Positions 1 through 64,000 of a stretch of DNA of 64,000 bases are shown here, piece after piece. Source of the stretch: Herbiconiux sp. (GTDB taxonomy: Bacteria > Actinomycetota > Actinomycetes > Actinomycetales > Microbacteriaceae); contig NZ_JAHFUW010000005.1 in assembly GCF_023264855.1 (NCBI RefSeq), positions 1 to 64,000 of the forward strand. The letters are read 5' to 3'. Under the pieces are notes generated by a model, which saw only the letters and a program-made list of their open reading frames with translations, did not search any database and was not told where the DNA came from. The translations under genes were made by a program, and so were the position numbers. Position 1 is the stretch's first letter, and every line of letters starts with the position of its first letter.

Positions 1-243
1 AGCGAGCTGGGACTGCAGGGTGGCCCGCTCGTCGACGAGCGACTCGACCCGGGCGCGCACCACGCCGAGGTCGGCCGTGCGTTCGGCCAGCGCCGCCTCC
101 AGGGCAGACGCGGAGGCGCCGGCATCCGCAGCGCCCGCCCCGCCGGACGCACCGCTCCGGGCGCGGACGAGCAGCACACCGCCGGCCACGCCGAGGGCGA
201 GGCCGAGCACGAGACCGATCAGAAGGGGGAGCAGAGCATCCAT
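1..243 (-). CDS. rmuC: DNA recombination protein RmuC, N-terminal part (cut by window edge)
   Basis: This is the first 81 codons of a gene that runs off the left edge. It starts at the ATG at 243. It encodes a single hydrophobic N-terminal segment (about residues 3-27, rich in Leu, Gly and Val) followed by a Gly/Ala linker and the start of an Ala/Glu/Arg-rich coiled coil. This is the usual head of RmuC, a membrane-anchored predicted nuclease that limits DNA inversions. In related actinobacteria rmuC lies close to ychF, which is found here 2.6 kb away, so the context agrees. The catalytic domain is outside the window. A CACACT box lies six bases before the ATG, suggesting a leaderless transcript. 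The function is inferred from topology and neighbours. Confidence 0.6.
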   Translation of the reverse strand, partial: MDALLPLLIGLVLGLALGVAGGVLLVRARSGASGGAGAADAGASASALEAALAERTADLGVVRARVESLVDERATLQSQLA

Positions 244-355
244 GCGAACAGTGTGTCATCCGCCACCGACACCGGCCCCAAGTCGCTCGGCGCGCCCGCC
301 CCTGACGATCTAGGCTGGCTGAACCACTGCATCCCGTACGAAGAGGTCAGGAACC

Positions 356-1855
356 ATGTCAGAAGCCCTTCCCGTCGTGAACCACTGGATCGCCGGAGCC
401 GAATCCGTCAGCACCAGCGGCCGCACCGCTCCCGTGTTCGATCCCGCGCTCGGCACGCAGTCCAAGAGCGTGGCGCTCGCGAACGGCGCCGAGATCGATG
501 CCGCCGTCGCCGCCGCCAAGGCCGCGTTCCCCGCGTGGCGCGACACCAGCATCACGAAACGGCAGCAGGTGCTGTTCTCCTTCCGCGAGCTGCTGAACTC
601 CCGCAAGGGCGAGCTGGCCGAGATCCTCACCAGCGAGCACGGCAAGGTGCTGTCGGATGCCGCGGGCGAGATCACCCGCGGGCTCGAGGTCGTCGAGCTC
701 GCCACCGGGTTCCCGCACCTGCTGAAGGGCGAGTACTCCGAGAACGTCTCGACCGGCGTCGACGTCTACTCGCTCAAGCAGCCGCTCGGCGTGGTGGGCA
801 TCATCAGCCCCTTCAACTTCCCGGCCATGGTGCCGATGTGGTTCTTCCCGATCGCCATCGCGGCGGGCAACACGGTGGTGCTGAAGCCGAGCGAGAAAGA
901 CCCGAGCGCCGCCAACTGGCTGGCCGCCCTGTTCAAGGAGGCCGGACTGCCCGACGGCGTCTTCAACGTGCTGCACGGCGACAAGGAGGCCGTCGACGGC
1001 CTGCTGAACCACCGCGACGTGAAGAGCATCTCGTTCGTCGGTTCGACCCCGATCGCCCAGTACATCTACGAGACCGCTGCCCGCAACGGCAAGCGCGTTC
1101 AAGCACTCGGCGGCGCGAAGAACCACATGCTGGTGCTTCCGGATGCCGACCTCGACCTGGCCGCCGACGCCGCCATCAACGCGGGCTTCGGATCGGCCGG
1201 CGAACGCTGCATGGCCATCTCGGTGCTGGTCGCGGTCGAGCCGATCGCCGACGAGCTGGTGGCGAAGATCCAGCAGCGGATGGCGGGCCTGAAGACCGGT
1301 GACGGGCGCCGCAGCTGCGACATGGGCCCGCTGATCACCGAGGTGCACCGCGACAAGGTGGCCTCCTACATCGACGTCGCCGCATCCGACGGCGCCACCG
1401 TCGTGGTCGACGGGCGCGGCATCGAGGTGGATGGTGCGGCCGAAGGCTTCTGGCTCGGCCCGACGCTGCTCGACCAGGTGCCCATCACCTCCAAGGCCTA
1501 CCTCGACGAGATCTTCGGCCCGGTGCTCTCGGTGGTGCGCGTGCAGTCGTACGAGGAGGGCGTCGACCTCATCAACAACGGCGCCTACGGCAACGGCACG
1601 GCGATCTTCACCAACGACGGGGGAGCGGCCCGCCGCTTCCAGAACGAGGTCGAGGTCGGGATGATCGGCATCAACGTGCCCATTCCGGTGCCGGTCGCGT
1701 ACCACTCGTTCGGCGGGGTGAAGGACTCGATCTTCGGCGACTCGAAGGCGTACGGCCTCGCGGGCTTCCGCTTCTTCACGCAGGAGAAGGCGGTCACCTC
1801 GCGCTGGCTCGACCCGTCGCACGGCGGCATCAACCTCGGCTTCCCGCAGAACTGA
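356..1855 (+). CDS. mmsA: CoA-acylating methylmalonate-semialdehyde dehydrogenase
   Basis: The 499-residue product is a full-length aldehyde dehydrogenase of the methylmalonate-semialdehyde type, which converts the semialdehyde and NAD+ to propionyl-CoA or acetyl-CoA in valine or inositol breakdown. The catalytic cysteine is Cys285 in the GERCM motif. The family NAD-binding pieces ISPFNFPAMVP and LKPSEKDP and the C-terminal GGVKDS/FFTQEKAVTSRW segment are all present. The start at 356 follows an AGGTCAGGA ribosome site. An aldo/keto reductase gene follows after 10 bases, so the two are probably co-transcribed. No other valine or inositol catabolic genes are nearby, so the exact pathway is not fixed. 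Confidence 0.93.
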   Translation: MSEALPVVNHWIAGAESVSTSGRTAPVFDPALGTQSKSVALANGAEIDAAVAAAKAAFPAWRDTSITKRQQVLFSFRELLNSRKGELAEILTSEHGKVLSDAAGEITRGLEVVELATGFPHLLKGEYSENVSTGVDVYSLKQPLGVVGIISPFNFPAMVPMWFFPIAIAAGNTVVLKPSEKDPSAANWLAALFKEAGLPDGVFNVLHGDKEAVDGLLNHRDVKSISFVGSTPIAQYIYETAARNGKRVQALGGAKNHMLVLPDADLDLAADAAINAGFGSAGERCMAISVLVAVEPIADELVAKIQQRMAGLKTGDGRRSCDMGPLITEVHRDKVASYIDVAASDGATVVVDGRGIEVDGAAEGFWLGPTLLDQVPITSKAYLDEIFGPVLSVVRVQSYEEGVDLINNGAYGNGTAIFTNDGGAARRFQNEVEVGMIGINVPIPVPVAYHSFGGVKDSIFGDSKAYGLAGFRFFTQEKAVTSRWLDPSHGGINLGFPQN

Positions 1856-1865
1856 TCGGCACCCC

Positions 1866-2795
1866 ATGAAGAACGTCACCCTGCACGGCACCGGTCTGTC
1901 CGCATCTTCCGTGGTGCTCGGCCTGATGCGCATCACCCCGCTCTCCGACGAGGAGATCCGTACCCTGGTCGGCACGGCCCGGGATGCGGGTGTCACCGTA
2001 TTCGACCACGCCGACATCTACGGCGAGGGCCGGCACGGCTGCGAGCAGCGCTTCGGCGATGCGGTGCAGTTCAGCGCCGCCGAGCGGGAGCAGGTGATCA
2101 TCCAGAGCAAGGTCGGCATCCGCGAGGGCTACTTCGACTTCTCGAAGGAGCACATCCTGCGTACCGTCGACGAATCGCTGGCCGCCCTACGCACCGAGTA
2201 CCTCGACCTGCTCCTCCTGCACCGCCCCGACACGCTCGTGGAACCCGAGGAGGTGGCCGCAGCCTTCGACGCGCTGCAGGCATCCGGCAAGGTACGGCAC
2301 TTCGGAGTGTCGAACCACACGCCCGGACAGATCGAGCTGCTGAAGAAGGATGTGCAGCAGCCGCTCGTGGTGAACCAGGTGCAGCTGAGCATCACGCACG
2401 CGCCGCTGATCGCGCAGGGTGTGGCGGCCAACATGGCGGCGCTGGACCAGTCGATCGACCGCGACAACGGCATCCTCGACTACGCCCGCCTGAACGACAT
2501 CACGCTGCAGACCTGGTCGCCGTTCCAGAAGGGCTTCTTCGACGGGGTGTTCCTGGGCGATCGGGAGCACTACGCCGAGTTGAACGATGCGATCGACGAG
2601 CTGGCGGCGGAGTACGGGGTCACGCCCACCGGGATCGCCGTGGCCTGGATCACGCGGCATCCGGCGCGCATGCAGGTCGTGCTGGGAACCACCACACCCC
2701 GCCGGGTCGCGGAGGCTGCAGCAGGCTCCGACGTCGTGCTCACCCGCGAGCAGTGGTACCGCCTGTTCACCGCCGCCGGCCACACACTGCCCTGA
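1866..2795 (+). CDS. Aldo/keto reductase (YdhF-like)
   Basis: The 309-residue protein is a monomeric NADPH-dependent aldo/keto reductase of the YdhF subgroup. The catalytic tetrad is visible: Asp47 and Tyr52 in the FDHADIYG segment, Lys82 in QSKVG, and His119 in LLLHRPD. The C-terminal GTTTPRRVAEA stretch matches the phosphate-binding loop of the cofactor site. The gene starts 10 bases after the semialdehyde dehydrogenase stop, which suggests one transcript and perhaps a shared carbonyl substrate. The natural substrate cannot be told from the sequence. Confidence 0.9.
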   Translation: MKNVTLHGTGLSASSVVLGLMRITPLSDEEIRTLVGTARDAGVTVFDHADIYGEGRHGCEQRFGDAVQFSAAEREQVIIQSKVGIREGYFDFSKEHILRTVDESLAALRTEYLDLLLLHRPDTLVEPEEVAAAFDALQASGKVRHFGVSNHTPGQIELLKKDVQQPLVVNQVQLSITHAPLIAQGVAANMAALDQSIDRDNGILDYARLNDITLQTWSPFQKGFFDGVFLGDREHYAELNDAIDELAAEYGVTPTGIAVAWITRHPARMQVVLGTTTPRRVAEAAAGSDVVLTREQWYRLFTAAGHTLP

Positions 2796-2840
2796 CGCGG
2801 GGCGGCACGGTCGCGGCATCCGGGGGCCGGCGCTCCGGAA

Positions 2841-2859
2841 GCTAGGATGGACGACCGTG
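2841..2859 (+). promoter_or_regulatory. Probable leaderless promoter of ychF
   Basis: A TAGGAT box at 2843-2848 ends eight bases before the GTG start of ychF at 2857, with no Shine-Dalgarno sequence between. A -10 box in this position predicts transcription beginning at or next to the start codon. The same arrangement recurs before many genes in this window. Confidence 0.5.
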
Positions 2860-3942
2860 GCTCTTACTATCGCGATCGTCGGACTCCCCAATGTGGGCAA
2901 GTCCACCCTGTTCAACGCCCTCACCAAGAACCAGGTTTTGGCGGCGAACTATCCGTTCGCCACCATCGAGCCGAACGTGGGTGTGGTGAACCTGCCCGAT
3001 CCGCGGCTGACGAAGCTCGCCGAGATCTTCGGCAGCGAGAAGATCCTGCCGGCGCCGGTCTCCTTCGTCGACATCGCGGGCATCGTGCGCGGGGCGAGCG
3101 AGGGCGAGGGGCTCGGCAACAAGTTCCTCGCGAACATCCGGGAGGCGGATGCGATCGCTCAGGTCATCCGCGGCTTCACCGACGCGGATGTCGTGCACGT
3201 CGACGGCAAGGTCGATGCGGCGAGCGACATGGAGACCATCAACACCGAGCTCGTGCTCGCCGACCTGCAGACCCTCGAGAAGGCGGAAGCCCGCTACGAG
3301 AAGGAGGTCAAGGGCAAGAAGCTCGAGCCGATCGTGCTGGCCACCGCCAAGGAGGCCCGCGAGTACCTCGACACCGGCAAGCCGCTGTCGAGCTCGTCGA
3401 TCGATCTCGAGCCCATCCGCGAACTGGGTCTGCTCACCTCGAAGCCGTTCATCTACGTCTTCAACGTCGACGAGGAGATCCTGAACGACGCCGCCCGCAA
3501 GGATGCTCTGGCCGCCCTGGTGGCGCCCGCCCAGGCGATCTTCCTCGACGCCAAGCTCGAGTCGGAGCTGATCGACCTCGATGCCGAGGACGCGGCGGAG
3601 CTCCTGGCCTCGACCGGTCAGGAGGAGAGCGGTCTCGACCAGCTCGCCCGCATCGGTTTCGACACCCTGGGCCTCCAGACCTACCTCACGGCGGGCCCCA
3701 AGGAGTCGCGTGCCTGGACGATCGGCAAGGGCTGGACGGCCCCGCAGGCGGCCGGTGTGATCCACACCGACTTCCAGAAGGGCTTCATCAAGGCCGAGAT
3801 CATCTCGTTCGACGACCTGGTGGAGACCGGTTCGATCGCCGAGGCCCGCGCCAAGGGCAAGGCCCGCATCGAGGGCAAGGACTACGTCATGCAAGACGGC
3901 GACGTGGTCGAGTTCCGCTTCCAAACGGACAAATCTAAATAG
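2857..3942 (+). CDS. ychF: Redox-regulated ATPase YchF (Obg-family P-loop protein), C-terminus altered by insertion
   Basis: YchF/OLA1 is a ribosome-associated ATPase of the Obg group. The 361-residue product has the P-loop GLPNVGKST at residues 9-17 and the NVDE motif (in YVFNVDEE) that replaces the guanine-specific NKxD and is typical of ATP-preferring YchF, then a coiled coil and the C-terminal TGS domain. The family normally ends in VVEFRFNN. Here the last residues read VVEFRF followed by QTDKSK, because a genomic island has entered the 3' end of the gene. The native ending is found intact 4.7 kb downstream at 8626-8652. The protein should still be functional because only the last few residues differ. 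The GTG start at 2857 gives the family N-terminus. Confidence 0.96.
   Translation: MALTIAIVGLPNVGKSTLFNALTKNQVLAANYPFATIEPNVGVVNLPDPRLTKLAEIFGSEKILPAPVSFVDIAGIVRGASEGEGLGNKFLANIREADAIAQVIRGFTDADVVHVDGKVDAASDMETINTELVLADLQTLEKAEARYEKEVKGKKLEPIVLATAKEAREYLDTGKPLSSSSIDLEPIRELGLLTSKPFIYVFNVDEEILNDAARKDALAALVAPAQAIFLDAKLESELIDLDAEDAAELLASTGQEESGLDQLARIGFDTLGLQTYLTAGPKESRAWTIGKGWTAPQAAGVIHTDFQKGFIKAEIISFDDLVETGSIAEARAKGKARIEGKDYVMQDGDVVEFRFQTDKSK
3903..3921 (+). repeat. Left attachment-site repeat (attL-like) within ychF
   Basis: This 19-bp sequence is the last native part of ychF (codons for VVEFRF) and is repeated exactly at 8625-8643. After base 3921 the sequence departs from the native ychF ending and enters the island. 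Confidence 0.85.
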
Positions 3943-3966
3943 AGAAGTAGCGGGCTTGGGGGAGCG

Positions 3967-4539
3967 ATGTCTGGCGTACACACAATGGAGTGGTGGCAGA
4001 TCGACTTTTCGTCCTACCCGAGTGTGTTCGACTGGGTTGCGATGGGGCTGACGATCCTCGGGTTCGTCATCGCGTTCTGCCAACTGAGACGTACGCAGAA
4101 TGCCGTGAACGCGTCGATCCAAACCGAGGACAGCGTTCGAACCACTTTGATCCAGAATCAGATCAAGATGGCAATTGCTGAGATCGAGTCCGTTATCAAG
4201 GATCTTGGCACGGCAGTGAGCCTGGGTAATAAGGATCTGGCGGAACGTACTTTGGTCAGGTACGCGAATCTCTGTTCCGGATGTGCCGGTCTGATGAGGA
4301 AACTGGATACTTCCGATCTTGATTTTGCAGATCAACTCGACGAGTCATCGCGAAATGCCTCTCAGGTAAAAGAGGACATCGTCGTCAATCGAACCGCTCC
4401 CAGAGTTGCACTCATTCCTATCTACGGAGAGATGTCAGCAATCTCCACCGGAGCATCGAAGATGAACCTCGAACTCATCTTCACTGTTCCCATGTACGGT
4501 TCCGCGCTTGCGAAAAAGAAAGCATTTTGGAGGAAGTAG
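3967..4539 (+). CDS. Unknown membrane-anchored protein, first gene of an island pair
   Basis: The 190-residue product is not recognised. It has one predicted membrane segment near the N-terminus (about residues 22-39, around WVAMGLTILGFVIAFC), then a long helical and probably coiled-coil region with the remainder in the cytoplasm. An alternative ATG lies at 3985. The gene is the first in the island, starts 24 bases after the ychF stop and could be read through from ychF. Its base composition is markedly poorer in G+C than the chromosome, indicating transfer. Its stop codon TAG is followed directly by the ATG of the next gene with a GGAGG site inside the end of this gene, so the two are translated together. 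The pair may be an accessory or defence module, but no domain proves this. Confidence 0.7.
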   Translation: MSGVHTMEWWQIDFSSYPSVFDWVAMGLTILGFVIAFCQLRRTQNAVNASIQTEDSVRTTLIQNQIKMAIAEIESVIKDLGTAVSLGNKDLAERTLVRYANLCSGCAGLMRKLDTSDLDFADQLDESSRNASQVKEDIVVNRTAPRVALIPIYGEMSAISTGASKMNLELIFTVPMYGSALAKKKAFWRK

Positions 4540-4941
4540 ATGTTCACTTCGACGGACTGGGGAAATCTCATGCGGGTGCTTCGTATGCAGACGGAAGCGG
4601 GCAAGATCAACTGGACCGAGTCGCCAGAATCTACAAGGGGATCGAAGATTACTTTGATGATGATGGATCGCCAACAGGGGGTCATGTCGGCGACCGTTGG
4701 CAATAACCATTTCAGGCTCGGCTCCGCGGACCTCGACGACCGGGAGCCGTATTTTCTCGAAGTGACGCGAAGTGGACCTGCTCAGGTCACAGACGCTATC
4801 CGGTCAGATACCGCACGCCGAGACCCTGACCTCTACAAGGTCGCGCGTGAATTGGAGATGCTGATGAAAGCCGCCAGAAGGTTCGTCCACATGAAAGGGC
4901 GCGTCGTGGAGGACATTATTTCTGATCTCGACAACCTTTAG
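4540..4941 (+). CDS. Unknown cytoplasmic protein, second gene of an island pair
   Basis: The 133-residue protein has no recognisable family motif, no signal peptide and no membrane segment. The first half looks like beta structure (MRVLRMQTEAGKINW, then SKITLMMMD). The last third is a charged helix containing KVARELEMLMKAARRFVHMKGR. Its ATG abuts the stop codon of the upstream membrane protein and is preceded by TTGGAGGAAG, so translation is probably coupled and the two products probably interact. Composition is AT-rich relative to the chromosome. The function is unknown. Confidence 0.68.
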   Translation: MFTSTDWGNLMRVLRMQTEAGKINWTESPESTRGSKITLMMMDRQQGVMSATVGNNHFRLGSADLDDREPYFLEVTRSGPAQVTDAIRSDTARRDPDLYKVARELEMLMKAARRFVHMKGRVVEDIISDLDNL

Positions 4942-4994
4942 TGAGCGCCCAAAGCTGCCGTGATGAGGAAAGCTATGGACGCTCGGGTCGAAGC

Positions 4995-5300
4995 TTAGCG
5001 GCGGCTTATCGCGCCCAGGAAGATCTTGCACGAGTTCGTTGAGCCGTCGAGGTTCTGCCACTCGATCCGCACGGCCTTGCGGTTCCACTCAACGGCCTTG
5101 GCCTGCACCCGCACCTTGCCAGCGGTCATGTTCACCCAGGCGTCGACTTCGACAGGTTCGCGAGGCTGGACGGGCTTGTCGAGATCGGCACCGGTCACGG
5201 CGAGGGGAAGCGACTCGAAGCGAGGGCGAAGGTCTGATTCCTCGATTATGCGGTTCATCCGACGATCCATCTCGTCGCCGTATCTCCGATTCGTTCCCAT
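4995..5300 (-). CDS. Unknown small protein, probably SOS-controlled
   Basis: The 101-residue product starts at the ATG at 5300 (MGTNRRYGDEMDRR). It has a charged helical N-terminal third and a beta-rich second half with alternating hydrophobics (VEVDAWVNMTAGKVRVQAKAVEW). No known catalytic motif is visible. A LexA-type operator, GAACATACGTTC, lies only 12 bases upstream at 5313-5324, so expression is probably induced by DNA damage. The gene lies inside the ychF island, opposite in direction to the preceding pair. An upstream TTG at 5306 is a less likely start. Confidence 0.6.
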   Translation of the reverse strand: MGTNRRYGDEMDRRMNRIIEESDLRPRFESLPLAVTGADLDKPVQPREPVEVDAWVNMTAGKVRVQAKAVEWNRKAVRIEWQNLDGSTNSCKIFLGAISRR

Positions 5301-5311
5301 CCTCAAACACT

Positions 5312-5325
5312 AGAACATACGTTCG
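5312..5325 (-). promoter_or_regulatory. LexA (SOS) box
   Basis: The sequence AGAACATACGTTCG fits the Gram-positive LexA consensus CGAACRNRYGTTYC at 12 of 14 positions and has the fully palindromic GAAC-N4-GTTC core. It is 12 bases upstream of the ATG of the minus-strand gene ending at 4995. Confidence 0.65.
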
Positions 5326-5337
5326 AAAAGCGTATGG

Positions 5338-5562
5338 CTAGCTATCTACTGCGACCCCGTGATCCTTCGGCACTTGGACGCTTGTGTATGCCTTCCGAGA
5401 CCCGGCCATATAGATGTTCGTGTAGGTCGGTCCCTGAACAATTGCCTCGACGACAGCGTGGATCGTGACCTCGGCTTGCAGTGAGTCTGGCTTGAACTTG
5501 AACGTGATCTTTTTCCCGAGGGAGGTTGAGTCGAGCTGGTGGGCGGTAGCTAGCTTCATCAT
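5338..5562 (-). CDS. Unknown small island protein
   Basis: The reading frame from the ATG at 5562 encodes 74 residues (MMKLATAHQLDSTSLGKK...). An ATG one codon later would serve equally. The product is predicted to be soluble and beta-rich, with no signal peptide and no known motif. A longer frame reaching 5658 exists, but its extra residues look random. It lies upstream of the LexA-controlled gene and reads in the same direction. The short length and lack of a recognised family leave moderate doubt that it is a gene. Confidence 0.45.
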   Translation of the reverse strand: MMKLATAHQLDSTSLGKKITFKFKPDSLQAEVTIHAVVEAIVQGPTYTNIYMAGSRKAYTSVQVPKDHGVAVDS

Positions 5563-5720
5563 GTGTCGATCGTACTGACCAGCTCCGACAGCGGAGCTAT
5601 TTCGAGAAATGAGCAATCGTTGAGAGTGTGAGACAATGGTCTTACACGCGGCTTGCACGTGGCTTGGTCCATCCCTCCCCGCCGCACGGAGGGGCTACTC
5701 ATCAAGTAGAGAGACCCACA

Positions 5721-5909
5721 GTGAGCGAGAACTTCAAGTCGTACCGTGTCCGCTTCGTCACGCACGAGAAGGTCGAGGCCGAGAGTGCTGCGCGTCACCG
5801 GGAGATGATGGCAAACCCGGCGACGCGCGCCATCGTCGAGGCCCCCATGAAGACCTTCGAGGTTCGCGCGGTCTCGCGAGAAGATCTCGATCGGCTCCTT
5901 GGTCGCTAG
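5721..5909 (+). CDS. Unknown 62-residue island protein
   Basis: A GTG start at 5721 gives VSENFKSYRVRFVTHEK and ends in EDLDRLLGR. It has an alternating strand-helix-strand pattern and many charged residues, like small phage or antitoxin-type proteins, but no family is recognised. An upstream extension to 5628 is possible but reads poorly. The stop codon overlaps the stop of the converging phage-tail pseudogene: the shared bases are CTAG at 5906-5909. Confidence 0.45.
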   Translation: MSENFKSYRVRFVTHEKVEAESAARHREMMANPATRAIVEAPMKTFEVRAVSREDLDRLLGR

Positions 5910-6450
5910 CCCACCGGGCAGGCGAATGACAGCGACAGTTTGTCGCCCGCGGCCCAGGTGAACGGGGTGGTGGAGTCGATCACACCCCAGCGGGCGTACG
6001 TTCCATCGCTCACGAGGTAGCCGAGCCGGATGCGCTTGTCGTCGGTGAGGTGACCAACGGCTGCCACGTGGCCGAAACCCGACGCCGACGAGTCGCGAAG
6101 CTTGACGACGGCGATGTTAGCTTCGCTGTCCTGGAAGCCTGCGGCGGGGTCGAGGGGGAGTGACATGTACCAGTCGCTCCCGGCTGTAAAGCCTGGTGCG
6201 AACTGTGCGAACACGAAGCCCTCGCAGATCCCTCCACGGACCCGGTAGCGGGCGTATACGGTCGAGCCTGCCCCGAAGGTCACGTTGGCCCAGACCGGCG
6301 TCCAGGGGCGGAGCTGCGGTCGTCGGTGGGGGCGGTGCGACCGGCGATGAGGTCGCGGGTGAGGTTGATCTCGTCGTATCCCTCGCGGCGGTCTTCGGTG
6401 CCGTCGAGCACGGGAAGCCCCTGAGCTGCCGCTACGTCTCCTGTTGCCAT
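5906..6450 (-). pseudogene. Phage tail-type structural protein gene, broken by a one-base frameshift
   Basis: The gene begins at the ATG at 6450 (MATGDVAAAQGLPVLDGT) and reads well to about 6320. There the frame runs into a stop. The next frame continues as QLRPWTPVWANVTFGAG and runs to the stop at 5906. Adding a single C in the codon run GAC CGC [C]AG CTC joins the two parts into one protein of about 180 residues. The C-terminal part is a beta-rich region like those of actinophage minor tail or receptor-binding proteins. It follows another tail-type gene by 10 bases, as expected in a phage tail module. It could instead be a sequencing error, but a second gene next to it has the same kind of defect. 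Confidence 0.65.
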
Positions 6451-6460
6451 TTCTTGATTC

Positions 6461-7290
6461 CTATTCGTCGGTCCAGCTCGCGCCGGTCGGTGAGTCGAGC
6501 GAGCTCACCCCAGCCGGGAGCGCCCTCCATGCGAAGGTGGGGGTGTCGGTGAGGTCGCGGCTCTGGACGGTCATCTCGTCGCGGAGGAAGTCCCACGACA
6601 GGGAGGCGATGAGACCGGTCAGGAGGGCCGTGTTCGGGAACTGGATGCTGAGGGGCTGTGCGGGCTGAGCGCCGTACTCAAAGGCCGCTGAGGCCTCCTG
6701 AGAGCGTCCCGTGCCTGAGCGCGCTTGAGGGCGTAGGCGGCAAAACCATCGCCCCGGAAGCGGCGCTGCAGCTCGTAGATGAGGGTGCGGACGGGGCGGT
6801 CGCTGAGAGCGGCCCATTCATAGGCGGTGTGATCGCCATCGGCGTCGGTCCAGGCCAAGGTGACGAAGACGGCGTCGGCCCAGAGCTTCGAGTCAAGGCA
6901 GATCTTCTCGGTTCCCGCGGTGAGATTGAGACCCTCGGCAATGGTCGTGTAGCCGGGGGCGAGGTGCGAGTCATCGACGAGGTACCAGCGGCGCTGCTCG
7001 TCGCAGTAGAGCCGGGTGCCTGCGGCTTGGAAGACATCCTGGATGAAGTCCCAAGCGGAGACACCGGGCATCCAGCGGAGGAGCTCCGGGGTGCGCTCGA
7101 TCAGGGGTACCCGCTGGGAGGAAGAGAGGCCGGGGTCGCCGGTCCACTCATAGGCGTAGGTCTCATCGCCTGGGGTCGAGCCGTCGAAGTACGCGGCGTC
7201 GAGCCGCTGGTCACCCTCGGAGAGACATAGCGCGTCCCAGCAGACCACCTGCTGGCTGATGCGGTTAGTGGTCGAGTTCTGCTTCAACAA
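6461..7290 (-). pseudogene. Phage minor tail protein remnant, 5'-truncated and frameshifted
   Basis: The frame from 7290 encodes SQQVVCWDALCLSEG and AWDFIQDVFQAAGTRLYCDE in the style of siphophage minor tail proteins. It loses frame near 6700, after AQARDA. The neighbouring frame continues as QEASAAFEYGAQPAQPL and ends in SWTDE at 6461. One extra C in CTC[C]AG would restore it. At the 5' end the gene runs straight into the internal copy of the ychF tail (7268-7294), and a TAG stop blocks the frame just upstream, so the N-terminal part of the protein is missing. These features mark it as a relic of a prophage tail operon. Confidence 0.65.
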
Positions 7291-7294
7291 CTAG
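7268..7294 (+). repeat. Internal third copy of the ychF 3' end (att-like)
   Basis: The 27 bases encode VVEFCFNN and a TAG stop. They match the displaced native end at 8626-8652 over 25 bases with one mismatch (TTCTGC for TTCCGC). This copy separates the phage-relic unit from the DUF427/Lon-domain unit and is best explained as the left junction of an earlier integration at the same site. Confidence 0.75.
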
Positions 7295-7347
7295 GCATCT
7301 TGAGCGACGTGGCGGGGTTGTGCTTTACGGTGCGGGTCCCCCGGCGT

Positions 7348-7845
7348 TCACCAGCCCTGTGAGCCGGGTATGCCCTTGAAGGGCCCGACGACCGACCCGG
7401 TGATCCAGCCGCCGTAGAAGCCTCCGGGCTGCGGCGTGACGACCTCGCCGTCGACTGTGCACTCGTCCATCTGCTGCGCGTAAACGGCGACGCGGTCTCG
7501 GAGCGGTTCGAACCCCGGCGACGGATGCGGGTAGTTCCACGCGCAAGCAGACCGTACCTCGCCTCCGCCGCGCACGTCGAGATATCGTGCGGTGCCCTTG
7601 AACTCGCAGAACGACGAGCCGTCGGCATCGACCAGCGAGCCGGGCGCGAAGTCCGCTATCGGAAGGTAGTAGACCGGCGGATGGCTGGTCTCGAGCACCC
7701 GGAAGGCGTCTCTGGTCTCGACGATGAGCTGCCCGCCCAGACGCATCGTGATCGGCGCGGTGACGCGCTCGATGCGCGGCGGCCTCGGGTAGTCCCAGAC
7801 AGACTCCTGTCCTGGTCCTGGGGTCTCCGGGCGCGGTCGGGGCAC
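7348..7845 (-). CDS. DUF427 domain-containing protein
   Basis: The 165-residue protein is a complete DUF427 (NTP_transf_9) family member. It has a Pro/Arg-rich N-terminus, then VWDYPRPPRIE, FRVLETSHPPVYYLP, the conserved FCEFKGTARYLDV, the SACAWNYPHPSPGF segment, RVAVYAQQMDECTVDGE and the final FYGGWITG. The family's biochemical role is unresolved. It forms a small beta-barrel and is common in actinobacteria. It is divergent from the Lon-domain gene with about 35 bases between the two starts, so they may share a regulatory region. It lies in the right unit of the ychF island, whose composition is close to that of the chromosome. Confidence 0.85.
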   Translation of the reverse strand: MPRPRPETPGPGQESVWDYPRPPRIERVTAPITMRLGGQLIVETRDAFRVLETSHPPVYYLPIADFAPGSLVDADGSSFCEFKGTARYLDVRGGGEVRSACAWNYPHPSPGFEPLRDRVAVYAQQMDECTVDGEVVTPQPGGFYGGWITGSVVGPFKGIPGSQGW

Positions 7846-7880
7846 CTGTTCACCTTACGTCTGCGGTGCTTCACTGGGGT

Positions 7881-8483
7881 ATGCCCACCTCACCGATGTT
7901 CCCGCTCGGATCGGTTCTGTTCCCCTCTGTGCCGATCCCGCTCCGGGTGTTCGAGCCGCGGTATCTCACGATGGTCGGGCGGCTCCTCGACGAGGACGAA
8001 CCAGGGTTCGAGTTCGGCGTCGTCCTCATCGAGCGCGGACCCGAAGCCGGGGGTGGCGACCAGCGCGCCTCGGTCGGGACGATGGCGCGTCTTGTGAGTG
8101 CCGCCGCGGGCGCCGAAGACCTGCTGATCGTCGGCGTGGGGACCCGGCGGTTCACGGTCGAGCGCTGGGTTGACGAAGACCCGTATCCCCGGGCCGAGCT
8201 CTCGATGCTGCCGGATCTGGAGTGGTCTGAAGCGCTCGCACCCCTACGGGCCGAGGCCGAAGCGGTCGTCCGCCGCGTGATGGCCCGCGTGGCGGAGCCG
8301 GACTCGGACGCCGGCATCGAGTTGTCGGACGATCCCGTCGCAGCCGTGTGGCAACTGGCGGCGATCGCCCCGCTGGGCGAGTACGACAGGTACACCCTGT
8401 TGAGGTCGACATCGCTGGGGGGTCTCCTGCGCCAGATGATCGATCTGACCCTCGAGGCCGAGGAGCTCTGGTCCGCCGAGTGA
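7881..8483 (+). CDS. LON peptidase substrate-binding (N-terminal) domain protein
   Basis: The 200-residue product has only the N-terminal substrate-binding domain of Lon protease, without ATPase or peptidase domains. The diagnostic MFPLGSVLFPSVPIPLRVFEPRY motif begins at residue 6, in the form MFPLGSVLFP with IPLRVFEPRY following. It ends in a helical region. Such stand-alone proteins are widespread in actinobacteria and their role is unknown. The ATG at 7881 is preferred over a GTG at 7866 because family members begin close to MFPLG. The gene is divergent from DUF427 inside the island, and a short open frame follows with a 4-base overlap. Confidence 0.85.
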   Translation: MPTSPMFPLGSVLFPSVPIPLRVFEPRYLTMVGRLLDEDEPGFEFGVVLIERGPEAGGGDQRASVGTMARLVSAAAGAEDLLIVGVGTRRFTVERWVDEDPYPRAELSMLPDLEWSEALAPLRAEAEAVVRRVMARVAEPDSDAGIELSDDPVAAVWQLAAIAPLGEYDRYTLLRSTSLGGLLRQMIDLTLEAEELWSAE

Positions 8484-8617
8484 GGCGTCGACCACCGTTC
8501 AAGAACTATCCGAGCGTCGCGGATGTCGGCGGACTCTCATCGTGGGCAGACATGCGGCTCTCGGCGGATGTCGCGTTGGCTGTAGTCCGGCGTCGTGGGA
8601 AACTTCCAGAGGAGTAG
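8480..8617 (+). CDS. Possible 45-residue protein coupled to the Lon-domain gene
   Basis: A GTG start at 8480 overlaps the stop of the Lon-domain gene (GTGA) and encodes VRRRPPFKNYPSVADVGG and on to GKLPEE. The overlap suggests translational coupling. It ends eight bases before the right attachment repeat, so it could equally be the cut-off end of a larger gene from the element. No homology is recognised. Confidence 0.35.
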   Translation: MRRRPPFKNYPSVADVGGLSSWADMRLSADVALAVVRRRGKLPEE

Positions 8618-8624
8618 AGGAACT

Positions 8625-8652
8625 CGTGGTCGAGTTCCGCTTCAACAACTGA
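8625..8652 (+). repeat. Right attachment-site repeat (attR-like) with the displaced native ychF ending
   Basis: The first 19 bases repeat 3903-3921 exactly. With the following AACAACTGA they spell VVEFRFNN and stop, the normal C-terminus of YchF. This is the clearest evidence that ychF originally continued here before the island entered. Confidence 0.85.
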
Positions 8653-8693
8653 GCCGAGCGCGTAGGGCTCGCGCATCGCCGAAAGGATCTTCC

Positions 8694-9158
8694 ATGTCGA
8701 AATCATCCAGCACCTCCGCTCTGCGGACCCTCGGCGGCCTCTCGATCGCCGTGGGGTCGTTGTTCGTGGCCGCGGGGGCCGGCGCGTGGTTCACGGTGAC
8801 GAAGCAGTTGCGCGCCGAGAAGATCGAGGTTCCCGGGAACGCTCCGGCGTTCGCCGGCAAGACCGTGCAGGGCCCGGCCACGGCCTATGTCGAGGCGCTC
8901 GTGATCAAGGGCAACGCCGAGCGCGGCGCGGGCGGGCGCACCTTCGCCGACATCAGCACGGCTCTCCGCGGCGTCGACGCGAACAGCGACGAGGCCGCCG
9001 AGCTGCGCAAGCAGAGCGCCGCCCTCTCGACCGCGGCCTCCCTGCGCACCTCTCTCATGACCTCCGTGCTCGCCTACGGCGTGAGCGCCTTCGCGGCCGG
9101 ACTCGGCGCCTTCTTCGTGCTCGCCGGCACCGTGCTGCGCCGTTCCGACGCCGACTGA
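8694..9158 (+). CDS. Unknown membrane protein with two transmembrane segments
   Basis: The 154-residue product starts at the ATG at 8694 after a GAAAGGA ribosome site. It has one hydrophobic segment near the N-terminus (about residues 12-35) and another near the C-terminus (about residues 118-145). The intervening hydrophilic Ala/Arg/Glu-rich domain of about 80 residues probably faces outside. Similar actinobacterial proteins often carry the label aromatic ring-opening dioxygenase LigA, but nothing here resembles an oxygenase, so that name is best avoided. It is the first gene beyond the island and was probably the original neighbour of ychF. Confidence 0.7.
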   Translation: MSKSSSTSALRTLGGLSIAVGSLFVAAGAGAWFTVTKQLRAEKIEVPGNAPAFAGKTVQGPATAYVEALVIKGNAERGAGGRTFADISTALRGVDANSDEAAELRKQSAALSTAASLRTSLMTSVLAYGVSAFAAGLGAFFVLAGTVLRRSDAD

Positions 9159-9315
9159 ACCGCGGCTCGACCGGAGCGCGATGACGGATGATCTTGCCCA
9201 CCGGGGCGCCACACAATCAGCGCGCCGTCCGCCGGCAATGGTGGTGCCCGCCGCTGACGACCCCGGCCCCGAACGGGGTCGCGACGGTGACGGCGGCCGC
9301 CTCTAGGCTGGCGCC

Positions 9316-10746
9316 ATGTCGACGCCACCGGGTTCCGCGATCATCACGCACCTCCATGACGAGGGCTTCGAGGCCGCCGTCCTCGAGGGCGCGTTCAACG
9401 CCGTCGATCCTGGGGTGCGGCCGGATGCCGTGGTGCGGCCGCGCACCGAGGCCGGAGTCGTCGCCGCGGTTCGGCAGGCCGCCGCGGCCGGGCAGCGGAT
9501 CGCCGTGCGATCCGGCGGGCACAGCTGGGTGGCCAGCAGCGTGCGCGACGGCGGCATCCTGATCGATCTGGGCGAGCTCGACGGCATCCGACTGCACCCC
9601 GAGAGCATGACCGCGGTGGTCGGGCCGGCCGCTCGCGGCGCGCAGATCTCGCCGCTGCTCGAGGCGGCGGGTCTCGCCTTCCCGGTCGGCCACTGCGGCG
9701 ACCCGGGCATCGGCGGGTTCCTGCTCGGCGGCGGGCTCGGCGTGAACTGGGGCGGCTGGAAGCCCTCCGCGTTCTCCATCAGGAGCCTTCGCATCGTGAC
9801 CGCCGATGGCGAGGCGCTCACCGCATCCGCCACCGAGAACCCCGACCTGTTCTGGCTGGCGCGGGGGAGCGGACCGGGCTTCGCGGGAATCGTGACGAGC
9901 ATCGAGCTCGAGCTGCGCCCGCTGCCGGGCGCCATCCAGGTGACCACGTGGCGGTTCCCGATCGACGACCTCCCGACCGTCAGCGCGTGGATCGTCGCGG
10001 CTTCGCCCCGGCTTCCCGCGAACGTCGAGGTGTCGCTGGTGACGGCAGGCTCCCAGAGGCCTGGCGGGCTGGGCGACGACGACCCGCATCCGCTCGTCGT
10101 CGGCGTGGCCGCCACCGTGTTCGCCGCCGACGAGGACGAGGCCCGGGCCGCCCTCGCGCCGCTCGGCGACGGCCCGTCCGCGACGTCCGGCGGGGCCCTG
10201 CCCCGGGCATCCGGAGCCGTCACCGTGCTGGATCACCTGCCGCCCACCTTCGCGCGCCTCAGCGAACTGCACGTGCCGGTCGACGCCACCTACCCCCGCG
10301 GTGCCCGCTACCTCGCCGACACCTTCTGGTTCGCCGGCGATCTCGCGGAGGCCACAAAACCCCTCGCCGCGCTGATGCGGACGGCCCCGAGTGGCCGCAG
10401 CTACGTTCTCTCCGGCATGCCCGCGAACGGCGCCGGGGCTCAGCTGCTGATCCCCGGCGAAGCCGCCTACGGGATGCACGACACCACGCTCTTCATCGTC
10501 TACGTGGTGTGGGACGACCCGGCCGACGACGCCGCCAACCGCGCCTGGCTCGACGAGGTGGCGGAGGCCCTGCTCCCCACCAGCACCGGTCACTTCCTCA
10601 GCGAGGCCGACATCCGTGCGCACCCGGAACGGGTGCAGGGATGCTTCCGTGCCGTCGACTGGTCGCGCATCCAGCAGCTCACGCACCGCTACGACCCGGC
10701 CGGCCTGTTCCACGGCTTCCCCACGGCCCGACCGCCGGAACGGTAG
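9316..10746 (+). CDS. FAD-binding oxidoreductase of the berberine-bridge-enzyme type
   Basis: The 476-residue protein has the PCMH-type FAD domain of the vanillyl-alcohol-oxidase superfamily, followed by a variable substrate domain and a C-terminal BBE segment (THRYDPAGLFHG). His69 in the RSGGHSW motif is the expected 8-alpha histidyl flavin attachment site. Cys127 in PVGHCGDPGIGG is at the place of the second, cysteinyl link, so the FAD may be bound at two points. There is no signal peptide. The substrate is unknown; relatives oxidise sugars or alkaloid-like compounds. A TAGGCT box six bases before the ATG suggests a leaderless transcript. Confidence 0.88.
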   Translation: MSTPPGSAIITHLHDEGFEAAVLEGAFNAVDPGVRPDAVVRPRTEAGVVAAVRQAAAAGQRIAVRSGGHSWVASSVRDGGILIDLGELDGIRLHPESMTAVVGPAARGAQISPLLEAAGLAFPVGHCGDPGIGGFLLGGGLGVNWGGWKPSAFSIRSLRIVTADGEALTASATENPDLFWLARGSGPGFAGIVTSIELELRPLPGAIQVTTWRFPIDDLPTVSAWIVAASPRLPANVEVSLVTAGSQRPGGLGDDDPHPLVVGVAATVFAADEDEARAALAPLGDGPSATSGGALPRASGAVTVLDHLPPTFARLSELHVPVDATYPRGARYLADTFWFAGDLAEATKPLAALMRTAPSGRSYVLSGMPANGAGAQLLIPGEAAYGMHDTTLFIVYVVWDDPADDAANRAWLDEVAEALLPTSTGHFLSEADIRAHPERVQGCFRAVDWSRIQQLTHRYDPAGLFHGFPTARPPER

Positions 10747-10814
10747 CCTCGAAGCATCGGCCGCGGGGTGAGCGGCCGGCATCGACACAGCGAGAACGGG
10801 GTGCCGCCTTGAAC

Positions 10815-11567
10815 ATGATCACGGTCGTCAAGAACGGGCGCCTCAACCCCGACGTGCGGCTCTGGACGGGCGTCTCCGCCATCGCCGTGGGTGCGCTGAT
10901 GGGAGCGGAGTTCCTGGTTCAGGTGTTCCTCGTCGGCGCGCGCCCGGCACTGGACGACAGCGAGGCCCTGAAGGAGTTCATGGCCGCGACCGCGAACCAG
11001 ACGCTCTTCACGATCCTGATCGACACCTTCCTGATGGCGGCGCTGATCGTGTTCATCTCGGGCTTCCGGCAGCTCATCACGCACACCCGGCCCGACCTGC
11101 AGTGGGTGGCGAACATCATGTACGGCTCGGGTCTGCTGTTCATCGCCGTCACCCTCGTGGGCGACGCCATGGAGGGCGGCACGGCGCTGGACACCATGGG
11201 CTTGACTCCGGATGCCTCGTCCCTGCGTGCTCTGACCGTGGGCCACACCCTGATGTTCGGATCGATCGGCTGCACGCTCAACGCCCTGGTCGCCGGATCG
11301 GCCGCCTACCTGACGCTGGCTTCGGATGCTCTACCCCGCTGGACGGGCTACATCGCCTATGCGGTCGCCGGCTCGAACCTGCTCTCGGTGCCCACGATGT
11401 TCGGCGGCACGAGCCCCGACTCGTTCTTCGCCGCCGGGGGAGCGGCCACCGCGATGCTCGCCACCTTCCCGTGGCTGGTCTGGGTGGTCTGCGTCGGCTT
11501 CGTCGCCATCCGCGACCGCCGCCGCCTGGAGCACCTGCCCGAGCACGTGCGTGCACAGGTGGCCTGA
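10815..11567 (+). CDS. Unknown polytopic membrane protein
   Basis: The 250-residue product has about six hydrophobic segments, for example ISAIAVGALMGAEFLVQVFLV near the N-terminus (residues 18-38, with V for the first I), FTILIDTFLMAALIVFISG, and near the end MLATFPWLVWVVCVGFVAI. It closes with a positively charged tail. It resembles DUF4386-like or unnamed actinobacterial membrane proteins but has no diagnostic motif. The ATG at 10815 is chosen; a TTG at 10809 is in frame. It follows the flavoprotein by 68 bases in the same direction and converges on lgt. Confidence 0.6.
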   Translation: MITVVKNGRLNPDVRLWTGVSAIAVGALMGAEFLVQVFLVGARPALDDSEALKEFMAATANQTLFTILIDTFLMAALIVFISGFRQLITHTRPDLQWVANIMYGSGLLFIAVTLVGDAMEGGTALDTMGLTPDASSLRALTVGHTLMFGSIGCTLNALVAGSAAYLTLASDALPRWTGYIAYAVAGSNLLSVPTMFGGTSPDSFFAAGGAATAMLATFPWLVWVVCVGFVAIRDRRRLEHLPEHVRAQVA

Positions 11568-11662
11568 ACCCGCCCAGCACCCACGCCTGCCCGATGGGCC
11601 TGAGGGCGCCGACCGCGTAGGCGTGCTCGGTATCCATCGGATGGAACTTCGCGCTCATCGAC

Positions 11663-11712
11663 CGAACGGATGGAGTCGGCACCCGAATGTGGGCGCGGAC
11701 TCCATCCGTTCG
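11663..11712. terminator. Long perfect hairpin between convergent genes
   Basis: CGAACGGATGGAGTC at 11663-11677 is the exact reverse complement of 11698-11712, with a 20-base loop. It lies between the stops of the membrane-protein gene (11567) and lgt (11738), so it can act as a two-way terminator. It lacks a T-run on either side. Confidence 0.5.
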
Positions 11713-11737
11713 ACGGCGTGGCTGGCGGAATCGCCGG

Positions 11738-12745
11738 CTAGGACTTCGCGGGGACGCCTTCTTTGTCCGCGTCGGCTTCGAGCTCGGCCGGGGCCGGCTT
11801 CGAGAGCTCGTCGTCGCTCCAGCGGGCGTCGGCCTCGGCGGCCTCTTCCTCGGGAGTGAGAGCGGGCTTGGGACCGCGGCCCGGCAGGTAGATCGAGGGC
11901 TCGAGGCCCGGGTGCCGGCGCGACTGCACGATGAACAGCACGATGCCAAGGGCGACCGCCACGAACGAGGCCCACACGTTGGCGGGGATGCCGAGGAACG
12001 TGTCGCTCGTGGGGTCGATGCGGATCGCCTCGAGCCAGCTGCGGCCGAGGCCGTACCAGACGAGGTAGAGCGCGAACAGCTTGCCCCAGCGCAGCTGGAA
12101 GCGGCGTTCGATCAGCAGCAGGAGCGCGACGCCCACGAGGTTCCAGATGATCTCGTAGAGGAACAGCGGGTGGAACAGCGTGCCCTCGGCGAGGCCGGCG
12201 GGGAACGCCGTGTTCGTCGACTCGATCTCCAGGCCCCAGGGGAGGGTGGTCGGCAGCCCGTACAGCTCGTGGTTGAAGTAGTTGCCGAGCCGCCCGACGG
12301 CCTGCGCCACCAGCATGGCCGGCGCGAGGGCGTCGGCGAACGACCACAGGCGCACACCGGCGAACCGGCATCCGATCAGCGCACCGATCGCGCCGCCGAT
12401 CAGCGAGCCGTAGAGAGCGTTGCCGCCGTCCCAGATCGCGAAGACGTTCAGAAGGTTCGCTCCGGAGTAGAAGTAATCGCCCACGTGCGTGAGCACGTGG
12501 TAGAACCGCGCACCGATGATGCCGAGCGGCACGGCCCAGAGCACGATGTCGATCACGACGCCCGACTCACCGCCCCGTTTGGTAAGACGGTGGTTCACGA
12601 TGAACATCGCCGCGATGATGCCCGCGAGGATGAACAGCGCGTAGATGTGGATCGTGAGGGGTCCGATGCCGAAGAACGGTCCGATGTTGAAGGTCTGGAA
12701 GACCGGATCGGGGCTGGGAATACTCAGGGGGGCGATGATCGACAC
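11738..12745 (-). CDS. lgt: Prolipoprotein diacylglyceryl transferase
   Basis: Lgt transfers diacylglycerol from phosphatidylglycerol to the lipobox cysteine of prelipoproteins in the cytoplasmic membrane. The 335-residue protein has seven predicted membrane helices, the HVLTHVGDYF region containing the essential histidine, and the family signature GRLGNYFNHELYG. The C-terminus carries an extra acidic Ala/Glu tail of about 50 residues, common in actinobacterial forms. Several predicted lipoproteins in this window (starting at 21944, 29387, 33884 and 47629) are likely substrates. It converges on the preceding gene across a hairpin. Confidence 0.95.
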   Translation of the reverse strand: MSIIAPLSIPSPDPVFQTFNIGPFFGIGPLTIHIYALFILAGIIAAMFIVNHRLTKRGGESGVVIDIVLWAVPLGIIGARFYHVLTHVGDYFYSGANLLNVFAIWDGGNALYGSLIGGAIGALIGCRFAGVRLWSFADALAPAMLVAQAVGRLGNYFNHELYGLPTTLPWGLEIESTNTAFPAGLAEGTLFHPLFLYEIIWNLVGVALLLLIERRFQLRWGKLFALYLVWYGLGRSWLEAIRIDPTSDTFLGIPANVWASFVAVALGIVLFIVQSRRHPGLEPSIYLPGRGPKPALTPEEEAAEADARWSDDELSKPAPAELEADADKEGVPAKS

Positions 12746-12898
12746 CTTTCAGGCGGCGGGAACGGGGTGCTCCGGCGGACGGGCCAGGTTGAATTCTAAA
12801 GCTTCATTGCCGAACTTGTAGCCCTGAGCCGATCTCCAAGCTAAGCTGGTTCTAGTTGTTGTGTTACCCATGAATCTTGAATAGGGTTCCTGCTCATG

Positions 12899-12945
12899 AT
12901 TTCTGCGCCCCTGTCGCAGAAATATGCCTCAGGGGCTTGTTTTTC
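12899..12945 (+). promoter_or_regulatory. Candidate attenuator in the csp leader (two exclusive hairpins)
   Basis: ATTTCTGCG at 12899-12907 pairs perfectly with CGCAGAAAT at 12915-12923. GCCCCTG at 12907-12913, mostly in the loop of that hairpin, pairs with CAGGGGC at 12930-12936, which is followed by TTGTTTTTC as in an intrinsic terminator. Both helices cannot form as simple hairpins at once, so the leader could switch between a terminator and an alternative fold before the cold-shock gene. Confidence 0.45.
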
Positions 12946-12977
12946 TGAGGAGCGGAACAAAGTACACCGCGACGGTA

Positions 12978-12996
12978 GGCCCCGACAAGCGGGGCC
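12978..12996 (+). promoter_or_regulatory. GC-rich hairpin just upstream of the csp ribosome site
   Basis: GGCCCC and GGGGCC enclose a seven-base loop, GACAAGC. The helix ends about 12 bases before the purine-rich ribosome-binding region (GAAAAGAGAAAACA) of the cold-shock gene and belongs to its long leader. It could slow the ribosome at one temperature or stabilise the mRNA. Confidence 0.4.
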
Positions 12997-13019
12997 GCTT
13001 ACCTCGAAAAGAGAAAACA

Positions 13020-13226
13020 ATGCCTCAAGGCACCGTGAAATGGTTCAACTCCGAAAAGGGCTTCGGCTTCATCTCCCCCGATGACGGTGGAGAAGACGTG
13101 TTCGCCCACCACTCCGGCATCACCGGCAACGGCTACAAGAACCTCGAAGAGAACCAGCGCGTCGAGTTCGACGTCACCCAGGGCCGCAAGGGCCTGCAGG
13201 CCGAGAACATCACGCCCCTCGCGTAA
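13020..13226 (+). CDS. Cold-shock protein (CspA family)
   Basis: The 68-residue protein is a single cold-shock domain that binds single-stranded RNA and DNA. RNP1 (KGFGFI) and RNP2 (DVFAHHSGI) are intact, after the standard opening [18 protein letters not shown]. It acts as an RNA chaperone. The gene has a long structured leader from at least 12899 and a strong terminator after it, so it is a single-gene unit. A fatty acid desaturase follows 205 bases downstream, which places two cold-adaptation functions side by side. Confidence 0.96.
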
Positions 13227-13241
13227 TTCTCCCCTTCGAAG

Positions 13242-13274
13242 AACCCGCGTCCGCTTCGGCGGCGCGGGTTTTTT
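13242..13274 (+). terminator. Intrinsic terminator of the cold-shock gene
   Basis: AACCCGCG at 13242-13249 pairs with CGCGGGTT at 13263-13270, followed by a run of six T bases. It lies 15 bases after the csp stop codon. Confidence 0.85.
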
Positions 13275-13431
13275 CGTGCCCGGATCACCCGCCCTCGATC
13301 GCGGATTCACCCTGCTTGTTCACCGTGTCCCGGGGCAATCCGCAGGTTCACCCCGTAGGTTGAGAACATCTAAAGGGCAATTGCTCGCACCGCGGCTGTG
13401 AAGTCGAACACGACTCCAGTGAGCAGGCCAC

Positions 13432-14532
13432 GTGAGCATCACGAACAGCAGCACCCCTCGCGCCACCTCCCCTCGTAAGACCGGCGCCGCGCATCCGACG
13501 GCCGCCTATTCCGAGCTGCTGGCCACGGTGAAAGACATGGGACTGCTGCGCAAGCGCCGCACCTTCTACATCGTGATGTTCTCGGTGCTCGTGCTCGCGC
13601 TCGTGGGGGCCGGAGTCGGCTTCGTGCTGCTGGGTGACACCTGGTACCAGCTGCTGATCGCCGGCGCGCTCGGCATCATCTTCACCCAGTTCGCCTTCCT
13701 GGCGCACGAGGCCTCGCACCGCCAGGTCTTCGAGTCCGGCAAGGCCAACGACCGGGCCGGTCGCACGCTCGCCACCGCGTTCGTGGGCATGAGCTACACC
13801 TGGTGGATGACCAAGCACACCCGCCACCACGGCAACCCGAACACCGTGGGCAAAGACCCCGACATCGACCCCGACACCGTGGTCCTCCTCGAAGAGGATG
13901 CCGCCAAGACGCGCGGAATCAGTGCCTGGCTGGTGCGCCGCCAGGGCTGGGCGCTCTACCCGCTGCTGCTGCTCGAAGGCATCAACCTGCACTACCTGTC
14001 GTTCAAGACGCTGCTCGCTCCCGGCCCGGTTCAGGGCCGCAAGTTCGAACTCTGGTTCATCGGTGTTCGGCTGGTCGCCTACGTCGGGATCATCTTCTAC
14101 TTCCTGCCTCTCGGTATGGCCTTCGCCTTCCTCGGCGTTCAGCTGGCCGTCTTCGGGCTCTACATGGGAGCATCCTTCGCCCCCAACCACGTGGGCATGA
14201 CCATCTTCCCCGCCGGCTCGCGCGTCGACTTCCTCTCCAAGCAGGTGCTCTCCTCGCGCAACATCAAGGGCGGCTGGGGCATGACCATCTTCATGGGCGG
14301 CCTCGACCTGCAGACCGAGCACCACCTCTTCCCGTCGATGCCGAGGCCGCACCTGGTGAAGGTGCGCCCGATCGTCGAGGAGTACTGTGCGACCCACAAG
14401 ATCCCCTACACGCAGACCTCGCTGCTGGAAGCGCACAAGCAGGTCATCGCGTACATGAACAAGGTCGGGCTCGCCGCTCCGGATCCCTTCGACTGCCCGT
14501 TGGTGAACCAGTACCGCGTTCGCCGCGGCTGA
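13432..14532 (+). CDS. Membrane fatty acid desaturase
   Basis: The 366-residue integral membrane di-iron desaturase has the three histidine boxes: HEASH at 92-96, HTRHH at 129-133 and the EHH of QTEHHLF at 297-298. Four hydrophobic stretches sit between them in the usual two-pair arrangement. Such enzymes introduce double bases into acyl chains and raise membrane fluidity; the regiochemistry cannot be assigned. The GTG at 13432 is the start. The position behind the cold-shock gene suggests a role at low temperature, though the terminator between them means separate transcription. Confidence 0.93.
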   Translation: MSITNSSTPRATSPRKTGAAHPTAAYSELLATVKDMGLLRKRRTFYIVMFSVLVLALVGAGVGFVLLGDTWYQLLIAGALGIIFTQFAFLAHEASHRQVFESGKANDRAGRTLATAFVGMSYTWWMTKHTRHHGNPNTVGKDPDIDPDTVVLLEEDAAKTRGISAWLVRRQGWALYPLLLLEGINLHYLSFKTLLAPGPVQGRKFELWFIGVRLVAYVGIIFYFLPLGMAFAFLGVQLAVFGLYMGASFAPNHVGMTIFPAGSRVDFLSKQVLSSRNIKGGWGMTIFMGGLDLQTEHHLFPSMPRPHLVKVRPIVEEYCATHKIPYTQTSLLEAHKQVIAYMNKVGLAAPDPFDCPLVNQYRVRRG

Positions 14533-14600
14533 TCCTCTCCCGCTGTTCCCCGATCCGGCTCCGGGCGCTCGCGCGCTCCGGAGCCGTTATCGTGGGCAGG

Positions 14601-15326
14601 GTGAGATTCCCTGCCTTTCGCCTCGTCCTCGGCTCCCTGATCGCCGCCGGAGCGCTCGTCGTCGCCGGTCCGATGCTCTCCGTGTCGGCGCACGATGCCC
14701 TGGACAGTTCCGCTCCGGCGGCCGACTCGTCGATCACCGCGGATCCCGGCGCGGTCACCCTCGGGTTCAGTGAAGATCTGATCTCGCTGGGATCGTCGAC
14801 CGACGGATTCGCCATCCAGGTGGTCGATCCCGAAGGCCTGCACCACGAATCCGGATGCGTGAGCATCGCGGGTGCGCAGGTGTCGGCCCCGATCGCGCTC
14901 GGCGATGCCGGCGGCTACGTGGTGCTCTGGCAGGTCGTGTCCTCCGACGGCCATCCGACCTCGGGGCAGTACCAGTTCGACTACGAACCCACCTCGCTCG
15001 ACGGGGCGGCCGACGGGCTCACCGACGCGCCCGTGTGCGGCGAGGCCTGGGCCGGCGCTCCCGACGGGGCGTCTCCGACGCCGGCCGCCTCGCCCTCGGC
15101 GACCTCCACCGCTCCGGCGCCCCTCCCGACCGCCACCGCGGATGCCTCGGGCGGCGCCGACTCCCCGGTCGCGGCCACGCAGACCGCCGTGCCGGTGACC
15201 GACAACGCTTCGTCACTGCCCTGGCCGATCGTGGTGCTGATCGTGGTGGCGGGGCTCGGCGCTCTCGCGGCGATCGTGCTGCTCGTCATCCGCCGCGGGC
15301 GGAGCGGGGGCTTCAAGCAGGGCTGA
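14601..15326 (+). CDS. CopC-domain copper-binding protein with C-terminal membrane anchor
   Basis: The 241-residue exported protein has a signal peptide (about residues 1-30, cleaved near VSA-HDAL). The mature part starts with a His as in CopC (HDALDSSAPA). The domain ends with the family motif SSDGHPTSGQYQFDY, which supplies a second copper-binding histidine. An unusually long Thr/Ala/Pro-rich linker and one C-terminal membrane helix (LPWPIVVLIVVAGLGALAAI) follow, ending in a basic tail. This is the extracytoplasmic copper-carrier arrangement found in Gram-positives. The usual CopD partner is not adjacent. The GTG at 14601 is chosen; another GTG at 14592 is in frame. Confidence 0.82.
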   Translation: MRFPAFRLVLGSLIAAGALVVAGPMLSVSAHDALDSSAPAADSSITADPGAVTLGFSEDLISLGSSTDGFAIQVVDPEGLHHESGCVSIAGAQVSAPIALGDAGGYVVLWQVVSSDGHPTSGQYQFDYEPTSLDGAADGLTDAPVCGEAWAGAPDGASPTPAASPSATSTAPAPLPTATADASGGADSPVAATQTAVPVTDNASSLPWPIVVLIVVAGLGALAAIVLLVIRRGRSGGFKQG

Positions 15327-15350
15327 GCCGCGCTGCAGCGCGAGCCGCGC

Positions 15351-15356
15351 TACACT
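15351..15356 (+). promoter_or_regulatory. -10 box for the glycine-riboswitch/gcv transcript
   Basis: TACACT lies about 46 bases before the first aptamer. It is the only good -10 match upstream. No clear -35 sequence is visible. Confidence 0.4.
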
Positions 15357-15401
15357 CGGTGCCAGTAGCTTGACTTCAACTGAATACCACCGGCCACTAG
15401 G

Positions 15402-15600
15402 TCGATGCGGGAGAGCCGAGCGGATGCGTGCATCCGGCCGGCACCGAAGGAGCAATCCTCCCCGATAATCTCTCAGGTCCTCGTACCGCATCGAACTGGC
15501 CACTCTGGAAAGCAGCCGCGGCTTCGACAGCGGTTCGCCCATGGTGAAAGCGTCGCCTTCGCGCGACGTGAAACTCTCAGGCACGATGACAGAGGGGGAG
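15402..15600 (+). ncRNA. Tandem glycine riboswitch
   Basis: Two consecutive glycine aptamers are recognisable upstream of gcvT. The first contains GCGGGAGAG and CCGAAGGAGCAA and closes with AATCTCTCAGGTCC. The second contains CTCTGGAAAGC and ATGGTGAAAG and ends with GAAACTCTCAGGC and GACAGAGGGGGA. These are the conserved pieces of the gcvT RNA motif. Glycine binding is known to switch on the cleavage system in this class. The expression platform lies between 15600 and the gcvT start at 15671. Confidence 0.92.
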
Positions 15601-15670
15601 TTCTCTCGGGTGCGACCGCGCCCGGTGACCATCGCAGGGCCCCGGCCCTCGCGACGAGACCGGAGAACTC

Positions 15671-16825
15671 ATGACCTCTGACCATCGCTTCTCCCCTCTG
15701 CACGACGTTCACGTCGCTGCGGGGGCGAGCTTCACCGACTTCGCCGGCTGGCAGATGCCGGTGCGCTACTCCAGCGATCTGGCCGAGCACCACGCGGTGC
15801 GCTCCGCCGCCGGGTTGTTCGACCTCTCGCACATGGCCGAGTTCCGCGTGAGCGGATCCGGCGCCGGCGCTTTTCTCGACCACGCCTTCGCGGGCGCGCT
15901 CTCGGCGATCGAGCTCGGCCAGGCGAAGTACTCGCTGCTGCTGACGGCCGAAGGTGGCATCGTCGACGACGTCGTGGTGTACCGCACGGGCGACGAGGAG
16001 TTCCTCGTGGTGGCCAACGCCTCGAACCGGGAGCCGGTCGCGGCGGCCCTGACGGAGCGGGCTGCGGATGCGCGTGGCGCCGGGGCGACGTTCGACCTGA
16101 GCGACGTCAGCGACGAGACCGCGCTGGTGGCGGTGCAGGGGCCGCGTTCGCGTGCCATCCTCGAGGCGTCGGCCGGCCTGAGCGCGCCGGGGCTCGCCGA
16201 CCTCCGGTACTACCGCTCGATTCCCGCCGACTTCCGGGGTGCTCCCGTGCTGCTCGCGCGCACCGGCTACACCGGCGAAGACGGCTTCGAGCTCTACCTC
16301 CACCCGTCGAAAGCGAGCGACCTGTGGGAGGCTCTCGCCGAGGCGGGCGCGTCGCACGACATCGTGCCTGCCGGGCTGGCCAGCCGCGACACGCTGCGGC
16401 TCGAGGCGGGCATGCCCCTCTACGGCCACGAGCTGGGCCTGGACACCTTCCCGCAGCAGGCCGGGCTCGGCCGCGTTCCCGCCCTCACCAAGCCGGAGTT
16501 CGTGGGGCGCGACGCCGTCGTCGCCGGGCCGGCAGCGGATGCGCCGGTGCTGGTTGGCCTCGTCGGCGAGGGGCGACGCGCCGCCCGCGCCGGGTACACG
16601 GTGTTCGCCGCCGATGGCGACGACACCGACGACGGCACCGCAGACGCCCCCATCGGCACGATCACGAGCGGCGCCCTCTCGCCCACGCTCGGGCATCCGA
16701 TCGCCCTGGCCTATGTCGATCCGCGCTTCGCCGAGGCGGGCACCCCGGTGAGCGTCGACATCCGGGGCACCCGCCTCACCTACCGCACCACCCCGCTGCC
16801 GTTCTACCGCCGGAAGAAGGACTGA
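15671..16825 (+). CDS. gcvT: Aminomethyltransferase (glycine cleavage T protein)
   Basis: GcvT releases ammonia and passes the methylene carbon of glycine from the lipoyl arm of GcvH to tetrahydrofolate. The 384-residue protein shows the folate-binding T-protein layout: [14 protein letters not shown], a central domain with [42 protein letters not shown], and a C-terminal barrel ending in [19 protein letters not shown]. The ATG at 15671 follows a CCGGAGA site. It is the first gene of the riboswitch-controlled gcvT-gcvH-gcvP operon. Confidence 0.96.
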
Positions 16826-16826
16826 C

Positions 16827-17192
16827 ATGACCGAAGAGATCCGCTACACCGCCGAGCACGAGTGGGTGCTGGTCGACGGATCGGTGGCCACCATCGGCAT
16901 CACCGCCTATGCCGCCGCCGCGCTCGGCGACATCGTGTACCTCGACCTGCCGGCCGCCGGAACCGAGATCTCCGGCGGCACCGTCGTGGGTGAGATCGAG
17001 TCGACCAAATCGGTCGGCGAGCTGTTCGCGCCCGTCGACGGCACCGTCGTCGAGGCCAACCAGGCCGTTCAGGATGCGCCGGAGCTCGTGAACAGCGATC
17101 CGCTGGGCGAGGGCTGGCTGATCAAGGTCGAGTTCAGCGCACTGCCGGCGCTGCTCACGGCCGACGAATACCGCACCCTGACAGGGGAGTGA
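16827..17192 (+). CDS. gcvH: Glycine cleavage system H protein
   Basis: GcvH is the lipoyl carrier that shuttles the aminomethyl group between GcvP, GcvT and the L protein. The 121-residue sequence is full length, with Lys61 in the [12 protein letters not shown] motif as the lipoylation site. It opens with the typical YTAEHEWV. The ATG is one base after the gcvT stop, and the stop overlaps the possible GTG start of gcvP, so the three proteins are translated from one transcript. Confidence 0.97.
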
Positions 17193-17200
17193 CGCATCCG

Positions 17201-20143
<2,943 letters not shown>

Positions 20144-20190
20144 CGCCCGGATGCCGCCCCGCGGCGTGGCGGTTTGGTAGGGTTCGGGGC

Positions 20191-20964
20191 ATGCCCGCTG
20201 ACGTCGCCCGCATCCGTGTAAGCCGCTTCCGGATGGGGGCGGGGGTTCTCGCCGGCGCGCTGCTCGCGGTCGCGGTGGCGACGCCGGCGGTGGCCGCCGA
20301 CCCGGTGTTCGCCGAGGGGGACTGCGTGGTGTACCGCACGAGCGACGCGGGACCGGGCGGCTCGCAGTGCGCGGGCGTCGACCTGAGCGGTACGCGGTTC
20401 GGCGAGGGCGATTTCCGGGGTGCGAACCTGCAGGGCGCCTCATTCGTCGACGGCGACGTGCAGGGCGCCGTCTTCGACGGGGCCGACCTCACCGGCGCCG
20501 ACTTCACGGGCGCACGCATCGTCAGCGCCGACTTCACGAACTCGAGCATCCTGCCCGGGCAGCTCTCGGCGGAGGCCGACGCCTCCGGCTCCGCGCCGGT
20601 CACCTTCACGCCCGCGCCGCCCGCGGGCATCACCGTCGACGGCTGCGCCATCGTCGACACTCCGGTCGAGTCGGGCCAGGTCTTCCCGATCGGCACCTCG
20701 AACGTGCTCTGCACGCTCTCCACCTCGTTCGACGGGGCGGGTACGAGCACCGCCACGGCCCGCCTCACCATCACGGTCACCGCGTCGACCACCGCGACCC
20801 CGACGGCCCAGGCGCCGCTCTTCACCGACGAACCCGCCGCGTCGGCCGATGGCGCGTCCCAGACCCCGAACTACCTCATGATCGGCGGTTTCGTCGGCGG
20901 CATCTTGGTGCTGGCCGCGGGCATAACCGCCCTGGTCATCTCGAACCGCCGAGGCCGCGCCTAG
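20191..20964 (+). CDS. Secreted pentapeptide-repeat protein with C-terminal membrane anchor
   Basis: The 257-residue protein has a signal peptide (about residues 1-36, ending AVAA), then a pentapeptide-repeat segment of about eight units of the A-(D/N)-(L/F)-x-x type. Examples are VDLSGTRFGEGDFRGANLQG and ADLTGADFTGARIVSADF. A beta-rich domain resembling an HYR/Ig-like fold follows (VDGCAIVDTPVESGQVFPIG to TATARLTITVTA). A Thr/Pro/Ala linker and one membrane helix near the end complete it. The four-sided helix of such repeats can mimic DNA or mediate binding, but the role here is unknown. A TAGGGT box seven bases before the ATG suggests leaderless transcription. Confidence 0.75.
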   Translation: MPADVARIRVSRFRMGAGVLAGALLAVAVATPAVAADPVFAEGDCVVYRTSDAGPGGSQCAGVDLSGTRFGEGDFRGANLQGASFVDGDVQGAVFDGADLTGADFTGARIVSADFTNSSILPGQLSAEADASGSAPVTFTPAPPAGITVDGCAIVDTPVESGQVFPIGTSNVLCTLSTSFDGAGTSTATARLTITVTASTTATPTAQAPLFTDEPAASADGASQTPNYLMIGGFVGGILVLAAGITALVISNRRGRA

Positions 20965-21737
20965 CCGAACAACTGCGGGAAGCTCGCCAGCGCCCAGGCA
21001 TAACCGACGAAGCTGGCGATGTCGATGATCCAGTGGGCGATCACGAGGGGCATCACGCGGCCCCAGCGCCAGTAGCACCAGCCGAAGACGACGCCCATCA
21101 CCACGTTGCCGACGAACGGCCCGATGCCCTGGTAGAGGTGATAGCTGCCGCGCAGCACGGCGGCCGAGAGGATGATCTGCCACTTGTGCCAGCCGAGCTG
21201 GCGCAGCCGGGTGAACAGGTAGGCGACGACGATCAGCTCCTCCTGCAGGGCCGCGCGGAGGGCCGAGAGGATGAGGATCGGCGTGGTCCACCAATAGGTG
21301 TCCAGGGGCGCGGGCTGCACGTCCACGGTGATGCCGAGCGCCCGGCCCACGAAGTACAGGGCGATGCCCGGAACACCGATCACGAGCACCAGCAGCCAGC
21401 CGCGCCCGACGTCCGAGGCGGGCCGCCGCAGATCGAAGCCCATCCGCCGGAACGGGTTTCCGCCCGAGATCGCCAGCAGGTAGAACACCAGCGCCACGGG
21501 CACCAGGTCGAAGAGCAGGGCGAGCAGCTGGTACGTCAGATCCAGCCATTCCCGTGAGCTGAGCGATCCGTTGATCGTCGCCGTCTGGTCGGCCAGGGCC
21601 GTCTCGGCGGTGAGCCGCGAGATGATGTTGACGATCGAATAGACGGCGGATGCGCCGAGCGAGACCCCGAGCACGATCGCGATCTCCGACCAGAGGCGGC
21701 GACGCCGGATCCGGGTCCATTCGAGGGCTTCAGGCAT
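20961..21737 (-). CDS. CPBP family intramembrane glutamic endopeptidase
   Basis: The 258-residue membrane protein has six to eight helices and the CPBP (CAAX-protease and bacteriocin-processing) motifs: EE with a downstream Arg in QEELIVVAYLFTRL, a His in GSYHLYQG, the FVGNVVMGVVFGW segment, and HWIIDIASFVGYA. Members cleave membrane proteins or give bacteriocin immunity; the substrate is unknown. The ATG at 21737 is preferred, with an alternative GTG at 21773. Its stop overlaps the stop of the converging pentapeptide-repeat gene. Confidence 0.85.
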   Translation of the reverse strand: MPEALEWTRIRRRRLWSEIAIVLGVSLGASAVYSIVNIISRLTAETALADQTATINGSLSSREWLDLTYQLLALLFDLVPVALVFYLLAISGGNPFRRMGFDLRRPASDVGRGWLLVLVIGVPGIALYFVGRALGITVDVQPAPLDTYWWTTPILILSALRAALQEELIVVAYLFTRLRQLGWHKWQIILSAAVLRGSYHLYQGIGPFVGNVVMGVVFGWCYWRWGRVMPLVIAHWIIDIASFVGYAWALASFPQLFG

Positions 21738-21843
21738 CGCTCCACTTTCTTGCGTAGAGCGCCACTTTTTCACACCTTCTGTGGGAAACGCACAAGGAAT
21801 CCCTGGAGATAGTTTCGTGTCTGTAACTTTTTTTCCCAGAGTT

Positions 21844-21872
21844 TTGCGACACCCCTGACCCCCACTTAGGGT
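21844..21872 (+). promoter_or_regulatory. Promoter of the oligopeptide ABC transporter operon
   Basis: TTGCGA at 21844-21849 and TAGGGT at 21867-21872 are separated by 17 bases, the ideal spacing for the housekeeping sigma factor. A short CCCCT/AGGGG hairpin lies in the leader near 21890-21903. The binding-protein gene begins at 21944. Confidence 0.55.
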
Positions 21873-21943
21873 ACTTCCTTAGGTCTGCGCCCCTAATCAG
21901 GGGGACTCTGTACCGAACCTCTATCCCTACACCAGGAGGAAAA

Positions 21944-23560
21944 TTGAAGATCAACAGATACGGCATCGGTGCCATCGCGCTGATCGCCGCCAGCGCTCTG
22001 GCGCTGACCGGGTGCGCGAGCGGCGGCGGGTCGACCGACTCCACCGCCAGCACCGCCTCGATCATCACGGCGAACGGCTCCGAGCCCCAGAACCCGCTGA
22101 TCCCCACCAACACGAACGAGACCGGTGGCGGAAAGATCCTCGACTCGATCTTCGCGGGCCTGGAGTACTACGACGCCAAGGGCGCGCCGCAGCTCGACGT
22201 CGCCGAGTCGATCGAGACCGACGACTCCAAGACCTTCACCATCAAGATCAAGCCCGACCTGACGTTCACCAACGGTGACCCGGTCGACGCGAACAGCTTC
22301 GTGGACGCCTGGCAGTACGGCGCGCTGTTCTCCAACAAGCAGCTGAACAGCTACTTCTTCGAGGACATCGAGGGCTTCAGCTATGAAGCCGACAGCCCCC
22401 TGACGGGTCTCAACGTCGTCGACGACCTGACCTTCACCGTCACGCTGAACGAAGCGCGCTCGGACTTCCCGCTGCGCCTCGGCTACTCGGCGTTCTACCC
22501 GCTGCCGAAGACGGCGTTCGAGGACATGGACGCCTACGGCCAGAACCCGATCGGCAACGGCCCGTACAAGCTCGCCAGCGACACCGCCTGGCAGCACAAC
22601 GAGAAGATCGACCTCGTCGTGAACGACGAGTACACCGGTGGTCGCAAGGCCCAGAACGGCGGTCTCACGATCGTCTTCTACGCAAGCGAAGACGCCGCGT
22701 ACGCCGACCTGCTCGGTGGCAACCTCGATGTTCTCGACAACATCCCGGCCAGCGCCTACAGCACCTACGAGTCCGACCTGGGTGACCGTGCGGTCAACCA
22801 GCCGGCCGCGATCTTCCAGTCGTTCACCATCCCGGAGCGCCTCGCGCACTTCGGCAACGACGAAGAGGGCAAGCTGCGCCGCGCCGCTCTGTCGATGGCG
22901 ATCAACCGCGACGAGATCACCGACGTGATCTTCACCGGCACCCGCACCCCCGCCTCCGACTTCACCTCCCCGGTGATCGACGGCTGGAGCGACTCGCTCG
23001 AGGGCGCCGACGTGCTGAAGTTCAACCCCGACGAGGCGAAGAAGCTGTGGGCCCAGGCCGACGCCATCTCGCCCTGGTCCGGTACCTTCCAGATCGCCTA
23101 CAACGCCGACGGCGGCCACGCCGAGTGGGTCGACGCGACCGCGAACAGCATCAAGAACACGCTGGGCATCGACGCGTCGGGCGCTCCGTACCCGACCTTC
23201 GCCGAGTCGCGCACCGCGATCACCGACCGCACCATCCAGACCGCGTTCCGCACCGGATGGCAGGCCGACTACCCGGGTCTGTTCAACTTCCTCGGCCCGC
23301 TGTACGCGACCAACGCCTCCTCCAACGACGGTGACTACTCGAACCCCGAGTTCGATGCACTGCTGCAGGAGGGCTCGTCGACCGCTGACTCCGCCGAAGC
23401 GAACGACGACTTCCAGAAGGCCCAGGAGATCCTGCTGAAGGACCTCCCGGCCATCCCGCTGTGGTACGCCAACGTCACCGGTGGCTACAGCGAGACCGCG
23501 TCGAACGTGCAGTTCGGCTGGAACTCGGTGCCGCTCTACTACGAGATCACCAAGAGCTAG
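21944..23560 (+). CDS. Peptide ABC transporter substrate-binding lipoprotein (SBP family 5)
   Basis: The 538-residue extracytoplasmic receptor belongs to the OppA/DppA family. A signal peptide ends in the lipobox LTGC with Cys24 as the lipidated residue. The family-5 signature region is present (KTFTIKIKPDLTFTNGDPVDANSFVDAWQYG), and the end reads LKDLPAIPLWYANVTGGYSE. The start is an unusual TTG at 21944, supported by AGGAGGA four bases upstream and by the signal peptide beginning there. It heads an operon with two permeases and a double ATPase. A strong hairpin after the stop probably sets the binding protein at a higher level than the membrane parts. Confidence 0.92.
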   Translation: MKINRYGIGAIALIAASALALTGCASGGGSTDSTASTASIITANGSEPQNPLIPTNTNETGGGKILDSIFAGLEYYDAKGAPQLDVAESIETDDSKTFTIKIKPDLTFTNGDPVDANSFVDAWQYGALFSNKQLNSYFFEDIEGFSYEADSPLTGLNVVDDLTFTVTLNEARSDFPLRLGYSAFYPLPKTAFEDMDAYGQNPIGNGPYKLASDTAWQHNEKIDLVVNDEYTGGRKAQNGGLTIVFYASEDAAYADLLGGNLDVLDNIPASAYSTYESDLGDRAVNQPAAIFQSFTIPERLAHFGNDEEGKLRRAALSMAINRDEITDVIFTGTRTPASDFTSPVIDGWSDSLEGADVLKFNPDEAKKLWAQADAISPWSGTFQIAYNADGGHAEWVDATANSIKNTLGIDASGAPYPTFAESRTAITDRTIQTAFRTGWQADYPGLFNFLGPLYATNASSNDGDYSNPEFDALLQEGSSTADSAEANDDFQKAQEILLKDLPAIPLWYANVTGGYSETASNVQFGWNSVPLYYEITKS

Positions 23561-23570
23561 TTCCCGCTCG

Positions 23571-23605
23571 ATCGGGGGCGGCAGCCATGCGCTGCCGCCC
23601 CCGAT
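23571..23605 (+). terminator. Intercistronic hairpin after the binding-protein gene
   Basis: ATCGGGGGCGGCAG at 23571-23584 pairs perfectly with CTGCCGCCCCCGAT at 23592-23605 around a seven-base loop. There is no T-run. It probably works as a partial terminator or as a 3' end stabiliser that raises the ratio of binding protein to permease. Confidence 0.6.
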
Positions 23606-23666
23606 TCATGTTCTCGACCCGCACCGGCGCTTCCCGCCCCCTAGTTCGATTGGTACGGTCTGATTC

Positions 23667-24596
23667 GTGGCCGGATACATCCTCAGGCGTCTTCTCCAAG
23701 CGATCCCCGTATTGCTCGGAACGACGTTCCTCATCTACTTCATGGTCTTCGCGATGCCCGGAGACCCTCTTCTCGCCCTCTTCGGTGACAAGACCCCCAA
23801 CCCGGCGCTGCTCGAACAGCTGCGCCAGCAGTATCACCTCGACCAGCCGTTCATCGTGCAGTACTTCCTGTACCTCGGTGGGATCTTCCGCGGCGACTTC
23901 GGCACCTCCTTCTCGGGAGAGCCCGTCGCCGACATCCTCGCCCGCACCTTCCCGGTCACCATCCGGCTGGCCATCATGGCGCTCATCATCGAGTTCGTCG
24001 GCGGCGTGCTGATCGGCCTCGTCTCGGGTCTGCGCAAGGGCAAGCTGTTCGACGCCTCGGCGCTCGTGGTCAGCCTGATCTTCATCTCGCTGCCGATCTT
24101 CGTGATCGCCTTCGTGGCGCAGTTCATCTTCGGGATCCAACTCGGCTGGGCCAGGACGACGGTGTCCACCGGTGCTCCGATCCAAGACCTGATCCTGCCC
24201 GCGTTCGTCTTGGCGTCGATCACGTTCGCGCAACTCATCCGGCTCACCCGAGCCTCCGTGATCGAGACCCAGAGCCTCGATTTCGTGCGCACCGCCTACA
24301 GCAAGGGCCTCAGCCGGCGCCGGATCATCCCGGTGCACATCCTGCGCAACTCGCTGATTCCGGTGGTCACCTACGCGGCGACCGACTTCGGCGTGCTGCT
24401 GGTCGGCGCGACCGTCACAGAGGGCATCTTCAACGTGCCCGGTGTCGGCCGCACGCTCTATCAGGCCATCATCCGTGGCGAAGGACCCACAGTTGTCTCC
24501 TTCGTGACCGTGATGGTGCTCATCTACCTGGTGGTCAACCTCGTCGTCGACCTCCTGTACGGCCTTCTCGACCCGAGGATCCGCTATGTCAAGTAA
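23667..24596 (+). CDS. ABC transporter permease (OppB/DppB type)
   Basis: The 309-residue inner-membrane permease has about six helices. It begins with the family head YILRRLLQAIPVLLGTTFLIY and carries the EAA loop (RTAYSKGLSRRRIIPVHILRNSLIP) that contacts the ATPase. It forms the translocation pore with the next gene product. The GTG at 23667 is preceded by a TACGGT box at 23653-23658, seven bases upstream, so a second, leaderless promoter may add to read-through from the binding-protein gene. Its end overlaps the next gene by 11 bases. Confidence 0.93.
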   Translation: MAGYILRRLLQAIPVLLGTTFLIYFMVFAMPGDPLLALFGDKTPNPALLEQLRQQYHLDQPFIVQYFLYLGGIFRGDFGTSFSGEPVADILARTFPVTIRLAIMALIIEFVGGVLIGLVSGLRKGKLFDASALVVSLIFISLPIFVIAFVAQFIFGIQLGWARTTVSTGAPIQDLILPAFVLASITFAQLIRLTRASVIETQSLDFVRTAYSKGLSRRRIIPVHILRNSLIPVVTYAATDFGVLLVGATVTEGIFNVPGVGRTLYQAIIRGEGPTVVSFVTVMVLIYLVVNLVVDLLYGLLDPRIRYVK

Positions 24597-25536
24597 TCAG
24601 CCCGCCCCGACGCACTACGTCGCGCCGCTGGAGGAGACCCCTCTCGTCGCCGTCGACGCCGTGAACGTCGGCGAACGCAAGAGCAACCTCTGGATCGACG
24701 CCTGGCGCGACATGCGCCGCCGGCCGATGTTCTGGATCTCGGCCGTCATCATCATCCTGGTGATCATCGTGGCCCTGTTCCCGACCCTGTTCACCTCGGT
24801 TCCGCCGAACGACGACTGCCAGCTCTCCAACAGCAACGGCGGTCCGAGTGGCGAGCACCTGCTCGGCTTCACCAAGCAGGGCTGCGACGTGTTCTCGCGT
24901 CTCATCCACGGCACGTCGACCTCGCTGACGGTGGGCATCATCGTCACGATCCTCACCACGGTGCTCGGCATCCTGTTCGGTGCCTTCGCCGGGTTCTACG
25001 GCGGCTGGCTCGACGCGATCCTCTCCCGCGCGGGCGACATCTTCTTCTCGATCCCCTACATCCTGGCCGCCGTGGTCATCATGTCAGTGTTCTCGGCCTA
25101 CCGGAACGTGTTCGTGATCTCGCTGGCGATCGGCATCTTCGCCTGGCCGGCGACGGCGCGCGTGCTGAGAGCCGAGATCCTCCGGGTGAAGAACGCCGAC
25201 TACGTGATGGCGGCGCGGGCGACGGGAGTGTCGAACTTCCGCATCCTGCTGCGTCACGTGCTGCCGAACGCCATCGCCCCGGTGATCGTCGTGACCACCA
25301 TCTCGCTCGGTGCGGCGATCGTCGCCGAGGCCACGCTGTCCTTCCTCGGCGTCGGGCTGCCCAACTCCACCATGTCGTGGGGTAACGACATCTCGGCGGC
25401 GCAGGTCGACCTGCGCACCGCGCCGCAGACGCTCATCTACCCCTCACTCGCGCTCTCGATCACCGTCCTCGCCTTCATCATGATGGGCGAAGTCATCCGA
25501 GACGCACTCGACCCGAAGGCGAGGGCCCAGCGATGA
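24586..25536 (+). CDS. ABC transporter permease (OppC/DppC type)
   Basis: The 316-residue partner permease has an N-terminal cytoplasmic stretch, the OppC_N motif WRDMRRRPMFWISAVIIILVI, an extracytoplasmic loop (LLGFTKQGCDVFSRLIHGTS) and the EAA loop ARATGVSNFRILLRHVLPN. It overlaps the upstream permease and the downstream ATPase gene (4 bases), so the operon is tightly coupled. The cargo is likely to be peptides or a metal-chelator complex. Confidence 0.93.
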   Translation: MSSNQPAPTHYVAPLEETPLVAVDAVNVGERKSNLWIDAWRDMRRRPMFWISAVIIILVIIVALFPTLFTSVPPNDDCQLSNSNGGPSGEHLLGFTKQGCDVFSRLIHGTSTSLTVGIIVTILTTVLGILFGAFAGFYGGWLDAILSRAGDIFFSIPYILAAVVIMSVFSAYRNVFVISLAIGIFAWPATARVLRAEILRVKNADYVMAARATGVSNFRILLRHVLPNAIAPVIVVTTISLGAAIVAEATLSFLGVGLPNSTMSWGNDISAAQVDLRTAPQTLIYPSLALSITVLAFIMMGEVIRDALDPKARAQR

Positions 25537-27293
25537 GCGACCCCACCACCACCGCAGGGGCGGTCCGCCCGCTGCTGGAGATCAAGAACCTCGAGGTCGG
25601 CTTCCAGACCACCGACGGCATCGTGCCGGCCGTTCGGGGCGTCGACCTCACCCTGATGCCCGGCCAGACCCTCGCCATCGTGGGGGAGTCGGGCTCCGGC
25701 AAGTCGACCACGGCGCACGCCATCATCAATCTGCTCCCCGGCCCCGGCCGGATCACGGGCGGATCGATCCTCTTCGACGGCGAGGACCTCACCAAGTACT
25801 CCCCGAAGAAGATGGAGGAGGTGCGCGGCCGCCAGATCGGCTTCGTGCCCCAGGACCCGATGTCCAACCTCAACCCGGTGTGGTCGGTCGGCTTCCAGGT
25901 CGAGGAGACGATCCGTGCGAACGGCATCGCCTCCGGCCGCAAGGAGGTTCGCGCCCACGCCATCCAGGTGCTGAAGGAGGCGGGCCTCGCGGATGCCGAC
26001 AAGCGGCTGAAGCAGTTCCCGCACCAGTTCTCCGGCGGCATGCGCCAGCGGGTGCTGATCGGCATCGGCCTGTCCAGCCGACCGAAGCTGCTCATCGCCG
26101 ACGAGCCCACCTCGGCGCTGGACGTGACCGTGCAGCGCCGCATCCTGGACCACCTGGAGACGCTCACCCGCGACATCGGCACCGCGGTGCTGTTCATCAC
26201 GCACGACCTCGGCCTCGCCGCCGAGCGCGCCGAGCAGCTCGTGGTGATGTACAAGGGCAAGATCGTGGAGGCCGGTCCGTCGAAGGACATCCTGCAGAAC
26301 CCGGTGCACCCGTACACCCAGCGGCTGGTGGCCGCGGCCCCGAGCCTCGCCTCACGCCGCATCATCAGTGCCACGCAGCAGTCGGCGACGCACTCGCTGG
26401 GCGACCTCGCCTACGCGCCCACGACCGTGACCGATGGGCTCGACCTCATCGCCGCCGCCGAGGAACGGATCGAGCACCAGCCGGCCGTCAAGCGCCCCGA
26501 CGCGATCGTGGTGAAGGATCTGACCAAGGTCTACAAGATCCGTGGCCAGGGCAAGGGATCCTCGGGCGAGCTGATCGCCTCCGACAAGGTGTCGTTCGCC
26601 GTGGAGAAGGGCACCACCACGGCGCTCGTGGGGGAGTCCGGATCCGGCAAGTCGACCGTGGCGAAGATGATCCTGCGCCTGGAAGACCCGACCAGCGGCT
26701 CCATCCTGATCGACGGCGAGGATGTCGCTCCCCTCAAGGGTCGCGCCCTGCTGAGCCTGCGCCGGCGCATGCAGCCGGTGTTCCAAGACCCGTACGGTTC
26801 GCTGGATCCGCTGCGCAACATCGGCAACACGATCGCCGAGCCGCTGCAGGTGCACAAGGTCGGTGACCGCACCGAGCGGCGCGACCGCGTGCTCGAGCTG
26901 CTCGACCAGGTGGCGCTGCCGCAGTCGCTGATCACGCGCTACCCGAACGAGCTCTCCGGCGGCCAGCGCCAGCGCGTCGCCATCGCGCGAGCCCTGGCGT
27001 TGAAGCCCGACATCGTGGTTCTGGACGAGGCCGTGTCGGCTCTGGACGTGCTCGTGCAGGCCCAGATCCTGAAGCTGCTGGCCGATCTGCAGAGCGAATT
27101 GGAGCTCACGTATCTCTTCATCACGCACGACCTGGCGGTGGTTCGGGTCATCGCCGACAACGTCTGTGTGATGCAGAAGGGACGCATCGTGGAGGCCGCT
27201 ACGACCGATCAGGTCTTCGACAGCCCGCAGGAGCAATATACTAAGGAGTTGCTGAACGCCATTCCGGGCGCTGGAATCACCCTGGGCGTTTAG
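25533..27293 (+). CDS. Fused double ATP-binding protein of the peptide ABC transporter (DppD-DppF fusion)
   Basis: The 586-residue protein contains two complete nucleotide-binding domains in one chain, equal to OppD and OppF joined. Domain 1 (about residues 10-270) has GESGSGKST, the signature SGGMRQRVLIG and LLIADEPTSALD. Domain 2 (about residues 320-580) has GESGSGKST, LSGGQRQRVAIARAL and IVVLDEAVSALD; its Asp-Glu-Ala replaces the common Asp-Glu-Pro. Each is followed by an oligopeptide-type C-terminal extension (NPVHPYTQRLVAAAP; SPQEQYTKELLNAIP). It powers the importer encoded upstream and is the last gene of the operon. Confidence 0.94.
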   Translation: MSDPTTTAGAVRPLLEIKNLEVGFQTTDGIVPAVRGVDLTLMPGQTLAIVGESGSGKSTTAHAIINLLPGPGRITGGSILFDGEDLTKYSPKKMEEVRGRQIGFVPQDPMSNLNPVWSVGFQVEETIRANGIASGRKEVRAHAIQVLKEAGLADADKRLKQFPHQFSGGMRQRVLIGIGLSSRPKLLIADEPTSALDVTVQRRILDHLETLTRDIGTAVLFITHDLGLAAERAEQLVVMYKGKIVEAGPSKDILQNPVHPYTQRLVAAAPSLASRRIISATQQSATHSLGDLAYAPTTVTDGLDLIAAAEERIEHQPAVKRPDAIVVKDLTKVYKIRGQGKGSSGELIASDKVSFAVEKGTTTALVGESGSGKSTVAKMILRLEDPTSGSILIDGEDVAPLKGRALLSLRRRMQPVFQDPYGSLDPLRNIGNTIAEPLQVHKVGDRTERRDRVLELLDQVALPQSLITRYPNELSGGQRQRVAIARALALKPDIVVLDEAVSALDVLVQAQILKLLADLQSELELTYLFITHDLAVVRVIADNVCVMQKGRIVEAATTDQVFDSPQEQYTKELLNAIPGAGITLGV

Positions 27294-27389
27294 CAGTTCC
27301 GGGCCTCGTCGCCCATCAATTCGCTATTCAGAGCCCGCGTGGGTGGCTGCGCCACCAGTTCCGGGTTCACGAACCTGAGGACTTTCCCC

Positions 27390-29297
<1,908 letters not shown>

Positions 29298-29310
29298 CAT
29301 CGCGCCGCTG

Positions 29311-29330
29311 TCGACTCGGTAACGAGTCGA
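29311..29330 (+). repeat. Small perfect inverted repeat after typA
   Basis: TCGACTCG and CGAGTCGA enclose the loop GTAA. It lies between the typA stop and the larger terminator hairpin, so it is probably part of 3' end formation. Confidence 0.45.
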
Positions 29331-29339
29331 TGACGCACA

Positions 29340-29372
29340 GGCCCCGCATCTGTCACCGGATGCGGGGCCTTT
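29340..29372 (+). terminator. Intrinsic terminator of typA
   Basis: GGCCCCGCATC at 29340-29350 pairs perfectly with GATGCGGGGCC at 29359-29369, followed by TTT. Confidence 0.7.
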
Positions 29373-29386
29373 GCCATACTCGACGT

Positions 29387-29860
29387 ATGACGACGAAGAA
29401 GCTGTCCCTCGTTCTCGCAGTCTCCCTGGCGGCCCTGCTCGGCCCGGCGCTCACCGGCTGCATCGGGAACCCGGTCGAATCGGTCGTCGAAGGCGCCGTC
29501 GAGCAGGCGGGAGGCGGCGAGGTCGACCTCAACTCCGACGGCGGTCTGCCTGACGGCTTCCCCAGCGAAGTGCCGCTCTACGACGGCGAGGTGGTCAGCG
29601 GTCTCAGTGCCGGAAACGTGGCCGACGGCGGAGGCTGGACCGTGAGCATCAAGGTGAACGATGTCGAGGCCGACTTCAAGGCCATCAACGACCAGCTCAT
29701 CGCGGCCGGCTTCGAGTCGAGCTTCTCGGGCTTCGCCGACGGGGCCGGTTCGGGCGCCTACAGCAACGCGAACTTCTCGGTTCTCGTGGCCGTGACCGAC
29801 GACGGATCGGGCCAGAAGACGGCCACCTACATCGTGGGCGGCACCACCGCCACCGAGTAG
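29387..29860 (+). CDS. Unknown lipoprotein
   Basis: The 157-residue product has a lipoprotein signal peptide with lipobox LTGC and Cys25 as the lipid site. A Gly/Glu linker and a domain of about 100 residues follow (LPDGFPSEVPLYDGEVVSG to KTATYIVGG). The domain has the alternating strand-helix pattern of small surface lipoproteins common in Microbacteriaceae. No function is known. It starts at the ATG at 29387 with a CATACT box six bases before it and no ribosome site, so it is probably leaderless. It ends just before the converging MFS gene. Confidence 0.75.
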   Translation: MTTKKLSLVLAVSLAALLGPALTGCIGNPVESVVEGAVEQAGGGEVDLNSDGGLPDGFPSEVPLYDGEVVSGLSAGNVADGGGWTVSIKVNDVEADFKAINDQLIAAGFESSFSGFADGAGSGAYSNANFSVLVAVTDDGSGQKTATYIVGGTTATE

Positions 29861-29869
29861 GCCGGGCGT

Positions 29870-31249
29870 TCAGCCCTTCGGCAGTCGCCCGCCGATCAGC
29901 CCCGAGGCCACGGCGAGCACAGCACTCAGCACGAACACCGCCGTGAAGGCGCCGGCGGTCGCCGCGCCGTGGCCGATGCCCTGGAACAGGATGCCGGCGA
30001 TCGCCAGCGACACCGCCGGGCCTCCGGCATCCGCGATGTTGAGAGCGGCGCTGTTGAAGCCCTGCTGCTCGGGGCGCGACTGCCCGAGCACGAGTACGGA
30101 GAGTCGCGGATAGGCGAAGCCCATGCCGGTGCCCGAGATCGCCCAGCCGGCGATCGACACCCAGGCGGGCAGGTCGAGGGCGGTGGCCAGCAGCACGATC
30201 GCGATGGCCAGCACCACGCCTGCGATGCCGATCCGCACGCTCGTGCGACTGGTCAGCCGCTCGCCGAGCCGGCCCTGCACGAGCGAGGCGGCACCCCAGA
30301 ACACCCCGCTGGCCGTGAGCGCGAGGCCCGCGGCGGCCGGACTCAGCCCGTGCTCGCTGGTGAGCAGGTACGGCAGGTACACCTCGGCCGAGAAGTAGCC
30401 GCCGGCCAGGGCGATCTTCGTGAGCAGGGTGCTCGGCAGGCCGCGCACCGCCCGCAGGGTGCCGGCGGGCATCAGCGGGCGCAGCGCCACGATCGCCACG
30501 ACGAACGCGACGGCCGCGACCACGAGCGCGAGCGCTCCCGGGAACTCGGCCGAGACGCTGAGCGTGAGGATGGCCAGCGCCAGCAGCAGGGCCCAGAGGA
30601 TGCGGCGCACGCTCCACGGCACGCGCGAGGCGGCATCCGTTCCCGTGCTCGCCAGGTGCCGCATGGCGGGCGCCACCATCACGGTGGCCGGCACGATCAG
30701 CGCGGCGACGCCGAGGAACACCCAGCGCCAGCCGACGGTCTGCCCGAGCACTCCGGCGATCAGCGGGCCGACCAGGGCGGGAACGACCCAGGCGGCGGAG
30801 AACAGGCCGAACACCTTCGGACGAAGCGACGGCGGGTACACCCGGGCGACGATCACGTAGAGGGCCACCGTGGTGCCACCCGATCCGAGACCCTGCACCA
30901 GTCGCCCGATCACGATCTGCTCCATCGAGAACGAGCTGCCGGCCACGATCAGTCCCGCCAGGAAGAACGCGACCGAGACCGCGAGCGGCGTGCGCGGCCC
31001 GCGGCTGTCGCACCAGTTGCCCGCGATCACCATGCCCAGCACGGATGCCGCCAGCGGAGCCGCGAAGGCGACCGCGTACAGCGCCTCGCCGCCGAGCTCG
31101 GCGCTGATCACGGGCATCACCGTGGTGACCGCGAGGTTCTCGAACGCGGCCACGAACACCAGCACGATCGAGCCGATCGTGATCAGCCGGAAGCGCGGGC
31201 TGAGGGGCGTCTCGGCGGCGGCCGTGGGGAGGGTGGGGGAGGTGCTCAC
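29870..31249 (-). CDS. Major facilitator superfamily exporter
   Basis: The 459-residue protein has about 14 hydrophobic segments in the DHA2-like drug/proton antiporter arrangement. Helix 1 is FRLITIGSIVLVFVAAFENLA. The motif-A-like loop after helix 2 reads GNWCDSRGPRTPL. A motif-C-like Gly/Pro-rich stretch in helix 5 reads AAWVVPALVGPLIAGVLG. The drug or metabolite exported is unknown. The gene is downstream of the efe operon in the same direction but 56 bases away, so it probably has its own promoter. Confidence 0.85.
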   Translation of the reverse strand: MSTSPTLPTAAAETPLSPRFRLITIGSIVLVFVAAFENLAVTTVMPVISAELGGEALYAVAFAAPLAASVLGMVIAGNWCDSRGPRTPLAVSVAFFLAGLIVAGSSFSMEQIVIGRLVQGLGSGGTTVALYVIVARVYPPSLRPKVFGLFSAAWVVPALVGPLIAGVLGQTVGWRWVFLGVAALIVPATVMVAPAMRHLASTGTDAASRVPWSVRRILWALLLALAILTLSVSAEFPGALALVVAAVAFVVAIVALRPLMPAGTLRAVRGLPSTLLTKIALAGGYFSAEVYLPYLLTSEHGLSPAAAGLALTASGVFWGAASLVQGRLGERLTSRTSVRIGIAGVVLAIAIVLLATALDLPAWVSIAGWAISGTGMGFAYPRLSVLVLGQSRPEQQGFNSAALNIADAGGPAVSLAIAGILFQGIGHGAATAGAFTAVFVLSAVLAVASGLIGGRLPKG

Positions 31250-31304
31250 ACCTTCGACCGTAGAACCTCGACCCCGGTTCAGGTCAATTCGGGCGCCATC
31301 GACG

Positions 31305-32675
31305 TCAGGCGAAGAGGGTCTCGCCGACGAAGCCGCCCTTGGCGGCGGGGGCGGGCGGCACCGCGAAGATGCCGGAGCCGACGTGGCGGAGGTATTCGTT
31401 CATGGCGTCGTTCTTGGCCAGGTTCATCTGGATAGGGATGAACTGGGTGCGCGGGTCGCGCTGGTAGGCGATGAAGAACAGGCCCGCGTTCAGCCGCCCG
31501 AGGTCGTCGTTGCCGTCGACGAAGTTGTAGCCGCGGCGCAGCAGCTGGGCGCCCGCGTTCTGGTCGGGGTGCGCGAGCCGCACGTGCGAGTCCGCGGCGA
31601 TCAGGGGAGCCCCGCCCTGTCCGGTAGCGGCGAAGTCGGGCTCGCTGAACTCGGTGCCGCCCGAGAAGGGAGCCCCCTCGCCTTTGGTGCGGCCGACGAT
31701 CTTCTCCTGCTCGCGGAGCGAGGTGCGATCCCAGGTCTCGATCGTCATCCGGATCTTGCGCGCCACCAGGTACGAGCCGCCGGCCATCCAGGCGGCTCCG
31801 TCGGCGGCGGAGGCCCAGACCTGCTCGTCGACGACATCCGTCTGCTCGGATTTGATGTTGGCGGTACCGTCCTTGAAGCCGAACAGGTTGCGGGGTGTGG
31901 CCTGCGCCGTGGTGGTGGAGCTGGTGCGGCCGAAACCGAGCTGCGACCAGCGGATGCTCGCGCGGCCGAAGGCGATCCGGGACAGATTGCGGATGGCGTG
32001 CACCGCCACCTGCGGGTCGTCGCTGCAGGCCTGGATGCAGAGGTCGCCGCCGGTGAGGGCCTCGGAGAGCGCGTCGGCGGGAAAGTGCGGCAGGTCGACG
32101 AGCGCCTCGGGGCGCTGGGCGGCGATGCCGAAACGGTCGGCACCGGAGCTGTCGGTGAACAGAGTCGGGCCGAACCCGATGGTGATGGTGAGTCCGGATG
32201 CCGGGAGGCCGAGCGCCTCGCCGGTGTCGTCCGGGGGAGCGTCGTAGGGGCCGTTGACCGCGCCGTAGACGCCCACCGGATCACCGGCGGTCATCAGGGC
32301 GGAGGCGTCGCTCCAGTCCTGCAGCAGCCCGATCAGCTCGTCACGGGTGAGACCGGCGGCGACGTCGTAGCTGGCGAAGTGCAGGCGATCCTGAGCCGGC
32401 GAGGTGATGCCCGACTGGTGCGCGCCGTAGAACGGGTAGACCGCCGCGTTCTCCTGGGCCGACGCCGAGGCGGGCAGCACGAACCTGTCCAGCGCCGCGC
32501 CGAGTCCTGCTCCCACGACGCCCGCCCCGGCGAGCCCGAACAACCCCCTGCGGGAGATGCCGGACCGCGCCGGGGCGGGGTCGGTCGAGCGGGCGTCCGC
32601 CGAGTCGGCGGCTGGGTCGGTGGAGGCGTCGCCGGCCTGCGAGGCCGGGGCCTCGGAGGGATCGGATTCGGTCAT
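31305..32675 (-). CDS. efeB: Deferrochelatase/peroxidase EfeB (DyP type)
   Basis: EfeB is a Tat-exported haem-containing DyP peroxidase that works with EfeO and EfeU in iron uptake. The 456-residue protein has a long charged N-terminus, then the twin-arginine signal SRRGLFGLAG at 41-50, and the DyP motif GXXDG as GFKDG within NLFGFKDGTANIK. The distal region LIAADSHVRLAHPDQN contains the haem-ligand His. It is the third gene of efeUOB, 30 bases after efeO. Confidence 0.94.
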   Translation of the reverse strand: MTESDPSEAPASQAGDASTDPAADSADARSTDPAPARSGISRRGLFGLAGAGVVGAGLGAALDRFVLPASASAQENAAVYPFYGAHQSGITSPAQDRLHFASYDVAAGLTRDELIGLLQDWSDASALMTAGDPVGVYGAVNGPYDAPPDDTGEALGLPASGLTITIGFGPTLFTDSSGADRFGIAAQRPEALVDLPHFPADALSEALTGGDLCIQACSDDPQVAVHAIRNLSRIAFGRASIRWSQLGFGRTSSTTTAQATPRNLFGFKDGTANIKSEQTDVVDEQVWASAADGAAWMAGGSYLVARKIRMTIETWDRTSLREQEKIVGRTKGEGAPFSGGTEFSEPDFAATGQGGAPLIAADSHVRLAHPDQNAGAQLLRRGYNFVDGNDDLGRLNAGLFFIAYQRDPRTQFIPIQMNLAKNDAMNEYLRHVGSGIFAVPPAPAAKGGFVGETLFA

Positions 32676-32705
32676 GACTCAACCCTAGGACGCACCGGCT
32701 GGGCG

Positions 32706-33884
32706 TCAGCCGACGAGCGTGGCGGTGAGCTGGCTGAGCGGTTCGCCGAGCGCGCTGACGCCGTCGGCGAGCTCCTTGACCTGCTCGGGGGTCAGCTCGT
32801 TGTAGTAGGTGAAGCCGCTGTCGAGCGTGCCGTAGGCGCTGAGGGTGTCCTGCAGGGTCGCGAAGCGCTCGTCCAGCGTGGTCACCAGCTCGGGGTCCTT
32901 GGCCTCGACGATGTCGCGAACGCCCTCGTAGGCCACCTTGGCGCCCTCGAGGTTGGCCTGGAAGTCCCAGAGGTCGGTGTGCGACCAGATCTCCTCTTCG
33001 CCGGTGATCTTGCCGGAGGCGACCTCCTCCATCAGGCCGATGGCGCCGTTGGAGATGGCGTCGATGGTGACGGTGTAGTCGGGGTCGTTCACGGCGTCGT
33101 AGAGCAGCTGGGTGTCGGCGACGAGCTTGTCGGCGTAGTAGCTGCGCTCCTCGGCGGTCAGCGGCACGTACTCGGTGCCGCCGTTGTCGGCCGCGGTCGG
33201 CGGGAAGAGGTCTTTCTCGATGCGGTGCCAGCCGGTCCACTCGTCTTCGGGGGCGACATCCGCCTCCCGGAAGTCGATGGCGGGGTCGAGGTCGCCGAAC
33301 GACTCGGCCACGGGCTCGATCCGCTCGTAGTTGGCGCGGGTGGTGGCGTAGAGATCGCGTGCCGTCGCGTCGTCGCCGGCCTCGTAGGCGTCGACGAACG
33401 TCTGGGTGCCGGTGACCAGCTGGGCGACCTGGTCTTTGATGTACGCCACGTAGTTGAGCGCGGCGGAGTCGACCTGCTCCTGCAGGTCGCCGGCCAGTTC
33501 CACCTTGTCGCCGGAGACGGTGAAGGCCGACTTGCCGATGCCGTCGCCCACCATGCCGGGCTTGCACACGGTGAAGTAGTCGCCCGGCTGGGCCTGCACC
33601 ACGAGGTCGCGGGAGATGCCGGGGCCGACGTTCTCGACCTCGCCGACGATCCGCAGGCCGTCGTCGGCCAGCAGGTAGAACTCGGTCACCTGGTCGCCGG
33701 AGTTGGTGACCGAGAAGGTGAGCGTGCCGCTGGTGGCGGTGCTGGCGCTCACCGAGCAGTCGTCGGCCGAGCTGTCGACGGTGATCGCGCCGGCGCTGTC
33801 GGCGCTGCTGTTCGCGACGCAGCCAGTGAGGGCGAGCAGGGAGATCGCCGCGGAGGCGGTGATCAGGAGGGGCTTGGTCTTCAC
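32706..33884 (-). CDS. efeO: Iron uptake system protein EfeO (cupredoxin plus M75 peptidase-like domain)
   Basis: EfeO is the extracytoplasmic iron-binding component of the EfeUOB ferrous/ferric transporter. The 392-residue lipoprotein has the lipobox LTGC with Cys22, an N-terminal cupredoxin-like domain (SADDCSVSASTATSGTLTF to YFTVCKPG), and a helical M75 domain with the HXXE iron-binding motif as HRIE in TGWHRIEKDLFP. It begins with GTG at 33884, eight bases after the efeU stop. Confidence 0.94.
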   Translation of the reverse strand: MKTKPLLITASAAISLLALTGCVANSSADSAGAITVDSSADDCSVSASTATSGTLTFSVTNSGDQVTEFYLLADDGLRIVGEVENVGPGISRDLVVQAQPGDYFTVCKPGMVGDGIGKSAFTVSGDKVELAGDLQEQVDSAALNYVAYIKDQVAQLVTGTQTFVDAYEAGDDATARDLYATTRANYERIEPVAESFGDLDPAIDFREADVAPEDEWTGWHRIEKDLFPPTAADNGGTEYVPLTAEERSYYADKLVADTQLLYDAVNDPDYTVTIDAISNGAIGLMEEVASGKITGEEEIWSHTDLWDFQANLEGAKVAYEGVRDIVEAKDPELVTTLDERFATLQDTLSAYGTLDSGFTYYNELTPEQVKELADGVSALGEPLSQLTATLVG

Positions 33885-33892
33885 GAGTGCTC

Positions 33893-34753
33893 CTAGCTGT
33901 GGGCAGGGGTGGTGACGGCGGCGGGTGCAGGGGTGCGCGCCGGCTTCGAGGGACCTCGCCGGACGGCGAGGATGAAGAGGGTCATGGTGGGGATGAAGTA
34001 GGCCAGCCACACCGTCATCTCCAGCCACGTGGTGGCGGGGGAGAAGTTGACGGTGCCCTTCAGCAGGGTGCCGTACCAGCTGTCGGGCGGCACGATCGCG
34101 CTCACGTCGAACGCGAGGCTGTTGAGGCCGGGCAGGATGCCGGCCTCCTGCAGGTCGTGCACGCCGTAGGACAGCACGCCGGCCGCGACCAGGATGAGGA
34201 AGCCGCCCGACCAGGCGAAGAACTTCGACAGGTTGATGCGCAGCATCCCGCGGTAGATCAGCCAGCCGAGCACGACCGCGGTCACGATGCCGAGGGCCGC
34301 TCCGATGAGGGGGAGCGTCGTCTCGCCGGTGGCCTGCACGGCGGCCCAGATGAACAGCGCGGTCTCGATGCCCTCGCGGCCCACCGAGAGGAAGGCGACG
34401 AGCACGAGACCCCAGCCGGCGCCCACCAGCGCCTTGTCGATGTCGCTCTGCAACGTGCCTTTCAGGTCTCGGGAGGTCTTCAGCATCCAGAACACCATCC
34501 AGGTGACGAAGCCGGTGGCGATGATCGAGAGCGAGCCGCCGATGGCCTCCTGGGCCTCGAAGGTGAGCCCGTAGGTGCCGAAGGTGAGCACGGCGCCGAG
34601 GGTGAGAGCCACCAGCACGGCGAGGCCGACGCCGATCCAGAGCCGGGCCAGCACGTCTTTGCGGCCGATGCGGCGCACGTAGGCGATGAGGATGCCGACC
34701 ACGAGCGCGGCTTCGAGGCCTTCGCGCAGGCCGATCAGGTAGTTCGCGAGCAC
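33893..34753 (-). CDS. efeU: Iron permease EfeU (FTR1 family)
   Basis: EfeU is the seven-helix membrane permease of the system. Both ferric-binding REGLE motifs are present: REGLEA at residues 10-15 and REGIET at 126-131. The N-terminus MLANYLIGLREGLEAALVVG is the usual one. It is the first gene of the operon, followed by efeO and efeB, and has an IdeR/DtxR-like operator upstream. Because the product is full length, the transporter appears intact. Confidence 0.96.
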   Translation of the reverse strand: MLANYLIGLREGLEAALVVGILIAYVRRIGRKDVLARLWIGVGLAVLVALTLGAVLTFGTYGLTFEAQEAIGGSLSIIATGFVTWMVFWMLKTSRDLKGTLQSDIDKALVGAGWGLVLVAFLSVGREGIETALFIWAAVQATGETTLPLIGAALGIVTAVVLGWLIYRGMLRINLSKFFAWSGGFLILVAAGVLSYGVHDLQEAGILPGLNSLAFDVSAIVPPDSWYGTLLKGTVNFSPATTWLEMTVWLAYFIPTMTLFILAVRRGPSKPARTPAPAAVTTPAHS

Positions 34754-34815
34754 GGGAACCTCTTCACGGGGAAGAAAGAAGGATGCAGTGCGCCCGGAGG
34801 TGTGGACTGCCTTAC

Positions 34816-34834
34816 TTGGGTAAGCCTAGCCTTA
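34816..34834 (-). promoter_or_regulatory. IdeR/DtxR-type iron box upstream of efeUOB
   Basis: Read on the minus strand, TAAGGCTAGGCTTACCCAA matches the consensus TTAGGTTAGGCTAACCTAA at 15 of 19 positions and is nearly palindromic about CTAG. It lies 63 bases upstream of the efeU ATG, so the operon should be repressed when iron is plentiful. Confidence 0.7.
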
Positions 34835-34919
34835 CCAGTCTCGTAGCGTAATCGCTGGCGGGCCGATTTGTCCATCTCTGTCCTGCCGGGCCGCAGAGCG
34901 CCCGTCCTAAGCTGTGGCC

Positions 34920-36713
34920 ATGAGCGATGACGCGGTTGTGAAGGCCCAGGCGGAGGCGGCCGCAGCCGTCGAGGCGGCACGGCAGGCGCAGGCAGCGGCG
35001 GAGGCCGCCGTGCTGCGGGCGCAGGAGGCGGCGGCAGCGGCGGTGGCTCATGCGGAGGCTGCGCCTATCGTCGACGCCCCCGCCGCGGCATCCGGCCCCC
35101 TCACCGACGAGCAGGTCGACGTCATCCGCGCCGGCTACGCCTTCGAGGAGGCCGCGCTCGAGATCGGCGCCCTCGTGAACGGCGAGGCGCTCGCCGGCGT
35201 GCCGGTGCGCATCCCGCTGGCCATGACCAACCGGCACGGCCTGGTCGCCGGCGCGACCGGCACCGGCAAGACCCGCACCCTGCAGACCCTCGCCGAGCAG
35301 CTCGCGGCCGCCGGCGTTCCCGTGTTCGCCGCCGACATGAAGGGCGACCTCTCGGGCGTCGCCACCCCCGGCGAGTCGAGCCCGAAGCTGTTGGCGCGCA
35401 CCGAGGGCATCGGGCAGTCGTGGGAGCCGCGGGCTTCGACGGTCGAGTACTTCAGCCTCGGCGGCATCGGCAAGGGAGTGCCGATCCGGGCCACCCTCTC
35501 GGGCTTCGGGCCGCTGCTGCTGAGCAAGGTGCTGGGCCTCAACGACACCCAGGAGTCGAGCCTCGGCCTCGTCTTCCACTACGCCGAGCAGGCCGGCCTG
35601 CCGCTGCTGGACCTCAGCGACCTGCGCGCCGTGCTCACCTACCTCACGAGCGACGAAGGCAAGGGCGAGCTGAAGAACATGGGCGGGCTGTCGAGTCAGA
35701 CGGTCGGCGTCATCCTGCGCGAGCTGATCACCTTCGCGGCCGAGGGCGCCGACGCGTTCTTCGGGGAGCCCGAGATCGACACCTCGCTGTTCCTGCGCCA
35801 GGCCGCCGACGGCACCGGCGTGATCAGCCTGCTCGAGCTGCCCCGGGTGGCCGACAAGCCGGCGCTGTTCTCCACCTTCCTGATGTGGCTGCTGGCGGAT
35901 CTCTACAACGACCTGCCCGAGGTCGGCGACCTCGACAAGCCCAAGCTGGTGTTCTTCTTCGACGAGGCGCACCTGCTGTTCAACGGTGCCTCGAAGGACT
36001 TCCTGCAGTCGATCACGCAGACCGTGCGGCTGATCCGCTCGAAGGGTGTGGGCATCTTCTTCGTGACGCAGACACCGAAGGATGTTCCGGGCGATGTGCT
36101 CGCCCAGCTGGGCTCGCGGGTGCAGCACGCGCTGCGCGCCTTCACTCCGGATGACGCCAAGGCGCTGCGGGCGACCGTCTCGACCTACCCTCGGTCGGCC
36201 TACGACCTCGAGCAGGTGCTGCAGGGGCTCGGGACGGGTGAGGCCGTGGTGACGGTGATGAACGAGAAGGGCGCGCCGTCGCCCGTGGCCTGGACGCGGG
36301 TTCGCGCGCCGCAGGGATCCATGTCGCCGACTCCGGATGCCGCCATCGACGCCGCGGTCGCCGCCTCGCCGCTCACTCCGCAGTACGGCACGCCGATCGA
36401 CCGGGAATCGGCGCGGGAGATGCTGACGGTGAAGATGAACGCGGCAGCGGCGGCGGCCGCCGCCGTGGAGGCGCAGGAGGAGTACACGCGCCAGGCGGAG
36501 GAGTTCCGCAAGCAGGCCGAGAAGGAGGCCAAGGCACAGGCACAGCGCGAGGCGCGCGAGTCGCGCAGCACCACGACTTCGTCGTCCCGGCCCCGTAGCC
36601 GCACCACGAAGCCCGACCCGAACATCCTGAACGACGTGCTGGGCTCGAAGACCACGCAGACCATCCTCAAGGGCGTGCTCGACGGCATCTTCGGCACGCG
36701 CCGCCGCCGCTGA
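34920..36713 (+). CDS. HerA-like ATPase (DUF853 family)
   Basis: The 597-residue protein is a FtsK/HerA-type P-loop ATPase of the DUF853 group. An Ala/Glu/Gln-rich coiled coil occupies residues 1-58, Walker A (GATGTGKT) is at 111-118, and Walker B is in KLVFFFDEAHLLF near residue 350. An arginine-finger and sensor region (KGVGIFFVTQTPKDVPGD) comes next, then a long Ala/Glu/Lys coiled coil and a basic tail. HerA proteins usually act as hexameric DNA translocases with a nuclease, but no NurA partner is nearby. A TAAGCT box six bases before the ATG points to leaderless transcription. Confidence 0.85.
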   Translation: MSDDAVVKAQAEAAAAVEAARQAQAAAEAAVLRAQEAAAAAVAHAEAAPIVDAPAAASGPLTDEQVDVIRAGYAFEEAALEIGALVNGEALAGVPVRIPLAMTNRHGLVAGATGTGKTRTLQTLAEQLAAAGVPVFAADMKGDLSGVATPGESSPKLLARTEGIGQSWEPRASTVEYFSLGGIGKGVPIRATLSGFGPLLLSKVLGLNDTQESSLGLVFHYAEQAGLPLLDLSDLRAVLTYLTSDEGKGELKNMGGLSSQTVGVILRELITFAAEGADAFFGEPEIDTSLFLRQAADGTGVISLLELPRVADKPALFSTFLMWLLADLYNDLPEVGDLDKPKLVFFFDEAHLLFNGASKDFLQSITQTVRLIRSKGVGIFFVTQTPKDVPGDVLAQLGSRVQHALRAFTPDDAKALRATVSTYPRSAYDLEQVLQGLGTGEAVVTVMNEKGAPSPVAWTRVRAPQGSMSPTPDAAIDAAVAASPLTPQYGTPIDRESAREMLTVKMNAAAAAAAAVEAQEEYTRQAEEFRKQAEKEAKAQAQREARESRSTTTSSSRPRSRTTKPDPNILNDVLGSKTTQTILKGVLDGIFGTRRRR

Positions 36714-36773
36714 CACGGGCGCACCCGTCCTGCGGGTCGCGGACTCCCAGGCTGCACGCCGTAGGGTGGGAGC

Positions 36774-37337
36774 GTGACTGACGAACCGCGGTACGGGGAG
36801 CGCACGCCCGATGGGCGCAGTGCCCTTCCCGCGCAGCAACCGGGCTTCCTGCCGGCCGGCTTCGACGAGCCCGGGCGTGCGGGCGTCGCCGCATCCGCCC
36901 CCGTCGGCACCTCGCTCACCACGCGGATCATCGCCTACGTGCTGGCCTTCGCCCTCGGTGGCCTGTTCGGCATCCTGGGCACGATCGTGCACCAGATCAG
37001 CGTGAGCGTGTTCGGGCTGTTCGACCTGCCGGTCGGGCTGATCGTGGCCCTTCCCGCCACGGCGCTGCTGCTGGTGGGGCTGCGGCTGATCGCCCCCAAC
37101 CGGCTCGCCGCGCTGCTGGCCGCCATCGCGCTCGTGGGCGTGGTCGCGCTGCTCGCCCTGCCGAGCCCGGGTGGGTCGGTGCTGATTCCCGACAGCACGG
37201 CCGGGATGGTGTGGCTGGTCGGTTCGACGCTGGTCGCGGTCGTGGTGCTGTGCTGGCCGAGGCTCGGCAGCCAGGCTGATGCTCGCCGATCCGCTCGACG
37301 CCCCACCGAACCGCAAGCACCCTCGGCGACGAAGTAG
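36774..37337 (+). CDS. Unknown four-helix membrane protein
   Basis: The 187-residue protein has a hydrophilic N-terminus of about 47 residues and four predicted helices (starting near IIAYVLAFALGGLFGILG). A basic Arg/Ser/Pro tail follows. It has no recognised family motif. The GTG start at 36774 has a TAGGGT box six bases upstream. It is in the same direction as fdxA (38 bases downstream) and dapC, an arrangement I associate with related actinobacteria. Confidence 0.7.
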   Translation: MTDEPRYGERTPDGRSALPAQQPGFLPAGFDEPGRAGVAASAPVGTSLTTRIIAYVLAFALGGLFGILGTIVHQISVSVFGLFDLPVGLIVALPATALLLVGLRLIAPNRLAALLAAIALVGVVALLALPSPGGSVLIPDSTAGMVWLVGSTLVAVVVLCWPRLGSQADARRSARRPTEPQAPSATK

Positions 37338-37375
37338 ACTTGACCCTCTGGGTTATCGAAGGGACCTGAACCACT

Positions 37376-37699
37376 GTGACCTATGTCATCGCTCTCCCCT
37401 GCGTGGACGTCAAAGACCGCGCATGCATCGACGAGTGCCCTGTCGACTGCATCTACGAAGGCGAGCGCTCGCTCTACATCCACCCCGACGAGTGCGTCGA
37501 CTGCGGCGCCTGCGAGCCCGTGTGCCCCGTCGAGGCCATCTACTACGAAGACGACCTGCCCGAAGAGTGGGCCGACTACTACAAGGCGAACGTCGAGTTC
37601 TTCGACGAGATCGGGTCGCCCGGCGGAGCCGCGAAGGTGGGCGTGATCAAGCACGACCACGCCGTCATCGCCGCGCTGCCTCCGCAGGGCGAGCACTGA
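37376..37699 (+). CDS. fdxA: 7Fe-type ferredoxin FdxA
   Basis: The 107-residue electron carrier belongs to the actinobacterial FdxA group, with one [3Fe-4S] and one [4Fe-4S] cluster. Cysteines at 9, 17, 21, 25, 40, 43, 46 and 50 form the two motifs, ending in [12 protein letters not shown]. The acidic tail ([11 protein letters not shown]) is typical. It starts with GTG at 37376 and is followed 12 bases later by dapC, so the two are probably co-transcribed. Confidence 0.95.
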
Positions 37700-37711
37700 T
37701 CGGGCGCCCCG

Positions 37712-38836
37712 GTGGCACTCGGCGCGCTCCCTGACTACCCCTGGGACCAGATGGTCCCGTACGCCTCCCGGGCCAGGGAGCACGCGGACGGCATCGTCGA
37801 CCTGTCGATCGGATCGCCGGTCGATCCGACGCCGCCGCTGATCCGCGAGGCGCTCGCCGCGGCGACGGATGCGCACTCCTACCCGACGGCGGCCGGCACA
37901 CCGGCTCTGCGCGAGGCGATCGCCGAGTGGTTCTCGCGTCGGCGCGGCGTGCCCGGGCTCACCCCGGAGAATGTGCTGCCCACCATCGGCTCCAAAGAGT
38001 TCGTGGCCTGGCTGCCGTTCATGCTCGGGCTCGGCGAGGGCGACGTGGTCGTGCATCCGCGGGCCGCGTACCCCACCTACGCGATGGGGGCGCAGATCGC
38101 GGGCGCCGCCTCCTTCGCTTCCGACGACCCCGCCGAGTGGCCTGCGAACACGCGGCTGGTGTGGCTGAACAGCCCGGGGAATCCGGATGGCCGGGTGCTC
38201 GACGTGCCCGCCCTGGCGGCGGCCGTCGCGCGGGCGCGTTCACTCGGCGCGGTCATCGCCGGCGACGAGTGCTACGCCGAACTCGGCTGGGACGGGCGCT
38301 GGGTTACCGAACCGGTGCCGAGCATCCTCGACCCTCGGGTCACCGGGGGAGACGTCACCGGTGTGCTGGCCGCCTATTCGCTGAGCAAGCAGTCCAACCT
38401 GGCCGGGTACCGCGCGGCGTTCGCGGCCGGTGATGCGGCTCTGATCGCGCGATTGCTGACGGTGCGCAAGCACGCCGGCATGATGCCGCCCGCACCCGTG
38501 CAGGCCGCCATGGTCGTCGCGCTCGGCGACGACGCGCACGTCGAGGCGCAGAAGACGCTGTACCGCGCTCGGCGCGCCATCCTGAAGCCGGCGCTCGAAG
38601 CGGCCGGGCTGCGGATCGACGCGAGCGAGGCCGGGCTGTATCTCTGGGCGACCGAGGGGCGCGATGCCTGGGCGTCGATCTCGGCGCTCGCGGAGCTGGG
38701 GATCCTGGCGGGGCCGGGTCCGTTCTACGGCGATCACTTCCCTGATCACGTGCGGTTCTCGCTCACCGCGAGCGACGAGCGGATCGGCGCAGCCGCCGCC
38801 CGGCTGCGCGAGCACGGGCCGCTCACCCCGGCCTGA
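37712..38836 (+). CDS. dapC: Succinyldiaminopimelate transaminase DapC
   Basis: The 374-residue PLP-dependent class I/II aminotransferase forms N-succinyl-diaminopimelate in the succinylase branch of lysine and diaminopimelate synthesis. The PLP lysine is in YSLSKQSNLAGYR. The short N-terminus LPDYPWDQMVPY and the VDLSIGSPVDPTP motif are typical of actinobacterial DapC. The gene follows fdxA by 12 bases. The dapD and dapE genes of the same branch are 3.7-5 kb away, which supports the assignment. Confidence 0.9.
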   Translation: MALGALPDYPWDQMVPYASRAREHADGIVDLSIGSPVDPTPPLIREALAAATDAHSYPTAAGTPALREAIAEWFSRRRGVPGLTPENVLPTIGSKEFVAWLPFMLGLGEGDVVVHPRAAYPTYAMGAQIAGAASFASDDPAEWPANTRLVWLNSPGNPDGRVLDVPALAAAVARARSLGAVIAGDECYAELGWDGRWVTEPVPSILDPRVTGGDVTGVLAAYSLSKQSNLAGYRAAFAAGDAALIARLLTVRKHAGMMPPAPVQAAMVVALGDDAHVEAQKTLYRARRAILKPALEAAGLRIDASEAGLYLWATEGRDAWASISALAELGILAGPGPFYGDHFPDHVRFSLTASDERIGAAAARLREHGPLTPA

Positions 38837-39003
38837 GAGCGGCTTAGGAGCATTCCTCCAAGCCCGATCGGCAACTGTAGGTGAATGCAACAGTGGGGTC
38901 GCGGGGACATTAGAGTGTATGAGGGTCAACGCGGTCACCGCCTCAACCGGCACCGGTCGCGTCCCGCTGACCACACTGCCGGCAGGATTTCCAAGGAGGC
39001 GCC

Positions 39004-40320
39004 GTGACGGACGTCGATCACATCGCTCGGTCCCGTGACATCGATGGCCAGAAGGCCACCCTGACCTACCCGGGAGGAACGGCGGAGTTCCCGCTGCTGC
39101 CGAGCGTCGACGGAGCGTCGTCGATCGACCTGGCCACCCTCACCAAGCAGACCGGCTTCACCACGCTGGACTACGGCTTCGTGAACACGGCCGCCACCAA
39201 GTCGGCGATCACCTACATCGACGGCGACCAGGGCATCCTGCGCTATCGCGGGTATCCGATCGAGCAGGTCGCGACGTCGCTGACCTACCTCGAGACCGCC
39301 TGGCTGCTGATCTACGGCGAGCTGCCCTCGGCCTCCGAGCTGTCGGAGTTCGACGACAAGATCCGCCACCACACGCTGCTGCACGAAGACCTCAAGCGCT
39401 TCTTCGACGCGCTGCCGCACAACGCGCACCCGATGTCGGTGCTGTCGTCGGGCGTCTCGGCGCTGTCGACGTACTACCAAGACTCGATGAACCCGCACAA
39501 CCCCGAAGACGTCGAGATCTCGACCATCCGTCTGCTGGCGAAGCTGCCGGTGATGGCGGCCTACGCGCACAAGAAGAGCCTCGGGCAGGCGTTCCTGTAC
39601 CCCGACAACTCGCTGTCGTTCGTCGACAACTTCCTGCGCCTGAATTTCGGCAACCTGGCCGAGCCGTACGAGATCAACCCGGTGCTCTCGAAGGCGCTCG
39701 AGCGCCTGCTCATCCTGCACGAAGACCACGAGCAGAACGCGTCGACGTCGACCGTGCGGCTGGTGGGCTCCACCGAGGCGAACATGTTCGCGTCGATCTC
39801 GGCCGGCATCAACGCGCTGTTCGGGCCGTTGCACGGCGGCGCGAACGAGGCCGTGCTCACCATGCTCGCGCAGATCCGCGACTCGGGTGAGGGCGTGGCG
39901 AAGTTCGTCGAGCGGGTGAAGAACAAGGAGGCGGGCATCCGTCTCATGGGCTTCGGCCACCGCGTCTACAAGAACTACGACCCGCGCGCGAAGCTCGTGA
40001 AGGAGAGCGCCGACGAGGTGCTGGCCGCGCTGGGTGTTCAGGATCCGCTGCTCGACATTGCCAAAGAGCTCGAGCAGGTCGCCCTCTCGGACGACTACTT
40101 CATCTCGCGCCGCCTGTACCCGAACGTCGACTTCTACACCGGCGTCATCTACAAGGCGATGGGCTTCCCCACGCGCATGTTCACGGTGCTCTTCGCCATC
40201 GGCCGCCTCCCCGGCTGGATCGCGCACTGGCGCGAGATGGCCACCGACCCCCAGACCAAGATCGGCCGCCCCCAGCAGCTCTACATCGGAGCCCCCGCCC
40301 GCGACCTCCCCCCGCGCTAG
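39004..40320 (+). CDS. gltA: Citrate synthase
   Basis: The 438-residue type II citrate synthase condenses acetyl-CoA and oxaloacetate at the entry of the TCA cycle. The active-site histidines are in FGPLHGGANEAVL and FGHRVYKNYDPRA, and the catalytic Asp is in YPNVDFYTGVIY. The allosteric N-terminal domain is present. The GTG start at 39004 is set by the strong AAGGAGG at 38993-38999. It is followed after 10 bases by a 27-bp perfect hairpin. Confidence 0.97.
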   Translation: MTDVDHIARSRDIDGQKATLTYPGGTAEFPLLPSVDGASSIDLATLTKQTGFTTLDYGFVNTAATKSAITYIDGDQGILRYRGYPIEQVATSLTYLETAWLLIYGELPSASELSEFDDKIRHHTLLHEDLKRFFDALPHNAHPMSVLSSGVSALSTYYQDSMNPHNPEDVEISTIRLLAKLPVMAAYAHKKSLGQAFLYPDNSLSFVDNFLRLNFGNLAEPYEINPVLSKALERLLILHEDHEQNASTSTVRLVGSTEANMFASISAGINALFGPLHGGANEAVLTMLAQIRDSGEGVAKFVERVKNKEAGIRLMGFGHRVYKNYDPRAKLVKESADEVLAALGVQDPLLDIAKELEQVALSDDYFISRRLYPNVDFYTGVIYKAMGFPTRMFTVLFAIGRLPGWIAHWREMATDPQTKIGRPQQLYIGAPARDLPPR

Positions 40321-40330
40321 CGCTCGTCCC

Positions 40331-40389
40331 TCGAGAAGTCGCAAATGGCCCCTATCCCACGTGGATAGGGGCCATTTGCGACTTCTCGA
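40331..40389. repeat. Long palindrome, copy 1 (27-bp perfect stem)
   Basis: The arms 40331-40357 and 40363-40389 are exact reverse complements around a five-base loop, CACGT. The outer 21 bases of each arm, beginning TCGAGAAGTCGCAAATGGCC, are identical to those of the palindrome at 41407-41465. It lies just after gltA and may terminate transcription, but the repetition suggests a repetitive element. Confidence 0.85.
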
Positions 40390-40469
40390 TCGGGCTGTGG
40401 AAGGGGGAGTTATGCACAAAGTGCGGGGTGGGGGGACTTGGGCGGGGGTGTGGTGGGCATGGTGGGGGG

Positions 40470-41405
40470 ATGCATCGTCCTGAGGAACTGCCTGTCGCGC
40501 TTCAGAGTGCCGCGTTCTCGGTGCGGGAGGGGGAGGCCGGCGGGCTGACCAGGAAGCGGATGCGCGCCGCCGACCTCCAGAGACCGTACTTCGGCGTGCG
40601 TCGGTGGGGGTGCGACGACGGTGATGTCCTCGAGCGCTGCCGGGCGTATGCGCCGCTCCTACGCGCCGGCGACGTGTTCAGCCATGCGACGGCGGCGCTG
40701 CTCTGGGGCGCTCCGCTGCCCATGCGGCTCGAGGCGGATGCGACGCTGCATGTCATGGCGATTGACGGCGCCACCCGCCCGCGCTCGGCCGGAGTGTCCG
40801 GTCACACCGCGGGCGACCGGGCCATCCGGGTCCGGTCGCGCCACTCCCTCCCCGTCGTGGACCCGGTCAGCGCGTGGCTGCAGCTCGCGCCGCTGATCGG
40901 GCTCGACGATCTCGTGGCCATGGGGGACTACCTCGTTCTGACACCGCGCCGCCAGAAGCGGCAGGATCCGCGGCCGTACACCTCCCGGGCGGAGCTCGAG
41001 TCACGGCTGCGGGCTTTCCGGGGGCGCGGCAAGCGTAACGCCGTCGAGGCGCTCCAGTTGATTCGTGACGGTGCCGAATCCCCGCGCGAGACCCGGCTGC
41101 GCCTTCGACTCGTGCGGAACGGGCTGCCCGAGCCCGAGCTCAACGTCGAGATCAAGGATGAACGGGGACTGCGGATCGGCTTCGGCGATCTGGTGTACTC
41201 CTCGCACAAGGTGCTGGTGGAGTACGAGGGCGAGCAGCATCGTACGGACTCGACCCAGTTCTACCGCGACATCGAGCGCCACGAACGGCTCGCCCGCGCC
41301 CAGTGGATCCTCATCCGCGAGTCCAAGGAGACCCCGCTCACGGGCCCCCGCTCCACGTGCGCGCGCACGCGCCACGCCCTCCTCTCCCGAGGCGCCCGCC
41401 TCTGA
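40470..41405 (+). CDS. DUF559-type PD-(D/E)XK nuclease-like protein, flanked by twin palindromes
   Basis: The 311-residue protein has an N-terminal segment like the winged-helix part of AbiEi-type proteins and a C-terminal Vsr/DUF559-type endonuclease fold. The motif is Asp240 in IGFGDLVY, Glu251 in KVLVEYEGEQH, then the helix STQFYRDIERHERLARAQW. This equals the DUF559 signature EYDG-H-...-D--R. The N-terminal part also has SHATAALLWGAPLP, common in the family. The ATG at 40470 follows a GGGGGG run. The gene sits alone between two nearly identical long palindromes. The biological role is unknown; such genes are often present in many copies in actinobacteria. Confidence 0.8.
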   Translation: MHRPEELPVALQSAAFSVREGEAGGLTRKRMRAADLQRPYFGVRRWGCDDGDVLERCRAYAPLLRAGDVFSHATAALLWGAPLPMRLEADATLHVMAIDGATRPRSAGVSGHTAGDRAIRVRSRHSLPVVDPVSAWLQLAPLIGLDDLVAMGDYLVLTPRRQKRQDPRPYTSRAELESRLRAFRGRGKRNAVEALQLIRDGAESPRETRLRLRLVRNGLPEPELNVEIKDERGLRIGFGDLVYSSHKVLVEYEGEQHRTDSTQFYRDIERHERLARAQWILIRESKETPLTGPRSTCARTRHALLSRGARL

Positions 41406-41406
41406 G

Positions 41407-41465
41407 TCGAGAAGTCGCAAATGGCCCTTAAACACGCCTCAGAGGGGCCATTTGCGACTTCTCGA
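41407..41465. repeat. Long palindrome, copy 2 (21-bp perfect stem)
   Basis: The arms 41407-41427 and 41445-41465 are exact reverse complements around a 17-base loop. They are the same sequence as the outer 21 bases of the palindrome at 40331-40389. It starts two bases after the stop of the DUF559 gene and lies 31 bases from the converging dapD stop. Confidence 0.85.
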
Positions 41466-41495
41466 GTGGGTGGGAGATGGGAACGGGGAGGGGGG

Positions 41496-42479
41496 CTACG
41501 CGTGGAGGGTGGGGTTGAGGGTTACTCCCGAGCCGGAGCGGGCCACGGCCTCGACGGCGCCCGTGAGGGAGTTGCGGCGGAAGAGGAGGTTGGGGACGCC
41601 GGAGAGGGCGACGGCCTTGACGATGCGGTTCTCGTCGTCGGCACCGGAGCCGTCGATCAAGACGACCTTGGTGCCGGCGGTGACGTAGAGGCCCGCCTCC
41701 ACGACGGTGTCGTCGCCGATCGAGATGCCGATGCCGGCGTTGGCGCCGAGGAGCGCACGGCGGCCGATCGAGACGCGCTGCGTGCCGCCCCCGGAGAGCG
41801 TGCCCATGATCGAGGCGCCGCCGCCGATGTCGGAGCCGTCGCCCACTACGACGCCCTGCGAGATGCGTCCCTCCACCATCGAGGAGCCGAGGGTTCCGGC
41901 GTTGAAGTTCACGAAGCCCTCGTGCATGACGGTGGTGCCGGGCGCGAGGTGCGCACCGAGACGCACGCGCGAGGCGTCCGCGATGCGCACCTTGGCGGGA
42001 GTGACGTAGTCGAGCATCCGCGGGAACTTGTCGATGCCGTAGCTCTGGATGCCGGCGCGCTGCAGGGAGGGGCGCAGGCGAGCGAAGTCGTCGGGGTGCA
42101 CGGGGCCGGCGTTCGTCCAGGCCACGATCGGGAGGTACCCGAAGATGCCGTCGAGGTTGATGGTGTTGGGCGCGACGAGCAGGTGCGAGAGCAGGTGCAG
42201 GCGGAGGTAGGCATCCGGGGTCGAGGCGGGAGCGGCGGCGAGCTCGATCTCGACGGTGGCCACCTCGACGGTCACCGCGCGACGGGCATCCGGCAGGGCA
42301 TACGCGGTGAGCTCGCCGGGGTGAGCGGATGCGGCGCCGGCGGGCACGGTGCCGAGCGCCGGTGCGGGGAACCAGGCGTCGAGCTCGGTGCCGTCGGCGG
42401 AGGTGGTGACCAGGCCGTGGCCCCAGGCGTGGCTGGGAGCGGAGGCGAGCGGCGGGGTGTCGAGAACGTCTTCAGGCAT
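41496..42479 (-). CDS. dapD: Tetrahydrodipicolinate N-succinyltransferase
   Basis: DapD commits tetrahydrodipicolinate to the succinylase route of diaminopimelate and lysine synthesis. The 327-residue protein is the actinobacterial form, with an N-terminal alpha/beta domain and a left-handed beta-helix of hexapeptide repeats from about residue 165 ([20 protein letters not shown], then [15 protein letters not shown]). Conserved pieces [10 protein letters not shown] and [18 protein letters not shown] are visible. It is divergent from dapE, with 96 bases between the starts. Confidence 0.93.
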
Positions 42480-42575
42480 GACTCCAAGCGTATTGCCCCG
42501 GGGCGGGGCGTCTCGCGCCGGAATCCCAGACGTGTCACCCAGCTGCCGGGCGGTGGCGAACCCTAAACTTGGGGG

Positions 42576-43682
42576 ATGTCTGCTTTCGACCCCGCGCATC
42601 CTGTACTCGACCTCGGAGCCACCTCGATCGACCTGACCCGGCAGATCTGCGACGTGGAGTCGGTCTCGGGGAACGAGACGCTGCTGGCGGATGCGATCGT
42701 GGCCAGCCTCGCGGATGCGGCACACCTCGAGATCATCCGTGACGGCGACACCATCGTGGCCCGCACGAACCTGGGCCGCGCCGAGCGGGTCGTGATCGCC
42801 GGCCACATCGACACGGTGCCGCTGAACGAGAACCTGCCTACCCGCTTCGAGACCCACGAGGGCGAGGAGTACCTCTGGGGTCGCGGCACGGTGGACATGA
42901 AGGCGGGGGTCGCCGTGCAGCTGAAGCTCGCGGCCGAGCTCGTCGATCCGGCCGTCGACATCACCTGGATGTGGTACGACCACGAAGAGGTGTCGAACGA
43001 CCTCAACGGCCTCACCCGGCTGGCTGCCAACCGGCCCGATCTGTTCGAGGGCGATTTCGCCATCTTGGGTGAGCCCTCCAACAGCGACGTCGAGGGTGGC
43101 TGCAACGGCAACCTGCGTGCCGAGATCCGGGCCTACGGATTGCGAGCGCATTCCGCCCGCGGCTGGGTGGGTGAGAACGCGATCCACAAGGCGGCGCCGA
43201 TCCTCGACATCCTGGCCGGCTACGAAGCGCGCCAGGTGGAGGTCGACGGGCTGGTGTACCGCGAGGGCCTGAACGCCGTGGGCATCAGCGGCGGCGTGGC
43301 CGGCAACGTCATCCCCGACGAGGTGATGGTGCACGTGAACTACCGCTTCGCACCCAGCCGTTCGGGCGAGGAGGCCGTGGCGCACATCCACGAGGTGTTC
43401 GGCGGCGACGGCATCGACATCCGGATCGTCGACCTGGCCGAGGGTGCCCGCCCCGGCCTGGACGCCCCGCTGGCGCAGCGCTTCCTGAAGGCGGTCGGCG
43501 GCGAGGCCAAGCCCAAGTACGGCTGGACGGATGTGGCCCGCTTCTCGGCGATGGGCGTGCCCGCCGTCAACTACGGCCCCGGCGACCCGCTGAAGGCCCA
43601 CGCCGACGACGAGCGCGTGCGCCTCAGCCAGATCACCGCGTGTGAGGACGGTCTGCGCGCCTGGCTCACCAGCGGCAGCTGA
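42576..43682 (+). CDS. dapE: Succinyl-diaminopimelate desuccinylase
   Basis: DapE removes succinate from N-succinyl-LL-diaminopimelate. The 368-residue M20-family metallohydrolase shows the zinc ligands in [12 protein letters not shown] and [10 protein letters not shown], the Glu-Glu pair in YDHEEVS, and a later ligand in FAILGEPS. The dimerisation lid domain is intact ([19 protein letters not shown]). A TAAACT box six bases before the ATG suggests a leaderless mRNA. A membrane glycosyltransferase-like gene follows after 10 bases. Confidence 0.94.
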
Positions 43683-43692
43683 ACGGCCGCCG

Positions 43693-44955
43693 GTGAGCGT
43701 TCTGACCGAGTCCGGCGAGGGAGCGGATGCGCACCCCGAGGGGGCCAAGGGCTCCGCGACGACGGCGCCTTCGCGTCTGCTGCTGCGTTACCGGATGACG
43801 CCGTGGTGGCTGCGCGTGATCGTGGTGTTCGCGCTCTCCCGCGTGGTCACCACCGTCATCGTGCTGCTGTTCGCGCGCGCGCAGGGCGCGAACCCGTGGA
43901 CCGGCGCGAACCCGCCCTACCTCAGCTACGCGGCGATCTGGGACGGCAACTGGTACAAGATCATCTCGTTCTACGGCTACCCCTCGGTGCTGCCCGTCAC
44001 CGCCGACGGGCATGTGGGGGAGAGTGCGTGGGCGTTCATGCCCGCGTACCCCTTTCTGATCAGCCTGCTGCGCTGGCTCACCGGCGGCCGCTGGGAGCTG
44101 ATCGCCGTCGTGATCTCGATCGCCTGTGCGCTCGGCACCGCCCTGGTGTTCTACAAGCTCATGCGACACGTTCTGAAAGACGAGGGATCGGCCCTGTTCA
44201 GCGTGGTGCTGTTCTGTGTGGCGCCGCTCTCGCCGCTGCTGCAGTTCGCGTACGCCGAGTCGATGTCGATGCTGCTGCTGGTGAGCGCGCTCTACCTGGT
44301 GGTGACCCGGCGGTATCCGTGGGTCTTCCCGATCGTGGCGGTGATGGCGCTCACGAGGCCGACCGGGCTCGCCTTCGCGCTCTTCCTCGTGCTGCACCTC
44401 GTTCACCGGTACCTGGTGCGGCGCACCGATCCTTTCCCGCTGCGCCAGCGGGCGGTTGTGGCATCGCTCGCGGTCTTCAGCGGTCTGATGGGAATCGCGT
44501 GGCTCCTGATCGCCTGGGGCGTCACGGGCTCGATGTCGGCCTACACCGACACGGAGCTGGCCTGGCGCGCCTCGTACATCGGGTACGGCGAGCTGATCCC
44601 GTTCACCGCCTGGTTCCAGGGCGGCGAATGGTGGCTCGGATCGCCGTGGGGCTACATCGTGGTCGCCCTGCTGATCGTCGGATTCGCCGCGTTCCTGGTC
44701 AGCCGGATCGCCAAGCGGCTCGGCGTCGACCTGCGGCTCTGGCTCGCCAGCTACGCCCTGTACCTGCTGGCGGTGTTCTTTCCGCAGTCGAGCACGTTCC
44801 GGCTGCTGATGCCGTTGTTCCCCGCTCTCGGCGCGCTCGCCGTGCCACGATCCCGCATCTACCGCGTCGTGCTGGTGATCGTGGCCGTCGCCGGGCAGGT
44901 GGGCTGGATGACGATCGCCTGGGGCGTCGACGGACGCGACTGGACACCCCCGTGA
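43693..44955 (+). CDS. Polyprenyl-linked mannosyltransferase-like membrane protein
   Basis: The 420-residue protein has nine or ten predicted helices and an early extracytoplasmic Asp in [20 protein letters not shown], as in GT-C type mannosyltransferases (PIG-V/PIG-M-like) that use polyprenyl-phosphate sugars. Further supporting pieces are [14 protein letters not shown] and [14 protein letters not shown]. It probably adds sugar to a cell-wall or lipid glycan outside the membrane; donor and acceptor are unknown. The GTG at 43693 is 10 bases after dapE, implying co-transcription. Confidence 0.78.
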
Positions 44956-45022
44956 CGCGTGCGCGCCTCCGACGCGACACCCGCGATCGACGGATGTGTA
45001 TCACCTCATCTTTTGCATCGGG

Positions 45023-45052
45023 GATAATGGACAGGACACCACGAAAGGGGAG
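45023..45052 (+). promoter_or_regulatory. Promoter box and ribosome site of the DUF3117 gene
   Basis: A GATAAT -10 box at 45023-45028 is followed by a short leader with AAAGGGGAG at 45044-45052, four bases before the ATG at 45057. It is one of the better Shine-Dalgarno sites in the window and suggests high expression. Confidence 0.5.
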
Positions 45053-45056
45053 CCGA

Positions 45057-45230
45057 ATGGCCGCCATGAAACCCAGGACCGGAGACGGACCGATGGAGGC
45101 AGTGAAAGAAGGACGCCTCATCATCGTGCGCGTACCGCTGGAGGGCGGGGGTCGCCTCGTCGTCTCCGTCAACGACGCGGAGGCGAAAGAGCTTCACGAC
45201 GCACTCGCGGGAGTCGTCAGCCCCGCGTAA
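45057..45230 (+). CDS. DUF3117 domain protein
   Basis: The 57-residue protein is a near-complete match in style and length to the actinobacterial DUF3117 family: MAAMKPRTGDGPMEAVKEGR and then LIIVRVPLEGGGRLVVSVN. It is small and soluble, with no known function and strong conservation. It has a strong ribosome site and is followed closely by a terminator, so it is a single-gene unit with high expected expression. Confidence 0.9.
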   Translation: MAAMKPRTGDGPMEAVKEGRLIIVRVPLEGGGRLVVSVNDAEAKELHDALAGVVSPA

Positions 45231-45240
45231 CAGAACCAGT

Positions 45241-45282
45241 GACGACGACCTCGGTGCCTCCGCGCCGGGGTCGTCGTCGTTT
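45241..45282 (+). terminator. Terminator after the DUF3117 gene
   Basis: ACGACGACCTCGG pairs with CCGGGGTCGTCGT around a 10-base loop (one G-U pair), followed by CGTTTGG. It also faces the converging methyltransferase gene and could work both ways. Confidence 0.6.
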
Positions 45283-45318
45283 GGTTCCGACGACTGGAGC
45301 GGTCGTCCGGATGCGGCC

Positions 45319-45951
45319 TCAGCTGACGAGCTTGGTGACCTGCAGCAGTCCGTCGCCGGCGGGCGAGAGGGCCACGAGCACCACCTCGGAGGAGGAGAGC
45401 TCGGTCACCAGGGTGCGGAAGTCGCCCACCGTCTCGCCGCGCTGGGCGGGATCGGCGACCTTGTCCTTCCAGAGCGCGTGCGGCACCAGAACGGTTCCGC
45501 CCCGGCGCACGAGCCGCAGGGCGTGCTCGACGTATTCGATCACCGAGGCGGGATCGCCGTCGACGAGCACGATGTCGTAGGAGTTCTCGTTCAGGCGCGG
45601 CAGCACCTCCGCGGCGCGGCCCGTGATCAGACGGATGCGGTTGGCCGGCACCTTCGCCTCCAGCAGCGCCGCACGGGCGACCTGCTGGTGCTCCAGCTCG
45701 GTGTCGATCGAGGTGATCGTGGCCTCGGGGGCGCCCTTCAGCATCCACAGGGCCGAGACGCCGAGGCCGGTGCCGATCTCGACGATCGACCGCGCATCCG
45801 CCGCCGCCGCGATGACGGCGAGCTGGCTGCCGATGGCGGGGGAGACCGACTCCACTCCGAGCTCGGTGGCGTGCGAGCGCGCCGCGACGATCTGCGGTGA
45901 TTCGGCGACGATGTCGTCGGCGTACTTCCAGCTGGACTCTTTGCTTGACAC
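45319..45951 (-). CDS. O-methyltransferase (SAM-dependent, family 3)
   Basis: The 210-residue protein is a catechol-O-methyltransferase-like enzyme. SAM motif I is IVEIGTGLGVSALW. The acidic ribose-binding residue follows in TITSIDTELEH, and the metal/substrate Asp is in YDIVLVDGDPASVIEY. The GTG at 45951 (VSSKESSWKYADDIVAESP) gives the usual length, and longer upstream frames look non-coding. The substrate is unknown. It is divergent from tatB, with 130 bases between the starts. Confidence 0.88.
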   Translation of the reverse strand: MSSKESSWKYADDIVAESPQIVAARSHATELGVESVSPAIGSQLAVIAAAADARSIVEIGTGLGVSALWMLKGAPEATITSIDTELEHQQVARAALLEAKVPANRIRLITGRAAEVLPRLNENSYDIVLVDGDPASVIEYVEHALRLVRRGGTVLVPHALWKDKVADPAQRGETVGDFRTLVTELSSSEVVLVALSPAGDGLLQVTKLVS

Positions 45952-46081
45952 GGTGATGGGCCTCCGCAGCCAGCTTAGGGAACGCGGCCGGTCGAGCCCG
46001 GGTGCCACGCGCAAGCTCGGAGTTCGCCTTGGGCTCCGGATCGCCGCGGAGAGCGCCTGCTCGTGACGGTATGCTTTCAGG

Positions 46082-46630
46082 ATGTTCGGGTTGACCTTCG
46101 AGAAGCTCCTGCTGATCGGGATCATCGCCGTCTTCGTGCTGGGGCCGGAGCGGCTCCCCACGTATGCCGCCAAGCTGGCTCAGCTGGTGCGCACCGTGCG
46201 CGACATGGCCAACGGTGCCAAGACGCGGATGAAGGACGAGATGGGCGACGACTTCGAAGACGTCGACTGGAAGAAGCTCGACCCGCGCCAGTACGACCCC
46301 CGCCGCATCATCCGCGAGGCCCTGCTGGAGGACGACGCACCCGCCGGCCCCACCGTGGTGCGGCCCGTGACGCGCTCCACGAACCGGCCGGATCCGGCTT
46401 ACCTGCAGCACAAGGCGAAGTCGGCGGGCGGGCCCGAGTCGATCGCCGGGGGCGCGGCCGGGGCGGCCGGTATCGGTGCCGGCGCGGCAGCTGCCGCGGG
46501 TGCCGTAGCGGGCGGCACGGATGCGGGGCTCACCGAGGGCGAGACCGATGCGGGCGTCGAGAATGCGGCCTCCGCTTCGCCGACCGTGGTCACCCCGCCG
46601 CTCGCGGTCTACGACTCCGAAGCGACCTGA
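46082..46630 (+). CDS. tatB: Sec-independent protein translocase TatB
   Basis: TatB forms the twin-arginine receptor complex with TatC. The 182-residue protein has a single N-terminal membrane helix (about residues 5-21), the conserved Glu/Pro hinge LGPERLP, and an amphipathic helix (YAAKLAQLVRTVRDMANGAK). An extended Ala/Gly-rich low-complexity tail follows, longer than in most TatB. A TATGCT box six bases before the ATG suggests leaderless expression. EfeB in this window has a Tat signal and is a probable substrate. Confidence 0.88.
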   Translation: MFGLTFEKLLLIGIIAVFVLGPERLPTYAAKLAQLVRTVRDMANGAKTRMKDEMGDDFEDVDWKKLDPRQYDPRRIIREALLEDDAPAGPTVVRPVTRSTNRPDPAYLQHKAKSAGGPESIAGGAAGAAGIGAGAAAAAGAVAGGTDAGLTEGETDAGVENAASASPTVVTPPLAVYDSEAT

Positions 46631-46657
46631 CGCCGCTCCGCATTCGCCCGGCGCCGA

Positions 46658-47629
46658 TCAGCCTGTGGCGAGGCCGCAGCTGCCCGCGATGAAGTCATAG
46701 AGAGCGAGCCGCAGCGTGTCGCTCGACCGCAGGTACACCGTGCCCGACGAGGGGGCATCTGCGTCGCCGCCGACCTCCACCGTGACCGGCAGGTAGGTGC
46801 CGCGCTTGTCCTCCGCGATCGCGTGCGGGTCGCAGCGGGCCGGAACCGCATCCAGCACGAACTGCCGAGGCTCGTCGCCGCCCTCGACGGTCGCGTCGAG
46901 CGGCCACGTGGATCCGTCCGCCGGTTCGAGCAGGATCGTCGAGCCCGCCTCGATCAGCCGGAGCGAACCCGATCCGCGGCCCGGGTCGGCGGTCAGGCGC
47001 AGGTGCGCGACCGCATCGGCTCCGCTGCCGGTCACGTCGAAATCGTCGTGCACGATGAGCGTCGCGACGGCCGCGACGGCGTCGTCGAGGCAGTCTTCGC
47101 CGGCGATCCGCTCGAGCACGCCGAACGGGTCGCTCGGGCGGCCGGAGATCTCGCGCGACGTTCCGGCGGCGTCCGTGACGGTGACGGTCAGTGTCGAGGT
47201 GGTCGAGGGGGCCGGGCAGATCGCCGTGCCGAGCTGCACCGGCAGCTGGCGGATCAAGCCCGGCGGCACTTCGGTGGGCTTCGTCCACTCCGCGACCGAC
47301 TCGAACTGCGGCGAGCTGAAGCGGGCGGCGGTGACGGTGAGCGGATCGGCGCCCTCGTTCGTGACCGCGAGCTGCAGCACGCGGTTGCCGTAGTCGGGCC
47401 GGTTCTGCAGGATCGCGAGACCGACGCCGTCGATGACGACGGGCGAGGCCTCCGGAGCCGTCGTCGCGCCGGTCGCCGTTGAGGTGGCGGCTGTCGACGA
47501 AGCCGGTTGCGGCTGCGCTGCGCAGCCCGACAGGATCAGCAAGGACACGGCGAGCGGGAGCGAGACCGCGACCGACACGGCAGTGCTCAGCGGAGACCTG
47601 CTCCTCCGGCCCCGCCCCGCCTCGCTCAT
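46658..47629 (-). CDS. Unknown lipoprotein
   Basis: The 323-residue protein has a lipoprotein signal with lipobox LSGC and Cys36. A Thr/Ala-rich linker leads to two beta-rich domains, the first like a small Ig-fold (RVLQLAVTNEGADPLTVTAARF). Its ATG overlaps the Mrp stop (ATGA), so it is the last gene of a coupled four-gene operon. The role is unknown. The combination with an Mrp ATPase and an MgtE-N/CBS protein does not suggest a specific function. Confidence 0.75.
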   Translation of the reverse strand: MSEAGRGRRSRSPLSTAVSVAVSLPLAVSLLILSGCAAQPQPASSTAATSTATGATTAPEASPVVIDGVGLAILQNRPDYGNRVLQLAVTNEGADPLTVTAARFSSPQFESVAEWTKPTEVPPGLIRQLPVQLGTAICPAPSTTSTLTVTVTDAAGTSREISGRPSDPFGVLERIAGEDCLDDAVAAVATLIVHDDFDVTGSGADAVAHLRLTADPGRGSGSLRLIEAGSTILLEPADGSTWPLDATVEGGDEPRQFVLDAVPARCDPHAIAEDKRGTYLPVTVEVGGDADAPSSGTVYLRSSDTLRLALYDFIAGSCGLATG

Positions 47630-48798
47630 ACCGGCGAGAGCCCGAGCTTCCGGCCGGCCAGGTCGCGGCCGCGCCGCGCCATCCGCTCGGCGACCTGCGC
47701 GATCGCGACGCTCGCCGGGTCGGTGGGATCTGCGATCACGACCGGCGCCCCGGTGTCGCCGCCCGAGCGCAGCGCGAGGCTGATCGGCACCGAGGCCAGC
47801 AGGGGCACGTCGGAGCCCTGACGGGCGCTCAGGCGGCCGGCCACGTCGAGGCCTCCGCCCGATCCGAAGATCTCGTGCAGGCTGCCGTCGGGCGCCACGA
47901 ACCCGGCCATGTTCTCGATCACTCCGTAGACGTGCTGCCCGGTCTGCATCGCCACGAGCCCGGAGCGCTCGGCCACGTCGGCCGCGGCGGCCTGCGGTGT
48001 GGTGAGCACCACGACCTCGGCGTTGGGCAGCAGCTGGCCGATCGAGATGGCGACGTCGCCCGTGCCGGGCGGCAGGTCCAGCAGCAGCACGTCGAGGTCG
48101 CCGAAGAACACGTCGGTGAGGAACTGGTTGATGGTGCGGTGCAGCATCGGCCCGCGCCAGGCCACGGCACCGCCGGTGGCGGACGCCTGCTCCGGATCGA
48201 TGAACATGCCGATCGAGATCACCTTCACGCCGTGCGCGACGGGGGGCAGGATCATCTCGCCGAGGCGCGTGGGGCGCACCGCGGTGCCGTTCTCGTCGGT
48301 GAGGCCCAGGATGCCGGGGATCGAGAAGCCGTGCACGTCGGCGTCGATCAGGCCCACCGAGAGGCCGCGGGCCGCCAGGGCGACGGCGAGGTTCGCGGTG
48401 AGCGTCGACTTGCCGACGCCGCCCTTGCCGCTCGTGATCGCGTACACGCGGGTGAGGGTGCCGGGGCCGAACGGCATGGTGCGCCGGCCGGGACCTCGGA
48501 GTCTGGTGGTGAGGGCGGTGCGCTCCTCGCGGCTCATCACCGAGACGTCGACCGTGACGGCGGTCACGCCCTGGACCCGGCCGGCGGCCTCGCGCACGTC
48601 ACGCTCGATGGTGGCCGCGGCGGGGCATCCGACGATCGTCAGCTTGAGATCGACCTGCGCGTGGCCTTCGGAGGACACCGCCACCTCGCCGACCATGTCG
48701 AGCTCGGTGATGGGACGGCGGATCTCGGGATCGATGACCGTGCCGAGTGCACCACGTACGGCCTCGGCCAGCATGCCGCCGCCCGGTGAGAGCGTCAT
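47626..48798 (-). CDS. Mrp/NBP35-type P-loop ATPase without the cysteine pair
   Basis: The 390-residue protein has an N-terminal MIP18/DUF59 domain (about residues 1-95) with VGCPAAATIERD, and a Mrp ATPase domain with the deviant Walker A SGKGGVGKST (K130) and the switch DLPPGTGDVAISIGQ. The family is linked to iron-sulphur cluster assembly. The CPxC cluster-bridging motif expected after GVIENMAGF is replaced by VAPDGS here, so classical cluster binding is not possible. The ATG at 48798 overlaps the end of the DUF1003 gene by 4 bases. Confidence 0.92.
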   Translation of the reverse strand: MTLSPGGGMLAEAVRGALGTVIDPEIRRPITELDMVGEVAVSSEGHAQVDLKLTIVGCPAAATIERDVREAAGRVQGVTAVTVDVSVMSREERTALTTRLRGPGRRTMPFGPGTLTRVYAITSGKGGVGKSTLTANLAVALAARGLSVGLIDADVHGFSIPGILGLTDENGTAVRPTRLGEMILPPVAHGVKVISIGMFIDPEQASATGGAVAWRGPMLHRTINQFLTDVFFGDLDVLLLDLPPGTGDVAISIGQLLPNAEVVVLTTPQAAAADVAERSGLVAMQTGQHVYGVIENMAGFVAPDGSLHEIFGSGGGLDVAGRLSARQGSDVPLLASVPISLALRSGGDTGAPVVIADPTDPASVAIAQVAERMARRGRDLAGRKLGLSPV

Positions 48799-49364
48799 CG
48801 CGGGGTCGGGCGGTCGCCCTTGGACGAGACCACCGGGATCGACGAGGTCGCCGTGCTCACGCGATCGCGATCGCGATCGAGCTCGTCGAGCAGTGACCGC
48901 AGTTCGGCCCGGATGAACTCCTTGCTCGCCATGTCTTGCAGCGCGAGCCGCAGCGCGACGACCTCGCGGGCGAGGTACTCGGTGTCGGCGAGGTTGCGCT
49001 CGGCCCGCTGCCGGTCTTGCTCGAACTGCACGCGGTCGCGGTCGTCCTGCCGGTTCTGCGCGAGCAGGATGAGCGGGGCGGCGTACGAGGCCTGCAGCGA
49101 CAGGATGAGCGTGAGTGCCGTGAAGCCGATGGCGGCCGAGTCGAACCGCAGCGACTCGGGGCCGTAGGTGTTGAAGGCGATCCACACTACGCAGAACAGG
49201 GTGAGCCCGATCAGGAAGAACGGTGTGCCCATCGCGCGCGCGATCGCCTCGGTGGCGCGGCCGAAGCGGTCGCGACCGGCGACCGGACGGCGCGGCAGAA
49301 CGCTCGTGCGTCGCCCCTTAGGGGACTCCAGGGTGCGCTGTGGTCGGCTGTCAGTGCGTGCCAT
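48795..49364 (-). CDS. DUF1003 membrane protein
   Basis: The 189-residue protein has a basic N-terminus, two membrane helices (FFLIGLTLFCVVWIAFNTYG and, after FRFDSAAIGF-like spacing, LTLILSLQASYAAPLILLAQ) and a charged coiled-coil C-terminus. This is the DUF1003 layout. It is translated in coupling with the upstream MgtE-N/CBS gene (14-base overlap) and the downstream Mrp gene (4-base overlap). The function is unknown, but its constant partner in actinobacteria is the MgtE-N/CBS protein. Confidence 0.88.
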   Translation of the reverse strand: MARTDSRPQRTLESPKGRRTSVLPRRPVAGRDRFGRATEAIARAMGTPFFLIGLTLFCVVWIAFNTYGPESLRFDSAAIGFTALTLILSLQASYAAPLILLAQNRQDDRDRVQFEQDRQRAERNLADTEYLAREVVALRLALQDMASKEFIRAELRSLLDELDRDRDRVSTATSSIPVVSSKGDRPTPR

Positions 49365-50691
49365 CGATCGTCCTCCTTCCGCGGGCTGTCAGTCGCGCCG
49401 CCGCAGCGGGCGTGCGCGTGGGCGTGCGATGCGGCGCCGGCGGGGGCGCGTCGTCATCGCTGTCGCTACTTCGCCAGTCATCCGGCAGGAGATAGTCGAG
49501 GACATCGTCAATGGTCACCACCCCGACCAGTCGGTGGTTGTCGTCGACGACCGGCACGGAGACCAGGTTGTAGCTGGCCAGGATGCGGGAGACCTCGGCC
49601 GCGCTCGCGTCGGCGGTGACCGGCTCGAGACCCTGGTCGAGCAGGGTGCCGAGACGCTCGTGCGGCGGGTAGCGCAGCATCCGCTGGAAGTGCACCATGC
49701 CAAGGAACCGGCCGGTGGGCGGCTCGTACGGGGGGAGCGTGACGCAGATGGCGGCGCCGAGAGCGGGTGCGAGCTCGTGCCGGCGGATGAGGGCCAGGCC
49801 CTCGGCCACCGTGGCGTCGGCGCTGACGATGATGGGCTCGGTGGTCATCAGGCCGCCGGCGGTGTCGGGGGCGTAGGCGAGCAGCATCCGCACGTCGTCG
49901 GCCTCTTCGGGCTGCATCAGCTCGAGCAGGTGCTCGCCGCGCTCTTCGGAGAGCTGGGCGATCAGGTCGGCCGCGTCGTCCGGCTGCATCTGGTCGAGAA
50001 CATCGGCGGCGCGGTCGTCGTCGAGCTGGGAGAGGATCTCGACCTGCTCGCTCTCGGGCATCTCTTCGAGCACGTCGGCGAGACGGTCGTCGGGCAGCTC
50101 CTCCGCCACCTCGAGCATGCGCGCCTGGGGGAGGTCGAGCAGGGTGTTGGCCAGGTCGGCGGGCTTGAGGTCGCTGTAGGTGGCGATCAACTGCTCGGCG
50201 GACTGCGCCTGGCCGGCCGAGGTCTTCTCGCGCACGTCGGCCCAGCTCGCGAACACCGTGGCGCCCTTGGCGAACGGGGAGGCGCTCGTTCGGGGGCGGC
50301 GCACGAAGAGCTGCGCCACGGCCCACTCGCCCGGGCCGAACTCCTCGATCGAGACGTCTTCGATCGTGGCCTGGCCTGAGCCGTCGGCGAACACGACCTC
50401 GCGGCCGAGCAGCTCGGCGATGACGCGCACCTCGCCGCCGCGCTGCTCGAAGCGGCGCACATTGATCAGGCCCGTAGTGATGATCTGACCGCTGGAGATG
50501 CTGGTGACGCGCCCGATCGACACGAACACACGGCGGCGGCCCGGGATCTCGACGATCAGGCCGACCACGCGCGGCGGATCGCTCTTGCGGTAGACCACCA
50601 GCACATCGCGCACCTTGCCCAGCCGGTCGCCGGCGGGGTCGAAGACGGTGCACCCCGCAAGACGGGCGACGAAGACTCGGGTGGCACTCAC
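49351..50691 (-). CDS. MgtE N-terminal/CBS domain protein without transport domain
   Basis: The 446-residue protein has an N-terminal PRC-barrel-like part (RVFVARLAGCTVFDPAGDRLG), the MgtE intracellular superhelix (ADLANTLLDLPQARMLEVAEEL, residues about 180-280) and two CBS domains (about 285-410). The ion-conducting helices of MgtE are absent, so it cannot transport magnesium itself and is probably a soluble regulator or sensor. The common label magnesium transporter would be misleading. The GTG at 50691 is the start. It is the first gene of the operon with DUF1003, Mrp and a lipoprotein. Confidence 0.88.
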   Translation of the reverse strand: MSATRVFVARLAGCTVFDPAGDRLGKVRDVLVVYRKSDPPRVVGLIVEIPGRRRVFVSIGRVTSISSGQIITTGLINVRRFEQRGGEVRVIAELLGREVVFADGSGQATIEDVSIEEFGPGEWAVAQLFVRRPRTSASPFAKGATVFASWADVREKTSAGQAQSAEQLIATYSDLKPADLANTLLDLPQARMLEVAEELPDDRLADVLEEMPESEQVEILSQLDDDRAADVLDQMQPDDAADLIAQLSEERGEHLLELMQPEEADDVRMLLAYAPDTAGGLMTTEPIIVSADATVAEGLALIRRHELAPALGAAICVTLPPYEPPTGRFLGMVHFQRMLRYPPHERLGTLLDQGLEPVTADASAAEVSRILASYNLVSVPVVDDNHRLVGVVTIDDVLDYLLPDDWRSSDSDDDAPPPAPHRTPTRTPAAAARLTARGRRTIDGTH

Positions 50692-50755
50692 GACTACTAA
50701 CTTAGACCGTCGGCCTGGGCAGACCCGTGGAGGCTCGCGTGGGACAATGGGGCAC

Positions 50756-51271
50756 GTGAGTGAACGAGCGAACGGTGCCCGCCGCGGATCCGCCCGCCTG
50801 CCCAGCATCCCGCGCGGTGAGACCGTGGCGATCTTCGACGGCTACCAGGAGGCTCAGGATGCCGTGGCCCGGCTGGCCAGGGCCGAATTCCCCGTGAAGG
50901 AGCTGTCGATCCTCGGCAGCGACCTGCGCTCGGTGGAACAGGTGACGGGCGTGATGAGCTACGGTCGAGCCGCCCTCGCGGGCGCGCTGTCGGGGCTGTG
51001 GGTGGGGCTGTTCTTCGGGCTCCTGTTCGTGCTGCTGTCGCCCAGCACGACGACACCGCTGTTCATCGGATCGGCCGCACTGATCGGCGCGGGGTTCGGG
51101 CTGTTCTTCAACATCGCGGTGTTCAGCGTCACGCGCCGTCGCCGTGGGTACACCTCGGTGATGCAGGTGGTGGCCACCACCTACACGATCGTGGTGTCGC
51201 CGGAGCTCGCGAACCGCGCGCGCAACCTGCTCGACGGCACGGAGCATCCGGCCGCCGGCCCCGGCGCCTGA
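50756..51271 (+). CDS. General stress protein-like membrane protein (YflT/17M type)
   Basis: The 171-residue protein starts with GTG at 50756 and has GETVAIFDGYQEAQDAVARLA, the opening of the general-stress-protein 17M-like domain. Two membrane helices follow (AGALSGLWVGLFFGLLFVLL and IGAGFGLFFNIAVFS). Conserved pieces EFPVKELSILGSDLRSVEQ and TTYTIVV are visible. The role is unknown; relatives are stress-induced. It is divergent from the MgtE-N/CBS gene, with 64 bases between the starts. Confidence 0.82.
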   Translation: MSERANGARRGSARLPSIPRGETVAIFDGYQEAQDAVARLARAEFPVKELSILGSDLRSVEQVTGVMSYGRAALAGALSGLWVGLFFGLLFVLLSPSTTTPLFIGSAALIGAGFGLFFNIAVFSVTRRRRGYTSVMQVVATTYTIVVSPELANRARNLLDGTEHPAAGPGA

Positions 51272-51316
51272 CGCTCCGGCCGACGACCAGCTCGACGCGC
51301 GGCGCCTGACGCCGCC

Positions 51317-52792
51317 TCAGCCGTTCAGGCGGGCGTACCAGGCCTCTACGTCGTCGGCGGTGCGCGGGATGCCGATCGAGAGGTTCTCGGCGCCGTCGGC
51401 CGTGACGAGGATGTCGTCCTCGATCCGCACGCCGATGCCGCGCATCTCCGCCGGCACCGTCAGGTCGTCGGGCTGGAAGTAGAGCCCGGGTTCGATCGTG
51501 AACACCATGCCCTCTTCGAGCACCCCGTCGAGGTAGAGCTCTCGCCGTGCCTTGGCGCAGTCGTGCACGTCGATGCCGAGGTGGTGGCTCGTGCCGTGCA
51601 CCATGTAGCGGCGGTGCTGCTGGTTGTCGGCCTCGAGCGCCTGCTCCGCCGTCACCGGCAGCAGGCCCCACTCGGCCGTGCGCTCGGCGATGACCTTCAT
51701 GGCCGTCTGGTGGATCTCCCGGAACCGGATGCCCGGCCGCACGATCGCGAAGGCGGCATCCGCGGCCTCGCGAACCGCCTCGTAGACCTTTCGCTGCACC
51801 GGCGTGAAGCGACCGTCGATCGGCAGGGTGCGGGTGATGTCGGCGGTGTAATAGCTGTCGAGTTCCACCCCCGCGTCGAGCAGGATCATCTCGCCGGGGT
51901 GCACCGGCCCGTCGTTACGGGTCCAGTGCAGGATGCAGGCGTGCGGTCCGCTCGCCGCGATCGTGTCGTAGCCCACCGTGTTGCCGTCCAGCCGGGCGCG
52001 GGTGTTGAAGACGCCCTCGACCAGCCGCTCACCGCGCTCGTGCTGCGAGCTGCGCGCGAAGTCGGCGATCACGTCGTCGAAGCCGCGGGCCGTGGCGTTC
52101 ACGGCCTCGCGCATCTGAGCGATCTCGTAGGCGTCTTTGATCAGCCGCATCTCGGATGCCACGCGGTGCAGCTCGTCGTCGGCCTCCGCACCGGCGCCGC
52201 CCGGGAGCTCGCCGTCCGCCTCGCGCAGCACGAGCGTGTTCTCGTCGAAGTCGACGCCCTCGAACTCCGCGATCGCACGGGTGGCGAGACCGAGGTCGCC
52301 GGCCACCTGGGCCAGGGAGGGCCGCGCGCCGATCCAGAACTCGCCGATCTCGGGGTTGGCGTAGAACTCGTCGGAATCGCGGCCGGCGCGCTCGCGGAAG
52401 TACAGGGTGGCGTCGTGGCCGTCTGTGCCCGCGTCGCCGGCCCCGCGGGGCTCGAGCACCAAGAAGGCACCGGGCTCGGAGTCGGAGCCCCAGGCGCTGA
52501 AGTAGGCGAAGGCGGAGTGCGCACGATAGGGGTAGTCGGTGTCGTTGGAGCGCTGCTTGGCGGCACCCGAGGGCAGCACGATCCGCTTGCCGGGGAAGGC
52601 GGCCGAGAGGCGGGCGCGGCGCTCGGCGGCGAAGGACGCCTGCTCACGGGCGGGCGGCACGGTGTCGGTGCGCTCGGCCCAGGCGCTGCCGATGTAGTCG
52701 CGGAACGCATCCGATCCCGGAGTCGTGGACCGGTTGCTCGTGGCGCGCGGTTCGGGGGCTTCGGTGACGGCGTGGTCGGTTGTCTCTGCCAT
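51317..52792 (-). CDS. pepP: Xaa-Pro aminopeptidase (aminopeptidase P)
   Basis: The 491-residue enzyme removes N-terminal residues before proline. The creatinase-type N-terminal domain is followed by the M24 pita-bread domain with metal ligands in ILLDAGVELDSYYTADITRT, the His in HGTSHHLGIDVHD, a Glu in GMVFTIEPGLY, and the final Glu in IGVRIEDDILVT. The ATG at 52792 is chosen; a GTG five codons upstream (52807) is in frame. It is a single gene facing away from the PHP gene. Confidence 0.93.
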   Translation of the reverse strand: MAETTDHAVTEAPEPRATSNRSTTPGSDAFRDYIGSAWAERTDTVPPAREQASFAAERRARLSAAFPGKRIVLPSGAAKQRSNDTDYPYRAHSAFAYFSAWGSDSEPGAFLVLEPRGAGDAGTDGHDATLYFRERAGRDSDEFYANPEIGEFWIGARPSLAQVAGDLGLATRAIAEFEGVDFDENTLVLREADGELPGGAGAEADDELHRVASEMRLIKDAYEIAQMREAVNATARGFDDVIADFARSSQHERGERLVEGVFNTRARLDGNTVGYDTIAASGPHACILHWTRNDGPVHPGEMILLDAGVELDSYYTADITRTLPIDGRFTPVQRKVYEAVREAADAAFAIVRPGIRFREIHQTAMKVIAERTAEWGLLPVTAEQALEADNQQHRRYMVHGTSHHLGIDVHDCAKARRELYLDGVLEEGMVFTIEPGLYFQPDDLTVPAEMRGIGVRIEDDILVTADGAENLSIGIPRTADDVEAWYARLNG

Positions 52793-52872
52793 GCCTCCAT
52801 TCTCCACCCTGCCGCTGACAGCAGGATGGGGCGGCGGACGGACGGCCCCGCGACGACGACTACGATTAGGAG

Positions 52873-53751
52873 ATGTCCTCCGATCGGCGCTTCCGCGGCC
52901 CGATCGACCTGCACACGCACAGCCGGGTCTCCGACGGCACAGAATCGCCGTCCGAGCTCGTGACGGCTGCGGCCGTGGCGGGCCTCGGAACGGTCGCTCT
53001 CACCGACCACGACTCGACCGCCGGCTGGGCCGAGGCCGGTGTCGCCGCCGTCGAGAACGGCATCACGCTCATCCCCGGGATGGAACTCAGCACGCGTGTG
53101 GGCTGGGCCAGCGTGCACCTGCTCGCCTACCTGTTCGATCCGGCGGATGCGGCGCTCCTCGCCGAGACCGAGCGCATCCGGGTGGCGCGTCTGCTCCGGG
53201 CCGAGGAGATGGTGGAGCGGATCGGCCACGACTACGCCCTCGACTGGGACGACGTGCTGGGCCAGACGAATCCGGGCGCCACGGTCGGCCGGCCGCACAT
53301 CGCCGACGCGCTGGTGGCCCGCGGGCACGCGCTCGACCGTAGCGCGGCGTTCGCCGGCATCCTGCACTGGAAGGCCGGCTACTACCAGCCGCACTACGCG
53401 CCCGACCCGCTGCTCGGGATCCAGCTCGTCGTCGCCGCCGGGGGAGTGCCCGTGATCGCGCATCCGGCGACCCGCAGCCGCACCGATGTGGAGCTGGAGA
53501 GCCGGATGGCGGCGTACGCCGACGCCGGGCTCTTCGGGCTCGAGATCGACCACCGCGAGAACACCGACGAGGGCAAGGAGCGTCTGCGACGCGTCGCGGA
53601 GCGGTACGGGCTGCGGCTCACCGGGTCGAGCGACTACCACGGCGCGGGCAAGCCGAACCGGCTGGGCGAGAACACCACCGCGCCCGAGGTGCTCGACGCG
53701 CTGATCGAGCGCGGGACGGGCTCTGCGCCCGTCTACCCTGCGGCGCGGTAG
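52873..53751 (+). CDS. PHP-domain phosphoesterase
   Basis: The 292-residue protein is a PHP metal-dependent phosphoesterase of the YciV/RNase AM or 3',5'-nucleoside-bisphosphate phosphatase type. The metal-binding motifs are DLHTHSRVSDGTES, LTDHDS, a later VIAHPATR and the C-terminal GSSDYHG. The exact substrate (nucleoside bisphosphate or short RNA) is not determined. The ATG at 52873 is six bases after a TACGAT box, suggesting leaderless transcription. It converges on the DEAD-box gene. Confidence 0.9.
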   Translation: MSSDRRFRGPIDLHTHSRVSDGTESPSELVTAAAVAGLGTVALTDHDSTAGWAEAGVAAVENGITLIPGMELSTRVGWASVHLLAYLFDPADAALLAETERIRVARLLRAEEMVERIGHDYALDWDDVLGQTNPGATVGRPHIADALVARGHALDRSAAFAGILHWKAGYYQPHYAPDPLLGIQLVVAAGGVPVIAHPATRSRTDVELESRMAAYADAGLFGLEIDHRENTDEGKERLRRVAERYGLRLTGSSDYHGAGKPNRLGENTTAPEVLDALIERGTGSAPVYPAAR

Positions 53752-53792
53752 CTCGCGAGCAGTGCACCGCCAGGCTCGTGGCGGTTCAGATA

Positions 53793-53848
53793 TGCAGAAA
53801 TATCGAAGACCGAGGCCATATACGGCCCCGGTCCTCGGTATTTCTGCA
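53793..53848. terminator. Bidirectional terminator hairpin (25-bp stem)
   Basis: The arms 53793-53817 and 53824-53848 pair over 25 bases with three transitions that become G-U or A-C pairs, around the loop ATATAC. It starts 42 bases after the PHP stop and ends 12 bases before the converging helicase stop. Confidence 0.7.
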
Positions 53849-53859
53849 GTTTCGAACGG

Positions 53860-55467
53860 CTACTCGGTGGGGCGCGGTGCGCGGCGGCGGGTGCGGCTGC
53901 GGCGGCGCGGGGCGCTGTTGCCGTCGTGGTGCTCCGAGCCGGCCCCGGTGGAGGTCGACTCGGTGGCGCCGGCCGTGGCGGCGGGTGCGGATGCGGCGGA
54001 ACCGGTGTCGCCGGCGGGGGCCGACGAGAAGATCTCGTTGAAGCTGCGCGGAGCATCCTCGGATCCTGACGCGCCACCCGAGCGGGAACGGCTGCGGCTG
54101 CGGGGCGGACGGCTGCCGCCGTCGCCGGAGGCAGCTGCGCTCTCCCGCGATCCGCCCGAGCGGCCGGAGCCACCGTCGCGGCCGCCACCGTCACGGCTGC
54201 CACCGTCACGGCCGCCGGAGCGCGGGCCGCCGCGGCCACCGCGGTCGCCCGACGATGACGGGCGCACCTCTTCGGAACGGGTGCTCGCCTTGAGGCGGCC
54301 GCGCGTGCCCTCGGGGATGTCGAGGTCGGTGAACAGGTGCGGCGACGAGGAGTAGGTCTCGGTGGGCTCGGGCTGGCCGAACTCGAGCGCGCGGTTGATC
54401 AGCGCCCACTTGTGCAGGTCGTCCCAGTCCACGAAGGTCACGGCGATGCCGGTCTTGCCCGCACGGCCCGTGCGGCCGGCGCGGTGCAGGTAGGTCTTGT
54501 CGTCATCCGGGATGGTGTGGTTGATCACGTGGGTGACGTCGTCGACGTCGATGCCGCGGGCCGCGACATCCGTGGCGATCAGGATGTCCTTCTTCCCGGC
54601 CTTGAAGGCGGCCATGGCGCGCTCGCGCTGCTCCTGGTTGAGGTCGCCGTGCACGGCGGCGGCGTTGAAGCCGCGGTCGTTGAGCTCTTCGACGAGCTTC
54701 GCGGCGGCCCGCTTGGTGCGGGTGAAGACCACGGTCTTGCCGCGGCCCTCGGCCTGCAGGATGCGGGCGATGACCTCGTCCTTGTCCATGTTGTGGGCAC
54801 GGTAGATGAGGTGCTTGATGTTGGCCTGCGTCAGACCCTCGTCGGGATCGGTGGCGCGGATGTGGATGGGCCGGTTCATGAAGCGGCGCGCGAGCGCGAC
54901 GATCGGGCCGGGCATCGTGGCCGAGAAGAGCATGGTGTGACGCTCGGGCGGGGTCTGCGCGAAGAGCTTCTCGATGTCGGCGAGGAAGCCGAGGTCGAGC
55001 ATCTTGTCGGCCTCGTCGAGCACCATCTCCTGCACCTTGCCGAGGTTCAGCAGTCGCTGACCGGCGAGGTCGAGGAGGCGGCCCGGGGTGCCGACGACGA
55101 TCTGCGCGCCGGCCTTGATCTGCTCGATCTGACCCTCGTAGGCCTTGCCGCCGTAGATCGACACGATCTTGGTGGGGCGGTTGCCCGCCGCGATCTCGAG
55201 GTCTTCGGTGACCTGCACGCAGAGCTCGCGGGTGGGCACGACGACCAGCGCCTTGACGCCCGGCTCGGGGTCGAGCCCCAGACGCTGGATCAGCGGGAGG
55301 CCGAATCCGAAGGTCTTGCCGGTACCGGTCTTGGCCTGACCGATGATGTCCTGCCCGTCGAGCGCGAGCGGGATGGTCTGCTCCTGGATCGGGAACGGCT
55401 CGAGGATGCCCTTGGCGGCAAGGGCGTCGACCATGTCTTGGTCGATGTTGAGATCTGAGAAAGTCAC
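53860..55467 (-). CDS. DEAD-box RNA helicase with RGG-like tail
   Basis: The 535-residue protein has the full set of DEAD-box motifs: Q motif PFPIQEQT, AKTGTGKT at 45-52, PTRELCVQV, GTPGRLLDLA, LDEADKML, FSATM, then TKRAAAKLVEEL, ATDVAARGIDVDDV and YLHRAGRTGRAGKTG. The C-terminal 140 residues are low-complexity Arg/Gly/Ser, like the RNA-binding tails of cold-shock or ribosome-assembly helicases (RhlE/CsdA-like). It begins with GTG at 55467. It probably helps to unwind rRNA or mRNA. Confidence 0.95.
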   Translation of the reverse strand: MTFSDLNIDQDMVDALAAKGILEPFPIQEQTIPLALDGQDIIGQAKTGTGKTFGFGLPLIQRLGLDPEPGVKALVVVPTRELCVQVTEDLEIAAGNRPTKIVSIYGGKAYEGQIEQIKAGAQIVVGTPGRLLDLAGQRLLNLGKVQEMVLDEADKMLDLGFLADIEKLFAQTPPERHTMLFSATMPGPIVALARRFMNRPIHIRATDPDEGLTQANIKHLIYRAHNMDKDEVIARILQAEGRGKTVVFTRTKRAAAKLVEELNDRGFNAAAVHGDLNQEQRERAMAAFKAGKKDILIATDVAARGIDVDDVTHVINHTIPDDDKTYLHRAGRTGRAGKTGIAVTFVDWDDLHKWALINRALEFGQPEPTETYSSSPHLFTDLDIPEGTRGRLKASTRSEEVRPSSSGDRGGRGGPRSGGRDGGSRDGGGRDGGSGRSGGSRESAAASGDGGSRPPRSRSRSRSGGASGSEDAPRSFNEIFSSAPAGDTGSAASAPAATAGATESTSTGAGSEHHDGNSAPRRRSRTRRRAPRPTE

Positions 55468-55668
55468 TTGGGATACCTGTCGTGAGTGCGAGGCCGCCGT
55501 GGTGAGAACGGTGCTGCGATGGCAGCGAAGCAATGACCGGCGATGGCGCCGGACGGCGGCGATTGCCCCGAGTTTCGTCAGGGCCCGGGTCGAGTTTAGT
55601 CGACGAGGGCTCACAAGGCGTCGCAGGCGCGTCGGGGCGGGCTCGGCGGCCCGGATAGGATTGGCGTC

Positions 55669-56385
55669 GTGTTCGGATTCCTCCGCCGCCCGAAGGTGCG
55701 CATCGACATCCCGCGGCTGCGGCCCCGGGAGAATGTCGCCAGCTACCCGAAAGTGAACCTCGCCGAGCTGACGCCCGAGGTGCTCCCGTATCTGGGTCAG
55801 GTCGCCTACGTGCAGCTGGCCCTGTTCGAAGAGGTGTCGGATGCGATCGCGGCGGCTCCCACGGTGGCCGCCAAGCAGGCGCTGGCCCCGGCCGCCCGGC
55901 AGGCGCTGGACAAGCACGAGCGACTGGTCGCCGAGATCCGCCGCCGGGTCGACACCCCGGCCGAGGTGATCGCGCCGTTCACGGCGGGCATCGACCGCTA
56001 CCGCCGCCTGGTCAAAGGCTCGGACTGGTACGAGCAGCTGGCGAGCGTCTACCTCACCGGTGGCATCCTGGACGACTTCTTCACACTGCTGGCCGCCGGC
56101 CTCCCGGGCGACGTGGGGCCGCGCTGCGCCGCCGTGCTCGACGCCGAGACCGGGCGGATCGCGATCGCCGACATCCTCAGCGAGGCCATCACGGCCGATC
56201 CGATGCTCGGATCGCGGCTCGCGCTCTGGGGCCGCCGCGTGGTGGGCGACACCCTGCTGGTGGCGCGATCCGCGATCCACCTCACGGGCAACCCCGAGTC
56301 GGACGAGCAGCGCATCGAGCCGGTGTTCACCGAGATGATCGCCTCGCACACCCGGCGGATGGACCGTCTCGGCCTCACCGCCTGA
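55669..56385 (+). CDS. MiaE-like ferritin-fold protein
   Basis: The 238-residue protein is of the ferritin-like type annotated in actinobacteria as a tRNA-(ms2io6A)-hydroxylase-like domain protein. Candidate metal ligands are a Glu in LALFEEVSD, the Glu/His in DKHERLVAEI, and the later Glu residues in DILSEAI and the EMIASHTRRMD region. Membership of the di-iron fold is likely, but the tRNA substrate is not proven. It starts with GTG at 55669, seven bases after a TAGGAT box. Confidence 0.78.
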   Translation: MFGFLRRPKVRIDIPRLRPRENVASYPKVNLAELTPEVLPYLGQVAYVQLALFEEVSDAIAAAPTVAAKQALAPAARQALDKHERLVAEIRRRVDTPAEVIAPFTAGIDRYRRLVKGSDWYEQLASVYLTGGILDDFFTLLAAGLPGDVGPRCAAVLDAETGRIAIADILSEAITADPMLGSRLALWGRRVVGDTLLVARSAIHLTGNPESDEQRIEPVFTEMIASHTRRMDRLGLTA

Positions 56386-56397
56386 GCGTCGGACCCT

Positions 56398-56703
56398 CTA
56401 TGCGACCGGGACCTTGCCCGAGAGCAGCTCGGTGAGGCGCTGGTCGTCGTGCGCCTTGCGGCTGCGGCCGATCAGGATGTCGGCGGCCACCACGGCGACC
56501 GCGGTGACGACGAGGGTGACCACCCAGATCCAGCCGCCGTCCCACGGCCAGCCGGCCCAGGTGAGGGCGAGCCAGAGCACCGCCGACACGGCGACGCCGA
56601 TCGCGGGGATCAAGACGACGCCGTGTCGATCGCGGTCGGGCAGCAGATACCGGGCGAGCAGGCCGAGGATCGCACCGCCGAGGGCGATGAAGAGCAGTTC
56701 CAT
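56398..56703 (-). CDS. Small three-helix membrane protein
   Basis: The 101-residue product has three predicted helices: MELLFIALGGAILGLLARYL, then a short basic loop, VVLIPAIGVAVSAVLWLALT, and WIWVVTLVVTAVAVVAADIL. A cytoplasmic tail follows. No function is known. It lies ten bases after DUF3107 in the same direction, so the two are probably co-expressed. Confidence 0.75.
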   Translation of the reverse strand: MELLFIALGGAILGLLARYLLPDRDRHGVVLIPAIGVAVSAVLWLALTWAGWPWDGGWIWVVTLVVTAVAVVAADILIGRSRKAHDDQRLTELLSGKVPVA

Positions 56704-56713
56704 GCTGGGGAGG

Positions 56714-56938
56714 TTAGCCGACGAAGCCGACGCGGCGCGACTCTTCGCTGCCGATCTCGACGTAGGAGAGCGAGGCCACGGGCACGACGTACAACTTGCC
56801 CTTGTTGTCGTTGAGCGAGACGTGGGTGCCGCCGTCGGAGAGCGCCGCCGCGACGACCGCCTCGATCTCGGCGGGGGACTGGCTCGACTCGAAGTTGAGC
56901 TCACGGGGCGAGTTGGCGATACCGATTCGAATGTCCAT
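56714..56938 (-). CDS. DUF3107 domain protein
   Basis: The 74-residue protein is the complete actinobacterial DUF3107 family protein: MDIRIGIANSPRELNFESSQ and then KGKLYVVPVASLSYVEIG, ending in ESRRVGFVG. It is small, soluble and of unknown function. It stands next to adnAB, a position I associate with other actinobacteria, though it is transcribed away from it. Confidence 0.88.
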   Translation of the reverse strand: MDIRIGIANSPRELNFESSQSPAEIEAVVAAALSDGGTHVSLNDNKGKLYVVPVASLSYVEIGSEESRRVGFVG

Positions 56939-57098
56939 CTTGGTGCCTTTCACGTCACGTGATCCAGGAGTGACCACCAGCCCAGATTACGGCACCGCTC
57001 GGGGCCACCGGCGCGTTCTGGCGGGCCCCGGCACCAGCTGACAGCGAACACCCCGGGTCGGGATCCGGATGTCGGTGCCGGCCGATAGCGTGGGGGCC

Positions 57099-60000
57099 GT
57101 GAACGAAACCGGCTCTCCTGGCTCGGGCACCTCGGGCGAGATCGACGCCGGGGAGGCCCGCTCGATGGCGCACGCCCTCGATGAGCAGCAGCGGAGTGTG
57201 CTCGAACGGCCGGTCGGCGACACGTTCGCGGTGATCGGTGCTCCAGGCACGGGGAAGACCAGCACCTTGATCGAGCTCGTGGCCGACCGGGTGCTGCGCT
57301 GCGGGTTCGCGCCCGAGAGCATCCTGGTTCTCGCGGCGTCGAGGCAGGCGGCCACGCGGCTGCGCGACACCGTGGCGCTGCGGCTGGGGCTGGTGTCGAA
57401 CGGGCCGCTGGCGCGCACGGCGAGTTCGGCGGCGTTCGAGATCGTGCGGGCGGCCGGTGCGGCCACCGCGGTGCGCAGCGCGGGCGAGCGCGCGCGGCCG
57501 GTGGTGCTGCTCACCGGGGCCGAGCAGGACCGCATCCTGGCCGAGCTGCTGGAGGGCGGCATCCAGGATGCCGAAGACGGGCTCTCCGCGGTGCCGTGGC
57601 CGGATTCGCTGACGCCCGAGGTGCGGCGGCTGCGGGCGTTCCGTACCGAGCTGCGCGAGCTGATGATGCGGGCCACCGAGAACGGCGTCTCCGCGGGCCG
57701 GCTGGCGCAGCTCGGCGAACGGTTCGAGCTGCCGGAGTGGGTGGCGGCCGCCGCCTTCCTGCGCGACTACGTGGCGGCCCTCGAGGGTTTCGAGTCGGCG
57801 CACCTCGACTCGGCTGAGCTCCTGGCCGAGGCGCGGCGGCTGGTGCGCGAGGGCGGGGTGCTCGGGCACATCCGGCTGATCGCGGTCGACGAGCTGCAGG
57901 AGTTCCCGGTGGGAGCGCTTAACCTCGTGCGCGAGCTCGCCCGGGCGGGTGCGGCCGTGGTGGCGTTCGGCGATCCGGATGCGGCGACCGCGGGGTTCCG
58001 CGGCTCGGACGTGCGGGCGCTGGGGCAGCTGTCCCGCGCGCTCGGCGTGCCAGCCGGGCCTCCCGTGGTGCTGCGCACCTCCTACCGGCAGCGCGGCGCG
58101 GTGCGCGAGCTCACCCGGCGGGTCACCGAGCGCATCGGTGCGGCCGCGGCCGGCTCGCAGCGGGCGACGACGGATGCGATGGCCGCGGATGCGGCGACGC
58201 CGGCGGACGGGGAACGGGACGAGACCGGGGACGGTAGCGCGATCGTGGCGCCCGGATATGGTCGTGGCGCGGATGGCGCCGCGGGTCGCGACTCCGCCTC
58301 GGGTCGCGACTCCGCCGGGCGCAGCGAGGTGCTGCGCATCCAGGCGGATTCGCGCGCCGGCGAGATCGCGAGCATCGCGCGGCTGCTGCGTGAGCGGTTC
58401 CTGCTGCACGGGGTGGGCTGGGCGAAGATGGCGGTGATCGTGCGGTCGGGATCGCTCGTTCCCGCCGTGGCCCGCGGGCTCGCGCTGGCCGAGGTGCCCA
58501 CGCGCACCCTCTCGGCCGTGCAGGCGCTGCGCGACGACTATGCGGCCCGACACCTCGCCGAAGGGCTGGCGCTGGCGATGGGGCGGCTCGAGCCGACGCC
58601 CGCGGCGGTGGACTCGATCATCCTGGGCCCGCTCTGCGGAGTCGACCCGGTGGGGCTGCGCCGGCTGCGGCTCGCCCTGCGGCACGACGAGCTGGCGATC
58701 GGAGGCACGCGGCACGCCGACGAGCTGCTGCGCGAGGCGCTCTTCATGCCGGGTGCACTGGTGGCGATCGACTCCTCGCCCGCCCGGCGGGTGGCGGCGC
58801 TCGGCACCACCCTCAAGTTGCTCGCCGAGAGCCACCGGGAGGGCGCGACCGTGGAGGAGCTGCTCTGGCAGCTCTGGCAGCGCACCGGGCTCGCGAAGCG
58901 CTGGGGCGACCTGGCGGCCGGTTCCGGGATCGTGGCCGACGAGGCCAACCGCAACCTCGACGGCGCGGTCGCCCTGTTCACCGCCGCGAAGCGCTCGGTC
59001 GAGCGCGAGCCCGAGCGGGCGGCCGAGCTCTTCATCGACGAGTTCCTCACCGCCGAGGTTCCCGAAGACACGCTGTCACCGCGCTCGCGCAGTGAGTCGG
59101 TGCTCGTCACCACACCCTCGGGCGCCGTGGGCGCGTCGGTCGAGATCGTCGTGGTGGCGGGCCTGCAGGAGTCGGTCTGGCCGAACCTCCGCCTGCGCGG
59201 CTCGCTGCTGCACGCTCCGCGGCTGAGCGCCGTGGCATCCGGAGCGGCCGCCGATCTGGACCAGGCCGACGACACCCGCGCCGACGTGCTGGCCGACGAG
59301 CTGCGGATGTTCGCGCTCGCCGTGTCGCGATCCAGCCGCACCACGGTGCTCAGCTGCGTGGCGAACGACGACGAGCAGCCCTCGCCGTTCTTCGGCTTCG
59401 CACCGGATGCGGGGGAGTACTCGGCGCCGCGTCACCCGCTCTCCCTGCGCGGGCTCACGGGCTCGCTGCGCCGCCGGGTCGCGGTCGACGGCGATCGACG
59501 GGCGGCCTCGGTGCTGGCACGCCTCGCGACCGAGCGGGTTCCGGGGGCGCACCCGTCCGACTGGTACGGGCTGAAGCAGTCCTCCACCGAGGAGCCGGTG
59601 CTCGATCCCGCCGATCCGGATGCCCTGGTGAGGGTGTCGCCGTCGCGCATCGAAGCCTTCGAGCAGTCGCCGCTGATGTGGTTCATCGACCAGGTCGCGG
59701 GCGGGTCGAAGAGCCTCGCCGCCGGGATCGGTACCATCGTGCACGCGGTGATGGAGAAGGTCGCGGCCGATCCCGACGCCGACCTGAGCCCCGAGGAGCT
59801 GATGCGGGAGTCGGAGCAGCGCTGGCGCGAGTTGCGCTTCGAGGCGCCGTGGATCGAGCAGCGCGAGAAGCGGGCGCTCGGCACGAAACTCGATGGGCTC
59901 TCCGACTACCTGCGCGACTTCTCCGCCGCGGGCGACGAGCTGCTCGGCGCCGAGGCCGGCTTCGAACTGCGGATCGGGCGTGCCCAGCTGGCCGGCTCGA

Positions 60001-60419
60001 TCGACCGCGTCGAGCGCCGGCACGACGGCCGGGTTCTCGTGATCGACCTGAAGACGGGCAAGTACCCGCTCTCGAAGGCCGACCTGCCGGGCAACGCCCA
60101 GCTGGCCGCCTATCAGCTGGCCGTGCGGTCGGGCGCGGTCGACGGGCTCGCGGTGCCCGTGGACGGCGACGATCCAGCCGTCGTGCAAGGCGGCGCCGCG
60201 CTGCTGTACGTGGCGAAGGGGGAAGCCGGGGTGCGGTTCACGCTGCGTTCGCAGGAGCCGCTCGACGACGACGCCCTGCAGCAGATCACCGAACGGATCG
60301 AGAAGGTCGCGGAGGGGATGGCGGCGGCACGGTTCCCGGGCGTCGCCGACCCCGAGGAACGCGACCTGCAGAACCGCTACGACTACCGCATCCAGCTGAT
60401 CAAGGCGGTGTCCGAATGA
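57099..60419 (+). CDS. adnA: AdnA-type helicase-nuclease subunit (UvrD/RecB-like)
   Basis: This is the smaller of two adjacent proteins that resemble mycobacterial AdnA and AdnB, the double-strand-break resection complex. The 1106-residue product has Walker A (GAPGTGKTS), a Walker-B-like IAVDELQEF, and a C-terminal RecB-type nuclease region with GTIVHAVMEK, the Asp of AGSIDR and the DLKTGK motif. The GTG start at 57099 is favoured by a TAGCGT box and a GGGGG site; an ATG at 57069 gives 1116 residues. Its stop overlaps the adnB start. A short direct repeat codes RDSASGRDSAG in a linker. Confidence 0.88.
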   Translation: MNETGSPGSGTSGEIDAGEARSMAHALDEQQRSVLERPVGDTFAVIGAPGTGKTSTLIELVADRVLRCGFAPESILVLAASRQAATRLRDTVALRLGLVSNGPLARTASSAAFEIVRAAGAATAVRSAGERARPVVLLTGAEQDRILAELLEGGIQDAEDGLSAVPWPDSLTPEVRRLRAFRTELRELMMRATENGVSAGRLAQLGERFELPEWVAAAAFLRDYVAALEGFESAHLDSAELLAEARRLVREGGVLGHIRLIAVDELQEFPVGALNLVRELARAGAAVVAFGDPDAATAGFRGSDVRALGQLSRALGVPAGPPVVLRTSYRQRGAVRELTRRVTERIGAAAAGSQRATTDAMAADAATPADGERDETGDGSAIVAPGYGRGADGAAGRDSASGRDSAGRSEVLRIQADSRAGEIASIARLLRERFLLHGVGWAKMAVIVRSGSLVPAVARGLALAEVPTRTLSAVQALRDDYAARHLAEGLALAMGRLEPTPAAVDSIILGPLCGVDPVGLRRLRLALRHDELAIGGTRHADELLREALFMPGALVAIDSSPARRVAALGTTLKLLAESHREGATVEELLWQLWQRTGLAKRWGDLAAGSGIVADEANRNLDGAVALFTAAKRSVEREPERAAELFIDEFLTAEVPEDTLSPRSRSESVLVTTPSGAVGASVEIVVVAGLQESVWPNLRLRGSLLHAPRLSAVASGAAADLDQADDTRADVLADELRMFALAVSRSSRTTVLSCVANDDEQPSPFFGFAPDAGEYSAPRHPLSLRGLTGSLRRRVAVDGDRRAASVLARLATERVPGAHPSDWYGLKQSSTEEPVLDPADPDALVRVSPSRIEAFEQSPLMWFIDQVAGGSKSLAAGIGTIVHAVMEKVAADPDADLSPEELMRESEQRWRELRFEAPWIEQREKRALGTKLDGLSDYLRDFSAAGDELLGAEAGFELRIGRAQLAGSIDRVERRHDGRVLVIDLKTGKYPLSKADLPGNAQLAAYQLAVRSGAVDGLAVPVDGDDPAVVQGGAALLYVAKGEAGVRFTLRSQEPLDDDALQQITERIEKVAEGMAAARFPGVADPEERDLQNRYDYRIQLIKAVSE
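58282..58315 (+). repeat. 16-bp direct repeat in the adnA linker
   Basis: CGGGTCGCGACTCCGC occurs at 58282-58297 and 58300-58315, two bases apart, within the variable middle of adnA. It duplicates the residues GRDSA and looks like a small slippage duplication in a non-conserved linker. Confidence 0.75.
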
Positions 60420-63400
60420 GCGACGCCCTGTTCGACCTGGCCGATCTGGAGGATCCGGAGGCGTTCGCGCGCCGCGCCGAGGCGGCTGCAGCTGCGGCCA
60501 CTCCCGGACGCCCGACCGGAACGGCGTCATACGGTGGCGAGGCGGGCGGCCGCCCGCGGATCGGCGCCGCCGAGATCGCCGAGCGACTCGGGCTGCCGAG
60601 CCCGACGGCTCAGCAGCGCGCCGTGATCGAGGCGCCGCTCGCGCCGCGGATCGTGGTGGCGGGCGCCGGCAGCGGCAAGACCGAGACGATGGCGAATCGC
60701 GTGGTCTGGCTGATCGCGAACGGGCTCGTCGGTGTGCCGGAGGTGCTCGGCCTCACCTTCACCCGCAAGGCGGCCGGTGAGCTGGCGGAGCGCATCCGCA
60801 AGCGACTGGAGCAGCTGGCCGATGCCGGGCTCGCGTCGATCGACGTCGACGCCTTCGACACCCCCACGATCGCCACCTACAACGCCTTCGCGAACAGCAT
60901 CTTCCGCGAGAACGCCGTGACGATCGGCCGCGAAGGCGAGGCCGCCGTGCTGAGCGAGGCCTCGGCCTGGCAGCTGGCGCGCACGGTGGTGGTCGGCTCC
61001 GGCGACGAGCGCCTGCTGCAGCTGGACAAGTCGGTCGACGTGGCCACCTCGGCCGTGCTCGCCCTCAGTCGCGCGTTGGCCGAGAACGTGGTCGCCTCGT
61101 CGACCGTGCACTCCTACGCCGAGCGGTTCGCCTCGCTGGTCGACCTGCCCACCGGGTCGGCGCGGATCAAAGGCGTGCAGCGCGATCTCGAGAAGGCCGT
61201 GGGCGCGGTGGCGACCCTCCCGCTGCTGCTGGACCTGGCCGACGCCTACTCGGCCGAGAAGGTGCGCCGGGGGTACGTGGAGTACTCCGACCAGATCGCG
61301 CTGGCGCTCGCGATCGTGCAGAGCTCACCGCGGGTGGTGGGCGAGTACCGCGAGCGGTATCGGGTGGTGCTGCTCGACGAATACCAAGACACCAGCGTGG
61401 TGCAGACGCGCCTGCTCTCGGCGCTGTTCGCCGGCACGCCGGTGATGGCGGTGGGGGATCCGCACCAGTCGATCTATGGCTGGCGCGGCGCCAGTGCGGC
61501 GAACCTGGCCCGGTTCGCGGCCGACTTCGCTTCGGAGGGTGCTGCATCCGGCCCTGATCCCGGCCCCGGCCCCGATCCTGATTCCGGCGTGCCCTACGCG
61601 CTCTCGACCAGCTGGCGCAATCCTCAGTCGGTGCTGCGGGCGGCGAACGCCCTCGTGCGGCCGCTGTCGGCGGAGTCGGACGTGCCGGTGCAGGAGCTCG
61701 GTCCCCGGCCGCAGGTGCCGGCCGGGCGGCTCGACGTGGCGTTCGGCGAGACCGTGCACGATGAGGCCCGCGAGGTCGCGGACTGGTTGAAGGCCCGTCT
61801 GGCCGAGCGGGATGCCGACGGCGAGCATCCGTCGGCCGCCCTGCTGTGCCGCTCGGTGAAGAAGATCGAGCCGTTCACCGCGGCCTTGGACGAGCGGGGC
61901 ATCCCGTACCACGTGCTCGGCATCGGCGGTCTGCTCGGGCAGCCGGCCGTCGCCGACCTCGTCTCGATGCTGCGGGTGCTCTATCACCCCACCGCCGGGC
62001 CCGACCTGGTGCGCATCCTGGCGGGCGCCCGATGGCGGATCGGCACGAAAGACCTGATGGCCCTGCGCTCGGTCGCCTCGTGGATCTCGCAGCGCGACCA
62101 CCGGTTCCAGAAGCTCGATCCCGCGGTGGCCGCCCAGGTGCGCGGCTCGGTGGTGGCCGACGAAGACCGCTCCATCATCGACGCGCTCGACTTCGTGGCC
62201 ACGGCGCCGGCCGACCACAGCACGCTCGCCGGTTTCACCGAGGTCGGGCTCGCGCGCCTGCGCGACGCCGCCCGCCAGTTCTCCGACCTGCGCCGGCGAG
62301 CGGGCCTGGGCCTGGTCGACTACGTCGACCTCGTGCAGCAGGAGCTGCTGCTCGACATCGAGGTGCTGGCGAGCCCGCACGCCGCCTCCGGCCGCGCGAG
62401 TCTGGAGGCGTTCTCCGAGCAGCTGGTCTCCTTCCTGGCGCTGGATCCGGCCGCGGGCCTCGGCGAGTTCCTCTCCTGGCTCGAAGAGGCCGAGAAGCGC
62501 GACCGCCTGGAGCCGCGCACCGAGGCGCCCGAGCCCGGCACCGTGCAGATCCTCACCATCCACGGTGCGAAGGGCCTGGAGTGGGACGTGGTGGCGATCC
62601 CGCGGATGGTCGACGGCGAGCTGCCGGGCGACCCGCGCTCCAACCTCGGCTGGCTGGCCTTCGGCGAACTGCCGTTCGAGTTCCGCGGCGATGCGGCCGA
62701 GTTGCCGCAGCTGGCCTGGCGCGGCATCGAGAAGCAGAACGAGTTCAAGGGCGTTCTCGACGACTTCAAGCGGGCGAACGCCGCGCACTACGCGGCCGAG
62801 CAGCGCCGGCTGATCTACGTGGCCGTCACCCGGGCGCGCTCGCAGCTCCTGTTGTCGGGCTCGTACTGGACCACCGGCGTCAAGAAGCTGCGCGCCCCCG
62901 GCCTGTACCTGCGTGAGCTGGCCGAGGAGGGCGTCATCGCCGAGGGTCTGCTGCCCGAGGCGTCGACCTTCGACGAGAACCCGCTCGCCGAGTCGGAGAA
63001 CTGGACGGTCTGGCCGCGCGATCCGCTCGGCGCGCGGCGGCCCCGGGTCGCAGCGGCGGCCGAACTCGTCATCGCCGCCGATCCGGGAGCGACCACGCCC
63101 TGGGACCACGAGGTCGAGCTGCTGCTGGCCGAGCGGGCCGCCAAGAACGGCGAGCGGATGCTCGAACTGCCCGTGCGCATCCCGGCCTCGCGCTTCAAAG
63201 ACTACGTGGCCGACCCGCAGGCCGTGGTGCGCGGGCTGCAGCGTCCGATGCCCGAGCGGCCGTTCCGGCAGACCCGGCTCGGCACCCGGTTCCACACCTG
63301 GGTCGAGGAACGGTTCCGGCAGGGTGGCCGCACCGAGTTGCTCGGCGAGCCGGTAGGGGCCGGCTTCGGCGACTCGATCGACGTGTTCGACGACGAGTTC

Positions 63401-63871
63401 GAGGCGATCGAGCCCGATGAGCTGACGCCGTCGGGAACGCTGCCGGACGACGCGGGGCTGGATCCGGATGCTGCGGCCGAGAACGACGACCTGGCCGAGA
63501 TCGCGGGGCTGATCTCCGCTTTCGAAGCCTCGGAGTTCGGCGACCGGCAGCCCGCCGAGGTCGAACTCGAGATCCACCTCGTGCTGGCCGGGCGGATCGT
63601 GATCTGCAAGATCGACGCGATCTTCGTCGACGGCGACCGGGTGGAGGTGGTCGACTGGAAGACGGGCAAGGCGCCGGCCGACGCCGCCGACCTCGAGCTG
63701 AAGCAGCTGCAGCTGGCGCTCTACCGCCTGGCCTACGCCCGGTGGAAGGGCATCGACGTCGACCGCGTGGGCGCCTCGTTCTACTTCGTGGCCGAGGACC
63801 GCGTCATCCGCCCCGAGCGCCTGCACACCGAGGCCGAACTCGAGCACCTCATCCGCACCTCGATGCTCTGA
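60416..63871 (+). CDS. adnB: AdnB-type ATP-dependent helicase-nuclease (UvrD/REP with RecB nuclease domain)
   Basis: AdnB is the lead motor of the AdnAB complex in mycobacteria, working on broken DNA ends. The 1151-residue protein has Walker A GAGSGKT around Lys88, motif Ia-like GLTFTRKAAGEL, Walker B LLDEYQDTS, YGWRGAS, LTIHGAKGLEWD, and YVAVTRARSQLL. The C-terminal nuclease has GTRFHTWVEERF, ICKIDAIF and VVDWKTGK. All motor and nuclease residues look intact. The ATG overlaps the adnA stop (ATGA), so the subunits are translated together. Confidence 0.93.
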   Translation: MSDALFDLADLEDPEAFARRAEAAAAAATPGRPTGTASYGGEAGGRPRIGAAEIAERLGLPSPTAQQRAVIEAPLAPRIVVAGAGSGKTETMANRVVWLIANGLVGVPEVLGLTFTRKAAGELAERIRKRLEQLADAGLASIDVDAFDTPTIATYNAFANSIFRENAVTIGREGEAAVLSEASAWQLARTVVVGSGDERLLQLDKSVDVATSAVLALSRALAENVVASSTVHSYAERFASLVDLPTGSARIKGVQRDLEKAVGAVATLPLLLDLADAYSAEKVRRGYVEYSDQIALALAIVQSSPRVVGEYRERYRVVLLDEYQDTSVVQTRLLSALFAGTPVMAVGDPHQSIYGWRGASAANLARFAADFASEGAASGPDPGPGPDPDSGVPYALSTSWRNPQSVLRAANALVRPLSAESDVPVQELGPRPQVPAGRLDVAFGETVHDEAREVADWLKARLAERDADGEHPSAALLCRSVKKIEPFTAALDERGIPYHVLGIGGLLGQPAVADLVSMLRVLYHPTAGPDLVRILAGARWRIGTKDLMALRSVASWISQRDHRFQKLDPAVAAQVRGSVVADEDRSIIDALDFVATAPADHSTLAGFTEVGLARLRDAARQFSDLRRRAGLGLVDYVDLVQQELLLDIEVLASPHAASGRASLEAFSEQLVSFLALDPAAGLGEFLSWLEEAEKRDRLEPRTEAPEPGTVQILTIHGAKGLEWDVVAIPRMVDGELPGDPRSNLGWLAFGELPFEFRGDAAELPQLAWRGIEKQNEFKGVLDDFKRANAAHYAAEQRRLIYVAVTRARSQLLLSGSYWTTGVKKLRAPGLYLRELAEEGVIAEGLLPEASTFDENPLAESENWTVWPRDPLGARRPRVAAAAELVIAADPGATTPWDHEVELLLAERAAKNGERMLELPVRIPASRFKDYVADPQAVVRGLQRPMPERPFRQTRLGTRFHTWVEERFRQGGRTELLGEPVGAGFGDSIDVFDDEFEAIEPDELTPSGTLPDDAGLDPDAAAENDDLAEIAGLISAFEASEFGDRQPAEVELEIHLVLAGRIVICKIDAIFVDGDRVEVVDWKTGKAPADAADLELKQLQLALYRLAYARWKGIDVDRVGASFYFVAEDRVIRPERLHTEAELEHLIRTSML

Positions 63872-63881
63872 GGTCGCCCGG

Positions 63882-64000
63882 TCAGTCTTCGGAGATGCGG
63901 TTCGCGTGCTCCGAGGCGCCGGCGCGCACGCCCGGGAGGGGGGTGCGGTCGAGCATGGCCTCGACGTCTTCGACGGCCATCACCTGCCCGGTGTCGGTGG
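63882..64000 (-). CDS. C-terminal end of an unidentified gene (cut by window edge)
   Basis: The last 38 codons of a minus-strand frame (TGQVMAVEDVEAMLDRTPLP through to SEHANRISED) end at 63882, eleven bases after the adnB stop and converging with it. It has ordinary codon usage, so it is probably a real gene. The fragment is too short to name; a phosphotransferase-family gene is sometimes found near adnAB in related bacteria, but nothing here shows that. Confidence 0.5.
   Translation of the reverse strand, partial: TDTGQVMAVEDVEAMLDRTPLPGVRAGASEHANRISED

Follow-up and report, generated by a model that had tools for sequence, protein, structure and literature searches.

Two palindromes enclose a nuclease gene between gltA and dapD

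The window, that is the whole stretch of 64,000 nucleotides analyzed here from Herbiconiux sp. (contig NZ_JAHFUW010000005.1), contains a single nuclease gene enclosed by two long palindromes and located between gltA and dapD. This arrangement, claimed in a preliminary description of the DNA, was confirmed, and its features are the following:

39004..40320, + strand: gltA, left neighbour of the cassette (context, from gene calls)
40331..40389, no strand: upstream palindrome, 59 nt, 27-bp perfect arms (aligned with 14 other copies in the genome)
40470..41405, + strand: gene of the AbiEi-like/PD-(D/E)XK nuclease family, 311 aa (reading frames and alignment of relatives)
41407..41465, no strand: downstream palindrome, 59 nt, 21-bp perfect arms, outer 21 bases as in the upstream palindrome (alignment of genome copies)
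41496..42479, - strand: dapD, right neighbour, convergent with the nuclease gene (context, from gene calls)

The 27-bp arms of the upstream palindrome (40331-40357 and 40363-40389) are separated by a spacer of 5 nt, and the 21-bp arms of the downstream palindrome (41407-41427 and 41445-41465) by one of 17 nt; both pairs are perfect, each palindrome is exactly 59 nt long and the outer 21 bases are common to both. When at most three mismatches are allowed, 16 bases of the arm match the 64-kb window four times, always inside the two palindromes, against a mean of 0.5 in shuffled controls, none of which (0 of 100) reached four. According to the alignment with relatives, ATG 40470 is most likely the start of the gene, whose open frame also permits an alternative start at GTG 40428. 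The upstream palindrome ends 80 nt before ATG 40470 and the downstream palindrome follows the stop codon after 1 nt. Direct reading of the sequence found no T run after either palindrome.

The nuclease family

The window protein scores 14.7 bits against DUF559 (PF04480, curated cut-off 20.6) and 16.4 bits against MTES_1575 (PF18741, curated cut-off 38.2). The label of a DUF559-type protein given by the preliminary description is therefore kept in the sense of a distant relationship, since matches exist, and not as membership by the curated cut-offs. A Pfam scan of 24 family members gave MTES_1575 and DUF559 alone, matching the back half of 17 and 12 members, respectively, and no HUH/Y1 domain in any of the 24; relative L185 reached 34.6 bits against MTES_1575, and the MTES_1575 and DUF559 scores inspected among the members were all below the Pfam cut-offs. 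Residues in both halves of the protein are invariant in the alignment of the 24 members, which omits L161 and L171 (internal stop), L180 and L257. E207, D240 and H257 (311-aa numbering) are invariant and E251 is present in at least 90% of the members; we take these four to be the acidic and other active-site residues of a PD-(D/E)XK nuclease, a fold for which conserved acidic active-site residues are thus found in the alignment.

Single AbiEi models match the front halves of one to five of the 24 members, the best match being residues 69-211 of L185 (2.6e-15), and none matches the window protein. At the window locus no AbiEii nucleotidyltransferase lies beside the gene, the next gene being dapD on the other strand. 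Structure prediction from two sequences gave a mean pLDDT of 41. To our knowledge, no function has been assigned to any homologue of the family.

Homologues were found in 80 of 120 genomes of the bacterial family to which the window belongs, with up to 12 per genome, and across the class in 127 of the 197 genomes sampled. The genome of the window has two more family genes, L031 and L032, both on contig C10: L032 shows a different palindrome upstream, while no hairpin was detected at L031, whose own flanks score 42. Phage or plasmid cargo was rejected as an account of the family, with matches to the window protein in three of 72,556 plasmid records and one of 50,697 phage records; a scan of viral contigs gave ten pattern matches, with no family relative among them, and no exact copy of the window arm. 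An unannotated contig labelled as phage, MT837503.1 (L449), has a distant member of the family with a palindrome on the downstream side only, 59 nt long and 79 nt after the stop codon. Four loci (L161, L171, L186 and L187) show an internal stop in the matched frame or a gene matched in two pieces, so that cassettes seem to decay in place.

Matching palindrome pairs at family genes

In order to compare the two sides of family genes, each upstream flank was scored against its own and all other downstream flanks, and the 99th percentile of mismatched pairs was used as threshold. In a first set of 73 loci, 70 of them usable, 47 own pairs exceeded the threshold and the own partner was the best of 70 at 39 loci. 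A larger set of 113 loci gave 109 usable ones, after exclusion of four with short flanks (L203 and L204 had been dropped as repeats of L170 and L187); 68 own pairs exceeded the threshold and 41 failed, and the own downstream partner was the best of 109 at 61 loci. Forty loci had been added blind to their flanks, and 23 of these passed. As a control, neighbouring genes were treated likewise: one of 111 exceeded the threshold, and it adjoins another copy of the palindrome that flanks the family gene. The class-wide sample, with one of its 49 loci dropped and the neighbour control covering the 111-gene set alone, gave 28 of 48 loci above the threshold, including 22 of the 40 from outside the window's own bacterial family.

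Hairpins of 44-90 nt were detected upstream at 101 of 159 loci compared with three of 129 control flanks, and downstream at 81 of 159 loci compared with eight of 60 control flanks (L294 and L296 were dropped from this survey as repeats of L219 and L284, and L308 was also left out, by mistake, as a repeat). They occur on both sides at 57 of the 159 loci and on at least one side at 125; at the other 34 none was detected. The median hairpin length is 61 nt upstream and 60 nt downstream, and the upstream palindrome stands at a median of 66 nt before the estimated start codon. Palindromes on both sides were also found in Arthrobacter sp. ERGS1:01 (NZ_CP012477.1) and Arthrobacter sp. StoSoilB13 (NZ_AP024649.1), and downstream only in NZ_AP024648.1 of the latter strain. 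At L284, in genome G093, tandem repeats of a short unit (GACGAGCGTCCCCGGCG...), apparently made of palindrome arms, stand downstream of the gene.

Across all pairs of loci, protein similarity and palindrome similarity show a weak correlation (Mantel r 0.089; one of 500 permutations as high). Alike palindromes are found in 62% of the 34 pairs with more than 60% protein identity and in at most 2% of the pairs in each lower band. Family genes tend to carry their own matching pair of palindromes, with arms that differ from gene to gene, and the general link between nuclease family and palindromes that had been suggested from one locus is supported by both the flank tests and the hairpin counts.

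Dispersed copies without the gene

Dispersal was searched directly for three arms: that of the window in its own genome, that of a cassette in genome G018 and that of the GTTGATCATGG family. The 18-base window arm, with up to two mismatches, has 29 matches in the 4.37-Mb draft genome, which form 15 elements, one of them with only one arm within two mismatches; the reversed arm, searched as a control, has one match. All 15 aligned copies are 59 nt long without a gap. A covariance model built from them (cut-off E≤1e-4) located 25 places in the same genome, 23 of 59 nt and two of 58 nt, together with one additional short match at E 0.003. The preliminary description expected the arm elsewhere in the genome, which these 25 places bear out, and expected its copies to cluster at DUF559-type genes, which they do not: two of the 25 places are at a family gene, both being the window pair, and the window arm is absent from the two other family genes of this genome, with none of the 25 places on contig C10.

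Convergent genes enclose ten of the 15 copies, most of which are no more than 40 nt from either stop codon; of the other gene pairs in these stretches, 16 of 143 are convergent (p=4.7e-6; gene calls by an in-house script). Copies C12 and C1 have the same centre in unrelated flanks, which indicates that what moves does not extend beyond the palindrome. At the 15 copies, direct repeats next to the palindrome measure 0-3 nt, and no target-site duplication was found. Neither GTAG nor CTAC occurs within 12 nt outside either end of the 15 copies; one such tetranucleotide lies inside the centre of copy C40. The inner stem pairs in this genome, with seven of 25 base pairs changed on both sides, so that the fold itself may be maintained there. 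The same covariance model gave 33 matches (both strands counted) in congener G013, where the gltA cassette is absent.

The arm of one cassette in G018, which belongs to another genus, has 18 matches in that genome. These matches correspond to 11 hairpins, 57-69 nt in length, two of which are the pair flanking the gene; six other genomes had no hairpin with this arm. The other nine hairpins, dispersed away from the gene, depart from the cassette arm at one or two bases; six of these have CCCC in place of CCGC. On contig C3 of G018 (259314-260180, L241-L242) two palindromes of one family stand 850 bp apart; this pair was considered as a second cassette and rejected, as inspection by eye found no family gene in the intervening frames.

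The third arm pair, GTTGATCATGG...CCATGATCAAC, belongs to class family f23, at a guess the Micromonosporaceae. Of 18 genomes tested, 11 contain it, with 1-52 copies each; it is absent from the other seven, three of f23 and four others that include the genome of the window. Listed copies are 58-62 nt long in a search that permitted 47-77 nt. Genome G264 has 52 hairpins of this family, and 16 of the 40 examined lie between convergent genes compared with 15 of 96 other pairs (p=0.003). This genome contains one weak relative of the nuclease family alone (6.2e-19), and no family gene was found within 2 kb of the 40 examined copies. The same palindrome is thus dispersed without the gene in the genomes tested for dispersal, and enrichment between convergent genes is seen in both genomes examined for it.

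Turnover of palindromes at gene junctions

Sixteen genomes of the genus were sampled. The family gene lies between gltA and dapD in 12 of them; in one more, where the contig is broken, it adjoins dapD. Among the 12 cassettes, ten show hairpins of 54-76 nt on both sides and two upstream only; nine have own flanks above the flank-test threshold, and the arms differ between species. The view of a cassette-like unit put forward in the preliminary description is supported. Congener G003 lacks the cassette, with gltA and dapD separated by 29 bp; gaps without the cassette measure 44 bp in Rathayibacter iranicus and 64 bp in a Microbacterium bin. No family gene was found near gltA at 79 of 80 loci from other species, the exception being Herbiconiux bin L099, whose gltA is 94% identical to that of the window. 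In G001 and G013, dapD was not found in the stretch around gltA. Comparison of the gltA-dapD interval between relatives, which had been proposed as a check, therefore shows that presence of the cassette varies.

Two further junctions, rlmB-DUF4032 and accC-lpdA, were picked since the genome of the window has a palindrome copy there. The convergent rlmB-DUF4032 junction was found in each of the 16 genomes. It carries hairpins with differing arms in five (G000, G011, G005, G008 and G010) and is empty in eight, where the gap measures -4 to 23 bp; G006 has 72 bp with no called hairpin and G002 has 1,076 bp of other DNA. In G009 (L388) the junction holds a 31-bp rest like two outer arms of that genome, as if the centre had been deleted. 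A likeness to the palindrome at a known family gene of the same genome was seen for the hairpins of G000 and G005 only, and no cognate gene for those of G011, G008 and G010 was found among the loci fetched. The genes accC and lpdA lie close together in the genome of the window, G011, G005 and G002, and the first three have a hairpin between them, that of G005 resembling G005's own cassette palindrome. The gap in G002 (L355) shows instead an ordinary intrinsic terminator hairpin with a T run. Related species differ in whether a particular junction holds a palindrome.

Fixed length and possible exchange of halves

Of 50 listed copies in G264 (52 in all), 47 are 61 nt long, two 60 nt and one 58 nt, and in the inner 19 nt or so (positions 22-40) pairing is not above the chance given by the letters of each column. 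Taking the listed palindromes together, total length is held near 58-62 bp though the centre varies. A hairpin fold as the conserved feature was rejected on the grounds of these G264 data; a fixed length around a non-pairing centre points to two proteins on duplex DNA at a set spacing, and binding of the duplex fits better.

The halves of the centre were analyzed in G264, the three of 50 copies that are not 61 nt long being left out. Its inner 10-nt halves give 129 half pairs within one mismatch, compared with a mean of 45 and a maximum of 66 after column shuffling. Among 1,081 pairs of elements, 110 share one half and nine share both, and no element has two like halves. The 37 copies from fetched DNA give 62 pairs that share one half and three that share both. 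The commonest half occurs six times, and in the fetched copies it is joined to four partners, no two of them the same. Such recurrence of halves with differing partners suggests that halves may be exchanged at the palindrome centre.

Discussion

The nearest known system is that of REP/REPIN sequences with their RAYT (TnpA-REP) genes and REPtrons, in which dispersed genome-specific palindromes flank a chromosomal nuclease gene and are enriched between convergent genes near stop codons (PMC3733652, PMC8266576). The preliminary description had drawn this analogy, with a different nuclease fold. Short, dispersed, genome-specific palindromes occur here too and flank a chromosomal nuclease gene, copies are enriched between convergent genes close to stop codons, and the family gene is almost absent from plasmid and phage records. 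A gene flanked by cognate dispersed palindromes, as in REPtrons, is found in the genome of the window and in G018. The differences are that this family is without an HUH/Y1 domain (none was found in 24 members), no GTAG was found at the ends of the 15 copies in the genome of the window, the unit is 58-62 bp with two inverted arms instead of a tagged hairpin of 20-40 bp, and the system was found in Actinomycetes. Because of the missing HUH domain and GTAG ends, a separate class is proposed here rather than membership of REP/RAYT. CGTC-tagged REPs, described in PMC3733652 as dispersed 20-40 bp tagged elements without a known dedicated transposase, are alike in being dispersed palindromes without a known transposase, but their small tagged units set them apart by description.

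The second comparison is with the type IV toxin-antitoxin system AbiE. AbiEi binds an inverted repeat in its own promoter, with 11-bp arms separated by N27 and 49 bp in all, and the bound promoter lies within about 60 bp of the AbiEi start codon (PMC3985639). The front half of some family members matches AbiEi models, and the palindromes, about one helical turn longer and a median of 66 nt before the start, appear to resemble the AbiEi operator in geometry. Unlike AbiE, the family has a fused nuclease half, a palindrome behind the gene as well as before it, and copies dispersed through the genome, and no AbiEii lies beside the window gene. The back half is like DUF559/MTES_1575 nucleases, with the difference that the window protein falls below the Pfam cut-offs. 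As for insertion sequences, no target-site duplications were found and, with the window arm, only the palindrome is multicopy and not the gene. In the open-licence PubMed Central literature we found no paper tying this nuclease family, or DUF559/MTES_1575, to palindromes, although others may exist.

These comparisons suggest a palindrome-nuclease system of Actinomycetes that is REPIN/RAYT-like but built on an unrelated enzyme, with palindromes that frame the gene and palindromes that are dispersed, a reading to which we give a probability of roughly 0.55. As AbiEi does at its own inverted-repeat operator, a dimer of the protein would bind double-stranded DNA through the front halves and contact both inverted arms, which would explain the fixed length of the palindrome; the nuclease half would then cut at or near the variable centre, and repair against other copies would spread palindromes and swap their halves. 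The gene itself would be chromosomal and inherited in place like domesticated RAYT genes, with the short palindromes as the mobile part, and copies would survive mostly between convergent genes, where they are presumably harmless and may also end transcription. Self-propagation by the family protein is plausible from the sequences, and binding, cutting and spread of palindromes are the activities that they lead us to predict for it. Several results were counted against this explanation: the 41 of 109 loci that fail the flank test, the 34 of 159 without a hairpin and the weak Mantel correlation; the copies in G264 and G013 without a close family gene and the three congener hairpins without a matching one; the departure of the nine dispersed G018 copies from the cassette arm at one or two bases; and the lack of an AbiEi match in the window protein and of abutting direct repeats longer than 3 nt at the 15 copies in its genome.

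An alternative that we consider unlikely is that the palindromes are binding sites of an autoregulated DNA-binding nuclease and that the dispersed copies are functional, for example as barriers between convergent transcripts, their sequence tracking that of the protein without any spreading by it. The AbiEi-like front half of some members and the AbiEi-like position of the upstream palindrome agree with such operators or insulators, as do the accC-lpdA hairpins in the genome of the window, G011 and G005, the last being like its own cassette. However, neither the palindrome that follows the stop codon nor the copies at convergent junctions are in promoter positions, eight of 16 genomes of the genus have an empty rlmB-DUF4032 site, and C12 and C1 carry one centre into unrelated flanks.

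It is also rather improbable, in our estimation, that the palindromes are mobile through another enzyme, or through repair or replication slippage, and that the nuclease is tied to them by binding or regulating them. The many copies in G264 and G013 without a close relative of the gene adjoining them, and the lack of target-site duplications at the 15 copies, would suit another mover, but the tendency of family genes, and not of their neighbours (1 of 111), to own matching pairs argues against it. Ordinary bidirectional intrinsic terminators as the sole role are very improbable and were rejected because of the matching pairs, seen at family genes and not at neighbours, and the copy upstream of the nuclease gene, to which genome-specific arms and the fixed length with a non-pairing centre in G264 are added, even though strong hairpins do stand at gene ends between convergent genes, eight of 60 control genes also have a downstream hairpin and the accC-lpdA site of G002 has an ordinary one with a T run; a side role as terminator may exist.

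Returning to the palindrome-nuclease system, a bolder proposal, which we put forward tentatively and with some doubt, is that AbiEi-nuclease fusions would be a second, non-HUH class of palindrome-propagating enzymes. Each would recognize an inverted-repeat duplex site of its own at a fixed helical spacing and cut the centre, and repair against other copies would spread palindromes into gene junctions and reshuffle their halves, so that an operator of the toxin-antitoxin type would have turned into a genome-wide selfish or domesticated repeat in Actinomycetes.

The palindromes supply many of the homologues of this nuclease, which occur in 127 of 197 class genomes, with a predicted DNA target. 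If the system is as proposed, REP-like repeats would have arisen twice, the second time around an unrelated enzyme, and there would be a source for many of the unexplained palindromes that lie between genes of actinobacteria. AbiEi-type operators would furthermore be linked to mobile repeats, and the family would provide sequence-specific nucleases whose specificity can be read off.
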